Assembly: GCA_022497155.1 (NCBI GenBank)
Contig: MU385714.1
Location: forward strand, 806,001 to 870,000
From: Whalleya microplaca
Lineage: Eukaryota; Ascomycota; Sordariomycetes; Xylariales; Xylariaceae
Length of the DNA stretch: 64,000 nucleotides
Direction of reading: 5' to 3'
Part shown: positions 1 to 64,000 of the stretch, one piece after another
Layout: the number at the start of each line of letters is the position of its first letter
Numbering within the stretch: the first letter of the stretch is position 1
Position numbers and translations under genes: made by a program
The notes under the pieces: model-generated
Databases searched by the model: none
Told to the model about the DNA's origin: nothing
What the model saw: the letters and a program-made list of their open reading frames with translations, nothing else

Positions 1-1291
1 TCCAGAAGCGAACCAGCTAATGACGGGAGAATGATATTACACCTTGTCTGTCACGCTCCAGGAACTGCCTCCCTGGACCCTCGAGAGCTGACCATGACGT
101 AGGCCGATGGGAGCCTTGTAGGACCGGTTATCTCGAGTATGTTTTCTGTGTTTCACAGCGAGTACCGGCGACCAGGTAAAACAATGTCCAGAGCCTCTTA
201 CTCTCACCCGCTCGCTCGCTCACCCATCTGCTCTTGTCCTAGTTCTGTCACTTCATGTCAGATTCCGCTTCTATCATCGTCGTTCAAGCTTACACCGAAC
301 CCGCATGCCTCGAATGATGAGAGGGTTACAACGGCTGAAGAAGCTTGTGCAACAATTTGGGTTTGATGGCGCTAACACCGTTGCCCATGTTTGACAAGCC
401 CTGATGGGAGACCAACCAAGCTTCCGTTGTGTGCTAAGCAGAGCTTAATTGGTTGGTCCAAGCGTGCCGAAGGATCATTTGGCGTCGACATCGGCTAGGC
501 CGAATGGCTTCGCAAGGGCTAGGTCAGGAAAAACTCCCTAGCTTGGCCTGCTTGGAGTCTCCTCCCCCGCGTTTTGGCTCCACCGTGATCGTGGCCATCT
601 CTACCGAAGGAATAGCATGAAAGCTAGGCATAAACGGCCAAGATCTCAAGTGGCTGCATAATGACATCGTTCGTCCTGGCCACTGGGACAGCTTCGTTTG
701 TTTGTCCGACGCGAAAGACGAGCTTCAACTGCGTCGTAGTAAGTCTGGGGTCGTTTAAATCACGTTATGCTGCCGAGCCTGCGAGTGTTATCAATTGGGC
801 TGAACAGTCAGCCCTCCCCTCCTTCCGTCACACCAATAGGGCATAGCTATCTCATATTGAAGCAGTTGGTGGTATTTCGGTCATATGACCCGTCAGTTCG
901 GACCTCGAAACTGTACAATACATCGTACCTTGCCTTGTACGCACATAAAAAGTGGACGATCTTTCGTTTTAAGTACAGCGGATCGATCGCAGGACTCGTG
1001 GCTACCAACGCCTGCACTGCTGCGGCACTGCTGATCCCTATGTAGGAGGAATTGGGTAATATCGAGACAAATAATCATATAGCCATCCAATTGATACAAA
1101 AGTCGTAAACGAGCTCTATCGCTCTGCTCTGTCTTGCCTTCCGTAGGGTATCTATACAATGCTTCCGAACGCCCGGATATGCATCCCCCAGCCGAGGAGG
1201 GTCATAAATCATACATATTCATTAGTTTCATTCGCCTCTATGGGCAGTTTATTCTTGAGGGAAGGATAATGCCGCCCCCCACAGACGCATT
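1..1291. other. Intergenic, no gene recognised
   Basis: Only short open frames occur on either strand, and none has recognisable protein character or a good start context. I see no tRNA, repeat array or transposon signature. It may hold the 3' UTR of the minus-strand gene that ends at 1292 and regulatory sequence for a gene outside the window. Confidence 0.5.
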
Positions 1292-2470
1292 TTAATCTGG
1301 GGTAGCAGTGCTTCTCGGGGCCCTGGTTGGAGTCCCAGGGGTCCCGCGATCCTTCCGTGCTCTTTTGCGCTTTAGCGCAGACCACTCCGTTTTCCATGCA
1401 GATATGCTCTCTCGCAGATCTTCGTCGGCATCCTTAGGCACGTAGCTAAGGCACTGGACCTCGATCGCCTTTAGCTGGATTTGGAGGTTGAGCATCTCCA
1501 TCTCACCTTCATTCCGTTCCCTTTCGCTTTCCTAGGAGTTAGTAACGATCACTGTATTGTATTGTCTATACACTCATTGAGTTGAAAACTCACAGTTCCC
1601 CAACCTGTCCCTCGAGTTGAATGATCCTCTGTGCGGCGCGTTCCGCGCGCATGATGAGGAGTTCATGGATATGCTGTATCGGGGTTAGCAGAAGGTACTC
1701 GCATAAGAGGTTGAGGGTGGTCTTGCTTCCGTCTCTTCCCGTCGAAGTCGCAGATTCGTAATAACCTCTTCCATTTCCTTGCATAATTTCTGGGATTCCT
1801 CAACCACTCGCTCCGCTTGCGCCGCCGACATCTTCGGACCCTTAGCAGACCCCTTTCTTTCGATGTTGCGAGCTGCCTCGGATGCCTTACTCAACGAGGA
1901 GCTTTGTGCGGATGACGGCATGTTGGGGAAAGCTGACCTTAACGGACTTGGTGTTGACGGATCCCGAAAGGACTCCCGCTCACCTCTACTGTCAAGGGCG
2001 AAGCTAGCAGGTCTAGATCGTTGTGATCTGGGCTTGGGTTGACGATCCGCAGCAGTCATAGCATTTTCCATCTCACTCATCTTGCGGTGCAGTTGATTCA
2101 AGTTCTCCTCCTGTAAATTGCGGCGCTTCCTTAGAGCGGCTTCAAGGTCACGTAGTCGTTGGACGAGGACATCCCGGCTGTCCTCTATGATGTCGTCTTC
2201 TTGCTCAGAAGGTTCTGCGTCCGAGAATGGAGATGCAGCTCTGGAAGCTGACCTGGCAAGAGGCGATGGAGATAGGCGACGAAGAGGCGACAGGGGAGAT
2301 ATGCCTAATGAATGGAGACTGAACGAAGGAGAGGCCGGTGGCGTGGTTCTAGGCGTAGCCCCATCGTAGTGATCATGCTCTGCTCTAGCCTTCCCTGGAG
2401 GCGTCTGTGGAGCTGGGCTACCCAAAGAGCTGTGTGGCTCTGGGTCTATATGTGCGTCTGCGTCTGTCAT
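1292..2470 (-). CDS. Coiled-coil protein of unknown function, 3 exons
   Basis: The product is about 352 aa and I do not recognise a named family. Exons are 2470-1727, 1673-1594 and 1526-1292. The start ATG is at 2470 and the stop at 1292. The first 130 residues are rich in Ser, Pro and Arg and look disordered. Two helical, charged stretches follow, one beginning VQRLRDLEAALRKRRNLQEE and one running across the exon 1/2 junction (REETE-HIHELLIMRAERAAQ) into MEMLNLQIQLKAIEVQCL. The tail is basic. Intron 1 (1674-1726) is only in frame as a GC-AG intron: donor GCAAGA, branch GCTAAC, acceptor ATACAG. Intron 2 has donor GTGAGT and branch ACTAAC, but the first acceptor (exon from 1531) shifts the frame, and the AG 5 nt downstream (exon from 1526) keeps it. 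Exon 3 start is therefore the least certain boundary. Confidence 0.75.
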
Positions 2471-4191
2471 GAGCTAAACAAACAGGGTAAACTGAGCGAA
2501 AAGGTCTGTCTTAGACGACGGCAGAGTTAGTGAAAGTGAGTAAAAAAAGAAAAAGAAAAAACAGAGGAATTTAAGTGTCAAAGTCAACGATTCGGATAGA
2601 GTGGCACAAAAGGCAGGTATCACAAAACTTGCGAATTTGCGAATTTGCGAACTTGTACGTGCTTAATACTCGAGTGAGGTTGCTTTATCAGTCATCAGTA
2701 GCTTTGGAGGCAGTTGAAGAAAGCTGGGCAAAAATAAGGTCTAGGTAACTAGCATGCGCCTCAGTGGAACTCAAAAATCCACACATTGCCGTTGCCATAA
2801 AGCACAGGGCAACGCAAGTATTCCGTACTGCTGTGTTAAGTACCTTACCTTATGTAGTACTTTGTAAATCAATTGCTGACGAATAACTTGAGGATGAGTT
2901 AAAGCGGAAAAGGGAGGCCATTCGATTTATATGGAGGGAATATTCATGCCTGACTCGGGTAGAATTGACAAGAATCTCCAGTATATATTCTGTAGTTGGC
3001 CAGCGGCTTGTAGAGGGACAATGCACCTTGAGTGGGAAGAATGTGCGCTGTACACCTGGGCATGTATTAATAGCCTCTGCATGTACATGTGAGTAGATTT
3101 TAGAACTCAATAGAGCTCTATTGACATGTGAATGTCGCATCTCGAATAGATTCAATTAAGGTATGAAGCTGTATAAGTCTTTGATATAGTTTAAGACTGC
3201 TGCTTACATATGTAGCAGACAACTTAGCTGAATGACATACGCAAAGCCAATTCAGAGACACCTATATACGGAGTACTTCCAAATATATATGTATTATATG
3301 TATATTACATAAGAGTTGCGCAAGTCTCTCATATGCCGAGTTTCATAGATAGGCGAAAGCGTCACAGGCAACTCTTTGCGTATAATATGTAATTATACGC
3401 ATGTATATTCTTACAAAGACCTGCACGTGAGTACCCGGTAGGACTCGACTTTGGGGTAGGTAGTGATGTTGATAGCGCTTGAGGTATCGAGTCAACCGAC
3501 GGGTACGCAGTTAAGTACTTGCAGTACAGACTGTTGTGGGGGATTGGGGGAGGCACAATAGCGCGCGCCCGCCTCGGCTGTAATGGCATCGTTTCGGTAA
3601 AGCGTGGAAGGCAACAGCTGGCGAACGCTGTGCGACTTTCCCATGTCTCCGTAGACCCCCCACGACGCCAGCCAATCCCGGCTTCAGAAAGGTTGTTTTA
3701 GACCCGTTTGCCAATGTTTAACAGCCATTGCTGCCATGTTTAACACTCCAGAGCTTTTACTTGTTACACACCCGTTCCATGCTGCATCGTCTTTCATCTT
3801 TTCCGTGTACAGGTTGATGAATGTAATACTATTAGAAACATCCACGGTGTTTTTGATTTTATTTTATTTTTTTAAGCTGAAGCTCTTTGCTCTCGCCGTT
3901 GCATAACTACCAAAGCTACTCAGCTCGGTAGATACATATACTCGAGTCACAGCCCTGATCAACGTAACCTCGGCACTTGTAGCTAAGCTATCCTCCGTCG
4001 TCATCGTACCTATTTACAGCGGGGTTCTCTTTTTGACTCGATCTGTCGCTTCGGCCGCCAACGACTGACTCCTAACCATAACCAATTCACGTCCCATGGC
4101 CTGAATCGCTGCCTATACCTGAGATCACCGTAATCTTCAGGACCAATAGATCTAGCTCGAGCTTTTGCTATCCAGAGAAGAGTCGCCCATC
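2471..4191. other. Intergenic between divergent genes, promoter region
   Basis: This 1.7-kb spacer separates the minus-strand coiled-coil gene from the plus-strand kinase gene, so it must hold both promoters. It is AT-rich in its middle (about 3180-3420 and 3780-3880), with short open frames only. Apart from a short GCGAATTT direct repeat near 2629, I see nothing specific. Confidence 0.5.
2629..2655. repeat. Short tandem repeat, about 8-9 nt unit, three copies
   Basis: Three nearly identical copies of TTGCGAATT/TTGCGAACT lie head to tail, about 160 nt upstream of the coiled-coil gene start. Function is unknown; a repeated factor-binding site is possible but not shown. Confidence 0.6.
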
Positions 4192-5708
4192 ATGTCGTGG
4201 AGGGCCTCCGAAAGGCTGATGGACACCATCCGGCACTACTCCAACTTCCCTGCTACCGGAGTGAGCTTAAGACAGATGGTGCAGTTCGGCGAGAGGCCGT
4301 CAGTGGGTAGGCTGCTCCCGTCGCTGTCTCCCGGGGCGCGTTGCTAACCTTCATCATTGTTGCCTCTTCAGGGACCCTGTTCCGCGCTTCCCAATTCCTA
4401 ACCGAAGAGCTCCCAATTCGACTGGCGCACCGCGTCCAGGAGCTCACCAGCTTACCCGATGGACTTAACGAGATGCCGTCGGTCAAGAGAGTACGGGACT
4501 GGTACGCGCAGTCGTTTGAGGTGCGCGCTTTTGAATTTCCCACGCAATACCTTGCCATGAGTCATCTGACATGTGACAACAGGAAATTACATGTCTAGAA
4601 CGGCCCGTGTTAGCAAAAGACGTGAAAGACCGACTCCTAAACCCAGTGAAGTTCAGCGGCAGAGGGCCTATGCTCTCGGAGGCCACGCCGAACCCGAGCA
4701 TCCGCGAGGGGCAATACGCCTCGTCCCCCCTGGGGCAGACCAACATAAGCAACGGCCGGAAGCAGCAGGGGTCGCGGAGATATTTTGCTATGGTGGACGA
4801 TTCGGGCGATTGGCCGCCGGAGTTGCAGGCGTACAACTCGAAATTCGCGCAGACTTTACATAAGATCAAGAGGCGGCACGACGGCGTGGTTACAACGATG
4901 GCCCAGGGTATCCTGGAGTACAAGCGGAAGCGCCAGCGCATGCAGATCGACAACAACATCCAATCGTTCTTAGATCGCTTCTACATGTCTCGGATAGGCA
5001 TCCGTATGCTTATTGGCCAGCACATTGCACTGACCGACCAGAGCCACCACCGCGATCCGACTTATGTAGGTATCATTTGCACGAAGACGAACGTGCGGGA
5101 CCTGGCTCAGGAGGCGATCGAGAATGCCCGGTTTGTATGCGAGGACCATTACGGGCTCTTCGAGGCGCCCAAGATCCAGCTGGTCTGCAACCCGGACCTC
5201 CACTTCATGTACGTGCCGGGGCACCTGTCGCATATGCTCTTTGAGACCCTGAAGAACTCGCTGAGAGCGGTTGTCGAGACGCACGGCCAGGACAAGCAGG
5301 AGTTCCCCGTGACGAAGGTCATCGTGGCCGAAGGGAGAGAAGACATCACGATCAAAATCAGCGACGAAGGCGGCGGCATCCCCCGGAGCGCCATCCCGCT
5401 GGTGTGGACCTACATGTACACGACCGTGGACCGGACACCGAACTTAGACCCAGACTTTGACAAGAGCGACTTCAAAGCGCCCATGGCAGGGTTCGGTTAC
5501 GGCCTGCCCATCTCCAGACTGTACGCTCGCTACTTTGGAGGTGACCTCAAGCTTATCAGCATGGAAGGGTAAGCACTTTAACCACATCCCCCAAGATTTA
5601 ATTCCCGTGTCAGTCAGCACTAACCCGCGTTCCCTTCACCATAGGTACGGCACGGATGTGTATCTCCACTTAAACCGGTTGTCGAGCTCGTCGGAGCCCC
5701 TGCAATAG
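4192..5708 (+). CDS. Mitochondrial pyruvate dehydrogenase kinase-type protein kinase (PDK/BCKDK family)
   Basis: This kinase family phosphorylates the E1-alpha subunit of mitochondrial 2-oxoacid dehydrogenase complexes and switches the complex off. Exons are 4192-4306, 4372-4520, 4583-5568 and 5645-5708, giving 437 aa; each intron keeps the frame and has GT-AG ends. The N-terminal helical domain has the signature SNFPATGVSLRQMVQFG. The GHKL ATPase domain shows the H-box region (His about 235 in RIGIRMLIGQH), the N-box (Glu309, Lys312 and Asn313 in ETLKNSLRA), the G1 box DEGGG near 349-353 and the G2 box GFGYGLP near 391-397. A fungal-type insertion of about 45 residues follows LLNPVKFSGRG. 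The ATG at 4192 has a better family fit than any upstream start. PDK is more likely than branched-chain kinase, but the two are hard to separate by eye. Confidence 0.93.
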
Positions 5709-6802
5709 CAATCAGCAGTCATGAGGGATTGGATATCGTCACCGTCGTCCCGAGGATTGGCGTTGCGGATGAGCATGATGCAGAAGCGGCTTAAGAACCC
5801 GGAGGTGTCCGAGCGTAAGCAGGTCGGCGACGCCGAATCCATGATGACCCAGGAGAGCGGACGGTTCACCCGCGGCGACGAGGCGGAAGGGGAGCTGTAA
5901 CAAGATAATGGCTTTTTCGAAAAAAAAAATTCTTACAACTCCTCTATATCTTCTTAGGCTCGGATCTCTTTGGTTCGAAGCCGCATATGTATTACAGAAG
6001 AAGAATAAGCGAAGGAAAGGGGGCAAGACAGACAGAGAGAGACGCAGAGAGAGAGGGGACACGGAACTCGACTCGAAATATTCATTGGTCGGACACATAC
6101 ATATAACATACTTATTGGGTACAAGGGGGGGGGGGGGGGGGGGGAACAAACAGCGTCTGTCTGGGAACTTTTTCTGTGGTTTCGGGTCTTGCTACCTGTT
6201 TGTTGTATGTAAACAGTATCGAGGACGACCTCCGGCGCAAGAAACGGGGTGTGGTGGGCAAGTTACCCACTGAGTATGAGGCGTAAAAGCATCATCAAAT
6301 ACAGCATTGTTTGTGTATGGTTTATTGGAAAACAGCGATAATTCCATTCTACTACCGATGAATCGAAATTTGATTGTGATGATACGAGATCAATCCTAGC
6401 CATATGTAGTAGGCCATGTCATCCCGTGTGTTGTTTTGTGCGTTGTGTAGCAGAGGCACGTATGACTGGCGACTGGCGTGGTTTGTCTGTCTGATATGAA
6501 TATTCTGAATGCGTATGCCTTTTTTTTGCCCTCTTTCCCTCCGTATTATATGTATATGTACACACTAATCGATACTTTCTGTAACTCCCAACCATCCGCT
6601 GACCCTGCCCAATCTGCCTTACCTCGCTCATTCTGGCTGGCAACCCAATCCGCTATGCAACCCATTTTCTCTCTCAGTCTCTTACACTACTTCCGCACCC
6701 TCGTACACTCACACTCACACTCAGTTGGAGGAGACCGTCACGACGACGCGACGCGTCGGAACAGACTAGATAGATAACCAATCTATTGATTGATCCATTC
6801 GC
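5709..6802. other. Intergenic between convergent genes (3' regions)
   Basis: Convergent 3' ends of the kinase and the sphingosine-phosphate lyase. The first 170 nt still look GC-rich and ORF-like but are not needed for either protein. It holds an uninterrupted 20-G tract, purine-rich GA repeats around 6030-6060 and a CA/CT-rich stretch around 6660-6725. No gene recognised. Confidence 0.5.
6125..6144 (+). repeat. Homopolymer of 20 guanines
   Basis: Twenty consecutive G residues stand about 420 nt downstream of the kinase stop codon, probably in or just past its 3' UTR. Such a tract can form a G-quadruplex in DNA or RNA and is prone to slippage, so its exact length in the assembly may be unreliable. 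Confidence 0.85.
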
Positions 6803-8664
6803 TCACGCCTTGTACAGCAGATCCAAGAAACCCCTGGCCAAATCGACCACGACGGCCTTATTCGGCAGACTACCGGCAACACCGTAAAGCGCCGCCGTAT
6901 CGCCCGTAGCCCTCCCCTTCGGCCCCTTGCCCTCGACGGCGCGGACGCGCTCCTTCTCGCGCTCGGCCTCGACGACGGCCTCGAGGTCGGCGACGAGGCG
7001 CTCCCAGACCTTGGTGATGGGCATGGTGACGGCGACGTGCATGGCGGGCGGGTTCTGCAGGGCGTTGAGGTGCCAGCCTTTCGCGCTCATGCCGTCCGCG
7101 AGGTCGTAGATGTCGAGGTTGCGGGCGGAGAAGGCCACCACCGACACCAGCGGGCGCCCGATGACGTCGAGCTCGGCGCTCAGGGAGGGCGAGGCCGCGA
7201 TGTGCTCGGCGATCTTCTTGGCGGTGCCGACGATCTTGACGCAGGCGTCGACGTACCCGGCCTCGCCGACGCGCATCATGCTGGTCCAGCACCCCGCGAT
7301 GAGGGCCCCCGGCCGCGAGCCCGCGATGCCGGGGGAGGCGTACACGCCGCCGGACCAGTCGGGCGAGACGAAGTACTGGTACGTGCGCAGCTCCTGCGTG
7401 CGGTACAGCACCGTCGAGTTGCCCTTGGGCGCGAACCCGTACTTGTGCGTGTCGCACGAGATGCTGGTCACGCCCTTGAGCCGGAAGTCGAACGGCTCGG
7501 CCTCGAACCCGGCCCGCTCCAGGAAGGGCACCAGGAACGAGCCCAGGCAGCAGTCCACGTGCAGCGGCAGGCGGCGCTTCAGGGCTAGCTTGGACAGCGC
7601 CGAGATGTCGTCGATGATGCCGTGCGGGAAGTTGGGCGCCGAGCCCACGAGGAGGATGGTGTTGGAGTTGATCAGCCGGGACACCCGGTGCACGTCCACT
7701 TGGTAGGCCGGCTCGGGACAAGATACGAGGTGGATCTTGATGTTGAAATACTCACCAGCCTTCCGGAAGGCAGTGTGTGCTGTCTCTGGGAGGATCCTAT
7801 AAATCCATTAGAATAGGGGAGCAGGGATATTCAGCATGACGACCTACATCTCCGGCTCTGTGACGCCACGCTCCACATACGCCTTCTGCCTCGCACTGTA
7901 GCAAGCCATCAGGATGCTCTCGGTGCCTCCGCTGGTGCAGACGCCGGCAGCATTGGACGGTGCGTGGAAGATCGAGAGGACCATGGCCACGACCTCGGCC
8001 TCCATCTTCCGCACGCCAGGGAAGACGTCCGGGTGGATGGGGTTGGCAACGGTGAACTTGCCGTAGGCCTCGGTCTGCAGGGCGAGCAGCTCGTCCTCGC
8101 CGTGGTAGACGGCGCCGGAGACGTAGCCGTCCTCCCAGCGCGTGTGGTCCATGGCGGCGAGGGTCTCGAGCTCGGTGCGCAGGGCCTCGTCGGTCCAGCC
8201 CTCCTTCGGCAGCGTCAGGTAGCGCGTGCCGCCGGGCGGGATCATCTTGGCCTGCACCTTCGCCAGCGACTCGGTGACCTGCTTGCGCACCTGGGTCCGC
8301 ACGCCGGGGGCCCGCAGGAAGTAGCCGTACAGTATGCGGCGCGTGTCATGGTACAGCTCGGCGATGGTGCCGATGATGCCGCGGCCTTTGAGCTTCCAGA
8401 AGGTGAGGCGGACGATGCGGAGCACGAAGAAGAAAAAGACGATGTTGCGGATCCTATATCGGAGCAGATGGAATTAGTCAGCTTCTTCCTATCCTCACGA
8501 ATATGATGCTATTCTTATGTGTTTGAACCGAGGATAGTAGATAGAGTCTTATGTTGCACTTACAGGTCGAGGTTCACGACTTGCCGCAGATTGCTCGGGC
8601 GAGATCGCTTAACCGTGTTGAAGCTCTCCCGCAAGCTGATGGGCATTCGCGAAGAGCCCGGCAT
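6803..8664 (-). CDS. DPL1: Sphingosine-1-phosphate (dihydrosphingosine-1-phosphate) lyase
   Basis: This PLP-dependent enzyme of the ER membrane cleaves phosphorylated long-chain bases to a fatty aldehyde and phosphoethanolamine, the exit step of sphingolipid breakdown. Exons are 8664-8564, 8453-7848 and 7796-6803; the 110-nt and 51-nt introns have GTAAGT and GTAGGT donors. The product is 566 aa, the usual length. Residues about 34-46 (DLIRNIVFFFFVLRIV) form the N-terminal membrane anchor. The group II decarboxylase fold shows CTSGGTESILMA, the cofactor-contacting HVDCCLGSF and the Schiff-base lysine near residue 354 in SISCDTHKYGF. The C-terminal part has the family's GWHLNALQNPPA. Coding GC is very high, which produces long antisense open frames. 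Confidence 0.96.
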
Positions 8665-10174
8665 GATGAAGACGATTTGAACAATCGGGGCAGGTTGAGC
8701 TTCAGACTGTTTATTGAGACATCTGGATGAGAAGCTCGAAAAGAACTCCCGTGTCTGTCCAGGTCGCTTTTATGTATATGTATCCCGTAGAAAACAGGCG
8801 AGCGAAGGTATTAATGTAGACAGTAAGTAAGTAAGTGGTCAGACCCGGGAAGACGGAGCGTGCAGCGTGTGACATCGTTCTTGGACGCTGCGCTTGCTGC
8901 TGCAACTTCACTAACATCCTGCTAACACAGGTAGAGCGCCCCGCAAAGAGCGCCCATCACATGCGTTAAAAACATGGGTCCTCGGCGACCCGAAAACCCC
9001 CTGACGCCCGCTGCTACCCACTGAAATTTAGGCGAGTTTGCCAGATCCGGCTGCGCCCGCCAAGCGTGCGAATGCGAACCACACGGCTGTTTATCTGATC
9101 CGAAGTCGAGATCTGATGACGATTGTGTAGAACGTTACTGGCCGGAACTGTGGGGTTGGGGACATGGAAATGCGAGCTTCGCTGTCCTGAGATCCATTAT
9201 AATACTGTTGTATCGAGATCCAGCCTTAACCTAGGTTAATACTATGAAACTATGGGGAGACTATGGTCCGTTGTTAATGTACGCAGTAATAAGTTATCGA
9301 AGACCCAGGGCAGATTATAAATAGCTGATCAATATTTCTTGGAAATGCATCGTATTAACTGCGGAGTGAGCCTTGATGCTCCTCTGGCTAGTTACTTGTG
9401 ATCTATGGGTCTTGTCCGGAGACTAACTTAAGTTCGACTCCCGTCCTCCTATCTTGCTGCTGATCAGGCTCATGATATACTACCAATCTCGGCCGAATAT
9501 CGTCTCTTAAAAAATAATAATTGTATTCAAACCTGGATATCTGAAAGAGTTGTTGAGACATTATGATTTAGTATGTGATGGTATAGCTAAATAGGGTTGC
9601 TACTATCTGAGAGCCAGTATATCTCATAGCAAGTAGCCCGAAAACGTGTCACATTAAACATGCAAACTTGGATCTCGGATACAAGACTTGTCAGGCACAG
9701 ATCTGGCCAAGAAGTCAGATATCTATTGGCTTCCTGTCCAGTGGCCAGGACAGGGCAAACCGGCAGGACTCTGTATTACTTTCCTGCTGTCAAAAGGTAT
9801 AATGCAGTTACGTAGTTACAAACACACGAGATCGAAAAAGCCAGTTCCATCCACCCCAAATCTGAGTAGTAAAAAATGTCACAGGCAACAAACAGTGTGC
9901 TGCTGCTGCTGCAAGTTGTCGTAGAAGTAGAATGATTCTTCCAAGCATTCATCAAAAAACACCTGTGTAAATGCGAGAGAGTCCGTCTGACCCAACTTTC
10001 GGACCGGAGAATATCTGCCCTCCAAGGTCTAATGGTCCCCTCCTGTGCTCCTTTAACGCCCCAGAATCCATTAATGTGGCCCGTCTCTTTCGTCGTCGAG
10101 CCGTTTGCGAACAGAGAGTCCTTGCTGCGGAGGCAGGCGCTGTCGTTCCATCAAGTCATCCCACGTTCGTGTCC
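8665..10174. other. Intergenic, AT-rich, no gene recognised
   Basis: This lies between the lyase start and the mannosyltransferase stop, so the lyase promoter should be in its first part. From about 9180 to 9700 the sequence is AT-rich with many stops in all frames. A T-loop-like string near 9431 lacks a cloverleaf. I see no coding or RNA gene. Confidence 0.5.
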
Positions 10175-11226
10175 TCATGCCCGGGAAAATGAAGTCCGCC
10201 ACTGTTGCGAGAACCGTTCGGCCTCCTTCGCACAGCTCTTGTCCCCTGAACCGTGACAGCGAGCAAATACGACAGCAATCTCTCCGTCCTTGTACTGCTC
10301 GCCGTATTCGCCAGTGGCGTACGCATTGATGGTCCGTTGAGGCACAATGGCTAGTTTTGACAGAATCGTCGGGTGCCATTGGACAATATGCTCCTAATAC
10401 AGGTTAGAATCTCTATTTGAAATAGTAAAATTAGTGGACGACGCAAAATAGACGTACCAGGGCATGGGCTTCGGCTTTCTGGAAGTTGTAGCTTCGATAT
10501 AAGGGATCGAACCACGTGTCGAGGAAGAACTTCGCCCACTCGCCATTCTTGACGATGAAGCTACCCACAGAAAGGCCCCCTTTATCTTGAGTCAGGACAA
10601 ACTCGACATCGTTCGCCTTCAAGTGCGAAAATGTCTTGATGATACTATCCGGGGGCACGACTGGCAAGTCCTTGAGCATCGTGCTTTCGAGCTTGCTGGT
10701 GCCCATCACATAGTCCTCGACTTTCAGATGGGGGTTCATGATGAACGCATTCTGGTCGAGAAACCAGAGGTACTTGCAATCGGGGTACTTGGTAATGGCA
10801 TGTCTCATGGCCACGACCTTCGACCAGGATGCTGGTGATCCATTGAGATCGTAATCGCTAGCCTTAGCAAGCAGGGTGCCATATCCTGCCACATCGTTAG
10901 AATATCGAATTGGCTAACAGTGGCCTGCAGCTATGCTTACCATGCTTCTCTGCATACTGTATCCTGTTCTCCTTGATATTCTTGGTATATGCAGAGCTCT
11001 CGATCTTGTCATCGAACACAGTGACTATCACGACTGGAGGCTTCCCTGTTATTACATGCCTGGCATGCTTCGAGCTACCAGAAAACAGCCATATTAGACC
11101 TATTATCGCGAGCGCAAACAATGCGATTGTCCGCAGGTGGCTCCTCCGTATGATCGGTATGCGCGAGGATCGAGGTCGGAAGGGCGGCGGATTGGAACTT
11201 TTCCGCGGGGGGTAGGCGTAGTGCAT
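10175..11226 (-). CDS. Golgi alpha-1,6-mannosyltransferase, GT34 family (MNN10/MNN11-like)
   Basis: A type II Golgi glycosyltransferase of the GMA12/MNN10 family, members of which extend N-linked mannan as part of M-Pol II. Exons are 11226-10941, 10885-10458 and 10393-10175, giving 310 aa with both introns in phase (donors GTAAGC and GTACGT). A short basic cytosolic tail (MHYAYPPRKSSNPPP...) precedes one signal-anchor helix (TIALFALAIIGLIWLF). The catalytic domain starts at PPVVIVTVFDD and has KYLWFLDQNAFIMNP, where the usual metal-binding Asp-x-Asp reads Asp-Gln-Asn. Later landmarks are GSFIVKNGEWAKFFLDTW and the C-terminal AVVFARCHG. It looks closer to Mnn11 than Mnn10, but that assignment is an inference. 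The start is the first ATG that gives a short cytosolic tail. Confidence 0.9.
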
Positions 11227-12737
11227 TTTGACGATATGAAACACACACGTCTTCGAGGAACGTGAGATGACAGTGAGTAGGTCTCGGTGGGCGATTTCGC
11301 GATTTCGTGATTTCTTGCAGAGCCGCACTAGTCGCCAAGTAGGGGCATGTACGGCGTAGAAAGTAGATAGAGATTAGGTCAAGGGTTCTGGCTAGGATCG
11401 TCGTCGCATGAATCCTGTCCTACTGTATTTCGCGATAACGGCCCCAGTCCACTGTGTGACAACACACAAATATTAAACGATGTATTTGGAGAAGTTTTAA
11501 CTGTCTGAGCAGTGAGTAATTGTGCCAGAGAATGAGCGTTGTGTGCGCGGTGTCCGTATTTCGCTAGACGTGGCCTCTCTGGCGCAAAGCCGGGGATGAC
11601 AAGATCGATCGATAGTCGATAGTCACGATACAACAAAGAGGCGAAAGATGAATGGTATACAGTCGAAAGGTGGTTGAGGAGCAAAGTCCTCAGCCAATTG
11701 CTCGCGATCGCGAAAGGGACATTCAAAAACTCAAATTTTCAAAAAAGACGGCCATCACCTTCAATGTATCAACAGGCGACGTATTTGACTTTGCCATAAA
11801 ACCGTAATAGCTTTATCAAATTGGGGATCTCATTTTTGGCACCATCTTTAAATTGATTTCAAGCAGCCAAGCGCCGCTAGACCCCTGCAAGAGTGGCAGA
11901 TTGGCTAAGGCAGCCTAGGCCGTTCCACTGGGCTCCTCCCCATGGGTCTTCTCCGATCGGCCTTTTAGATGATCCGAGCCGATTGTTAAGTCCGACCGTG
12001 GACCCCTAGATTCCCCGCCCAATAGAAGGCGCCTATCTCGAGGTTGTTCATTTGGAGAAGTGCATATAATGGGTATATATATGGGGTTTATGTAGCCAAT
12101 CAAAAGAATTATACAACCGAGAAGCACCTAGGGGAGTTACCGATGATAAGAAGAGATGTCTATATATATCTGGCCAAAAGTTTGTGAAAGTCGTGGGCCT
12201 ATGTCCAAGGACACATGGTAGTTACATCCATTTAATCGAAGCTCGAAGAACGTTAAAGGAATGTAGAAAGAGAGAGTTTGTAGCCTCAAGGCATGAGACT
12301 CTTGATAAGTTGAGTATCTTAACAACTACGTATATCACCGAGGGCAAAGTTGTACCACGTAGTACATGCTTGGAAGTCCCCAAAAAGAGTTTTAAATCAT
12401 AACTTTAGTTAGATAGGGGTAATTCGAAAGGACAGTATATCCTCCACTAAGTCTCATGTGTCGAATTTTGCTAGGCCACACCTTCAGATCCGATGACGGG
12501 AAGTGCGGCTAAATGGTCTAGCCGTGAAAGCTAATGAACGACCTTCGGCAGAGAATTCGACATCCTTGAACAAGTCTGTATGTGAGTCCGGACAAGACGC
12601 CCAAGCCCACCAGATAGTTGCAAGGTATCAATCTCTGCACACAGACTAGTTGACAAGATATGGAAGAGCATCTTCGAGGCAACTTAAGAGTGTGCAGAAC
12701 AGACGCTTTGGCCCAAAATCAAATAACGCACTACTTT
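11227..12737. other. Intergenic, no gene recognised
   Basis: This lies upstream of the mannosyltransferase and downstream of the RING-CH gene. Short open frames only, AT-rich from about 11740 to 12450. The first few hundred bases should hold the mannosyltransferase promoter. No tRNA or repeat seen. Confidence 0.5.
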
Positions 12738-13757
12738 TCAACATCGGAAATGACTGTCCGTTGGATAGCCCCTTTCAGAATCATCCTCGTCATCACTCTC
12801 AACATCATCGTCTTCTCCGTTGTCGCGCTGGACATTCAGAATTCGTTGACTCGCCCTATCAAGGATTCTCTCCGTCCACTTCCGTGTGACCTTCCACACT
12901 GTCTACACGAGGAGTTAGCTAGGTGCGTAGATAGATCACCATCAGTTGGAACCTACATATAGAAACGTAATGACGCCAATGAGGACAAGAGCCAGATTGA
13001 TGTTCTCCATCCGCTCGCGTCCGGTGCCGCCACGACGGCCACCTCCTCCTACAATACCACTAGTCCGCAGATTCCACCATTGCCAGGGACTCATGGCAAG
13101 GAACGCCTTCACGAATCCGAGTAGACCTAGTGAGAATATACCCTTCAAAAAGTGCTCAAACCAACCTTCTGCGTCTTCCTCGTCCAACGCCAGATCTATC
13201 CCTTCGTCTAGGGGGGGATGAGAGGTAACCGTGTCTGCTATCGTACCAACAGGGTCAAGCCATAGGCCTAGGATGGGATCGGCTACGAAGCCGAGTATGA
13301 AGACGGTAAACAGGAGGATGGCAATGGTGAGTGCCAAAGTCACGAGTGGGCTTCGCAGATACTGTGCCCAATTCAATCGCTCCATTTGGTACCGATACTG
13401 GCATCGGCCACATTTCCATGCATTGGGGCTTTCGTTCATCCAGAGCTTCAGGCAGCCTTCGTGGACATATTTGATGCTCCCGGAGCATTTACACGGATTA
13501 ATCAGCCGGTCTCCGTTTTCAGAGATATACTGTCTCCTGGGTCGCTTATTTCGCATCCCGTCGATAAATCCTGTGTCTTCGTAGGTTGCTTCAACATCTT
13601 CATGACAGATCCAGCACTTCCGGGTCCTCTTCTTTCTTCTCTCGTCTGGCCTGGGTTCGGTATGGGCTTCTGGTCTTCGGGCATAGTCTGTCCCCGAGGT
13701 AGATGCGAACGAAGGTTCGCCGCCCATTGTAGGGTCTGGGTGTAATGGACTTTCCAT
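12738..13757 (-). CDS. RING-CH (RINGv) membrane-associated E3 ubiquitin ligase
   Basis: Members of this family (MARCH/Doa10-type RING-CH) transfer ubiquitin to membrane or ER-exposed substrates. Exons are 13757-12957 and 12902-12738, joined across a 54-nt intron (donor GTAGGT, acceptor TGTAG) for 321 aa. Reading through the intron would stop four codons later and lose a plausible tail. The C4HC3 zinc ligands are visible at Cys48, Cys51, Cys89, Cys91, His99, Cys102, Cys116 and Cys119, with the RING-CH spacing NPCKCSGSIKYVHEGCL. Hydrophobic segments follow near 137-160 (TLALTIAILLFTVFILGFV), about 207-224 (GIFSLGLLGFVKAFLAM) and 252-267. The last exon encodes an amphipathic segment and an acidic stretch (EDDDVESDDEDD). 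The substrate cannot be told. It is much shorter than Doa10 (14 membrane helices), so it is not that protein. Confidence 0.92.
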
Positions 13758-14658
13758 TGTGTCTGTATGTAGCCTTATATATAATTCGAGAACAAAGTAG
13801 AAATACGATGTACGGAATGGAATAATTAAACGGATGGTCAGACAAAGTCAGACAATTCGCATTAGACTAGGGTCAGGCCGAAGAGTGGATAGTACTATAA
13901 AAAACGAATAACGCGTATCGGGCAGCCCGTTTAGATTCTCACCATTGTAAAGCTCGCAGATTCGAGTATAGGAAATGAAGAAAGCGAACCATTGTTCGGT
14001 GTATGGATGGCCTTGGAGAGCGGGCAGGCGACCGGATTCAGAGGCCGGGCAACATACGCGTGTATTGGTCAAAGACTCGATGTACTATAGTGAAAGAAGC
14101 TTCGAAGTGGCCTAAACTGCCTAGAGATGAAAATAGCGGCTGCTGCACTGACACGTGTACTGTGCTGCGAAACTCGTAGACTTATCAGATCTAGAGAGTA
14201 AGAGTCAGACTTCTCTCAAAGCTGGGCATTCCGCGCTTGGGATGCTGGGCTTGTGTTCAGTTCGAAGTTGTTCTTTTGATAGGTAGTGACCTAGGACAAG
14301 GTAGATTGTGAGTGTGACTGGAATTATTGAGCAAAGCTCCAGCTTGGACAGGCAGCAGGGAACCATCTCCGGGATCGTTAGCAAATGCGGAGCCGAACTT
14401 TTGCCGTATCGGCTTAGTCATGCAGATGGGTACCAGGTACCTGACAGCCTGGTCCGGGCGGTTGGAGCTCCCAAGGAAGTTAGTGGCATATTGAGCTCCG
14501 ACGCGCAAACTCGCGATGCCTAGCATTCAACTGTAGCTCTCCACACAGCTTAAGCTTTCGTAGCCTCGCCATCTGCCTGATCCACCCGTTTTAAACCACC
14601 ACCACAACCAGATTCGACCACTCCGAATACCCAGATACTCTAATCTCATTCCATAACC
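13758..14658. promoter_or_regulatory. Divergent promoter region, RING-CH ligase and proteasome alpha-2
   Basis: This 0.9-kb spacer separates two divergently transcribed genes and must contain both promoters. Only short open frames are present. A purine/pyrimidine-asymmetric stretch (CCACCACCACAACC) lies 50-60 nt before the proteasome ATG. I did not recognise a proteasome-type control element. Confidence 0.5.
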
Positions 14659-15758
14659 ATGGCAGACCGTTACTCGTTCTCCCTGACGACCTTCTCCCCG
14701 AGGTGAGTTCCCTTGAAACACTCCCGACTGCGCTGAAGTATCAAGCTGATTGAACGACAGTGGAAAGCTAGTCCAGATTGGTATGCGACAGCCCATATGA
14801 TGAACATGCCTCAACATGTGTTACACTTCTTTTTAAGCGCTGTTAACGTTAGCTAACGGAGAGTGGCCTACTAGAGTATGCTCTAAACGCAGTCAACCAG
14901 GGCGTTACGGCCCTGGGCATCAAAGGTAAGCAGTTCGTTCGAAAGTCGCCCTAAACATATATGCGCTGACATCAAACAGCGACAAATGGCATCGTTCTGG
15001 CGACCGAGAAGAAGTCCTCTTCACCTCTTGCCGATCCCACCTCTCTGTCGAAAGTGAGCCTGATCACTCCCAACATCGGCATGGTCTATTCAGGCATGGG
15101 CCCCGACTACAGAGTGCTGGTGGACAGGGCGCGGAAGGTCTCCCACACCGGTTACAAGCGCATCTACAACGAGTACCCGCCGACCCGGATATTAGTCCAG
15201 GACGTCGCTCGCGTGATGCAGGAAGCCACACAGTCCGGTGGTGTGCGGCCGTACGGCGTCAGTCTGCTGATTGCTGGCTGGGATGAGGGCATCCTGCCCG
15301 ATGAGGAGGCGGCTGTTGAGGGCGAGGATGTCCAGGGCGAGAAGAAGCCCTCCGGTAAGACCGGTGGTATCCTCAAGGGTGGCCCCATGCTTTACCAAGT
15401 CGATCCCTCCGGAAGTTACTTCCCTTGGAAAGCCACCGCCATCGGCAAGAGTGCGACGACGGCAAAGACCTTCCTGGAGAAGCGATACACTGATGGCCTG
15501 GAGCTCGAGGATGCTGTGCATATTGCGCTCCTAACGCTGAAAGAAACCATCGAGGGCGAGATGAACGGAGAGACCATCGAGATTGGTGAGTGACTATCCA
15601 ATTCTCTAGTTCAGGAGAATATTTGCTGACTATCTATAGGCATTGTTGGCCCACCTGCTGACCACCTGCTCGGGGTTGAGGGCGTCCACGGAGCGACAGG
15701 TCCTCGCTTCCGGAAGCTAAGTCCTCAGGAGATCGAGGATTACTTGACGAATCTATGA
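14659..15758 (+). CDS. PRE8: 20S proteasome subunit alpha type-2
   Basis: One of the seven alpha-ring subunits that gate the 20S core particle. Exons are 14659-14702, 14761-14780, 14875-14925, 14980-15585 and 15640-15758, giving 279 aa in continuous frame. The N-terminus [20 protein letters not shown] followed by [11 protein letters not shown] is the alpha-subunit gate and signature. The second exon is only 20 nt and encodes SGKLVQI. A low-complexity insertion with [17 protein letters not shown], around residues 145-167, makes the protein longer than yeast Pre8 (250 aa); similar insertions occur in filamentous fungi. The C-terminal half keeps [19 protein letters not shown]. All introns have GT-AG ends. 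The gene ends 80 nt before the stop codon of the convergent RCC1-repeat gene. Confidence 0.96.
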
Positions 15759-15838
15759 GCTACGGCGTTTTGGGGGTTGGCAAGAAGCGTTCACGTGTAC
15801 CATAGAACAGTATAGAAGGCTAGGTATAGCAAAATCCA

Positions 15839-17078
15839 TCAAGGGGCTTCGCATTTAGCTAGTATGAACGAGGTTCGCTGTCCTGCCTGTACACCAACAA
15901 CACTATGTCCCGCTTGCAAGGCTATGGGAACTTTCGTCCACGAGGTCGCTTCCTTTACTGGAAGCCCAAGCTGACCGTTGGTGTTATCACCAATGACGTA
16001 TACATCGCCCTGTTCGGTGAGCACGATCATGTGTGAGTCTCCAGCGCTACAGTCCAATATATCACTTTCTTCAACCACAACGGGCATCGGGCTGCCTGAT
16101 AGATCTTCAACAAGAGGTCGCCGACCTGGCTGCCCACCCCAAGCGTAGAGATCACTGTAATTGCGTACGTCAGTAGTTGCCTTGTCTGTGATGTTCCCAG
16201 GAGTTGAGACTAAGTAAGGACTGGACCCGTAACCAGACCAAAATAGGCATCGTTGCTATTGAACTGGCCAAAGCGTGTGAGGGAAGTAGAAAAAGGCCCG
16301 GAATTTACTTACTGTCCTTCTGTCAACGCAAGAATATGGTAGCCCGCTGCACTGATCTTCTTGACCTTGCCTGTTGGTAAATCCTCGAGCTCCTCTACGA
16401 TACCCGGCCTCTCTGCTGGGCTATTTCTCCCCCGTTAGCTTAAATTCTCCTGAGATGGCCTAGTTGAATGTCTCCCTACTTCGTATCCGTAATGTCTCTT
16501 CCCAGGCAAGCAGCGTATCGCTCATCCCCCCAGGTCCATACATGGCCGTCCTGCGTTAAAGCCACAAACCCGGTCTCAAATGCACCTAATTGGATAATCT
16601 GTCCCATTCCAGAGAACTCCTGCTTTACACCTTTCTGGGTGACAGGTCCAGAGGAATACTGGAAGATGGTGTTTGCACCGTCATATTCTAGTACCCGTGT
16701 AAGTGATATATGATACCCGCAGCTGGAGGAGGATGCTAACCAGCTACAATGCCATTCCCTGCGACGGCTGCCGTTGATGAAAGAAATTTATCCTTAAGTC
16801 TGGCCAGAACCTCAGAATCTTCAACATAGCCGGCCTCCCGTATTCCAGAAGTAGTTTTGACTTTACTTAGGCATTAGCATCACTGGGCACAGTAAGACTA
16901 CGGTACGGCTAAGTAAACACCTACCTAAAGTATAGGACAAAAATGCACAGGGGTGTTCAATAACATCATCTTTCAGTACAGACTGAAATGAAAGAATATC
17001 ATCAGGCTCGTTTGACAGGCTCTCACTGCCAAATTCTAGCTGTCTCCAGGCATTGAAGCCGGCAGCAAAAAGTTCCAT
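15839..17078 (-). CDS. RCC1-repeat (beta-propeller) protein
   Basis: A small seven-bladed RCC1-type propeller protein, perhaps related to alpha-tubulin suppressor Ats1 or to Sergef-like proteins; its partner is unknown. Five exons fit: 17078 to about 16921, about 16865-16741, 16687-16480, 16420-16313 and 16154-15839, about 304 aa. Blade motifs are clear: MELFAAGFNAWRQLEFG, QDGHVWTWGDERYAACLG, AAGYHILALTEG, DLYAWGGQPGRRPLV, CSAGDSHMIVLTEQGDVYVIGDNTNGQLG and VQAGQRTSFIL. The junction between exons 1 and 2 is ambiguous. A strong GTAGGT donor ending the exon at 16925 needs the weak acceptor at 16861, while a GTGTTT donor at 16920 with the CTAAG acceptor at 16866 also keeps frame. With about 300 residues it is shorter than canonical RCC1. 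It shares a divergent spacer with the Dicer-like gene. Confidence 0.85.
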
Positions 17079-17604
17079 ACTGTATGATCAGACAAGGAAA
17101 AGTTGTCGGTGCGCTCAAAAATAGGCGGAAGTCTCCGTATAGGAATAATTATATGCACTGTAGGAAACCCCGCCTAACTCGATAATGCATGAGTCCATAT
17201 GCTGCATCGTACAGGCCACAACCTACATAGAAATCGACTTGGATGATTGGTCTTGGGCTGTCCATCTGCTCAATTCTTTCAAAAAATTAGGCTTCCAGTT
17301 TAATTTATAGCTAGCCGTTATCATGTAACATGATGAGTAGGGAGCCGCACCGGTTGTCAACTTTTGCTTTTTTCATGGGTGTCTGCTATATACAATGACG
17401 ACTACCACTCAACTATATGTATACACGACTGACCAGGCTCTACTAATGATCCCAAGTACTGTGTTCACCACACACAGATAGGTGACAGAATTTGGCTACA
17501 AGGACCAGCAGCATATCGAGTCACTGCCTGGCTTCTCATCTAGGCAAGCAGCTCCATTCTAGTCCGGTATCTTGCAGTACGACTTCACGCATCATCCAAG
17601 GACC
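17079..17604. promoter_or_regulatory. Divergent promoter region, RCC1-repeat gene and Dicer-like 2
   Basis: This 526-nt spacer lies between head-to-head genes. It is AT-rich around 17280-17360 and contains no credible ORF. No specific binding site was recognised. Confidence 0.5.
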
Positions 17605-20600
17605 ATGAGTGAACCGTCTCTTGTACAATCGTCAGGGAGCTCAAGCTCCGCAATTATAAGCAGTAACAGCGCAGAAACCCAATCGACAACGATGTATGAG
17701 TCACCTCCATCGTCCTCGGAGAGTTCAGGCTCTGAGTATTCGAGTAGCGAAGATGGCCACAGTTCTGTCGTCAACCAGGGTCACAACGGCTCTGACATTC
17801 CATCGAGTCAACCCGTTGAAACTGAGACTAAAGACATTCCTACCGAGGAGGAGCAGGTCAAGGATTCGAACATAATACATGCTCGTGCGTACCAGCTTGA
17901 GATGTTTGAAGAAAGCCTCAGACGGAATATCATCGTTGCTGTCAGTAATTTTCATTTGCTTGTTACTTTTACATAGTTGACAGGCTCTTGCAGATGGAAA
18001 CAGGTAGTGGGAAGACGCAAGTGTAAGTTTCTACAGCTTTGATGAGTTGGGTACGAAACAGGTTTTCAGCTCCGATCCAGCTTGTGACCCCTATACTCTA
18101 ATGTAGACTCACATTTATCCAGCGCTGTACTCCGGATCCAGGCCGAACTTGAAAGATCGCCTCCAGACAAGGTAAGCACAGCTTGACTTTTACTATATCT
18201 ACTTAGAACTGACTTGACGTAGATCATTTGGTTCTTAGCTCCAACTGTCGCCCTAGGGGAGCAACAGTTCAGAGTACTCAAATCACAGATCCCCGCTGTC
18301 CAAATCAAGCTTCTCGTTGGGGCAGACAATATCGATACCTGGACAGAAACCCGCATATGGGATGACTACTTGCGAAATGTTCGCATCATGGTGTCAACTT
18401 ATCAGGTTCTCCTAGATGCGATCTCACACGCCTTTGTGCGTATGGATCGGCTATCCTTAATAGTGTTCGATGAAGGTCAGTCGTATCCCTCTTCTCATAC
18501 TACTGGAACTCATGAAGAAATTAGCCCATAATTGTACTGGTAATCATTCGGGTTGTGGGATAATGGCTCGATACCGCGACAACAAGGCTATGGGCCTTCC
18601 AGTCCCGTCAATACTAGGTCTCACAGCCAGCCCCGTCGTAAAATCGATGCCCGACTCTTTGCAAGACATTGAGAATACGCTAGACGCTGTTTGCAAGAGC
18701 CCGAGTATCCATCGAGAAGAGCTCCTGTCTGCAGTGAATCGGCCGGCTATGTCCTGTGTCTTCTACTCCTATCCTGCTCGCGTTCCTTACACCAACAGTA
18801 TGGAAAGCTTGGAAAATGTGTACCAGGGACTGAATATATTTAAAGACCCCTATGTCCTTCGCCTTCAGGCAACGAACACAGAACGCAGTAATGCTGCGCT
18901 GATCAAAACATTGAGAAAAAAGGATACCTTCATTTTCAGTCAGTTCAAGTCCCTCTGTCGAAAGACTGTCGAGCTCTCCCGCGAACTTGGACCGTGGGCT
19001 TCAGATTACTTTATCCGTACTACTGTTACTCAGTACCTCGACTCGGCCAGAAAGAACGACTCTTGGTTCGAGACTTGGGACACCCGGGAGAAACAATACC
19101 TTGCCCGGGAACTGGAAAAGATCGAAATACCAACACCACCAGAACTCAAGGACAACAAATCCCAGATCGGTATATCAAACAAGGTCGCGGCTCTTGTACA
19201 GGAACTTTCATCTTCAGCGGACGACACAATTGCCATTATATTCGTGCGCCAGACAGCCACGGTAGCTGTTCTATCGACAATGTTGTCGAACCACCCCTCT
19301 ATCAAGCATCGTTTTCGCATTGGGACTATGATCGGCACGAGCAATCACGGTGCACGAAAGCGAGACGTTGGCGAACTCATCCGGGCAAACGGCCCTCGAG
19401 ATTTAGAGGGGTTCCGCATGGGTAAACTCAATCTCCTCGTTGCCACAAATGTCCTAGAGGAGGGCATCGACGTTCCAGCATGTAATTTGGTCATATGTTT
19501 CGATGGACCGGGGAACTTGAAGTCGTTTATCCAAAGACGTGGCAGAGCTCGGATGAGAGAATCAAGGCTCGTCCTGATGCTGAGCGGACCAACAAACCAG
19601 CACCACGAGTGGATGGCGCTCGAGGAAGAGATGAAGAAACAGTACCAAGACGATATGAGGGAAGTGAACGAATTGTGGGAGCTCGAAGAATCAGAGCAGC
19701 CGGATATCGAGCCCCTATACATACCGGCGACCGGAGCCAAGCTTGACTTCAACCAAGCGAAATCACACCTGGAACACTTTTGCAGGATCATTGCATATCG
19801 AAAATACGTCGAGGCCCAGCCGTACTATGTCTTCAAACAGACACAAGTCTCTAGAGAAGGCCTTCCGCAGATAAGGGCGACTGTAGTACTGCCTATGTCG
19901 CTTCCCCCTAACCTCAGACGAATCGAGGGCAGTGGGAGTTGGTATTCCGAGAAGAATGCCAGCAAAGACGCAGCTTTTCAGGCCTATGTTGCTCTCTACA
20001 AAGCTGAGTTGGTCAACGACAATTTGATGCCACTGAGAGATGAACTTGAAGAGGAAGGTGTTGAGTCCAGGGATGCGATAGCCGAAGTCAACGAACGCTG
20101 GAATCCGTGGACAGGTATGGCACGCAGTTGGATCGACGCACCGGAGTTATATCAACGTCGCCTGCGCTTGGTAGACCAGGAAGGCAATACGTTAGGCGAA
20201 TTTGATGCTTCACTACCACTCCCGTTCCCGAAACTGTCCACCTTCGAAGTCTTCTGGGATAAAGATACCTCCTGGCGGATCGAAACGGGCGAGATGAACG
20301 TCATATCCGCGCAGCAGCTTGATGTCGACCAGAGTGCGGCACTAGTCGATCTGGCTTATGGGCATCGTCGGGAGGTCAAAGATGCCAAACAAGTGTTACA
20401 TCTTCGATTGCTGACCGAAGAACAGATTCCGTTCCGACAACTCAGAGGTCGGGATATCGTCAAAGAGGGCTGTCTCAACAGCTTATCCCTCATACGTGCC
20501 AATTGGGGGGCTCCCTATTTCTTTGAGGCATGGCTTCCTTCAAAACCACCATTAGACTCAACGCAGTATGTCTCGAGGCAGGTGTCCGAGGAGCCAGTTG

Positions 20601-22316
20601 ATGTACCCTGGTTAGCTCTAAAGAAATGGCCACGGCGACGAGACTTTCTACACCCCGTAGGTAAAGACGCCTCGGCAAAATCCTCGAAGAAGTCGTACCG
20701 CACCATCTACCCTGCGCACCTCTGCCGTATGGATGGCACCCATTTCTCTAACGTTCGACTGGGCTCTCTTATCCCATCAATCACGCACATGGTCGAAGTC
20801 CACCTCGTCGCTGAAGAGCTATGCAACACCATCCTGAAGGAAGTGGCATTTTCGGACACTTCACTTGTCATCACTGCTATCAGCTCTCCAGCAGCTGGCC
20901 AATCCGCAAACTATGAAAGGTACGAGTTCCTCGGCGACTCGGTTCTGAAAATGCTCGCCACTGCAACTGTAACAGCTAATTGTAAGTCCCTATAAAAGGA
21001 TTTTGATGTTGAAATGATTATCTGGCTGACTCCCTGAAGATCCACATTTCCCAGAAGGATATCTTGATGCAAAGAAGTCGAACATTGTATCCAACGCTAG
21101 GTTGTACCGTGCCGCAGTTGAGACGGGCTTGGATAAATTTATCCTATCCCAGAGGTTCAACGGCCGAGAATGGCGACCTCTTTATATCGATGACCTCGCC
21201 CAGGCCGAGGCAGGATCAGGTGGCACGCGGGAGCTGTCGACGAAGACAATTGCTGATGTAGTCGAGGCCCTGATCGGAGCCGCGCTGGTGGATGGTGGCA
21301 TGCCGAAAGCCCTGACCTGCCTCCGACTATTCATCCCCGATGTCGAATGGCGCGATCTCGACTCTGCTTGCCGTATCCTGTTCGATCAAACCCAAATGAG
21401 CACGCACCTGTCGCCAGTCTTAGAACCATTGGAGCAGCTGATCGGCTATTCTTTCCGCAACAAGAATTTACTTCTTGAAGCAACCACGCATTCCTCTTTC
21501 AATTTAACCCCCTGGACAGTTGCTTGCATGGAACGGCTTGAGTTCGTCGGCGATGCCGTCCTCGACAGCATTATCACCTCTGTCTTGTGGTCTTACGACA
21601 AGCGAGAATTGGTACATTACGAGATGCATCTGCTCCGAGCCGCCTCGGTCAATGCAGATATCCTGGGCTTCCTAGAGATGGAGTGGTCAGTCGCGCAAGA
21701 AGCCACAACTATATCGACTAACAAATCCACCGTCGAGACCCAGACTCAGTTCCCCTTCTGGAAGTTCATGCGACACGCGTCAACCGAGATAGGCGCCGCG
21801 CAGCGGGCCACGGAGGAGAGACACGAGAAAGAGAGGGAGGCCATTCTCGATGCCGTGCGGCACGGCTCCGAGTACCCGTGGGCCCTGCTCGCCCACCTCT
21901 GCATCCCCAAGTTCTTCTCCGATTTCTTCGAAAGCCTGCTCGGTGCGGTATGGGTAGACTCCGGCGGGTCTATGGATGTCTGTACGCAGATTGCCGAGAA
22001 GGCGGGCATACTCCCCTACCTGCGACGCATGCTCGCGGATAACGTCGATGTGCTCCACCCGAAGAATCGGCTGGGTAATCTGGTAGCCCGGCGTAATAAG
22101 CAGGTCAAATACCAATCGGAAGTGCGGGAGATGGAAGATGGCTCCAAGCAGCTATTCTGCAAGGTGCTGGTAGACGATGAGCTGGTCACGGAAGTTGGCA
22201 AGGGCGTGAGTAGGGAGGAGGTTGTCACCAGGGCGGCTGATGCTGCGTACAAGCTCCTCAGGGATGCGAGCATCGGAGATACGAAGATTACGACGGATGA
22301 AGCCATGACTGGATGA
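17605..22316 (+). CDS. DCL2: Dicer-like protein 2 (RNA interference endoribonuclease)
   Basis: Cuts double-stranded RNA into small interfering RNAs; fungal Dcl2 is the main antiviral and quelling Dicer. Exons are 17605-17940, 17994-18022, 18123-18171, 18223-18475, 18525-20981 and 21040-22316, giving 1466 aa in continuous frame. A Ser-rich, acidic N-terminus of about 90 residues leads to the Q-motif region HARAYQLEMFEESLRRNIIV. Walker A (METGSGKTQV, residues 113-122) is encoded by a 29-nt exon. The DEAH box is at 221-224, split by an intron. The helicase C domain has NVLEEGIDVPACN and QRRGRARMRES near 559. A Dicer dimerisation domain follows (KSHLEHFCRIIAYRKYVEAQP). RNase IIIa has YERYEFLGDSVLKML near 1018 plus DVVEALIGA. 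RNase IIIb has MERLEFVGDAVLDSI near 1205 plus DFFESLLGA. No clear PAZ domain is visible, as is usual in fungal Dcl2. All catalytic acidic residues appear intact. Confidence 0.97.
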
Positions 22317-23229
22317 CTTACTGTTTGAATTGCGAAAAGGCTCTTGGATAGGTGATTAGTACAGTTTATTGAAGAAGCAATTCCATGACACATTGATAAA
22401 TATATGAAGAGCTGTAGGGACCAAATTGAGAAAATTAGGTGCCATAACCTCTGATATAGTGATGGAGGTATATCAGAGCGATGAGGAGAATGTTCCGGTG
22501 GCATTTTAACAGTATAAGGGGTCATGGCTTTTCCCAATATGACTTGCTGCGAAAACTATCAGGCCAATTCTTGACTGAATTGAGACTTTACGGAAGCTGA
22601 TATTTGTTGACTACCCGATCTACGTTTTTTCTCTTGGTTGTTCGCAGCATAAGTCGACTATATATGCATTGCTTCCAAACCCGAAACGACCGAGATCTCT
22701 TTCCCTTGCCTAATATCGTAACAACCAATTTTAGGAGAAGAGCCCTTCGTATACTAGTAAACCATGAGTGTGCTATTTCAGACTTGCGAATGCCCAGATG
22801 CCGCTCTTTGTTTTGTGTAGAGTGCACACGGGCTATATGTGCCAGACCGTCGTTTATAGCAGGCGTAAATCGATGATTCATACTTTGAAAAGAAGAGGGG
22901 AAATCTTTCATTAAGAATTTTCACCGATGCCGTGATGACTTCTATAGCGACGTACCTATAAATGTTAGGAACCTCGATGGTGTTCTATTGCACATTTGGA
23001 TGGCGTCGTCATATTCTAGTATAGCATGATGCAGCGGCTGCATCTAAAGTTCTTGCTGCAGTGCTTCTGCTGAAGAAATCGAGTTGAGTCTGTAGCAACG
23101 ATAACAACGAACCTTTATAATTGCTCCCCTTCTCCGCTTCAGTTCACGACGGAACTCCAGATAACGGGCTTAGGATGTCGCATATATGCTTCACCATTTT
23201 CATGGATATGATTGGATAGGTATGAGTGA
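22317..23229. other. Intergenic between convergent genes, no gene recognised
   Basis: Three-prime flanks of the Dicer-like gene and of the DUF7918 gene. AT-rich, short open frames on both strands without protein character. Nothing else seen. Confidence 0.5.
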
Positions 23230-24566
23230 TTAGTCGTTATCGAGCTCGATAACGTCCTTGCCATTGGCTGTCTTGGACATCTTATATGCTCTCGCGGGCT
23301 CTTCGGGTTCGGTTAGGTCAATGATCTCACCGAACTCACGTTTTATTAGGACTTTTTGCTTCTGCTCCTGCTTTATTTGAGGATCGATAGGAGTACCCTG
23401 CTGGTCTCCATTTAGTACTCCCATATACTCCTATCGAGGAAGTAGACCTTGGTGTGCGGTGACACCTATTCGCTTACCTCTTGTAGCTTCTCTAATGCAA
23501 GGGCCCTGATCTGTCCTTGCGAGAGCCCTTCCAGTGTCGTTTTTGCCGGTACTGGTTTCTGTGCCGGTGCCGGTGTCGGCGACGGTGTCTCTATTGATAT
23601 CGGCATCGGTGCCTCCGTCTCTACCAGGAGAGTTTCAGGACTGGGACGGCGAAGAATTCCCTCCTGCATTAATCCTTCTATAGACAAATTTAGTCAGATT
23701 TATTAGGACTCGTAGAGTAAGATGAACGAAATGACTCACCTCTCGAGCGGTAGAGAAAGCGGAAGATGGCAATCGGACCGTTGTCCTCCTGCAAATTTGT
23801 GCAACCTACGTAGCGAGGCCTGTTGGTCTGCACCGGAGTAGAATATCTAAGTTATATAAGTAAGCCTAGCAATCCATGCATGAAAAGGGTGCTCTCAGAT
23901 CCAGAAATGAGATCTTACCCAGCACCGTGGGATATTGTCTTGCCCTTCAGGGCTTTGGCAGAGACTCCAAAATCGACGGGCGTGGGTCCCTCTGGGCGGA
24001 ATTCATCGTCTGCAGCATGTTCAATTGCTCTGTACACCCTGACCTCAATACTGCCCATGCGTTTAACGCGTTTGAGATCATGCTCATGCTGCTCTGTGTC
24101 AACGTCCTCGACTATAGTGTACGTTGATGTCAGTTCGCGATGGGCATGAACGGCATATTAGGTTAAAGTGAAGGGACTCACCCTTGTTTACTTTGGCAAA
24201 TTGGAAGGCTTGCTCAACGAAGTCTCCAGAGCGATTTCGGGTGACACGATGTGTCATGACCTGCTCCCAGACCCCTAGGTGAGTGTTCCACTCCCGACAG
24301 TACTCGCCTTTGGCCCACTTCCCGTCAAGGAAGAGGGCGATGTTGAGGGAGTGGTTTCTGTGACCCCACGCATACTCCTGGAATACCGCGACATGGACAC
24401 CGAAGTGGGCACCCCCAACACATTCAATGTACTTGTTCACTGATTTCGTGCCGTCTGTGCGACGCTGAGAAACGTCTGTGGCCTCCGGGTGACTGAGTTC
24501 TATGACCTCGATACCTTCTACCCGAACAGTCACCTCAATACCAGGGACACCTTGGATGATTGCCAT
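23230..24566 (-). CDS. DUF7918 domain protein with SUMO-type tail motifs
   Basis: A conserved fungal protein of unknown function. Exons are 24566-24182, 24111-23919, 23846-23740, 23677-23478 and 23430-23230; four short introns all keep frame and give 361 aa. The DUF7918 core spans about residues 1-230: MAIIQGVPGIEVTVRV, then KYIECVGGAHFGVHV, KGEYCREWNTHLGVWEQ, RMGSIEVRVYRAIE and ALKGKTISHGAGYSTP, ending near GPIAIFRFLYRSRE. A Pro-rich linker (PSPTPAPAQKPVPAKTT) follows. The last exon carries two psi-K-x-E sites (IKQE around Lys315, IKRE around Lys325) and two hydrophobic-acidic stretches (IIDLTEPEE at about 331 and VIELDND at about 355) that resemble SUMO-interacting motifs. DUF7918 assignment is from memory of the family pattern; the tail reading is my inference. 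Confidence 0.85.
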
Positions 24567-26122
24567 TGTGGTGTTGAGTGATGATGTAGTATGTAGATAT
24601 GTGGAAGGTGAGGCAGGAAGGTGAAGGAGGTGAGGAGAGCTGGAGAAAGTTGGAAAGGAAGCCCTTATAGATCAGACGGCGGAAGTGGAGATGGGATGAA
24701 GTGCCTCCACTAATGAACGATGAGGGAAAGGGCAGAGTACAGCCGCCTTGATGCTGAGGAGGTCTTAGATGATTGTTATTAATGTGTTAATCGATGTGAT
24801 ATGAGGTAGGATCGAGGGAGGGGAAAGACTGAAAAGTATTGATCATAAGATGAGTCGGGAGAAGGTTGGAAGGGGAACGTTGTAGATCGCAAGGTTTTGC
24901 CATAAACAGGATGAGTTGAAATACCTGGGATGATAAAGGAAGGAAGAAAGTGTAGCGTTTGGATTCTGATGAATCAGTAGGATGAAGGTTGTGAATAAAG
25001 AACTGGGCCTGGGCTGTTGCAGTAATGTATATAAAGTATTCCGAGTACAAGTGGACATCGAGGGAAGACGGTTGATCAGATATCGGTGCTACTGGCGATC
25101 AATATGGCATCTGCTCCTAATCGTGCGTGCTCCAGAGAGAGCAGTTAAGATCGCTACAGGCCAAGTTCTTCTAAGAGGCATTCTCAAAGATCTCCTGGGT
25201 ACTAGGAGCAAGAGACACTGTTTATATCTACCTGATAAAGTTCCATGTTGGGCTACTGTAGCCTGACGGGAATATTTGAACGTATAATATGTGCAACAAT
25301 AACTTCCAACAGGAGTGCTTTAGTAGTATTAGTATAAAGAAGCAATGCTTCTACCTGTACCAATTTGCCTGTAATTTCTAACAGAAGGATGAAGCACTCG
25401 CCCAACCTATATATCTCATTGTATTGCCGCAAGAAGGTATTAAATAGTGGCCTTATACCGAAGTTTATCAAGACAATCCAGATATACAAGGTGCTTCCTA
25501 TAGTTATGTGGTCTTTAGGGGCTACAATGTATTGCTCTCAGCATCCTCATGTTTATCGGTGGCACAAAAATGAAATATATTTGATGGCATAAGATACGTA
25601 TATATAGATCCGTATGCCGCGCTCGTCACATCTCTGTGTTATGCAATATTGCCCTTGCTGGTAGCCTCTCATTCAGAAGCTTCCTATTGTAGAGCGAGAA
25701 GCAGACATTCATATTCCATCATAAAAAGACGTGTTATTTAAGCAACATTCCCTGAAAGAGCCCCAACCCTGATTCCGCACTCATAATAATTCAAACTCCA
25801 GAGACGATACGTACCTTAGCATTCGCATCTTTGCCTTAAAAGAGTCCTTAGCTTTGCCCTAGGTATGCTCACCACGTCTTTTGACTTAACATTCGAAATT
25901 CCTACTCAATGAACTCTGAAACCTATGTATCTTACGGTATTGTATCGCCACCTAAGTCGTGTGTGAGCCACGACATTGACAACTTTACCTCTATACATTC
26001 GTCGACTCTCCTCCTATCTTCGACTTTATAGTCTCATATGAATGCCAATACTGCAGAAAAGATTCCGTGGAGCCCCACAGATTCCACCTCATCCATCTCC
26101 ATCGGCCCTCATGGCTCAAAGT
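24567..26122. other. Intergenic, AT-rich, no gene recognised
   Basis: The first 200 nt should be the promoter of the DUF7918 gene and are purine-rich (GGAAGGTGAAGGAGGTGAGGAG). From about 25080 to 25900 the sequence is AT-rich with broken frames; a decayed element is possible but no transposon protein or terminal repeat could be identified. Confidence 0.45.
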
Positions 26123-26225
26123 GGGCAATTAGCTCAGTGGTAGAGCGTTCGCTTTGCATCGAGGCCACTATGTCTCATGTATCATGAACTGCGAAAGGCC
26201 CAGGGTTCAATCCCCTGATTGTCCA
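26123..26225 (+). tRNA. tRNA-Ala, anticodon TGC, with a 31-nt intron
   Basis: The cloverleaf is clear: acceptor arm GGGCAAT pairs with ATTGTCC (one G-U), followed by discriminator A at 26225. The D arm is GCTC-AGTGGTA-GAGC, and the anticodon stem TTCGC (26148-26152) pairs with GCGAA (26191-26195). The loop reads TTTGCA plus T, with anticodon TGC at 26155-26157. The T arm is CAGGG-TTCAATC-CCCTG. The intron, 26159-26189, starts one base 3' of the anticodon, the canonical place for tRNA endonuclease cleavage. A run of five T residues at 26262-26266 could end pol III transcription. Alanine identity is supported by the anticodon and by the A/B box sequence; I checked but did not clearly see the G3-U70 pair in this acceptor arm. 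Confidence 0.93.
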
Positions 26226-27167
26226 GCAGATGAATGGTGGTCTTCACTAGAAGGATCAAAATTTTTGAAAGTTTCTTTTTGTCCTACTCTTTTTCTATTT
26301 GCTGTTGCAAGTTGCAAGTTACGCCACTTAGCTGCAAGCTTACTATGTATATGCAGAGCTAGTTCCACTTCGGAGGAGCTGGCCTCGGAGACTTACTTAA
26401 CAGTTCAAGAAATATTAGAGTTATGAGAAAGATGCAAACGGCTTAAGATTTTGACAAGCCGGCTAACAGGACTGCCAGAGCTATGAAAAGGATTTAGATG
26501 GTAGACTATCAAATGTATGGGAAGAGGCAGTAGTATAAAGTAAAGATAGAAGGGGAAAGTAGTAAGAGGCTGGAGCTATATGATTGGCTGACGTGGGTTC
26601 AGGGGTTGGTTATACGGTACATGCAGCTCTTAGCAGCCTGCCAAGGTCATTGTAGGTACCTAGGGGCGGCGGGCCGGAGATAAAGTTTTGCCTGGGCCGC
26701 GCAATGGTCCGGATCCACCCCATATGCATTGACCAGCTATTACATGCAATTAGCTGCTTGAGGTATCCTTATCCAGGTACTGCACAGCGCTACAAGTCCC
26801 AGCACTCCATTGACAACTGTCTATCGTCTACCATGTCGCGACGCTACCAAGAGCTTTACCTCATGACGAAATCCATCTTTTACTAGAGTCGTGCGAATAT
26901 ATTAGTTCCCACCCGACGAAGCTTGATACTATAAGTTCCAAATCTCACGTGAATGCACAATCCATCTATACATATACCTACATAATAGCCTCGCCCCCCG
27001 AGCGCATCGATCTACATATCCTGCCCCATCAAATAGTCGCCCGCTTCGACAGCCCCGAACGGCGATCTCGTTTTCCTAATCCGACTACGCTGTCCACTAC
27101 CTACGTACAAAGATGATGATGTGGCTGCATACATGACTAGTCTCCTTCAATTGGAAGGAGTGCCATC
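26226..27167. other. Intergenic, no gene recognised; upstream region of Rgp1
   Basis: This holds the tRNA's downstream T-run and the presumed promoter and 5' leader of the Rgp1 gene. The last 200 nt are pyrimidine-rich. No other feature recognised. Confidence 0.5.
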
Positions 27168-29735
27168 ATGCCGTCTGAAGGGGGGTCGAGCAATATCCGA
27201 GTCTTCATAAAATGGGAAGACCAGACTGTCTTTGCCGGCGAGGACATCAAGTGCCGCGTAACTTTCAAGAATGTCGCTCCCGGCCCGAACCAGACCAGAT
27301 CTGTTTCGAACCAACACCAACACCAACACCCGCAATCCCCGCAGGTCGAACGCTCACGGTCGTCGCCTTTACTGAGCCCGAGGGGATTCAAGCCCAACAA
27401 CAACAACAATGGGCTGACACCTCCAGGAACCAGCCGGGGACATCGTTCGACCTTGTCCCTGACGGTGCCCTCGAGCAGCTCGCGGTTAAGGGGAGGCCCG
27501 CCACAGTGGCCTCCTCCTTCGCAACCAACGCCGCAGCGATCCGGCCACACTCACAAGCGATCGCTCTCCATCGTGTCGATAGGGTCGGCAGCTACCATTG
27601 AAGACCAATCGCTCTCGACGCCGGGCTCGGCACGATCGCAGAGGTCGGGTCGTGGCCATGGAAGGTCCGCAAGCTTGCAGATATCACCGCGAGGCGGCAC
27701 AATGAACGGGCCGCACTCAGCTGCGTTGCCGCGGCGGCCTTTCGGTTCAGACAGCTCTCCTGTCTTCAACAACCATTCTTTCCCTCCGTCGAGACATGGC
27801 TTCGGGGGCTCAGGAGCTTCAACCGTGCCGAATACCCCCGGTCTTGCCACACTGCACTCCCCAAGGAGGGGCTCGGGGGCGATACCGGATTTCAAGTTTC
27901 CAATGGCTCCGTCGCCACTCTCAGATGCCTCCAACGATTCATCTAAAACACAATCTTACGATTATTTAACGACACCTACGACGGGGACAGCTATGCTGGG
28001 GCCACCCATCAGTCTGCCGGTGCGCTCGAAGGACCCGATACCGACCATCACCGAACAGCCAGCGCCCGCGGCACGCATTTTATCGACAACGAGTGTCGCC
28101 GGTGGCACACCTAGGAGCAGCGGCGAGTTCTACTCAATGAGCAACAACTCATCCGAGACTTTGGCATCAGAATATGTGACAAATCCATTGCAGAACGGGC
28201 GGAGGCCGGCGCATCTTCGACGGAGCTCTGTCATGTCGGGAATAAGTCAGACGAGGCTGCCGGAGTCGTTGATGATGGGCTACGCCCAAGTCCAGGGCTC
28301 TTTTACGCTGGATGGGTCTTTAATTAATCTTGGCCCCTTCGAAGCAGTCAAGCGAAAAGCGGTGCTTGGCGGCCAAGGAGGCGGTGTCATTGGAGTCGAG
28401 GCCTCTAGAAGGGGTAGCGGGCTCCTGACGGGCTTTGGCTGGGGGACTTTGAGTAACTCCATTGGGGAATTACTGGGCGGCGGCGAGCTTAGCAGTATCA
28501 AACAGATGCGCGGCGTCGCAAGTTCTAAGTCTATCCCTCTATTATCCACGCCGCAGTCGATACTTTTCGTGGATTTGCAACTAGCTCCTGGCGAGAGCAA
28601 GACTTATGAATATTCATTCAAATTGCCGAAAGGCCTCCCTCCGACACATAAGGGCAAAGCTATGAAGATATCCTACAGCTTGGTGATCGGTACACAGAGG
28701 CCCGGTGGTACTAAAGAGCAACAAGTACGATCCGTTGACGTCCCCTTCCGCGTCCTTGGGAGCGTCAATAGCCATGGCGAAATTCTGGGCCACGATTTGC
28801 TTTCGCCCTATATCATCCTTCGCGACCTTGCAAGGGTGCAATTGCTTGACAAACTAGCTGATGCGAGCTCCTCGAATTTGAAGAGCATACATGACAAGCC
28901 CCATTCTACCATCAACAACTTCATAAACTACGTGGAAGAGCTTCTTGACCGGCCCCAACACGGCATGGGGCTTCTATCCCCAACCGCAACGGCCTCGCAA
29001 TCCCGACGAACGTCCGCCTTCGAAGAAGCCGCCTCGGCCAAGGAAGCGATCGATCTAGCCATCATGCGCTCGAACCTCTCGTCCGAGTCCGGGCAGAGCA
29101 GCAACCGCTTCGAGATCGCGCGCAACGGGCAGCGCGTGGGCGTGGTCATGCTGGCGCGGCCGGCGTACCGGCTCGGCGAGACGGTGACGATGGCGATCGA
29201 CTTCACGGGGGCCGAGATCCCGTGCTACGCGATCCACGCGGCGCTCGAGACGTCGGAGCGCGTCGAGCCGACGCTCGCGCTGCGCAGCGAGGCCAGCGTC
29301 CACCGCGTCACGCGCAAGGTGTACGGCAGCTCGAGCGAGGCGACGCTGTTCGCGCGCCGCGTCGTCTTCAACCCCACCATCCCCATCCAGGCCACGCCCG
29401 AGTTCGTCACGAGCGGCCTGAGCCTGGACTGGAAGATCCGCGTCGAGTTCGTCGTGCCCTCGAACTCCGCGTCCGCCTCCACGAACGACTTCCCGGACTC
29501 GGCCTCGGACTCGCAGACCGCGGATAATAACGGGAATGGTAGTGGTGGTAACGTGCCGCACCCGCTGCTGGAGGAGATCTCGCGCGACGAGCGCGGGGGG
29601 CTCGTGCTCGTCGCTGCCGAGACCCTCGAGTGCGAGAGCTTCGAGGTCGCCGTGCCCCTGACCGTCTACGGCGCCGTGTGTAACGGACTGGAGCGTCTCG
29701 AGAGGGACGAGACCCAGGAGGGTCTGGTAGTATAA
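27168..29735 (+). CDS. RGP1: Rgp1-family protein (Ric1-Rgp1 Ypt6/Rab6 exchange factor subunit)
   Basis: Rgp1 pairs with Ric1 at the Golgi to activate the Rab GTPase Ypt6, in retrograde endosome-to-Golgi traffic. This is a single uninterrupted exon of 855 aa. The N-terminus NIRVFIKWEDQTVFAGEDIKCRVTFKN is the arrestin-like start of the domain. A low-complexity Ser/Pro/Gln/Asn-rich insertion covers about residues 43-350. The domain resumes with VQGSFTLDGSLINLGPF, then LFVDLQLAPGESKTYEYSF, KGKAMKISYSLVIGTQR, a region with RNGQRVGVVMLARPAYRLGE, and a C-terminal part with LDWKIRVEFVVPS. The last 150 codons are extremely GC-rich, which creates long antisense open frames. The ATG at 27168 sits just before the conserved start. 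The family call is from recognition of the domain pattern. Confidence 0.85.
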   Translation: MPSEGGSSNIRVFIKWEDQTVFAGEDIKCRVTFKNVAPGPNQTRSVSNQHQHQHPQSPQVERSRSSPLLSPRGFKPNNNNNGLTPPGTSRGHRSTLSLTVPSSSSRLRGGPPQWPPPSQPTPQRSGHTHKRSLSIVSIGSAATIEDQSLSTPGSARSQRSGRGHGRSASLQISPRGGTMNGPHSAALPRRPFGSDSSPVFNNHSFPPSRHGFGGSGASTVPNTPGLATLHSPRRGSGAIPDFKFPMAPSPLSDASNDSSKTQSYDYLTTPTTGTAMLGPPISLPVRSKDPIPTITEQPAPAARILSTTSVAGGTPRSSGEFYSMSNNSSETLASEYVTNPLQNGRRPAHLRRSSVMSGISQTRLPESLMMGYAQVQGSFTLDGSLINLGPFEAVKRKAVLGGQGGGVIGVEASRRGSGLLTGFGWGTLSNSIGELLGGGELSSIKQMRGVASSKSIPLLSTPQSILFVDLQLAPGESKTYEYSFKLPKGLPPTHKGKAMKISYSLVIGTQRPGGTKEQQVRSVDVPFRVLGSVNSHGEILGHDLLSPYIILRDLARVQLLDKLADASSSNLKSIHDKPHSTINNFINYVEELLDRPQHGMGLLSPTATASQSRRTSAFEEAASAKEAIDLAIMRSNLSSESGQSSNRFEIARNGQRVGVVMLARPAYRLGETVTMAIDFTGAEIPCYAIHAALETSERVEPTLALRSEASVHRVTRKVYGSSSEATLFARRVVFNPTIPIQATPEFVTSGLSLDWKIRVEFVVPSNSASASTNDFPDSASDSQTADNNGNGSGGNVPHPLLEEISRDERGGLVLVAAETLECESFEVAVPLTVYGAVCNGLERLERDETQEGLVV

Positions 29736-30940
29736 ACAAAAAGAGCAAGAGCACGGGAAAAGGAACGGAAATATCATGTGCTCTCCCCTATGTGTGTATG
29801 TCCCCCCCTGTGTACGTGTGTAATGTGTACGGACTACGAAAAGAAAAAAGACATTGGGCATTGGCGTGGCGGTGGCGGACTCCATCGAATCGCAAAAAGT
29901 AAATGAGAGGGAGAGAGAGAGTATAGGATAAAGCGCACGTCTTTTTTTTGTGTTCAGGACGTGTGCCATGTGCCTGGGCTGGCTGGATGGCTGAATGAAT
30001 GAATAGATAGATATCTGCGCCTCGATCTAACCAGACTGGTGGGACGGATCGAGTATATTACTTAGATATAATCGAAGAATGGTGTTGGATTGTAGACTCT
30101 AGCTAGTTACCGCTCGTGTCAAAAAATGTGCATTCTCTAGATACTTCTAAGCTGAGGCGGGAAATCCACGCGAACGATATCACAATATGCATATAGGTAC
30201 GAAACACGTTGGAACAAAGCAAGAGCTATTCTATATTCATCATCATCCGCGAAGCCTACCTATCTAGTAGGCGAAATCAATTGGGTTTAGACAAAGCAGC
30301 TCTCCGATTACAGTGACAGGTTCTGGACCTTTCCCCCCTTTCCCTTTCCCTTTCCCTATCCCTAAGCCCAAGCCTAAGTAAGCTAGGCCTAAGCGCTGCT
30401 GCTGCTATATCTACCTTTGTAATTCCTGTTAAAACTCCGGTGGTGCCCATCTGCCCCCCCTTCCCTCCCCTCCCTCCAAGTGGTATCATGTTGAGTAGTC
30501 GTTTAAAGCTGACTGATAAATAAAAGGTTCCCAATATTCCTTACAAAAAACGCCGTGTGTGTGTGAACCTCCCTTCCCCAGCCAGCCCAACCCAACCAAG
30601 TCTGCTCTCCCAGACGGGCTTTTTTTCCTAGAGTGATGAGTGATGATTGATGTGATAGTGGTGATGATGACGATAAAAGAGTAAGAAGAGATAAAAATAA
30701 TGTGGTTTGTTCCTGAACGCCGGGCGCAGCCAATGATTTTGCGCACTTTGTGCTTCCTTTCCTTCCCCTTTTCTCCCCGCTTTCCGCTTCCCGCTCCCAA
30801 CCCCTTTTGCGCCTAAGTCCGTAGAAATGAGACGCCCGCCTTCCACGCTGCCCTCCCTTCCGGTGTTGGTGGTATACAAATGAAGAATACACATTATGAA
30901 AAAGTGAATGTCTTTTGAGGTTGAAGGGGGGTTGGTTGGA
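29736..30940. other. Intergenic between convergent genes (3' regions)
   Basis: Convergent 3' flanks of Rgp1 and the WD40 gene. Contains GA-rich, C-rich (30340-30480) and CTT-rich (30750-30870) simple sequence that produces low-complexity open frames. No gene recognised. Confidence 0.5.
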
Positions 30941-33900
30941 TTATGAGGAGCCGTTACTAGACTCGCCTCCTGACGATCTAGGTCGTTTTCCAGGAGACTC
31001 CAGTTCCTGATCCGAGGGAGACCGGTACGTGAGCCGGAGTTTCTCATCCAGCATGGCGACCAGGCGCTCGGAATATTGGTCCAGGAGACCGTTGAGCATG
31101 GTGTCGCTCATCGCCTTGCTTCGCGTGGCTCTATCGCCCAATGCAACCGCCGTGAGGCGAAGCTCCTGGTCTAATTCAGCCAGCACCTCCTGGCTAATGG
31201 GGTCGGTAGAGGTGAGCTTCCTCCGATAGGCTCGTAGGGTGCGACAGGCCTGCTCCGTGGCCATGTTGAGAGACCCAAATGCTCGCAAATTGTTGTTGCT
31301 ACTTTTAGTTTTCACAACGTTGAGTGTCGGGAGGGATGGACGCCGCTTGACTCTCGCCTTGGGACTAACTGGGGGACTGTCAGACCGAGTGTCCCCCGAA
31401 GGCCGTCTAGAGGGTGTATCTTCCGCAATTGCCGATGCCGGACTCGACTGAAGTCCAGTGACCGGCGTCTTTGAAGGAGTTCCGGTTGTTAGATTATACA
31501 GAGATTTCCTCTTTGATAGTGTTCTCGGCGGAGACCGTCGTCCCCCTGAAGGTGATGGCCGCTGGAATTCGGCCAGCTCGGCTTTAGATAGAACACGCCG
31601 GAGTGTGGGGCGAGCAACGGCAGAGCCGTCTTTGATAGGCGAGGGGTCACGGCTAATAGAACCCCATGAACGTTCCTGCAAGTCCATTTCCCAAATCATG
31701 ATAGTCCCATCCGATCCGACACTCACAACCCGTCGGCTGCCGTCATCATCTTCTATCAACGCTACGCCGTTGATGGCCTCTGTATGGCCCCATTCTCGGT
31801 CAAGGAAACTTCCTGTTTGTGCGTCGTATATTCTGATAGATTTGTCCGTATTCGAGACACCTAGCAGGAATGCCGGCTCCTTGTCGGTGGCCGGCCGAGC
31901 AGTAAGAGAGTCCAAGACGACGGACTCGACTCCGCTTTCGTCGGTGCATTTGAATGTGTTAGAGAGTTTCCCGTTCTCTATGTCAAACAGACATATGGAA
32001 CGGTCAAGGAGCGATACGAATAATGATTTTCCATCCGTGTTCATCGTCATTGATGTTGGCGATGATTTTACAGCAAGGGTTTTAGAAGGTATGGCCGCCA
32101 TGGCGTCCGGGTCGTCACGCTTCGTTACTAAATCATGAAGTTGTAATGTTCTGTCTAGAGAGCAGGTGATCACTCTGTCGGCGGTCGGAATGAGGACCTG
32201 TGCTACCCTAGCAGCGAATTCCAGCGTCTGGAAATGCTGGAATTCCCCGTTGGTTGTTCGGTGGAATAACTGGGCCGTACGGTCGCGACCGCAGGTTGCT
32301 ATGAGGAACCGGGACTTATCCTCGTACACGCTGATAAACTGGCAATCGGACGAGTGCGCTTTCATAGACGACACCCATCCCATCGTCGAAAAGTCGAAGA
32401 TCCTAGCGACCCCCAGCTTATCCCCGGCGACAAAGAATTTTCCCCCTTGGGTGGCCCGTACGAGAGTCAGTTGGTTGACCAGGTCAGGCCCGTCATCGTC
32501 AAAGCAAGCCTGGTCCAGTGGTACCTGGATTGTCGATTTGATGTTGCCTTCGAGATCCCATAATATAACGTCGCCTGATCCGGACCAGCTATAAAAGTCA
32601 GCGTCCGGCGCATTCGGGCGGCGGAGAGCCTCGACGCCGAGAATGGAATCTTGGTGGCCAGATATTGGAATTGGAGCTGATTTCGTGTCCACGCTGTCGG
32701 GGCCATCACCGGTTTTCCAGACTTGTATAGAGCGCTTGGCATCGACTGTCACCATGTTCTCCTTCAAGAAGCCTAGAGCGAAGAGGCCTGCGAACGATTC
32801 TGTACTCGTTTTCAGCGAGTCCGAATCGCCTTTCATGAATGATGCCACGTCCACCGTCGCAAGGTTGCCTGACCTGCCGCCAATATAGGCGACACCCTCA
32901 CGGATCGCAACGCAAGTTGTGGGAAATCCACTTTCGAGGACGTTCGTCAACTTCATTTGCTTGCCCGTATCGTCGAGCAGGCAAACATCGCCCGTCTCTG
33001 AGCAGATGATGGCGCTCGTATCGTCAATGGCAGCCGCGCACGAGAATGTCGCCTCGATCATGTTGCCGAGCAGGACATTCCGGCCTGGTAGTGTCTTCTG
33101 TTGTGAGTGGGCTGGTGTATTCAGATCCCCAATGTATTTCGGTTTCATGGGGGACGGCGGCTGCAGGGCCTCGTCAATCCTCCAAACTTTAACATGGCGT
33201 ACTCCCAGGGTGACTAAATTGTTGCCCATCCATATCATACCACGGATGTACGATGTGCATCTATTCTGTTGGAACAGCTTTGCAGCGCCGGTCCTGGGGT
33301 CTATCTTCCATATGTAGAGAAACCCATCGTTGGCGGATCCCAGAGAGGCGAGGTACTTCGAATCAGGCGACCACGCGACGGCCTTGACTCCAAACGCATG
33401 CTCGCTAATGGATACGAGCGGAGTATCAGACGAGCTATCTTCGAGGTTGAAGATGAGCACACGAGGGGCGTATCCCGTCTCGCCCACGGCCAGGAACCTC
33501 CCCTCCTTACTTAGAGCTAGGCACGTCGCAGCCTTGATGCGTTCTCGGCTGGTCCATGTCTTTGACGAGGAAGAGTCAGACCAGTCGGCCGAACCGTAGG
33601 TCGATTCCCGCAACGAGACTCTATTTCGGCTGTCGTTTGCTTTGGGGGTAGATGCCGAGGTCGACTGCGAGTAGGGAAGCGCTGGCGTACTATGCACAGG
33701 GACAGCAGACGGCCGGGCTCGGTAGAAACGCTGAGTATATTGGTCACCACCAACGTCGACGACAACTACGGCTCCCCCAGCGATGTAAGCGAAAGAAGAA
33801 TTAACGGTATCAAAGCCGGTGGGCGAGGCACAGGTGGTGCCGACAACTCGTTTCAAGGACAGGCGAGGTTCCGGCGGAGCTCGACCGCGAGGCGTTCGAG

Positions 33901-33967
33901 GAGGGCGTGGAAGGTAGGGCGAATTCGACGGAGTCAATCTCATCCGATTCGAGGGAGTGGAGGACAT
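30941..33967 (-). CDS. Large WD40-repeat protein, MAPKBP1/WDR62-like
   Basis: A scaffold-type double beta-propeller protein; the animal relatives MAPKBP1 and WDR62 act in JNK signalling and at spindle poles, and the fungal role is not known to me. Single exon, 1008 aa from the first in-frame ATG at 33967 (MSSTPSNRMRLTPSN). The reading frame is open for another 77 codons upstream without an ATG. A disordered basic N-terminus is followed by VVGTTCASPTGFDTVNSSFAYIAGG, typical of this subfamily. WD-type blades then run to about residue 700, with repeats such as KAVAWSPDSKYLASLG, DGFLYIWKIDP, RFLIATCGRDRTAQLF and RVVSVGSDGTIMIWEMD. The C-terminal 300 residues are Ser/Pro/Arg-rich and end in a helical stretch (AMSDTMLNGLLDQYSERLVAMLDEKLR). 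WD40 content is certain; the subfamily name is less so. Confidence 0.88.
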   Translation of the reverse strand: MSSTPSNRMRLTPSNSPYLPRPPRTPRGRAPPEPRLSLKRVVGTTCASPTGFDTVNSSFAYIAGGAVVVVDVGGDQYTQRFYRARPSAVPVHSTPALPYSQSTSASTPKANDSRNRVSLRESTYGSADWSDSSSSKTWTSRERIKAATCLALSKEGRFLAVGETGYAPRVLIFNLEDSSSDTPLVSISEHAFGVKAVAWSPDSKYLASLGSANDGFLYIWKIDPRTGAAKLFQQNRCTSYIRGMIWMGNNLVTLGVRHVKVWRIDEALQPPSPMKPKYIGDLNTPAHSQQKTLPGRNVLLGNMIEATFSCAAAIDDTSAIICSETGDVCLLDDTGKQMKLTNVLESGFPTTCVAIREGVAYIGGRSGNLATVDVASFMKGDSDSLKTSTESFAGLFALGFLKENMVTVDAKRSIQVWKTGDGPDSVDTKSAPIPISGHQDSILGVEALRRPNAPDADFYSWSGSGDVILWDLEGNIKSTIQVPLDQACFDDDGPDLVNQLTLVRATQGGKFFVAGDKLGVARIFDFSTMGWVSSMKAHSSDCQFISVYEDKSRFLIATCGRDRTAQLFHRTTNGEFQHFQTLEFAARVAQVLIPTADRVITCSLDRTLQLHDLVTKRDDPDAMAAIPSKTLAVKSSPTSMTMNTDGKSLFVSLLDRSICLFDIENGKLSNTFKCTDESGVESVVLDSLTARPATDKEPAFLLGVSNTDKSIRIYDAQTGSFLDREWGHTEAINGVALIEDDDGSRRVVSVGSDGTIMIWEMDLQERSWGSISRDPSPIKDGSAVARPTLRRVLSKAELAEFQRPSPSGGRRSPPRTLSKRKSLYNLTTGTPSKTPVTGLQSSPASAIAEDTPSRRPSGDTRSDSPPVSPKARVKRRPSLPTLNVVKTKSSNNNLRAFGSLNMATEQACRTLRAYRRKLTSTDPISQEVLAELDQELRLTAVALGDRATRSKAMSDTMLNGLLDQYSERLVAMLDEKLRLTYRSPSDQELESPGKRPRSSGGESSNGSS

Positions 33968-34734
33968 TTTGTTGCCATTGAAGTCCTGGAGAATGCTAGA
34001 GACGACTTGGCGCGTTGTGGCGAGGCGCGTGTCCCGAGGCGGTGACCAGCTTCTCAAGTGATATGGATAGTACTGGAGAGTTCTGAATGTAGGAGAAGCG
34101 TCATGGGGAGTATCTCGTTTGCAACAGCAGGTTACCAGCAATCCTGATGCGACGCAGACGGGGTGTATATTAGCACAGAGGAAGGGATTCCAGGTCAATT
34201 ATACAAGCAGAAGAATTCTTCGTCTTCTTCTTGGTCTTGGTCTTTGGAGAGAGATATGAAGAGCGGTATGTATGTATGTATGTAGGAAGGTCAAAATGCT
34301 AAGGACAGGGTCAATTGGAAGCTACGCGACAGGCCTTTCATCGTCCATGCCTGAGATCTGACTTACAGTGACGTGAAAGAAATTCACTGATTAGGTGATT
34401 AGGTGGGAAGTCTAGGATTGCACGTATGCGTATGTATGTAACTAACAAAAAAATATGAGAAAGACAGGAACAAAGCCGAGGTCGGACGGCCCTCTTTCAG
34501 AATGAATGACGATAATTGATATAATGTATTTAATAATAGATGAGCACTTCTACAGCAGTCCAAAGCAGCTCCTGCAATGGTGAAGAAGAAGGTTTCAGAG
34601 GAAAAAAGGACTCACGGTTAGGCTCTCGAACCGTATAAGCTAAAGTGTGACATGAGCCCTTGTTAAGGTAAATATTATTGTGAGAGGCATCGAGAAGGAA
34701 GCCGAACTATTGTTTTTTACCGACATGGGGGGGC

Positions 34735-34815
34735 TTACCGCAGTAGGTCGACGGTTAGGGGGGGGTTGACGGGGGTTGTTGGGAATTGACGGGGGGGTGT
34801 TGACGGGGGAGAGGG
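34735..34815 (+). repeat. G-run cluster, GTTGACGGGGG-type repeat with quadruplex potential
   Basis: Five or more runs of 3-8 guanines are separated by short loops, several copies reading TTGACGGGGG. Four-plus G-tracts within about 65 nt meet the usual intramolecular G-quadruplex pattern. It lies about 770-850 nt upstream of the WD40 gene's start codon. Confidence 0.7.
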
Positions 34816-34909
34816 CAATCGACTCTTCGGATTGGGTCGGTTCCTGGATTTTTAGCGGGCTATCTTAGCTGCTTTAGGTGTGATAGCTGTTCTGAGAGGT
34901 CATTGCCCT

Positions 34910-34946
34910 GGCCGGCCCTGGCAGACCCTCGCAGACCCTCGCAGAC
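34910..34946 (+). repeat. Short direct repeat, 10-nt unit GCAGACCCTC
   Basis: Three imperfect head-to-tail copies (GCAGACCCTC, GCAGACCCTC, GCAGACCTGG) flanked by CCTGGCC/CCCTGGC. Too short to classify. Confidence 0.6.
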
Positions 34947-36385
34947 CTGGTTGTCTGTGCGACGACTCAAAGCTACTCAAAAGCAGGGACGTCACATCAG
35001 TCACCTTTCCGATTCCCAAACGTCTGGGGCCCCAACTTCCCGTCCCTTGCTTGACTTTGTAAATTACCGTATTTCAGCAATCAATTGATGTATCCCGCGA
35101 GGTTAATAAGTCGGGTAGTAGTTGGAATTAGGTGTGTTGCAGCTTGATTGAGAGCGTTCCCTTGATGATGAGTCCCGACAAGATTTCCTCTTCCGGCTGC
35201 TGGTCGACGACTTATACGAAGCTACTACGTACTACGTAGTATAGTAGATCCAGGTACTACATGTACTTGTACTGTACCTTGATCCCTACCCGATTTGCCT
35301 TCCTCGGTACCTGTGTACTACAGCAGAGCTGCGTTCGGCAATGCATCTGCGACTCCAACGATAAGGTAGCCCAAGCGAGATTCATCATCAGTGAGCTGAC
35401 TGGGGATCCCTGAATGCGAATAGCCTCTACTGATACCTCGACTGATAGCGTTCGAGGTAGGGTCTCTACCCTACAAAGTACAAAGCCTAACCAACACTTC
35501 CTGGCATCGCAAGAACTTGAAGGATCAGAGCATGTGTGATCTTGGTACAAGCCCAACGAGATTGACATGGAAGAAATCAAGCGACGGAATGGCGGTTGGT
35601 GCCAAAGGCCAAGACGTCTTTTCTCAGCCGTACGACCACTGTATGTCAATTAAGACTATCGCCCCTTATAGAGTGACACCACACTTGCATTGCTTGTCAA
35701 ACTGACCCCTAAACCGTGCTTGATCTGTTCCGAAACAGCGTAATCACTTAAGAGGCTCTTAATAAGCCAGTATCTATGTCAAGATCAGATCTATCTAGTA
35801 TAGGCCTATATTGAGCCGATGGTAGGGCTTTAGAATTGTTGACGACCTCGCTTCAACGGTGCGTCTTCGAGAATAATAGGTTTCAATGTTTCTCTTGCAT
35901 ATAGCCTTCTTATAGTACGCAGCTTAGCGATGAGTAATCGACTCTCACATGATAGTATAAGATAATTTGAATTGGCAGCTGAGGTTGTGCCGTAGAGCTC
36001 TCGGCAATCCTAGTACAAAACCCTACTATGTACGATCTCATTACATAAGCTAATCAATACTAAATAATTGAATTCGAAGTAAGATGTACAGAATATTTGA
36101 TTTGAGGTTGCGCGTCGATGATCTGATCTGTCAATACATATCTTACATAATGTGTTCATAATACTAAACTGTAAGGATCGGCCTTTGGCTACTGAGAAGG
36201 GCAAGGCATTGTCGCAATAGGCTTCACCTCATTCGTAGATTTAGGATGCATCGCCTCAGCTCATTTTCATGCGTACCATACAAGGCTTTGTAGAGCTGTG
36301 ATTATGAAATACTATAATACAAGGTTTCGCGTTCGCCGACCTGGGCGCGACCGAGGCAATGATCATCGAGTACCTCCTTGAGTGT

Positions 36386-37531
36386 TCAAAGGAGGTTTCC
36401 AGACAACTTTCGCTGCGTACTTTCCTGATCCCGCTCCTTATCCTGCTTCTCGTCCGGGCCCTTCTCCTGCTGCTCGTGCTGTCCCCCGAACGGTTCTTCA
36501 CGCTCGTGCCGCCCCCCGAATTGGTCTTTACCCTGTCTCTGCTCATGGGTACGCGGTACGTAAGGGTAGTAATCTTTCGGTCCCCTTTTCTCATTCCACG
36601 ACGGGTCTCTGACCACACCCTCCTTGCGCCACTTCTGCGGAGGCTTCTTGCCCAGCTCAGCCATCTGGGTCCAGATATTCTTGCCGCGATTGAACCACCT
36701 CTGCTGACGTCTGATGTCTTCTTCGGGGGTCGGCTTCCATTTGCCCTTCAGGATGCGACGGATGGCTTCGGGCGACACCTCGAACTTTCTGGCTAGATCG
36801 CCCGTGGTGTACTCCGCGGGGTACTGGGCATGCAGTGCTCGGATGCCCTCCATCGCTTCGGGCGATATGCGCTTGCGCGGATTCCAGCCCTCGGGGAACT
36901 TCGCTTTCAGGGCCTCTTTTTGAATCCGCCAATTTTCCTTCGGTGGTGGTGGTGGACGCTGTTCCTTGTCGCTCTTCTCATCTTTCCTGATCTCATCTTT
37001 GATGATCTTCCGCTTCTTCAGCTTGCTGGATTCCGTAGGGAGATCAGTGGACACATCAAAGATGGACTTGGCTGTCTTGGTGGGAGGTTTGGCATTATTC
37101 AGTTTCTTGGCTTTGCCACGTTTGCCTTTCTTCGATTTTTTGGCTTGGTCCAAGAGTGCAGCTTCGTCCAATCGTGAAATGAGAAGATCAATCGAGCCCG
37201 GTACTACATTGAGAGGCTTGCCTGTCATTTCTGCTTCAACAACTTGGTCGAGGGTAACGTGATCGAAACCTTCGGGCGTTGGAATGTCTTGTAATCGCAT
37301 GGGAGGGCCAAGCACAACTGGTGTTCTCCGTCGCGGTGAGCGTGATGCCGTTGCAGCACTGAAAGGTGCTGCGAAAACCTTTGGGGAAGCACGCCGTAGC
37401 GCATAAGCATCGCTTCCAAAGTATCCCGGGAGAGTTCGTCGAGTTGATTGTACAGCCGAATCAGAGATCCTGACTTCTACAAGGCTCTGAACAAAGGCCC
37501 TCATAGGTGCTGTACGGCAGGAGCAACTCAT
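36386..37531 (-). CDS. RRG9: Rrg9/neugrin family mitochondrial protein (required for respiratory growth)
   Basis: Rrg9 is needed for maintenance of mitochondrial DNA and respiration in yeast; the animal relative neugrin binds mitochondrial rRNA. One exon, 381 aa, with ATG at 37531. The N-terminal 80 residues are basic and Ser/Ala-rich with few acids, consistent with a mitochondrial presequence. A Lys-rich linker covers about 135-200. The conserved core is residues about 203-300: ENWRIQKEALKAKFPEGWNP, KRISPEAMEGIRALHAQYP, YTTGDLARKFEVSPEAIRRI, LKGKWKPTPEE and RRQQRWFNRG. These form the helix-turn-helix-like family signature. The C-terminus is a highly charged Glu/Gln/Lys/Arg tail. This assignment comes from motif recognition and is strong; whether it is mitochondrial is inferred from the N-terminus. 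Confidence 0.9.
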   Translation of the reverse strand: MSCSCRTAPMRAFVQSLVEVRISDSAVQSTRRTLPGYFGSDAYALRRASPKVFAAPFSAATASRSPRRRTPVVLGPPMRLQDIPTPEGFDHVTLDQVVEAEMTGKPLNVVPGSIDLLISRLDEAALLDQAKKSKKGKRGKAKKLNNAKPPTKTAKSIFDVSTDLPTESSKLKKRKIIKDEIRKDEKSDKEQRPPPPPKENWRIQKEALKAKFPEGWNPRKRISPEAMEGIRALHAQYPAEYTTGDLARKFEVSPEAIRRILKGKWKPTPEEDIRRQQRWFNRGKNIWTQMAELGKKPPQKWRKEGVVRDPSWNEKRGPKDYYPYVPRTHEQRQGKDQFGGRHEREEPFGGQHEQQEKGPDEKQDKERDQESTQRKLSGNLL

Positions 37532-38328
37532 TGTAATTTCCGGCTTGATGTTGTGAGTTACGATGTTAAGAGCCCTTTTGTAAGTTTAGGTAGGAGGAGG
37601 CAAGATGTTGTTGACTTTTTTTGAGATTTTCAGCCAGTTTCTCGCTCCAAAATTCTTCTTATCGCGCTACGATGATGCGAGCCAGGATCAGGAGTGGGGT
37701 CATCGTGCACGGGCCCTTAAATGCAAGCACCGCTGTTATCCCGATTACTAAGGTAATTGAAGTGTCTGGAGGTGGGGAATCGTTGAAGTCATCCTTCTAC
37801 ACTCATCAACTCTTAAACACAATGTCAAGTTATGAGCTAGTTTCTGGTTCGTTACAGATGTAACAGTCTCGATACTACCGGAACATCAAGCTACTCCAAT
37901 TCCATTTCATTATGTTAGAATAAAGTTAATCCAGGAGCCGTGTTACTTAGTAAACTCGACATGCCTTGGTATCAGTCTTCTCTCGATGAAATGTGTATAC
38001 TCTGACGCTATTGATACCTATATTTCATATGTGAGGTATCTCCCATATGGCTTACTCGTTTTCTGTTTTCATTGTACATCGAGACCTCATTAAATTACCA
38101 TCCATCCATTGTAGATGTATATCATGTGTTTGGATACCTACTTAGTTACTCGAGTTATCCCACTCTATTAGCGCCGTTTATGAATAAATGTATGAATCAA
38201 CACTTTCGTCCATTTAGAAACTCGGACCCTTAGCGTCAAAATACACGATTCCTAATGACCTAGCATTGTGATATCTTAAGTTTGATGCTTGTTGTCGACA
38301 AGAAACCATCCAAGCCAGGTATAAGGAC
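37532..38328. other. Divergent spacer, Rrg9-like gene and mpaB oxygenase
   Basis: AT-rich spacer between head-to-head genes, so both promoters should be here. Only short open frames. An additional small 5' exon of the oxygenase gene cannot be excluded. Confidence 0.5.
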
Positions 38329-40210
38329 ATGAAAAGCGATAAGTGTGGTTGGCAAAAGTACTGGGGAGTGGCCTTCAAGTGGACACCGGCACACCGTACT
38401 CCTAGAGCACTAGAACCTCTTATTCATACATATGATACTACTGCCACCGATGCTGTTGAAAGGCTGCACGAGATTTCGCGTTCTCCGGCCGACAAAAATA
38501 TAGAGGATGTTACCAACCCGAGTAACGAGGGCAAGCCCCTGAGAGGGTCATACGAGTCGATACAAAAACACACGGGTACTGATGAGAAAGTTAAGAGATT
38601 ATGGACCGAAATAAATACTGTTCCAGACTGGGTCGACTGGCAACAACTAGAGAGAGGCCAGAAAGTATTTTATCGTTACGCTGGACCAGCAATTACAACT
38701 GTGAGTTAGACCCGAAATTGCTCTACAGGGACTCAGGTTAATTCAGGAGATAGTTATTTTTCTTATCATTACTCGGCGGCATGGCGAGCGGACGAACAGT
38801 CGAGACTCTAGATCGCACAGGAGGTATTATTTCATTCCATTATTCGAAGGATTATACGACCTCGAGAGAGTCGTTCTAGAGCTGCGTGCCCTTAACTTTG
38901 CCCTGAGAAAGCATAGTAACTGCTAACTCTTAAACACGGAATAGGCTTCAATGTCAACGTCGTTAGACAACGCCTCCTAGAAACCACACAACACACTCTA
39001 AACGTCACTCGCCACCTGGAATCCATCAAACCCGGCGGAGATGGATTTGTGAACTCAGTTCGTGTCCGACTGCTCCACGCGGAGATCCGCCGGCATATAT
39101 TGCAGATGGCAGAAACCAGGCCGGAATACTACGACATGAAAGAGTTCGGCGTCCCCATCAACGACCTCGACAGCATCGGCACCATAAACACCTTCTCCGC
39201 CACCGTGATATGGATGGGTCTCCCGCGGCAGGGGATCTGGCTGCGGGAGCAGGAAATCATCGACTACCTCGCGCTCTGGCGGTACATCGCGTATATCATG
39301 GGCGCGCCGCACGACTGGATGGCCACGCCGCAGTCGGCGAAGGCGATGATGGAGTCGCTGCTCGTCTCGGAGATCAAGCCGAGCCAGGCGTCGGCCAACC
39401 TCGCTAACAACATCATCACGGGACTCCAGGGGCAGGCGCCGACCCACGCCTCCCGGGAGTTCATGTGCGCCCAGACGTACTGGCTCAATGGACGGGAGCT
39501 CTCGGAGGCCCTGGATATCGAACGCCCGAGTTTGTACTACTCGGCTCTCATGCTTGGGCAGTGTATCCTGTTCATGACTTTCTGTTACGTTAATCGTAGC
39601 GTGACCTATCTGGACGAGCGGCATATCAAGGTGAGCATGTCTAGGCCGAAATTCGCTCGAGGCTCTGCATGGCTGTGTCTACCATCCGCCCTTATCTATC
39701 CAAGAGTCAAGACAAGCCATGTGTACAGACCTGCATGAGCAAATTCATTGCTCTCGAGGTGCCTGTCATTTCTACCAACACACACACACTCATCCATAAA
39801 AAGAAACATAGCCGTAGTCTCCGCCTCGCCACTCCCCCCCTATCCCAGCCCCAAAGAGACCAAGACCACTCCACCATCCACTAACCCCCTACCCTACCAT
39901 CCACAGCTAACTAACACCCACCTCTCCTCAACAGCTCGTCCGCAAACTCCTCTTCAACGTCCTCCTCCACGACAAGTCCAAGGGCGGCCTGGGCTACACG
40001 ACCAAGTTCCCCCTCAAGCACCTGCCCTCGTTCGACCGGGTATCGACGGAGCGAGGTCAGGCGCCGGACGGCTCAGGGGTCCGGTGGCCCGGGATCGAGC
40101 GCTCGGCGCTGCTTGCGTTGGTTGCGTTCTCGATGCTTGTGGGCGCTGCTGCGTGGGTTGGTGGTAAGATAGGGGGCAGGGTTTGGTGGTGGGCTGTGGG
40201 CTGTGCTTGA
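38329..40210 (+). CDS. mpaB/DUF2236 family ER-bound oxygenase-like protein
   Basis: Belongs to the haem-type oxygenase family that includes latex-clearing protein and MpaB, the ER enzyme that cleaves a farnesyl chain in mycophenolic acid synthesis; the substrate here is unknown and no biosynthetic cluster surrounds it. Exons are 38329-38700, 38754-38823, 38945-39630 and 39935-40210, giving 467 aa with every junction in frame. The 70-nt second exon supplies the conserved SLLGGMASGRTVETLDRTGG, joined to FNVNVVRQRLLETTQH. Further landmarks are LESIKPGGDGFVNSVRVRLL followed by HAEIRRHI, WMGLPRQGIWLREQE, IDYLALWRYIAYIMG and LHDKSKGG. A C-terminal hydrophobic helix (SALLALVAFSMLVGAAAWVG) may anchor it to the membrane. 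Intron 3, at 304 nt, is unusually long for this window. An upstream exon is possible. Confidence 0.88.
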
Positions 40211-40901
40211 TGGAGTGTTGGATGGGGATTTTGTATCTTGAACTGGTCACCGGTGTCTAAAGAGTCTACAAGTCCCGCCTAGACATGGATGATGGGGGCG
40301 TATAGCCATAGCACAGGCTTTCCTTTCAGGTTATCTAGGAGGCTTTGCAAGGGCATACACGTATGCTCGTGGCTTGGTTCGAAAAGAGCACGCAGCACTA
40401 CACGACAAGTTCAAAGCAATGGAGTCAAGATCATAAAGACTTTGTACATTTGATTCTCAGTATTATATGAACATTGTAATTCGAATATCGTACAATACGG
40501 AGGAGGCTTCCTCGACCTCTCGCTCTAGCTTGCGTGAGGTTTCTGTATGCCAAACTATGTAACGACAGTAGTGCCCCTTTCTCCATCTGTGCGTCCCAAC
40601 GTTCCCATGCATCGCATCAAAACGCCGTGCAATCCGTTCCGTAATGCATTTCATTTGATGAAGTATCCTAATGCTTTGCTTCGCCCAACAAAATGATCCA
40701 TACTAGAGGCTCATCACGTTACTTGTGTTTGCCTCTCCCTTCCTCCCGAACCCGAAACGCCAGCCAGCCAAAAGTTGCTTGCCGAACCCTGGAAAACGAA
40801 CGCACGAACTTTTTCCCTCGTTTCAACCCTTCTCTGTCTTGAAGCCATTATTCTCCGGATGCCATACATATCTTTACTTGTACATATATAGTCCGCTGTA
40901 C
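40211..40901. other. Intergenic between convergent genes
   Basis: Three-prime flanks of the oxygenase and calcipressin genes. No credible ORF or RNA gene. Confidence 0.5.
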
Positions 40902-41699
40902 TTATTCCATGAGCTCCAACGGCGGCCGTGCCGTATGCGCGGCAATGGGCCGTTCGGGCGTGGGGCTAATGGCTAGGGGCTCATCAGTCATATCATCGAC
41001 GGAGATGGCGGGCAGGTTCGGGCTGCCGCCGTGCTCGCGAGGCTGGTAGATCAGAGTGCTGCTCCGGCTCCGACTCCGCGTCGTTGCGGACGCAGATGCG
41101 GAGGCGCCCTCGACGGGCGATATGGGAGAGTTGGTTTCAGCGGGAGCGGCCTGGTGGCGAAGTTTCGCCAGGGCCTCGGCCAGGTCCTCGGCGTGGACTT
41201 GCTTGTTTGGTGCATCCTCCAGCTTCATCTCCCAGCCGTGAGGCGGTGAGGGTGGCGGGCTGATGAAGAATAGCTTGCCGGCATCCGGCAGCTCGAGGTG
41301 GTTGTCCTTGTCTAGGTTTAAGGGCGTGGGCTGGCCGAAGTAGACCCGACATCTCTCGCCCATGATCGCCTCTCCGTCCCATACTGACCGCACCCTAATC
41401 GCGGACTGCTCATCGAGGAAGGATACTACTACACGGCGGAACGACTTGAGTGGCGACCACGTATATATCGGTGCGGTGGCCTCAATGAGTTCGCGGATCG
41501 TTTGTAAGTTGTCGGGTCGGAATATTTGTAAGTCGTTTAGGTTGGTGATGAGAAGGGTGTTCGTAGGTGGCGTAGGTTGCGTCAGCGGCGGTAAGCTTGA
41601 TAGATCGAGCGTTAGAGAAGATCTGGACGATCCCCGACGCTCCATGATGGGCCGCGATGGCAGCGAGGGCGATGATATCGGTGATGAGTTTCCAGACAT
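40902..41699 (-). CDS. RCN1: Calcipressin (regulator of calcineurin)
   Basis: Calcipressins bind calcineurin and inhibit or tune it, and are usually induced by calcium signalling through Crz1. One exon, 265 aa, with ATG at 41699. After a Ser-rich N-terminus, an RRM-like fold starts at NTLLITNLNDLQIFRP and continues through LIEATAPIYTWSPLKSFRRV, SFLDEQSAIRVR and ERCRVYFGQPT. The family hallmark, the serine-proline motif, reads LFFISPPPSPPHGW near residues 144-157; its phosphorylation controls calcineurin inhibition in yeast and animals. The C-terminal tail is Ser/Ala/Arg-rich and contains PAISVDD, which resembles the PxIxIT calcineurin docking motif (inference). Called with confidence from the motif order. 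Confidence 0.95.
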   Translation of the reverse strand: MSGNSSPISSPSLPSRPIMERRGSSRSSLTLDLSSLPPLTQPTPPTNTLLITNLNDLQIFRPDNLQTIRELIEATAPIYTWSPLKSFRRVVVSFLDEQSAIRVRSVWDGEAIMGERCRVYFGQPTPLNLDKDNHLELPDAGKLFFISPPPSPPHGWEMKLEDAPNKQVHAEDLAEALAKLRHQAAPAETNSPISPVEGASASASATTRSRSRSSTLIYQPREHGGSPNLPAISVDDMTDEPLAISPTPERPIAAHTARPPLELME

Positions 41700-44600
41700 G
41701 TTTGTTATGGATATGTGTAGTTCTTCGGTGACTTGGTCAGAGTGGCCGTTTGACGGTGTATGCGTATGTATAAGAGAGGACGGAGGAGTCGTTGATCTGC
41801 TGGCGCAAAACTAGCAGATAACCATAGGAAGGATTTCTGTCTGCGTTGAAGGTTTATCTGTACAGAGTCAATCTGTGGCGATTTGTTTCTCGGGTGTGTA
41901 GTTGTTGTAGGAGGAGGAGAAGATTAGGTATGCAGAGGGAGAGGGTGGGTGGAATATGTATTCGGTCGATTCAGTCCAATGGTGGCTGCGCAACGTAATC
42001 CATCGCCAGTCTAATAAGGTTGTGGGTGGTGAGGGTGCATGCTTCATCAGGTACCTAGGTATATGTCTAATGTACCTGGCTCGCTGGCGGTGTCGAAAGA
42101 AACACGCTAAATTGCTACCGCCTCAGTGGGGTTCAGCATGGACCATCATGGACCGCATCCACTAACCACCTGCTAACCACTGCTGGGGGTGTGTGTAGTT
42201 AGACCATGTCACGTGCTGCAGACGTGAGCCTTTAGGCTCACACCAATAACTCAGACTAGCTTAGAACTTAGAAACTACACACCCTTACAGCCCACGAACG
42301 TTTTCTACCACCTAGGCCTGCTAGGTACTATGTACGTACGCCTAGCAACTTTGCTGGCTGGTGGGACAAACACTATCAGCGTATCGACTTGGCGCAGTCC
42401 CTTTCGCATTGGCAACCTACAGGGGGCGCGGCTATCAGGTACCTTACTTACACCTTCACACATCTATCAACCTATTGCCTATGGAACGGCAAATCACCAA
42501 TTACATACGGCTCTGACGGATATCGTATTCAACATTGTCGATAGTTGCCGGGCTATGAGCGTGGACAGTGGACATCGATCGTAATATGGCAGAGACGTCG
42601 TAGTTCCAGAGGAACGTGCTGCGGGTTTGACCAGGTTCTCGAACCTTCAACCGCATTCTGCTGGTAGAGTCTACTAGGATAGACGACGATTCTTGCAAGT
42701 TGCGGGAACGGACGGAGGCATTGCCATGGCAGCACGGCAAGCCAGTCCATTCCAGCCGGGGGTCCCACTTGACGTAGACAATCGTCTCTACAGATTACCC
42801 ATTGCTTCAATGAATTTACTAATTTCTCATCCGTATTATTATGTGTGCGACTATCCAAGGTCGGCGCACGTGGGGTTAGTATGTAGGTAACCCGCCACCT
42901 ACTCCAGGGCGCAGCGGTACATACTCGTGTGTATTACACGAATGCCGGCGCACTTGGCTCCCGGACATCGTGACCTTCGTCAGTGCTGCCCTAAGGGGGG
43001 CATTGAAAAAGGTTAATCTGGTCATCAACCGCCTCCTATACTGAAAATGATTACAAGTCATCGTTGGCGCAGCACGGCTTAGTCGATTCCCAAGGTCGTC
43101 ATCGGTGCCATTGATCACTTTAGTCAGGTATCCAGGGAGCTTGGCAGGAATATAGCACTAGCCTCTATTGAAACATTGGCAACATGAATCGCATCAGACA
43201 TCGCATCAGACATTGCTTGATATCTGTGGTAGGAGAAACATTAGATGGAAATCTGAGACGAGAGATATAACGCCCAGGAAATCAATAATCCCCGGGCTGA
43301 GCAGCGATAGGAGGGTATAATGTTTCACCCAATCTGTTTAAACGCCTTCCTCAACGGCGAAAAAAAAGCACAGCCTCATTGGCCTCAATCGGCTTTTCTT
43401 CTCCAACTAATAGACTAAACCTACCTAAGCAAACAGCGCTACCTCCCAGAGCCGAGAGTCGAGACCCTGCCCTCCGCAACTGCGTAGGAACAGTCGGTCC
43501 GCTCAATCGGAAGCGACTCCACATTGCTGGCGAATTCCAGAACGTCTTTGGCTGGCAACGAAAGAGGCTCAGCCTTCTTGACAGGCGTCAACCGAGATGA
43601 TGTCTCAGTGCTATCCCAACACAAACACATACTCTCCGGCGGCCTGGCCGTCGCAATATCCGGTGTTGTACGAAGCCGGTATAAGCTCCTTCAGCAACCA
43701 GGGCAATCTTGGATATACGCAAAACCTAATTACGAGCCGCGTCTTCTAAGTTCTAAGCCGCAATCAGGGTTCCGCTTCAATTCATTCCTTGCTACGGATT
43801 ACCTAGGTGTCTATCTCGGAAGCAGGGTACCTAGGTAGTCGTATCGACTTGAAGACGTATTACTTAACCCCACATGAAAAGTCTGTCTTGCATAGCCCGC
43901 CCCAAGCACCGACAAGAAGTGTTAGGATCACGATAGGGCCGGAATGTTGACACGATATCAACTAACTTTTAAAGTTGCCCGCTGGATCCGGTAGTTCCAA
44001 GCCGACGGACCTGGTCTCGTGCCTTGCAGCACAACCCTGTACCTAGGTAGGCAGGCAGGTAGGCAGGCAGGTAGGCGATTTCTCTTTTACGAAGACAAGA
44101 TTGCGCCAGTGTGCCTCTCTCGCGACCCAAAGCGCATGTATGTAAGCTCAGCCAATGCCGCAGCCCAACGCCGCAGCCAGGCGCATTCGTGACAGAGCCT
44201 CGGGTCGGGACCCCGAAGCCTTTGTTGCAATGCACTCCGGAGCATATGTGCACGTGCTCGGGGTCGTACGCCCCTTTGTTCGCCCCCGATCTTGCGCCCG
44301 ATAGCGCCTCCGACAACAACTACGACAACAAAGGGTCGTTGGTGGCTCCCGAATGTGTAACCACCGTGGCAGTAGTCTGCCTACAAGCCACCTCCGGAAA
44401 ATCAATTACCTTTGTGATTCGTGCCCGTCACCTAAGAAACTTACTTAATAGTGTAGTTGTAAGGGCTTAGCTAGGTAGTTGCAAATGGCGATGGGAGAGA
44501 TTTGGAGGCTTATATTACGCAGTACGCATCGCCCAACGACAAGGCGCGAGCAGGAGATTATCGCCATGATTTCGCTTCTTGCGCCTGTCCCAATCACTCG

Positions 44601-44971
44601 GTTGGCCAGACAATCGCCAGACCTCGCCATGATTTTGTTACACGAGCTGGATTCATATGTATATGTACAGATAGGTGCAATTCCTGTCAGCGCTAGAAGA
44701 TCTTGCACTGCTGGCTCAACTACACGGAATCCTCCTGGTTCCATAGTATCTGCAAAGCTGTACATTTTGGGCAGGTAAATCATGATCGCGCTGTTCCTTC
44801 GATCCTACCTATATCAAAATACATATTATCACCATAAAATCCTCGTGGATGGGACTTATGCTTCATAATTTTACGGGCCCTTAGACTTCGTAGTGCACCG
44901 CCTCACAGCAGCCAGCACACGGTCAGAATCATCATCTTCTTCATCTCTCTCGGCAACTTTCTCATGTTGGG
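41700..44971. other. Gene-poor 3.3-kb spacer, promoter of calcipressin and unexplained sequence
   Basis: No open frame longer than about 120 codons has protein character. The part nearest 41700 should be the calcipressin promoter and leader. The rest has several copies of the palindrome TACCTAGGTA or its halves (42054, about 43800, 43828, 44040) and a 12-nt tandem repeat at 44047. I found no tRNA, transposase or reverse transcriptase fragment. Confidence 0.5.
44047..44076 (+). repeat. Tandem repeat, GGCAGGCAGGTA-type unit
   Basis: Two and a half head-to-tail copies of a 12-nt GGCAGGCAGGTA unit, immediately after a TACCTAGGTA palindrome. Confidence 0.7.
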
Positions 44972-46297
44972 TTACCGGAGTTCAACGCCAAGCCTCTCTT
45001 CAACGGCCCACCTAACCCTGTCATGAAGCTTATTGGCTTCCTCGCTGGATAGCGTCCGCTCGAAGCTGCGGTACGTGATGCTGTAGCAGTGGCTCCGCTT
45101 CCCCGTCGTCGGGTGGACGAAATCATCGACCTTCTTGACCTCCTCGGCGACCTCCCCGACCACCTCGTGCACGATCGACGCGATCTCTTTGGGGACCCCG
45201 GCGTACACGTCGCCCTTCTGCTCGCCGGCGGCAGCCTCCGGGATCGGTGGCAGCCAGAACGATAGGTCCTTGCGGCTATAGGGGTGCTTGGAAACCGGCA
45301 CGTAGCGCTTGAGCGTGCTCAGGTCTTCGGACACGCCCTTGAATTGGCCTAAGATGCGCCTGTCCTGCGACCAGAAGACGCGGATGTCCTTGATGTTGAA
45401 CAGTAGCATAGCCAGCCTCTCGAGGCCGAGACCGAAAGCCCAGCCCAGCTGGCTCGGCACGCCCGCGTTAATGTAGATGTCCTGCTGCACAATGCCACAG
45501 CCCAAGACCTCGAGCCAGCCGCCGTTGTAGAGGACCTCCATTTCCCACGATGGGCTGGTGAAGGGGAAGTACGCCTCGACCCAGCGCACCTTGAGCGGCT
45601 CGTCGACGAAGTCGGGGTCGGCCTTCAAGGCGGCGGCCCTGGCGCGGGAGAAGAGCTCGACGACCATGTTCTCGAGCGACCTCTTCAGGTGCGCGGCGAT
45701 GGCCGTAGCCTCGGCTTCGGAGTGGTGCTTGGCCTGCAGGGGATTCCGGTCGGAGTACGTGGGATGGGGGTCCTTGACCTTGACCTTGGGGCTCGGCAGT
45801 TTTAATATGTCCGCCCAGACGGCCGAGGCGACGTCCCCATTGGCCACCTTGGCGCGGTCCCACGACCGCGCGCCCTCCATCTGGTGGAAGACGGGGTAGT
45901 GGCTGCGGTCGATCTCGTCGCGGCGGTAGACGTCGGCGCTGATCAGGTAGCCGTCGCTCTCGTTGGCGCGGAACACGTCCGCCTGGTGCGCGCTCGTGTG
46001 CGTCCGCAGGAGCGTGTCCTTGTTGATGTAGAACGTGTCCGTCTTCATGCGTCCGGGGTGGTCTGGGGGAAAGCCCAGCGAGTCGAAATTCTGGTGTGTC
46101 GTCACGACGGGGTCGAAGTTGTTGTGGTATTTGAAGGTCGGCGCGGGGAATACGGATTCGATGATCTGGCGGGTTATGGCGACGGGGTGGTCTTTTCGTA
46201 GGTGTAGTCGGTGCGTAGTCATGTGGAAGACGTTGTCAGGTATATTGAACCAAGAATCTTTCTTATAAGTGGTATTATTGATTGATACATCGTCCAT
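44972..46297 (-). CDS. MSF1: Mitochondrial phenylalanyl-tRNA synthetase
   Basis: Charges mitochondrial tRNA-Phe. This monomeric class II synthetase fuses the alpha-type catalytic domain to a ferredoxin-fold anticodon-binding domain. The open exon gives 441 aa from ATG 46297. Catalytic landmarks are KDHPVAITRQIIESVFP, RTHTSAHQADVFRANESDGY, motif 2 YRRDEIDRSHYPVFHQMEG, VRWVEAYFPFTSPSWEMEV and motif 3 GWAFGLGLERLAMLLFNI. The anticodon domain begins at YVPVSKHPYSRKDLSFWLPP and ends HCYSITYRSFERTLSSEEAN. With this start the protein begins just before the conserved core and has no obvious mitochondrial presequence. A short upstream exon is therefore likely; a basic stretch starting MQRRAILKKHKKALVTR is encoded at about 46441-46391 but I could not join it in frame with good splice sites. 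Confidence 0.93.
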   Translation of the reverse strand: MDDVSINNTTYKKDSWFNIPDNVFHMTTHRLHLRKDHPVAITRQIIESVFPAPTFKYHNNFDPVVTTHQNFDSLGFPPDHPGRMKTDTFYINKDTLLRTHTSAHQADVFRANESDGYLISADVYRRDEIDRSHYPVFHQMEGARSWDRAKVANGDVASAVWADILKLPSPKVKVKDPHPTYSDRNPLQAKHHSEAEATAIAAHLKRSLENMVVELFSRARAAALKADPDFVDEPLKVRWVEAYFPFTSPSWEMEVLYNGGWLEVLGCGIVQQDIYINAGVPSQLGWAFGLGLERLAMLLFNIKDIRVFWSQDRRILGQFKGVSEDLSTLKRYVPVSKHPYSRKDLSFWLPPIPEAAAGEQKGDVYAGVPKEIASIVHEVVGEVAEEVKKVDDFVHPTTGKRSHCYSITYRSFERTLSSEEANKLHDRVRWAVEERLGVELR

Positions 46298-47372
46298 TAT
46301 TTGTCGGCGTTCGAGGGGCCAGGCATCTAGACATAGTCAGCAGACTGCAAACTGCTAGACCTGCTAGACTGCTAGCCTCGAGCCGGCCGACCTTGTGACA
46401 AGAGCCTTCTTGTGTTTCTTAAGAATGGCACGGCGTTGCATCTATTTACCTGTCTTGCAGGAGAGCCAATTGCCCTCCCTGCGCAACTATGTGCTGTAGT
46501 AAGCCGTGTCGCCCACATTGTCGAGCGTGGCTTTATCACGACGAGCTGTTGTAGCTGTGGTAGCTGACGTAGCTGACGTAGCTGACGTAGCTGACGTAGC
46601 TGAAGCTAAGAAGTGAAGGCTGTCGCAAATTGGAGCCTTGAGCAAAAAAAAATTTAAAAAAAGATCACGATAGGCACATGGAACCATTGGATGCATCCAT
46701 GTCTCCGCTGCAACCAATCAATGCATGCATAGGTACATTACAAAGCAATGGAACCTATGTACCTACCTAGGTATCGATGGAACTGTACGAGGTACGTATG
46801 TCCATACCTTATCTCCGTGACAGCCCTATAAAGAGCTACATGTACCTAGGATGCCTTCAAAAAGCTACCTAACCTCAATGGAAGATAAGTACCTACATCA
46901 GGCCCTGCGGTGGAAGTCCATAGCTGCTGTTCCTGTTGGAGTAGCACGAGATATCCATGTAGTACAGATTGGGGTTCAACCGATGGGGTACATGCATGTA
47001 TGCGTGTGTACATATTGATGCTCGGTACATGACACATGGGTAGGGCTCCGATCGCGCGGGTCAGGCCATCTCCAATTTATCGGACGAAAAACCGCTGGAA
47101 AAGAAATTGCCGGCCAAAGCGACTCCGAGCTGACTCTTTGCCGTTCCTGTTAGCCGCCAACTTTTTCTCCGAGAAAAAAGAGAGCTGAGTTCTGCTGTGT
47201 ACCACCAAAATTGGCCCTTTCTTTTTTATTATTAATGGCTGGCAGTCGCTCTTTTCGGTAGGTCTGCTATTTTACTTACTACTACTACTCTCCATAAGAG
47301 AGGAAGGAGAGTAAAAACAGTAAGCAGTAAAAGAAAAAAAACCAATAAACCCATAGTGTAACATCTCCGATC
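46298..47372. promoter_or_regulatory. Divergent promoter region, mitochondrial PheRS and dicarboxylate carrier
   Basis: This 1.1-kb spacer lies between head-to-head genes for two mitochondrial proteins. It contains a 9-nt tandem repeat with four TGACGT motifs (46552-46606), a poly-A/T stretch near 46650 and TACCTAGGTA-like palindromes at about 46766 and 46843. It may also hold an unmodelled first exon of the synthetase. Confidence 0.55.
46552..46606. repeat. 9-nt tandem repeat TAGCTGACG, about six copies
   Basis: The unit TAGCTGACG repeats about six times, four of them perfect, giving TGACGT at 46565, 46574, 46583 and 46592. TGACGT is half of an ATF/CREB-type bZIP site. It starts about 255 nt upstream of the synthetase ATG and about 770 nt upstream of the carrier ATG. 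Confidence 0.85.
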
Positions 47373-48584
47373 ATGCAGTCTGCTACCATGCCCTCGACCG
47401 CCCCTCCATCCTCCTCTCCATCCTCCCCCTCCTCCTCGTCCTCGCCCTCCAATGGCTCGCCCGTTGCTACGGCGGCCGCGGCTGTCAAGCCAAAGAAGAA
47501 GGCCCTGGCGCTTAAGCAGATTGCCTATCCATTCTGGTTCGGAGGCACCGCGAGCAGCCTCGCCGCATGCGTCACACACCCGCTCGATCTCGGTACGTGA
47601 AAATATCCTCAGCATCGGCGTTAAGACATATCCCTATGTATATACATATATATGTATATAATATACGTATATACGTATCTCAATGAGGTGGCCATAAGAC
47701 TGACGAACTTCCTTCCGGCGAACAGTCAAAGTACGGCTCCAGCTACGCTCCGGTGACGCCCCCAAGAACACAATCGGCACCTTTCTGCACATCCTGCGCT
47801 CAGATGGGCCCACGGGTCTATACAATGGCCTCACGGCCTCGCTGCTGCGGCAGATGACGTACTCGACGGTGCGGTTCGGGGTGTACGAGGACCTGAAGCG
47901 GCGGTACACGCCCGAGGGCACGAAGCCGTCCCTCCCCTTACTCATCGGGCTATCTACCTTCTCGGGCTTCCTGGGCGGCATATCCGGCAACGCGGCGGAC
48001 GTGACGAACGTGCGGATGCAGCAGGACGCCGCGCTGCCCGCGGCGCAGCGGCGCGGCTACAAGCACGGGCTCGATGGCATGTTCCGCATGCTGCGCGAGG
48101 AGGGCGTGCGCAGCTGGTTCCGCGGCGTGTGGCCCAACAGCACGCGCGCGGCGCTCATGAACGCCAGCCAGCTGGCCACCTACGACTCGTTCAAGGTGCT
48201 GCTGATGACGTACACGCCGCTGGGCGACACGACCACGACGCACTTCGCCAGCTCGTTCCTCGCCGGCTTCGTCGCCACCACGGTGTGCTCGCCCGTCGAC
48301 GTCATCAAGAGCCGGGTCATGAGCACCAGCCACGAGCAGGGGCTCGTCAGCTTCCTGTCCGAGATCTACGCCAAGGAGGGCGTGTCGTGGATGTTCAAGG
48401 GTTGGGTGCCGGCTTTCCTGAGATTGGGACCGTAAGCACTTCCTCCTAGTCTCTCTAGACTAACTAAACTTGGACAGTATGCCCGCTAACGACTGACTAT
48501 CTAATCAGGCAAACTATCTGTACATTTCTGTTCTTAGAAGCGCACCGCAAGGCCTATAGAAAGTTTAAAGGGATCGAGGAATGA
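47373..48584 (+). CDS. DIC1: Mitochondrial dicarboxylate carrier (SLC25 family)
   Basis: Exchanges malate or succinate for phosphate across the inner mitochondrial membrane. Exons are 47373-47592, 47726-48431 and 48509-48584, giving 333 aa in frame. A Ser/Pro/Ala-rich N-terminal extension of about 45 residues precedes the first helix (YPFWFGGTASSLAACVTHPL). The three carrier repeats are present: THPLDLVKVRLQ in repeat 1, the degenerate GNAADVTNVRMQQD in repeat 2 and SPVDVIKSRVM in repeat 3. The odd second repeat is typical of DIC proteins, as is MTYSTVRFGVYEDLK. After repeat 3, GVSWMFKGWVPAFLRLGPQT fits the even-numbered helices. Coding GC is high in exon 2. The start ATG at 47373 is followed by a second in-frame ATG five codons later, so either could be used. 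Confidence 0.93.
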
Positions 48585-49086
48585 ACGAAGTTGGGGATGG
48601 ATTTTACACGGACAAGATTCGATACAGCACCAAATAGACAGACGGCAAGTCGGCAGACAGGGCCCTAGACTTTTTAAGGTTATACCTCACAGAGCGGAGT
48701 TTACGGGCAAGGAACTCGTTAGATCATTGCAGGCGTTTGGGGGAGGTTTACAAATGGTTGGCAGCTTTTGAGCGAAGCGCTGGTATCATGACTTTGTATT
48801 ATGTGTGGTCGGCAACCTACCTCACTCTAGTCTGCAGCCCTATAGAATAAACACATCTATAGTGATCTAAAATCAATGCATCCACCGACTTTCCCAACCG
48901 GAGAATCTCCTTGAACTCCTAGCCATGGAATATGCATGCAAGCAAGACGACCAACCGCTTCATGTAGGCCAATTATATCTGAGAGGTTAGCCACACATCC
49001 GTCGTCTCCCGCTATAGTACAAGACCAGCCCAAGGCCGTAGGCTGGCAGGGCGAGGCAAACTGATATACTCGAGGGTTCTCGGTGT
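48585..49086. other. Intergenic between convergent genes
   Basis: Three-prime flanks of the carrier and RPB3 genes; no ORF or RNA gene recognised. Confidence 0.5.
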
Positions 49087-50245
49087 TTAGTTCCATCCGT
49101 TCGACCCCGAGTTCGCATATGGCGTTGTTCCGTACGACGTGGCTGCTCCACCGCCCCAGGCACTGGTGCCACCCGGGTTGCCATAAGGAGTTGTGTATCC
49201 CTGGTCTTGCCAACCTGCGCCATCCATGCCATCAGGACTTCTCGGGCCATCGTAGTCGCCATTCATGCCATCGTTCTCTCCGAGGCCGTGGATCAAACCG
49301 GCGAGTTTTCTCTGTAACTCCTTGATACCCTCCTGGATGATGGTATCGGGCTCCATGTTTCCGGCACTTTCGACTTCGTAGTAGAATCTTGAAGGAACGG
49401 CATCATAGTCGAATGGTTCGCCTTCAGCCGGAGGCTCTTCCCAGTCCGCGTACTTAGACTTAGGCCTGCCAAACTATTAGCATCCTTATAAAACATAGAG
49501 TCTGGTAGAAGAATATAAAACATAGAATAGAGAAACGAATAGAGGAAGACTAACCATTCCGCTTGGGCGTCCGTCTCATACCACAGATCTAGGTGGCGCA
49601 GCTTATTGTGAGGATCATACTCGAAGCCCACCGCAGCAGTCGGTGCCCACTTGGCGTGCTCCTTGGCTATGCCCTTCTTAGCAATGCACTTGAGCTTGAT
49701 CTCCTGGTCCTTTCGCAGCTTGCAAATAAGGGAACCAAGGCCCTCGGGATCAGTGATCACCGGGTTTCCGATGTGGTTGTTTGGTCGGTCCCGGTCCACA
49801 ATGAGGTCGCGGGCATAGACCTTCATGATCTCGTCCGATGTGCATTTGGCGTGTAGCGTCAGAGTGACAGTGCACTTGCCGCAAGACTGGTCGCAGTCGC
49901 AGTCGCGTGAGTAGTTGAGCTGATCGATCTCGCGGGAATCGAGGGGGATCAATCCGAGCCGGTGGGCGACAAACTCGTCGGGCAGGACAGAGTTGTTTAT
50001 CTCGACCTCCACAAGATCAATCGCAATCGTGGGAACTTCGGCCTGGATGACCCGGCGCAGAGAATTCGCAAAGGACAGATCTACATTGTTAAGTTCGAAA
50101 TCGACGTGCATGCTATCTGCCTATTGAGCAGCGGCCATCAGAACGGAGATTCAGATAGCGCAACCAGGTTGACACGACCTACCGCTGAGATCTTCACAGA
50201 CGGGCCCAGGGCCTCACCGTCCATCATCATAGTGTCGTACTCCAT
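49087..50245 (-). CDS. RPB3: DNA-directed RNA polymerase II subunit RPB3
   Basis: Core assembly subunit, equivalent to one of the bacterial alpha subunits, that dimerises with RPB11. Exons are 50245-50183, 50120-49555 and 49465-49087, giving 335 aa in frame. The 21-codon first exon encodes [20 protein letters not shown] and splices to [19 protein letters not shown], the alpha-motif signature. Four cysteines of the zinc site are at about 95, 97, 101 and 104 ([10 protein letters not shown]). Further landmarks are [20 protein letters not shown] and [18 protein letters not shown]. After the second intron the tail has [20 protein letters not shown] and a long Gly/Asn/Ser/Tyr-rich end (about residues 270-335) with low complexity, longer than in yeast. 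Reading through the second intron also stays open for a while, so an unspliced form would have a different C-terminus. Confidence 0.96.
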
Positions 50246-51351
50246 AATTACGACTAACAGAGGACAGTGGGCTGCAAAGGATACTGTCGGTTGAGTGCAA
50301 GCGACCGCGATGACAAGCTTACGGTTGGTCGAGGTGGTGCAAAGAGCTCGCTGGGTGTGTCGCTGGGTCTGTCGGGTGGAATGGGATGTTGAAAGGATGA
50401 AGAAGCTGGGAGGAATGTGAGGCTGCTAGAATTCACAATGGAGTCCCGCTTGGATTCCCGCTTGGATCTCTTTCGGGCAAAGCATTTCTTATTTCGGTTT
50501 AGTGTGGGGTGTGTTTAGGGCCATGTGGCGGCGAACCCCACTAGCGCCGTTCAGCATTGGCCCTAACCACACTTTGGTTGCCACAAATCGTGCAAGCTAG
50601 CTCTTTAGAGACTATAGTTGATAGATACATATGCAGGGACCTTGGACCCAATCAGACCTCGATTTTCAGTACCTCGATATGCCTTTTGTATTTAACCGCT
50701 ACCTCTGACCTTTGGAGGATGCAAGGCTGACAAAATGGGACATACCCATGATGTCCTCGGCAGCTCCCGAGTCTCTCGAAGTATGGAGTCCTGGCCTGTG
50801 GATCTAGAGAGCCCCTCCATAGCTTGATCACCAAATATAAAGAAAATGGAGATTTCATCAAGATATACGGACTTGAATCAGCATCGACCAGGTTACGATT
50901 ATGCTTCAGCTAATCTGCATCAGCAACAAGATTCAAGGCTTGGGTAGTTCTTATAGTTCTACGTTGGCTGTTTGAAGGAAATCTGACTTGAATTTGTTCG
51001 ACAATCCCAATGAGTACTATCTATATATGGCGTGGCGTAAAATTAGGAGGGAGGTCTTTGATCATGATAGCATCGATTCCCTAATGTGAGAGATGGACGG
51101 TTCTTTTTCGACGAAGACCCGACGAAGACCCGACGAAGACGCGGTAAAGCAGTGATTAAGCTACTCGTTTCTTTCTTAGTTTAAAGTAGGCCAAATTCTC
51201 ACGACCAGGACCATACGCCTATGATGCCGATAGCTCTGTCAATATAAACATGATAAATCAAATGATGATGAACCAGCACATTGATCGGTCACTATTTGAT
51301 TTGACAAGCCTTCTTCACAGCCCTAGGCAAGCTAGAGACAGTAATGAAAAC
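50246..51351. other. Intergenic, between RPB3 and U2 snRNA
   Basis: The first 200 nt should contain the RPB3 promoter. The region beyond is AT-rich without coding sequence. An 11-nt tandem repeat lies at 51110-51142. A long-range 3' processing signal for U2 could lie near 51300-51350 but was not recognised. Confidence 0.5.
51110..51142 (+). repeat. Tandem repeat, 11-nt unit GACGAAGACCC, three copies
   Basis: Two perfect copies and one with a changed end. It lies about 210 nt beyond the 3' end of the U2 snRNA gene. No function suggested. Confidence 0.8.
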
Positions 51352-51602
51352 GGTTCGCGTCGCCTGGAGGCAGTGTAATACCAGGGACACAGTGGAAGCG
51401 ATCATGCGCAAGCACAGAGGATGCGCTCCCAGAGATCAAAAATAAGAATAATCACGATTGAGTCCAAGTAGGACTCTTTCAGAGATTAAACTGAAAAGAA
51501 CAGATACTACACTTGATCTAAGCCAAAACTGTAGTGACCGGATTAGCAGATATCCTTCGTTGGCGGCAGTATGGGTGGTGTTCACTTACGGCAAAGAGAG
51601 CT
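51352..51602 (-). ncRNA. U2 spliceosomal snRNA, interrupted by a 61-nt spliceosomal-type intron
   Basis: U2 recognises the intron branch point. Read on the minus strand from about 51602, the 5' end is AGCTCTCTTTGCC (51602-51590). Then come GTAAGT and 55 more nt ending CACTACAG (intron 51589-51529), followed by TTTTGGCTTAGATCAAG (from 51528), the branch-site-pairing GTAGTA at 51510-51505, and CTGTTCTTTTCAGTTTAATC. Removing the intron restores the canonical stem-loop I, GCC-TTTT-GGC. Stem IIb is the hairpin GAGTCC-TACTT-GGACTC; the Sm site TTATTTTTGA is near 51435-51445; stem-loop IV with CCTGG-TATTACACTGC-CTCCAGG lies at about 51361-51386. Mature length is about 190 nt, as for typical U2. The intron has branch-like CTGCTAAT. 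Exact ends are estimates. Confidence 0.93.
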
Positions 51603-51918
51603 AAAGAGGAAAGGAAAAGAAGGGTGGAAGGACGGCGGGCAAGATTTCGTTTTGTGTACCTGAGGGCGGTGAGTGGGGGCGGTCATAATTCTGCCGGCAG
51701 GAAATCTGGTGACCTTGTGCCTCCAAGAAATGTTCAATGGGGCTAATTGATGGGGCCAGACGAATGACAGAATGAGCGCTGTTGGGTCATAAAAAAAGTT
51801 CTATCAGAGTTCAAGCTACCGGCCTATACAAGCCTTCATACACAATCCATTCCTATACGCGCGACTATTTCTCAAATCCAGTTTCCGAGTAATATACGCA
51901 CATTTTATACCCGCAACT
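51603..51918. promoter_or_regulatory. Divergent promoter region, U2 snRNA and mitochondrial GrpE
   Basis: A spacer of about 316 nt separates two head-to-head transcription units. Directly upstream of U2 (minus strand) is a pyrimidine-rich stretch (CTTTTCCTTTCCTCTTTAG). I recognised no TATA box or snRNA proximal element. Confidence 0.5.
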
Positions 51919-52750
51919 ATGTTTAAACGATCTATTGCTACATCAACTAGAGCCTTAGCGGCAAGCTCCAGGACAATTGCACAGCGGCCCTTAGTGCGGT
52001 CGCAATTCTTTCCTGCGCCTTTAAGTAGCTCCATACGATCCAGACTTGCCCCGAGCATAAGATGGTACAGCGACGATAAGACAGACACCACAGCAAAGAA
52101 GGAAGGAGAAGAGTCGACCTCGCAAGCCGAGGCGCAGGATAATAGCAAAGAAGACAGTCCGGCTGCGCCGTCAGATGCCGAGGCAGAGCTCCGGAAGAAG
52201 CTAGAAGCGAAGGAAAAGGAAGTCATCGAGTGGAAGGTGAGTAGCTTGCGTATCGCGCAAACTATATCAGGCACATGGCATGAGGCTGGCATGAGGCTGA
52301 CAGCTCGCATAGGATAAATACCTTCGATCAGTAGCCGACTTCCGAAATCTTCAGGACCGGGCCCAGAGAGACATGAAGGCGGCGCGGGACTTTGCCATCC
52401 AGAAGTTCGCCAAGGACCTGGTCGACAGTGTTGATAACCTGGACCGGGCCTTGTTAGTGGGCAAGGACAAATTAAAGGAAGATGAAGCGTCCAAGAACGA
52501 GGACCTCCAAAACTTCTATGAAGGGGTCAAGATGACCGAAACCAATATGCTGCAGACCCTGTCCAAGCACGGGTTGGAGCGGTTCGACCCCGAGGGAGAG
52601 AAATTCAACCCCAACGAGCACGAGGCTACGTTTATGACCCCGGTGCCCGACAAAGAAGACAACACCGTCTTCCATGTTCAGCAGAAGGGATTCAAGCTCA
52701 ACGGACGGGTATTACGCGCCGCCAAGGTTGGTGTAGTAAAGGGACAATAG
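51919..52750 (+). CDS. MGE1: Mitochondrial GrpE nucleotide exchange factor
   Basis: Releases ADP from mitochondrial Hsp70 (Ssc1) during protein import and folding. Exons are 51919-52236 and 52313-52750, with an in-phase 76-nt intron; 251 aa. The N-terminus MFKRSIATSTRALAASSR is an arginine-rich, acid-free amphipathic presequence, with a likely cleavage region before YSDDKTDTT. An acidic Ala/Glu/Ser-rich linker leads to the long GrpE helix EAELRKKLEAKEKEVIEW and KYLRSVADFRNLQDRAQRD. The C-terminal beta domain has VDNLDRALL, YEGVKMTETNMLQTLSKHG, FDPEGEKFNPNEHEATFM and VHVQQKGFKLNGRVLRAAKV-type sequence (HVQQKGFKLNGRVLR). Length and motif order match fungal Mge1. Confidence 0.97.
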
Positions 52751-53463
52751 ACGACGACGACAGCGATAACGAATAGGCCTGACCCCTTTGTATATTACAA
52801 AAGCGCCTTGTACATCAGCGAATGACGGGGTCTGGCGTTGGGTAATGTATATATATGAATGACTTGCTCCTCTCATGAAAAAGTTGGCTGGTAGGGAATC
52901 CGTTTTTACATAGCATGGTATGGCTACGGATAGCGAAGAGCCTCTTGATCTATACAGGTCTTGAAGGGCTTTAGGTACGTAGAGCGGGTTTGGACTCGAT
53001 GCCGAGTTCCTTAATGAATGTATCATCATTATATCTACTTTGTTGATCGAGGCAATCCATGTTCAGTGTCTAACAGCTGTCATGAGCACGTGGTATACAA
53101 CTCCTACAACTTTGAAGCTATTTATCATTCATTACATGTGCTTCAGGATCCCAGGGCCTCCAATCTTTCGATGCACGGCCCTTACTCCGTACACGTACCT
53201 AAGTATACATCTTCACTTTCAACCCACCTGCAACTCATGTCGAGTACCTACTTAGGTAAGGTTCCTGGATGTCTGTGCTAAGATTTCGTTTAGAGTTTCC
53301 CTGGAACCTCAGAACCTGGGCTCTCACCCCGCTTTTCATCTTACACGCCTGAGCTAGACAGAGACGGGCAGCTGACGGGGTCTGGCATCGACTTTCCAAA
53401 GCTCGTTTGCTCGCCAGAAATTGTCAATCATAACATTGAAATCAGATATACTGTCTTCGCATC
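52751..53463. other. Intergenic, promoter of the H3-tail-motif gene
   Basis: Three-prime flank of the GrpE gene and upstream region of the next plus-strand gene. No ORF with protein character. Two CCTAGG/CTACTTAGG-type fragments occur, near 53200-53260. Confidence 0.5.
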
Positions 53464-54951
53464 ATGTCGCTTGCGCAGGCTGTCACCAAAGACGGGTTCG
53501 CCTTCGCGGGCGACCTCTTCGCCGAGGCAAGCGGTCACAACCGTCACCGGCGCGCAACCCCCGCGGAACTGAAGGAGCATTTCAAGAATGGCTCTGATAA
53601 GGATCGCCCAGCCCACTGGTTTGAGGCCCAACTCATCCACTACGGATTGCAGCCCTCCAAAACGAAGTCTGTTGCGCGCATGCGCTTGTACGATGCCGTC
53701 AACGCGGGCAAGCTCTCAGTCCCCTCTCACATCCAGAAGCTTGAGTCGGATCTGAAGAAGGAGTGGACTAAGAAGGAACGGGAGGCAAAGAAGGCACTAA
53801 AAGAGCCGTCGTCATCGTCGAAAGCTAAGGGCACGAAGCGAAAGGCTGATGCTTCTAATGTCGATCTTACTGTCAACGTCGGCGGAGTCAATATCACGGT
53901 CTCCGCTAGTAACTCGTCAAGTCAAACGGCATCGGCAACGAAGAAAGCAAAGACGACGAAACCTACGGCGACGCCTAAATCTACTGCGGCACCTAAAGCT
54001 GTGAAGAAAGAGCCCAAACCCAAGGCCCCGAAGAAAGAGCCCAAACCCAAGGCCCCGAAGACAGAGCCCAAATCCAAGGCCCCGAAGACAGCTACGCCAA
54101 AGAGCACACCTAAGCCCACTCCTAAGGCATCGACATCGGGACCGAAGTCCAGCTCGTCATCTCAGAAGCCCCCCGCCTCCACCACTAAGAAGCAGACAGC
54201 TCGTCGCGGTGGAATATCCCAAGGACCTAGCCGAGGAGGAGGCAAAACCGCAAGCCCACGTCCGCCGAGAACCAAGCAAACCGCTCGTCGAGGTGGCTCC
54301 ACGGCGGCCAGAGGCCGAGTTGCTGCTCCCGCTCCCGCCCGCAACGTAATCGACCTCGATGGCGACGACGGCTTCGATTACGGCGGCCCGCCCCCTCCGT
54401 ACTCGGAGTATGCAGACGATGGTCCCCAGGACGACTACTATGGCGACTCTTACGGCTCCTACGGATATTCCGACGACGACGATCAGGATGATTCCTCGGA
54501 CACAGATCTCAGACCGCTGGGTCTCCTGAACGGACGCTACGACCTCGAGAGCCAGTACGTGACGTCGGAGTGGGGCGACACGGACTTCTCGCTCGTGCTC
54601 ACGCTCAGCGGGCGCGAGCTGTGGGGTCAATTTGACCTCGGCGTCGTCAGCGGCATCCTGCGCTTCCACGAGCGGCCCTGGGAGTCCTCGGACGAGCCGG
54701 TCGACTTCCAGTGGCGCGGGCGCGAGCGCGAGGGCCCCATCATCTACGGCAATGACAATAACGGCAGTATCCGGTTCCTGGGCGACGGCCGCATCGAGGG
54801 CGAGCTCGACTTCATGAGCATCGAGTTCCGCGGACGTCGGCGATCGAACCAGGGGACCCGGAGCGAGGTCGAGGCTGGTGCTATGCGCTATGAGTGGGAC
54901 GGGTACAATGAGGATGTGTACGAGGAGGAGGAACGTAGTCGCTGGTATTAG
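53464..54951 (+). CDS. Nuclear-type basic/acidic protein with two histone H3 tail-like motifs, function unknown
   Basis: I do not recognise a named family. Single exon, 495 aa. Residues about 30-100 form a compact, conserved-looking domain with a SAP-like helix-turn-helix feel (LIHYGLQPSKTKSVARMRLY). Residues 110-290 are Lys/Pro/Ala/Ser-rich, with near-perfect repeats of KEPKPKAPK (about 181-210). Two motifs, KKQTARRGG (242-250) and RTKQTARRGGS (269-279), closely match the start of histone H3 (A-R-T-K-Q-T-A-R-K-S). Then come VIDLDGDDGFD (about 295-305), SUMO-interaction-like, a long acidic Tyr/Ser/Asp stretch, and a C-terminal domain of about 140 residues (RPLGLLNGRYDLESQYV to RSRWY) with beta-strand pattern. 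Lysine-rich linker plus acidic tract suggests nuclear localisation, which is inference. Confidence 0.85.
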   Translation: MSLAQAVTKDGFAFAGDLFAEASGHNRHRRATPAELKEHFKNGSDKDRPAHWFEAQLIHYGLQPSKTKSVARMRLYDAVNAGKLSVPSHIQKLESDLKKEWTKKEREAKKALKEPSSSSKAKGTKRKADASNVDLTVNVGGVNITVSASNSSSQTASATKKAKTTKPTATPKSTAAPKAVKKEPKPKAPKKEPKPKAPKTEPKSKAPKTATPKSTPKPTPKASTSGPKSSSSSQKPPASTTKKQTARRGGISQGPSRGGGKTASPRPPRTKQTARRGGSTAARGRVAAPAPARNVIDLDGDDGFDYGGPPPPYSEYADDGPQDDYYGDSYGSYGYSDDDDQDDSSDTDLRPLGLLNGRYDLESQYVTSEWGDTDFSLVLTLSGRELWGQFDLGVVSGILRFHERPWESSDEPVDFQWRGREREGPIIYGNDNNGSIRFLGDGRIEGELDFMSIEFRGRRRSNQGTRSEVEAGAMRYEWDGYNEDVYEEEERSRWY

Positions 54952-55451
54952 ACAGGTTTTGTTCTGTTGCTGATATGTAGGGTGTCTGTCTTTTCTTGCA
55001 GACTACTCTTGTTTACGCAGCCCGCTATGGTAACTAGGAGGAGTGTAGGGCGTTTGGGGTTCTGACAGCTTGATTGTCCTACTGTGCTTTCGTATAGTCA
55101 CTAGGCAGGCTTAAGCTTGTGGTGACTGTCACACATATACTGGTGGTGGTCATGTAGTCGCCATCAAGTATAAAGATAGAGTGTACTTAAACATGCGTTG
55201 TCTTCTCATTATCTGGTATCAATCATGTAATGTCCTCCAGAGGATCATCTCGTAAAGTATTCGTACAGGGTATCTACAGCATTTCTCATCCCAGCCGTAA
55301 CATCGTAACTCAACGCAAATGCGATACTCGTCAAATCCGATTCCCATGCAATATCACAACAATTGTAGTCCGACATACGCCCAGTATCCACGTAATACCT
55401 CAGCATCGCATATCCGCCCAACATGCACGGAAACAAAGTGACGAACCAGCA
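54952..55451. other. Intergenic between convergent genes
   Basis: Three-prime flanks of the H3-tail-motif gene and of the five-exon gene that ends at 55452. No ORF or RNA gene recognised. Confidence 0.5.
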
Positions 55452-57566
55452 TCACAAGTCAGTACACCAGCTCCCAAAGGAGCCCGGACTCTCCTTCGCC
55501 TTCCCCTTCCCCTTACCACCACCACAATCTTCCTCCTCACCACCGAACTCCCTCCGAGCCCACTCCCGCCGCGCCAGCGCCTCCTCCTCCGGCTTCGGCG
55601 CCACGCCATGGACCTCATCGTAGACGCCCTGGGGCGCCAGCTTGCCGACGAGCAAACACTCATCATCGATCTCCCGCCGCAGCGTCTCGATGTACTCGGC
55701 ATTCCAATCGCGCTTGCGCCGCTGCACCGCGCGCTTGACGTACGCCAGGTCGAAGCGGTACTGCACGTCGCGCGCGTGCGTGGCCAGGTGCTCGCGGATG
55801 CGGGCCTCGCGGGCCTTCTCATCGCGCAGCTGGCGCCGCTGCGCGCGCGACTGGCGGAGCGCGGGGAGGTAGAGACGTAGCTTCGCGCGCTCGGCTTCGA
55901 GGGTCGAGATCAGGGTCTGTTGGGTCTGCACCTCCGTGTAGAGCGCTGATTCTTCGGCCTCCGCCTCCGCCGTCGCCTGCCATTGGCCCGCGAAGTGCGA
56001 TTCGAGCTCGTGGCCTTGTAGGTTGCCGAGTCCGAAGTAGGTCATTTTGTCGACGACGTTCTCGACCTCGGACTGTGGTGGGGGAGTGGGCGTGTTAGTG
56101 GTGTTGGTGTTGGTGTGATAATGCGATGGGGGTTTGGGGTTGGGCTGCCGGGAGGGAGTGAGGGAAGGTGGAGGTGGTGGACTGGGATTGGGACTTACGT
56201 AGCTGTAGTGCTCGCTCGCTGGCGTCGGCGACGCGGGAACGGCCGGATGCCCGTATTGCTTGTTCCGCAGGTCGCGGGCGACGAGGGGCAACATGCGGCT
56301 GTACTTCTCCTGGAACGCGGCCGAGGGGAAGATTTTGGGGTCAAGGCCCGGAGGGGTGTAGATGATGGAAGGGCTACTGGGGACGATGTAATACGGCGAC
56401 ATTTCCTCTCCTGAAATTTGATCATACTGGGTCTCAGCCTTCGTATAGTAAGTAGGAAAGTGGTCCTTCGGCGTAGCAGGGTACTCTGGCGTAGGGGGTC
56501 GACGCCTTCGTTCATTGGCGGCAATATCCTGATTAGTTAGTAGAAGGTTCTAGTCGTGTAGGTGATGGAAAACTGTAGGAAAAACTCACTTCAAGAGGGA
56601 CCTTGCCGGCGTTATCATCCCAACGGACGCAGTTTCTAGACCACGCAAGGAATGTGCAAGGCGAGATGCGGCCGCTGGGGACATCTCCCTCTTCGTCATC
56701 CTCATCATGTTCAACTTCGAAGTCCGCACAGCAAGCAGTCAACGCATGGATTGAAAGGTCCATATCAGCTGGCGGTTCGATGTGCTCGATAGTTGGCCGT
56801 TCAATCTCAAAGATGGCGTCACGAGGAGAATCACCGCCCATATTCTCGGACACGAGTGCTTTATCGATCAATTCTAGCATCCTTTGAAAGAAGTTTTGGT
56901 TAGCATTGACGAGACACGAATATTGAGGACATTATAAAGCTAAGTATGTCATGGGATGATAGTTGTGGACGGCGTACCTCGAAACATCTTTCCTCTGGCT
57001 AGGAGGAGGCTTCTTCAGGGGCAAATCCTCACGGAGCCTGATCCACTCGAACAGGGGATCATCATCATCCCCCATGCAAGGGCCGCGCATTTTCACATAA
57101 GCTTGCATCATAGAGTTAGAGACTATCTGATTCTGTCCATCATCCTTTGGCTTTCCTCCTGAGCATCCAGGGAGATATCGCATGGGGTGACGCGGGAAGT
57201 CGTTGGAGTCATTGGGCTCATCCACAGGGGATCCATCCAGGCCATTGCTATAGACTGTGGGTGAATCACTGGGAGAATCTGTAGGAGTAGTATAGGTCGA
57301 TTTAGTTGTCGTCGATGTATTATTACCTAGATACGACGTCGGGCTATCAAGAGGATAGGAATCGAACTCATTGCCTAGGCGGTAGCGTGAATGGGACTTA
57401 TCTGCACTATTGGCAATGCTTTGATTTCCCTTAGAGCCATGGAAACCTATATATAATTAATAAAACATTGATATTCGGAAAATAATACCTAGGTATTCTG
57501 AAGGAACTCACGTCCATGGTTGTGGTGGTGACCTAGTGACGGCGTTGCAAGGTCACTGGGCGGCAT
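55452..57566 (-). CDS. Unrecognised five-exon protein with helical C-terminal domain
   Basis: Function unknown. Exons are 57566-57512, 57446-56978, 56881-56590, 56528-56199 and 56072-55452, giving 588 aa; all four introns are GT-AG and keep frame, so the single long model is well supported. Exon 1 encodes MPPSDLATPSLGHHHNHGR. Residues 19-130 are Ser/Thr/Pro/Asp-rich. The middle has QAYVKMRGPCMGDDDDPLFE and WIRLREDLPLKKPPPSQ, followed by an acidic region (EVEHDEDDEEGD) and CTFLAWSRNCVRWDDNAGK. The last exon is highly charged and alpha-helical (AERAKLRLYLPALRQSRAQ, YVKRAVQRRKRDWNAEYIE) with GKGKGKAKES near the end. It is not related by eye to any family I know. An intron of 126 nt (56073-56198) is pyrimidine-rich. 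Confidence 0.8.
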
Positions 57567-58217
57567 GGCTTCACCCGACTCAGTAACCAATCGACAAAAT
57601 AATTATCTGTAAGCGAACTTAAAATACAGACTTTTGCCAACAAAACAATTGAATAGAATGAAAGAGAAGTTGATCAGACAGGTGATGAAACAAAGTGAAA
57701 AAGAGCGTGGAAAGGATTGTGTCAGGTCGCCGAAGTAGAAAGAACAGTTGGAATATGTGTGAATTGTTTTGGACGTAGATGAACAATTGATTGCTCAAGT
57801 TCGCCGAACAAGCTGCAAGCTGTTTAGATCTCTTTGTAAACACGTGGTGGTTATCGATTTACTGAATGCTAGGACCATATAAGTGATTATGGCCTAAATC
57901 GAAGTCCGTCACTAGAGTTACCAGCGCGTCGTGATTGCTGATACGTACAATATTCGCCGTAGTACAACTCAGAGCGCGTTCATACACTGCTGAATTCTAG
58001 CGCTATGGGCACATTGCAGCTTTCACAATGACTTTCTACTATTCAACTATAAGCACAGTGGAACAAATGACCCAAGACCTCATAATTAATGCTTCAGTGT
58101 TTTGGTCTTTGTTGACTACCCATCGAGACAATGCTCTGTCCTCGAGTCTAATGATATACCCCAACCATAATGGAAGGCCCCAACTACGTAGCAAAAACTC
58201 ATGTACATCACGACCTC
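57567..58217. other. Intergenic, upstream of the five-exon gene and downstream of RFC1
   Basis: Minus-strand promoter region for the five-exon gene and 3' flank of RFC1; AT-rich, no ORF with protein character. Confidence 0.5.
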
Positions 58218-61200
58218 TTATTTCTTTGCCTTGCCCTTAGCTGCACTGGCTTTCTTGCGCGCCTTGGGCTTTTCTTCTTCATCATCCTCGGCAGCCTTAG
58301 CAGCCTTCTTACTACCCTTCTTTGCAGCTTTAGCTTTGGGTTTCTTGATGAATTTATCCTTGTCGAGGTCATCATCATCGTCGGCCTCGACAGGTTCGAC
58401 GGCTTCTGCTTCGTCTTCTTCATCTAGGGCCTCCTCAAGATCCGGCTTCTCTTTCGCGGCAGCCTTGGGTGCTGCAACGTTACTTGCCTTCATGAAAGGA
58501 ACTGGATGGGACATGGTATTATACCTATTTGGATTAGTTCAGGGATCACTGCTAAGTTGCTCATATTGACTTACAGTCTGGTGAAAGTAGACTTGGTCTG
58601 GGTGTCAATATTGACACGTTCTTCATCTTGAGGACCGACACCCAATTCCTTGATCGAGTCGAAATCTTCTCTGGTAAGGAAATAACTGTCCATAAGCTCG
58701 ATGACTTCTTCCACAGATTCCTTGCCATCATCCGCGAGTCTTTTTATGAGCTGCGTCCAGAGCACCGGCAAGTATTGCTGGCGAATCTCGTTGTGATCAC
58801 CCGAGGATCTAAGCCGCATATGCGAATGGATCTCGCGAATGTATCTGCCAAGCTTACCAGATTTGCTGTTGTTGCCAAGCCAAGAGGTGAAATTCGATCC
58901 TATCATCTGGCCGGCCACAAAGCTAGCTGGCCGGACTGTGCTGAAGACCGCGTGCGTTGGCATGAGACTCCAGTGCTGCTGCGGCCCATGAATCATTCTA
59001 TCCACCAAGTCACCATCGCTGATGCTTTCAGCGGCCTTATCTACCGCTTCCAGAGCTTTCAGGTTCGCTTCTCGTTTGTTGTATTGGTTTTGGTTCAGCA
59101 CAGCGGGCTTCGTTCGTAAAAAGTTCTCCTGTATCATCAAATAACTGAACTCGTGGTCGTTGAAATAAAGTTGAATCTTGTCGTTGAGGGTAGCCTTGCT
59201 TGCCGGAGAAAACAGACCACCACCGAGCATCTTTTGACAGATATCCCAAGGCTTCAGCACAATCGACTTCTCCCAGGCCTTCGACATGTTCTTGCTCTGG
59301 TCATAGTCCATGGAGGTTTGATCCAGCTTGACTGTAGACATCATGTTGATGATTTGTCTGATATCCCGATTGCTGCCCTCGATGAGGGCATCGAGTACTT
59401 GTGGCGAAAGCTTCAGGCCTTCTCTGTGACAGATCGTCATCATCCGTGAGCGAATCTGGTCGATTTGTGGTCTTTGGAACTTGATGTCAAATGTTACGAA
59501 GTCAAATGGCTTCATCTTGGGGAGTTTCCGCTCGTTGCAGATCAGGATAAGGGGCACTTCGGTCTTCTTGCAGAACTTTGCGAGGGCACCAACGCCTCCA
59601 CGATCACCAGCAGACATTCCGTCCACCTCATCCATCACAAGGACGATATTTTTCTTTTCCTTGTCCACCTTCTTCCCATCACCCGCGAAGTACCCATTGA
59701 GTGATGTATTGTTCATGACCTCGCTCACGCCAGCTTCTACAAGCTTTTTGCTACGTGAGTCGCTGGCATTGCTCTCTAAAACATCATACCCTTCCAGTTT
59801 GGCGGCTAGGTGCGCTGCTGTCGTCTTGCCGATCCCAGGGGGGCCGGAAACGATGATGGCGCGTGCGCCACCCATGCCATCGGCTCCTCGCTTCTGGAAG
59901 TTGTACTTCCGAGCTTTGTGCCAATTCCTCAACCAGTTCTGGATCTTTTCCACGCCGGCCTTGTTTCCGCAGATGTGGCTCGCCTGGGTCGGCGCATACT
60001 TTACCGTCCACAATTGAGCAGTAGTAGGGGTTGAAGTAGGAGGAGCAGGACCAGTGGCACCGCGGGCAACGGCAGCTTTTCGGGCCTTCTCGGCTTCTGC
60101 TTTCCGTTTCTTCTCTTCTTGCTCCATCTCGGCGGCTTGCTGTTTGATCTTTTCCTCCTCTAACTTTCGCTTTTCCCTCACCTTCTCGGCGCCTTTGCCG
60201 CCTCCGCCACCAGCCGGGAGGCGACGGATGAGCTCGAACAGCCCCTCCTCATTGATAGTCTTGATACCATGTTGGCGAATCTTAGCAAGCTTGCTAGGTC
60301 CAGCATCCTCTCCTAGCACTACGTAGTTGGTCTTGCTACTTGGCGCACCGGTAATCTTGCCACCGTAGCGCTTGACTAAAGCTTGAGCATCTTCGCGTGC
60401 AACGGTTGTCAGCTGTCCGGTGAATACGAATGTTAGGCCAGCTAGACAATCTTCCTCTCCCTCGGGCAATTCAGCGGTAGGGTTTGGCGGAGCGGCGGAG
60501 TTCCCCCCTCCTGCCGCCGCCTTTCTCCAGTCAAATTTGGTATCCGGGTCTTTAGCTGGTGGGGTTGGGGGTCGGACCGTGGGAATGTCATCGAAAATCG
60601 CTTGGATTTCTGCATTTTCAGCTTCATCCGGCTTCTTGGCTCTCGGTGCTCTCGGCTTCTTTGGTGCTGGTTTCTTGCGCGAGGGGGGTTCCTCGTCGTC
60701 GTCGTCTTCTTCGGATTCGGGTTCCGGCGTCTTCCTCTTCTTAGCTGAAGTAGCCGCCTTGCTATTCTTTGTAGCTTTTGGGGCAAGGGGAGCATCGTCA
60801 TCATCATCATTATCGACTGGCTTGCTACGAGAAGCGACTCTCTTCGGCTTAGGCAGAAACTCTTCTTCGCTTTCCTCCTCGACGTAGTCGTCGTTCTTTC
60901 TCTTATTGCGGCTCTTCGCATCCGCAGCAAATATGTCATCCCCGGCATCGCCATCGTCATCCATGAAAGCATCCTCATCATTATCTAGGCTGTGCCGCTT
61001 AAAGCTAGTTGAGGAGCGTTTCTTTGATGCACCCTGACCACTTTTGTCTGCAGCAGGAGGAGCTTCTTTCGTCACCTTCTGTTTGTTCCTGGGGCTTGAC
61101 CGAACCTCGACTTTGGGCTTTGCCGGTGACTTGGCATCGGCCTTCGCAGCAGGTTGGCTTTTTGACTTGCTCGAGGCGAAGTATGCGCTTGCCGTGGTAG

Positions 61201-61417
61201 CCGTTCCCTGGATCTTGTCGTCGGCCGGCTTCTTCTTCGGGGTAGATCTAGTACCAAGTTTCTTCGTCTCAACGACTGGCTCGTCGTCGTCGCTATCGTC
61301 AACCACTTTTCGTCCCTTGGTACGCCTTTTCGGTGGCTCTTCTTGCGCTTTCTTCGGAGCCGGCTTTGCAGGGGCTGCACCCCCCTTAGGCCCAAAGAAG
61401 GAGCGAATATCGGCCAT
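58218..61417 (-). CDS. RFC1: Replication factor C subunit 1 (clamp loader large subunit)
   Basis: The largest subunit of the RFC complex, which loads PCNA onto primed DNA. Exons are 61417-58575 and 58524-58218, joined over a 50-nt intron in frame, giving 1049 aa. The N-terminus MADIRSFFGPK is a PCNA-interacting (PIP-like) motif. A long Lys/Asp/Ser-rich disordered region covers 10-310. The BRCT domain is about 319-402 (LAGLTFVFTGQL ... TNYVVLGEDAGPSKL). After a coiled, charged segment the AAA+ domain shows Walker A GPPGIGKTT (525-533), Walker B VLVMDEVDG (592-600), and the sensor region NERKLPKMKPFDFVTFDIKF. The C-terminal RFC1 collar domain contains RYIREIHSHMRLRSSGDH. The short exon 2 (YNTMSHPVPFMKASNVAAPK onward) ends in a Lys-rich acidic tail. 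Everything expected is present. Confidence 0.97.
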
Positions 61418-61853
61418 TCTAATTAAGTAGTGGAGGAATGCTGAATGTGCGCAGCGAACGAGGCCAATGTCAGGAATATTGTTGTTGTCAAAAATTAATT
61501 TTCCACAGAAGGGTGGACGGGTGCCTGAGCTAGGTAGCTACTTTGTAGGCAGCTCGAGGGAATCGTGGACGCGATTGACGCGCTCAACCCATTTAACTTT
61601 TAAAGGCTTAGCGGCTTGAGTGACAAGGAACGCGAATCCCGCACGAGCCACCTTTACACTCTAGCTTGGAGCATTGATGCCTACAAGGGTACGTACCTTA
61701 TATCGTACCCCTCTACATAGATAATGCTACTTATAACACTAGCGGCTTAGCTCGAATGCATTTTGGAACTTCAGATTCAATTCGTCATATTGAAATTTCA
61801 AGGTATCTGAAAGCAACGACCACAGCTTTCGACAACCGACTCCCTCGTACATT
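61418..61853. promoter_or_regulatory. Divergent promoter region, RFC1 and mitochondrial uL16m
   Basis: A 436-nt spacer between head-to-head genes. No credible ORF. I looked for an MluI cell-cycle box (ACGCGT) upstream of RFC1; the sequence near 61569-61582 (GGACGCGATTGACGCGCTC) holds two ACGCG cores but no full ACGCGT. Confidence 0.55.
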
Positions 61854-62705
61854 ATGACAATGCGCTCCAGCGGCGCGTCATGTCTTGCCGGCGCCTTTCG
61901 ATCGCTTAAAATATCCCACACTCCGACTATACGGCCCTCGATAATACCCAATGCCTCCTCAATCGTTTCGAGACAGGTCCAAGCCCCTCAAAATGTCCGT
62001 CTGTTTTCCGCCACGGCGTCGATGGCCGGCAACTGGCTGGAGCCTATGATAAACCGCAAGCAGAAGATGATGAAGGGACGGGTGAGGGTTGCTACCGGTG
62101 GCTCCGTCAAAGGGACAACTGTGATGTGGGGAGAGTACGGACTGCGCATGACTGATCACCATCGGAGAATCAGCGCAAAGCAATTGAAGTGTGCCGAAGA
62201 TACCATCAAAGCACGGTTACGTGGGCAGAAATATCGTCTGTACAAGAGAGTCTGCTGCAACCTCGGCGTGTTTGTCAGCGGTAACGAGGTTTGTCTGTGA
62301 TGATCCTATATCGACCTCCCACATTGCTAAAATCCTACCTCAGATGCGTATGGGTAAAGGAAAAGGTTCATTCGACCATTGGGCCGCAAGGGTAGCTGTC
62401 AACCAGATTATTATGGAGCTGAAGGGAATGGTCCACGAACAGGTCGTCCGTGATGCCTTTCGGTTGGCCGGGAATAAGCTCCCAGGTAAGCTCCATCCCT
62501 CCACGTCCAACTTGCGCGATCCCTAACTGTATACCCAGGACAATGGGAGTTTGTGAAGCGAGGTGAACCGCCAATTGTGGGAATCACCAAGCTGGATGGC
62601 ATCACACTGGAAGAACTGAAGAGGCCAAGACGTAAGGTTGTTGCGGAAACTATACAGCCAGCTCCCTCCTCAGAAACAACGTCGGAAGCCACTGCGAACC
62701 CTTAG
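61854..62705 (+). CDS. MRPL16: Mitochondrial large ribosomal subunit protein uL16m
   Basis: The bacterial L16 homologue, bound near the peptidyl transferase centre of the mitochondrial ribosome. Exons are 61854-62288, 62344-62485 and 62539-62705, in frame, giving 247 aa. The first 55 residues are basic and Ser/Ala-rich (MTMRSSGASCLAGAFRSLK), a presequence. The uL16 core shows MKGRVRVATGGSVKGTTVMW, GLRMTDHHRRISAKQLKCAE and KYRLYKRVCCNLGVFVSGNE, followed directly across intron 1 by MRMGKGKGSFDHWAARV, the family's best-conserved loop. RLAGNKLPGQWEFVKRGEPP spans intron 2. The C-terminal tail is polar. The ATG at 61854 has a second ATG two codons later. Confidence 0.97.
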
Positions 62706-63657
62706 ACTTAGGTAGTCACTATGGCTCGAGTGTATGTATGAGTAGGATGTATAGAAAATCCTGCCATTGTATCAAATCCATTGAGGAAATAATTAGGGGC
62801 ATCTTTAACCTCTAGAGCTAGGATAAATTTAGCCCCTGAACTGATATATTTGTACCACTTGTTCATCCGAGCAAGGGCTGTTTACTGGGAAGGGGAATGA
62901 GTCTCACTTCCAAGACAATGGTTTTGATGCCTTGGATCTTGCCGCTACCTCTATACGAGAGCTATATCATTTGGCTACACATGCTCTCTCGTGACGTTGA
63001 AAATGGTCTCAGCTATCAACTATGCGCCAATATCACAACGCCCTTTCGCCCTGCTCTACAAGTGTCTGTACCGCGGCCGCTACCTTGCTAAGAAATAATC
63101 AAAACAGCTTAACAAGGCGAAGTACTTGAAATCTCAAAATAAATTAGTCAAGATTTACTATAGCTATTCACAAAACACACCTGAGGTACAGCTCTGAACT
63201 ACCATTCTGTTATGTAATACTGGCATAGAAATCCCGTGAGTCTCGGTTAAACCAGCTAAGTAACAACTGAATTGCGGTACTTGTTCGTTCTCATCATATG
63301 TTTTTTATTCGTCTCGTCTATAACGGCTGCGCGGCTATCTACGGTATCAAGTTGCGCGATCAAGCATCAGCCACAGTGTGGCACTGAGCAGATGCCGAAG
63401 CTAGTCAGGGAACTTACCTGAAAAGGATCTAACCTCGGCAGACCCTCCTTCACCCGACCAATCCGTCAGCTCAGCTGCTTGTATGGATACATGGTAAATA
63501 GAGTTCATGCCTGTGAAAGAACAGCAACATAGCTTCTGGCGGCTCCCGTCGTCCAATCCCTGAACGTTTATATTATCCGGACTCATTCCCAGTCTTGTCC
63601 GCTTTATCTCTAGAGCTTCATTTTCTTCGTAACCTTCTTTAAGCCGTTTTCATCAGA
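62706..63657. other. Intergenic, promoter region of citrate synthase
   Basis: Nearly 1 kb between tandem plus-strand genes. AT-rich at 63090-63350; the last 80 nt before the ATG are pyrimidine-rich (CCGCTTTATCTCTAGAGCTTC). No other gene recognised. Confidence 0.5.
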
Positions 63658-64000
63658 ATGGTAACTGTGTCGAAACAAGCGCCCCGTCAATCACTAACGG
63701 TGGTTGACAACCGGACCAATAAGGTGTATGAGCTTCCTATTCAACATAACTCCATCTTAGCAACAGATATCAAGAAGATCAAGGCCCAATCACAGAATGA
63801 CAGAAAGGAGGAAGAGACAGAGCAGGGTCTGAGGGTCTACGACCCGGCCTATATGAATACGGCGGTTATCCAGAGCAAGATTACCTACATCAACGGCCAG
63901 GATGGCATTTTAAGATATCGAGGCTATCCCATCGAGCAGTTGACGAAGAAGAGTAATTTTCTGGAATCCGCCTTCTTGCTCATCTATGGAGAGCTGCCAA
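63658..64000 (+). CDS. Citrate synthase, 5' part, likely peroxisomal isoform
   Basis: Condenses acetyl-CoA and oxaloacetate to citrate. Only the first 114 codons are in the window; the gene runs off the end. The start [19 protein letters not shown] lacks a mitochondrial presequence and moves straight into the folded part ([20 protein letters not shown]). Then come [20 protein letters not shown] and the family signature [18 protein letters not shown], ending in [12 protein letters not shown]. The layout resembles the second, non-mitochondrial (peroxisomal or glyoxysomal-type) citrate synthase of filamentous fungi. A C-terminal peroxisome signal, which would decide this, lies outside the window. 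No intron is seen in this part. Confidence 0.92.

What the first reader, a model, noticed from the sequence alone, without database searches (positions are those of the whole stretch)
51529..51589. Spliceosomal-type intron inside the U2 snRNA gene
The minus strand encodes an otherwise canonical U2 snRNA, but its first stem-loop is cut by 61 nt that begin GTAAGT, contain a CTGCTAAT branch-like site 22-29 nt before the end, and finish CACTACAG. Excision gives CTCTCTTTGCC joined to TTTTGGCTTAGATCAAGTG, the universally conserved U2 5' sequence. So a core RNA of the spliceosome appears to need the spliceosome for its own maturation. The insertion sits at the stem/loop junction, between the U2 strand that pairs with U6 in helix II and the helix I/branch-site strand, so an unspliced RNA should be inactive. 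Introns in U6 are known in several fungi, and, from memory, in U2 of a basidiomycete yeast; I do not know of a described case in a filamentous ascomycete.
Basis: partly seen in the sequence, partly recalled or inferred. Interest (0 to 1): 0.92.

Follow-up and report, generated by a model that had tools for sequence, protein, structure and literature searches.

The report
Intron inside duplicated fungal U2 genes
In the fungus Whalleya microplaca, three of seven copies of the gene for U2, an RNA at the heart of the intron-removing machine, carry an intron themselves while other copies in the same genome do not, so the machine probably helps to make part of its own U2 but need not make all of it.

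Summary
Minus-strand 51529-51589 is a 61-nt GTAAGT...CACTACAG insert exactly at the GCC|UUUU stem/loop junction of a U2 snRNA gene (Rfam 132.9 bits). The genome (Whalleya microplaca) holds seven U2 loci. L001 and L002 lack the insert and show the exact empty site; L004 and L005 carry an intron at the same site; L006 is uninterrupted and diverged; L007 looks like a truncated pseudogene. Window versus L005 intron: splice signals 14/14 identical, body 22/47 (P=0.00017). L004 and L005 changed 15 and 17 paired bases yet kept 39/41 and 41/41 helix pairs (nulls 31.5, 32.7), so they evolved as working U2, which requires intron removal. "U2 needs the spliceosome" is too strong: uninterrupted copies exist. 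The window copy has a degraded TATA box and an exon 2 that looks converted by an intronless copy, and gives no constraint signal of its own. snRNA introns are a known kind (fungal U6; U2 of Rhodotorula hasegawae); I found no ascomycete U2 intron in a limited library. Transcription and splicing are not shown.

The parts
51529..51589 (-). 61-nt spliceosomal-type intron GTAAGT...CACTACAG
   Evidence: sequence; absent from L001 and L002 at the same site, present in L004 and L005
51542..51549 (-). branch-site-like CTGCTAAT; probable branch A at 51543, followed by 14 nt of intron
   Evidence: CTGCTAA kept in all three intron-bearing copies
51590..51602 (-). U2 exon 1, AGCTCTCTTTGCC (13 nt if transcription starts at the A; start inferred)
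   Evidence: identical in L001-L005; the homology of the pseudogene-like L007 to L001 begins at this A
51354..51528 (-). U2 exon 2, TTTTGGCTTAGATCAAG...GACGCGAA, with branch-recognition GTAGTA and Sm-like ATTTTTG (both motifs recalled)
   Evidence: Rfam U2; 173 of 175 positions equal L001 (50/50 and 123/125)
51309..51351 (-). 3' hairpin shared by U1, U2 and U4 genes of this genome; probable 3'-end processing signal (inferred)
   Evidence: 12-sequence alignment, 16 predicted pairs, 8 with changes on both sides in at least one sequence
51664..51671 (-). CACCGCCC upstream element at -69, recurring upstream of several snRNA genes
   Evidence: 8/8 match in 5 of 15 loci examined and 7/8 in 4 more; two of these nine (L006, L012) lie far from -70. 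Motif chosen by eye, no significance test
51651..51658 (-). degenerate TATA-like TACACAAA at -56, where L001, L002 and L005 have TATATATA or TATAAATA

Best explanation
The insert is an ordinary GT-AG spliceosomal intron in one member of a dispersed U2 gene family with and without the intron. The gene is transcribed as a capped precursor with a very short first exon (about 13 nt); the spliceosome removes the 61 nt and so restores stem-loop I and the U2 5' end; a 3' hairpin guides 3' trimming. Intronless paralogues supply U2 independently, so U2's dependence on its own machine is not obligate. Shown here: intron anatomy, empty site, seven loci, signal conservation, compensatory changes in the intron-bearing copies L004 and L005. 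Inferred: transcription, splicing, 3' processing, and that the window copy, whose TATA box is degraded, contributes little.
For: Exact empty site in L001 and L002; intron at the same site in 3 of 7 loci. Signals 14/14 versus body 22/47 between window and L005 introns (Fisher P=0.00017). GTAAGT donor, RCTRAY branch and 14-15 nt after the branch A fit the fungal U3 introns of PMC5832005 section 3.2. Helix pairs kept in L004 39/41 and L005 41/41 against nulls of 31.5 and 32.7 (0 of 5000 trials reached either), with 3 and 5 double-change pairs; L007 keeps 24/36, null 25.6. The 3' hairpin is present in six of seven U2 loci, L007 excepted. The predicted fold of the spliced 5' part has the core of stem-loop I, that of the unspliced part has not.
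Against: No RNA data. The window copy differs from L001 at 2 sites, neither paired, so it carries no compensatory signal of its own. Its TATA box, and L004's, are weak. For the closest pair (window, L004) signals 14/14 against body 41/47 is not significant (P=0.19). The intron consensus alone only slightly exceeds shuffles (4 against a maximum of 3). At 61-62 nt it is shorter than the 92-nt average of fungal U3 introns.
Confidence: 0.85

Rival explanations
1. The intron-bearing copies are dead: the insert is a relic in U2 pseudogenes and all U2 comes from L001, L002 and L006.
For: Intronless copies matching the whole model exist; weak TATA in the window copy and in L004; no expression data.
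Against: L004 and L005 keep helix pairing far above the null despite 15 and 17 paired-site changes; intron signals are kept while the body diverges; the covarying 3' hairpin is kept; L005 has TATAAATA at -54. L007, the pseudogene-like copy, looks quite different. For the window copy alone this rival is much stronger than for L005.
Confidence: 0.12
2. Origin: the intron was gained in U2 by reverse splicing of an excised intron into the snRNA followed by reverse transcription, then spread by duplication. The alternative is that it is old and was lost from the intronless copies by cDNA-mediated conversion. This concerns origin, not present function, so its odds do not compete with the other explanations.
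For: The only U6 gene found also carries an intron, in its ACAGA box, so two snRNAs that pair with each other are hit in one genome. Exon 2 of the window copy sides with L001 while its 3' element sides with L004 (23:1 versus 2:7 sites, P=6.3e-05), so exon tracts seem to move between copies.
Against: A whole-genome search with the window intron found only itself and L004's (it missed the diverged L005 intron, so it reaches close relatives only). The tree of six copies is unresolved, 3 of 3 inner branches open. No related species could be searched, so gain and loss cannot be told apart.
Confidence: 0.3
3. Assembly or contamination artefact.
For: None found.
Against: Three loci on contigs C5, C6 and C16 whose similarity is confined to the gene region, with diverged introns.
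Confidence: 0.01

Closest known systems
mRNA-type intron in the U2 snRNA gene of Rhodotorula hasegawae (Takahashi et al. 1993, Mol Cell Biol 13:5613; title seen in the reference list of PMC2586383; paper not held; content recalled)
   Same: mRNA-type intron in a fungal U2 gene (title); about 60 nt long (recalled).
   Different: Recalled: that intron lies just downstream of the branch-recognition stretch; here it is upstream, in stem-loop I. Host here is an ascomycete, and intronless paralogues coexist.
U6 snRNA introns of fungi (S. pombe, Tani and Ohshima 1989; survey Canzler et al. 2016; both seen only as references; the survey is not held)
   Same: mRNA-type intron in a core spliceosomal RNA; the U6 gene of this same genome has one.
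   Different: Different snRNA. Only one U6 gene was found here, so there the dependence looks obligate; for U2 it does not.
Introns in fungal U3 snoRNA genes (PMC5832005; abstract, sections 3.2 and 4 and reference list read)
   Same: Spliceosomal introns in the first stem-loop of a small RNA gene, in most Pezizomycotina analysed there; eight genomes have paralogues with and without the intron.
   Different: U3 acts on rRNA, and the authors hold an effect of the intron on U3 function unlikely. U2 is itself part of the splicing machine.

Membership tests
U2 spliceosomal snRNA (RF00004) | Covariance-model score over the gathering cut-off | tested here: met
   132.9 bits against a cut-off of 46
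U2 spliceosomal snRNA (RF00004) | Branch-recognition GTAGTA and Sm-type site (motifs recalled) | tested here: met
   GTGTAGTATC and ATTTTTG read in exon 2
U2 spliceosomal snRNA (RF00004) | Stem-loop I, in the RNA after intron removal | tested here: met
   exon 1 and the first 50 nt of exon 2 equal those of L001 and L002, whose stem-loop I pairs are all standard; core stem in the fold. Broken in the unspliced form
Major-class spliceosomal intron | GT-AG borders with fungal donor consensus | tested here: met
   GTAAGT ... CAG
Major-class spliceosomal intron | RCTRAY branch site at a fungal distance from the acceptor | tested here: met
   GCTAAT, 14 nt follow the branch A; range given as 6-36 nt in PMC5832005
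Major-class spliceosomal intron | Exact excision in vivo | not testable with these tools
   no RNA data; only the empty site in paralogues
snRNA-gene introns of fungi | Intron in an expressed, functional snRNA gene | tested here: inconclusive
   compensatory changes in L004 and L005 imply function; the window copy gives no such signal; expression untested

The most novel reading that the evidence does not exclude
Whalleya runs two U2 supplies, a constitutive intronless one and a splicing-dependent one, beside a sole U6 gene that is also splicing-dependent. U2 and U6 output would then fall when splicing capacity falls and recover with it: a self-referential control of spliceosome amount, with the U2 intron perhaps first inserted by reverse splicing inside the spliceosome.
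Probability: 0.12. Interest if true: 0.8.

Novelty: new member of a known kind. Interest (0 to 1): 0.55.

Why it matters
One genome holds intron-bearing and intronless versions of the same core spliceosomal RNA at one exact site, with exon sequences that can mostly be told apart. That makes the old question of how introns enter and leave snRNA genes directly testable, and lets one measure whether a spliceosome part that must itself be spliced contributes to the pool. It also corrects the stronger claim that U2 here depends on splicing.

Tried and rejected
Introner-like family: a search of the genome with the 61-nt window intron returned only itself and the L004 copy. It did not return the diverged L005 intron, so it excludes close relatives only. 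The L005 intron was not used as a query.

Intron masking U2's own branch-recognition stretch: the best complementarity is reached by 393, 740 and 109 of 1000 shuffles for L003, L004 and L005; chance.

Relatives outside this genome: a 27-base U2 core gave 0 matches in viral contigs and in genome contigs. A 22-base core gave 0 in viral contigs and 4 stretches on 3 contigs, all filed as bacterial MAGs, in genome contigs. Of the five places read, L026 and L029 show an uninterrupted CGGCCTTTTGGCTA 5' end, L027 shows CCTTTTGGCTA up to the contig end, one L028 place is cut off by the stretch end and the other is no complete U2. No fungus is named among them, so the spread of the intron among fungi is untested.

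Papers: no report of a U2 intron in an ascomycete among the rows that I saw (titles and abstract starts only): 0 of 0, 20 of 46, 30 of 157, 3 of 3, 0 of 0, 15 of 36, 4 of 4, 5 of 5, 6 of 6. The library is open-licence only and two key papers, PMC4829304 and PMC360287, are not held. Absence from print is therefore not claimed. One search covered the species name (7 papers listed, none opened).

Method faults: the pattern for the 3' element overran in L005 (1425 nt), so its 'three' values for L005 are discarded. In one search the L007 sequence was cut too long (1670 nt) and stretched the alignment; one search dropped the columns empty in L001-L006, and L007 was scored on 36 of 41 pairs. L006 (35/41, null 32.4, P=0.08; double changes P=0.28) is inconclusive. 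The upstream region gives no clear mosaic signal (18:25 with L001, 19:19 with L002). With L002 in place of L001 the mosaic test is weaker (23:5 versus 2:4, P=0.03). The 12 sequences were cut by eye around the shared TTTTC..GAAGA motif: 12 of the 13 U1, U2 and U4 loci, L007 left out because no such element was seen there. ARAGORN, in bacterial mode, found no tRNA. U3 was found once (L034) and not examined.

Full report
OBSERVATION. The minus strand at 51529-51589 reads GTAAGT...CACTACAG, 61 nt, between TTTAGCTCTCTTTGCC and TTTTGGCTTAGATCAAGTG. Rfam places U2 at 51349-51543 minus with 132.9 bits; model positions 1-14 are forced onto intron bases and 3 of the 7 stem-loop I pairs are non-standard. 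The branch-like CTGCTAAT is 14-21 nt before the intron end, not 22-29 as first stated.

GENOME. The window lies on contig C5 of a 48.1-Mb, 114-contig assembly. The RFC1 ORF at 58571-61417 is 100% identical to a Whalleya microplaca protein on a contig of 1,374,102 bases, the length of C5. NCBI places the species in Sordariomycetes, Xylariales, Xylariaceae.

U2 FAMILY. Two searches give the same seven U2 loci: the covariance model and a 17-base core with up to one mismatch (all seven exact). L003 is the window copy. L001 (160.9 bits) and L002 (160.5) read straight through TTTGCC-TTTTGGC. L004 (125.1) has a 61-nt and L005 (124.6) a 62-nt intron at the same site. L006 (120.9) is uninterrupted with a shorter loop. 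L007 (71.8) is uninterrupted; its homology to L001 starts at the predicted first base and ends after 134 nt, it has no TATA box near -55 and no recognisable 3' hairpin, so it is probably a truncated pseudogene. So 3 of 7 loci bear the intron, 3 without it match the whole model well, and 1 without it looks dead.

IS IT AN INTRON? The empty-site comparison fixes the borders without ambiguity, and they fall on GT and AG. Between the window and L005 the signals (GTAAGT, TGCTAA, AG) are 14/14 identical and the remaining aligned body 22/47 (Fisher P=0.00017); L004 against L005 gives the same figures; window against L004 gives 14/14 and 41/47 (P=0.19). Donor, branch motif and branch-to-acceptor distance fit the fungal U3 introns described in PMC5832005 (section 3.2); those average 92 nt, so this one is shorter. 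The window intron has no close relative in the genome other than L004's, which speaks against a young introner family, though that search missed the diverged L005 intron.

DO INTRON-BEARING COPIES WORK? Against L001, L004 has 24 and L005 26 substitutions, of which 15 and 17 fall in helices; they keep 39/41 and 41/41 of the pairs that L001 forms. Reassigning the same paired-site substitutions at random among paired positions keeps 31.5 and 32.7 on average, and 0 of 5000 trials reached either value. Double-change pairs number 3 and 5 (nulls 0.45 and 0.66). L002 also shows 2 (null 0.14). L006 keeps 35/41 (null 32.4, P=0.08), inconclusive. L007 keeps 24/36 (null 25.6). U2 RNA from L004 and L005 has thus been selected for its structure, and neither gene can make that RNA without losing the intron (inference). 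The window copy differs from L001 at only two sites, both unpaired, so this test is silent on it.

GENE SURROUNDINGS. U1, U2 and U4 genes share a 3' hairpin; across 12 sequences 16 pairs are predicted and 8 have changes on both sides in at least one sequence. The window copy has it. That it is a processing signal is inference, by analogy with RNase III processing of yeast snRNAs (recalled). Upstream, TATATATA or TATAAATA lies at -54 to -57 in L001, L002 and L005, and TATAAAAG at -61 in L006; the window copy has TACACAAA at -56 and L004 only CTAAAATC at -46. The window copy is thus probably weakly transcribed (inference).

MOSAIC WINDOW COPY. In exon 2 the window copy sides with L001 against L004 at 23 sites and with L004 against L001 at 1; in the 3' element the counts are 2 and 7 (P=6.3e-05; with L002 instead of L001, 23:5 versus 2:4, P=0.03). 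Its intron is 55/61 identical to L004's. The simplest reading is that exon 2 was overwritten by an L001-like sequence; a difference in constraint between regions is not excluded. The upstream region is undecided (18:25 and 19:19), and a tree of the six copies other than L007 is unresolved.

MECHANISM. The predicted fold of the spliced 5' part has the GCC/GGC core of stem-loop I, with outer pairs that extend past the family structure; the unspliced part has no stem-loop I, and 159 of 200 shuffles fold at least as well. The intron separates the strand that pairs with U6 in helix II from the helix I and branch-site strand (established U2/U6 knowledge, recalled), so an unspliced RNA should be inactive.

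OTHER snRNAs. One U6 gene was found by two searches; it carries a 53-nt GTAAGT...TACTAAC...CACAG insert at ACGATAC|AGAGAAG. U1 (4 hits, all below the Rfam cut-off), U4 (2) and U5 (1) match over the whole model without such an insert. So in this genome the obligate self-dependence seems to lie with U6, a known kind, rather than with U2.

NOVELTY. snRNA and U3 introns are known; mixed paralogues are known for U3. A U2 intron is known by title from R. hasegawae. I saw no ascomycete U2 intron in the listed rows, in an open-licence library that lacks two key papers. Hence: new member of a known kind, with an unusual and useful mixed gene family.

Noticed in passing
L008 (G000:C4, about 1360466-1360618, + strand): The only U6 gene found in the genome has a 53-nt spliceosomal-type intron in its ACAGA box, so U6 would need splicing to mature.
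   Followed up: partly
51309-51351 minus, and the 3' flanks of L001, L002, L004-L006 (U2), L009-L012 (U1), L014 and L015 (U4): A covarying 16-pair hairpin follows each of these genes; probable common 3'-end processing signal of these snRNA genes in this fungus.
   Followed up: partly
upstream of the snRNA loci: Recurring CACCGCCC (8/8 in L003, L005, L011, L012, L014), CCGGCAGAAT (L003, L004, L006, L012, L014) and a TATA box near -55 in several loci: a possible snRNA promoter architecture. Seen by eye; no significance test.
   Followed up: partly
26123-26225 plus: tRNA gene (Rfam 60.3 bits) with about 31 extra nt at the anticodon arm, presumably a tRNA intron; ARAGORN in bacterial mode finds no tRNA.
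   Followed up: no
L007 (G000:C29:485374-485557): 3'-truncated intronless U2 copy whose homology begins at the predicted transcript start; it may derive from reverse-transcribed U2.
   Followed up: partly
18470-20995 and 21102-22316 plus: ORFs that look by eye like the two main pieces of a Dicer-type protein (helicase and RNase III parts), with an intron-like GTAAGT...CCCAG stretch of 73 nt from 20982 between them.
   Followed up: no
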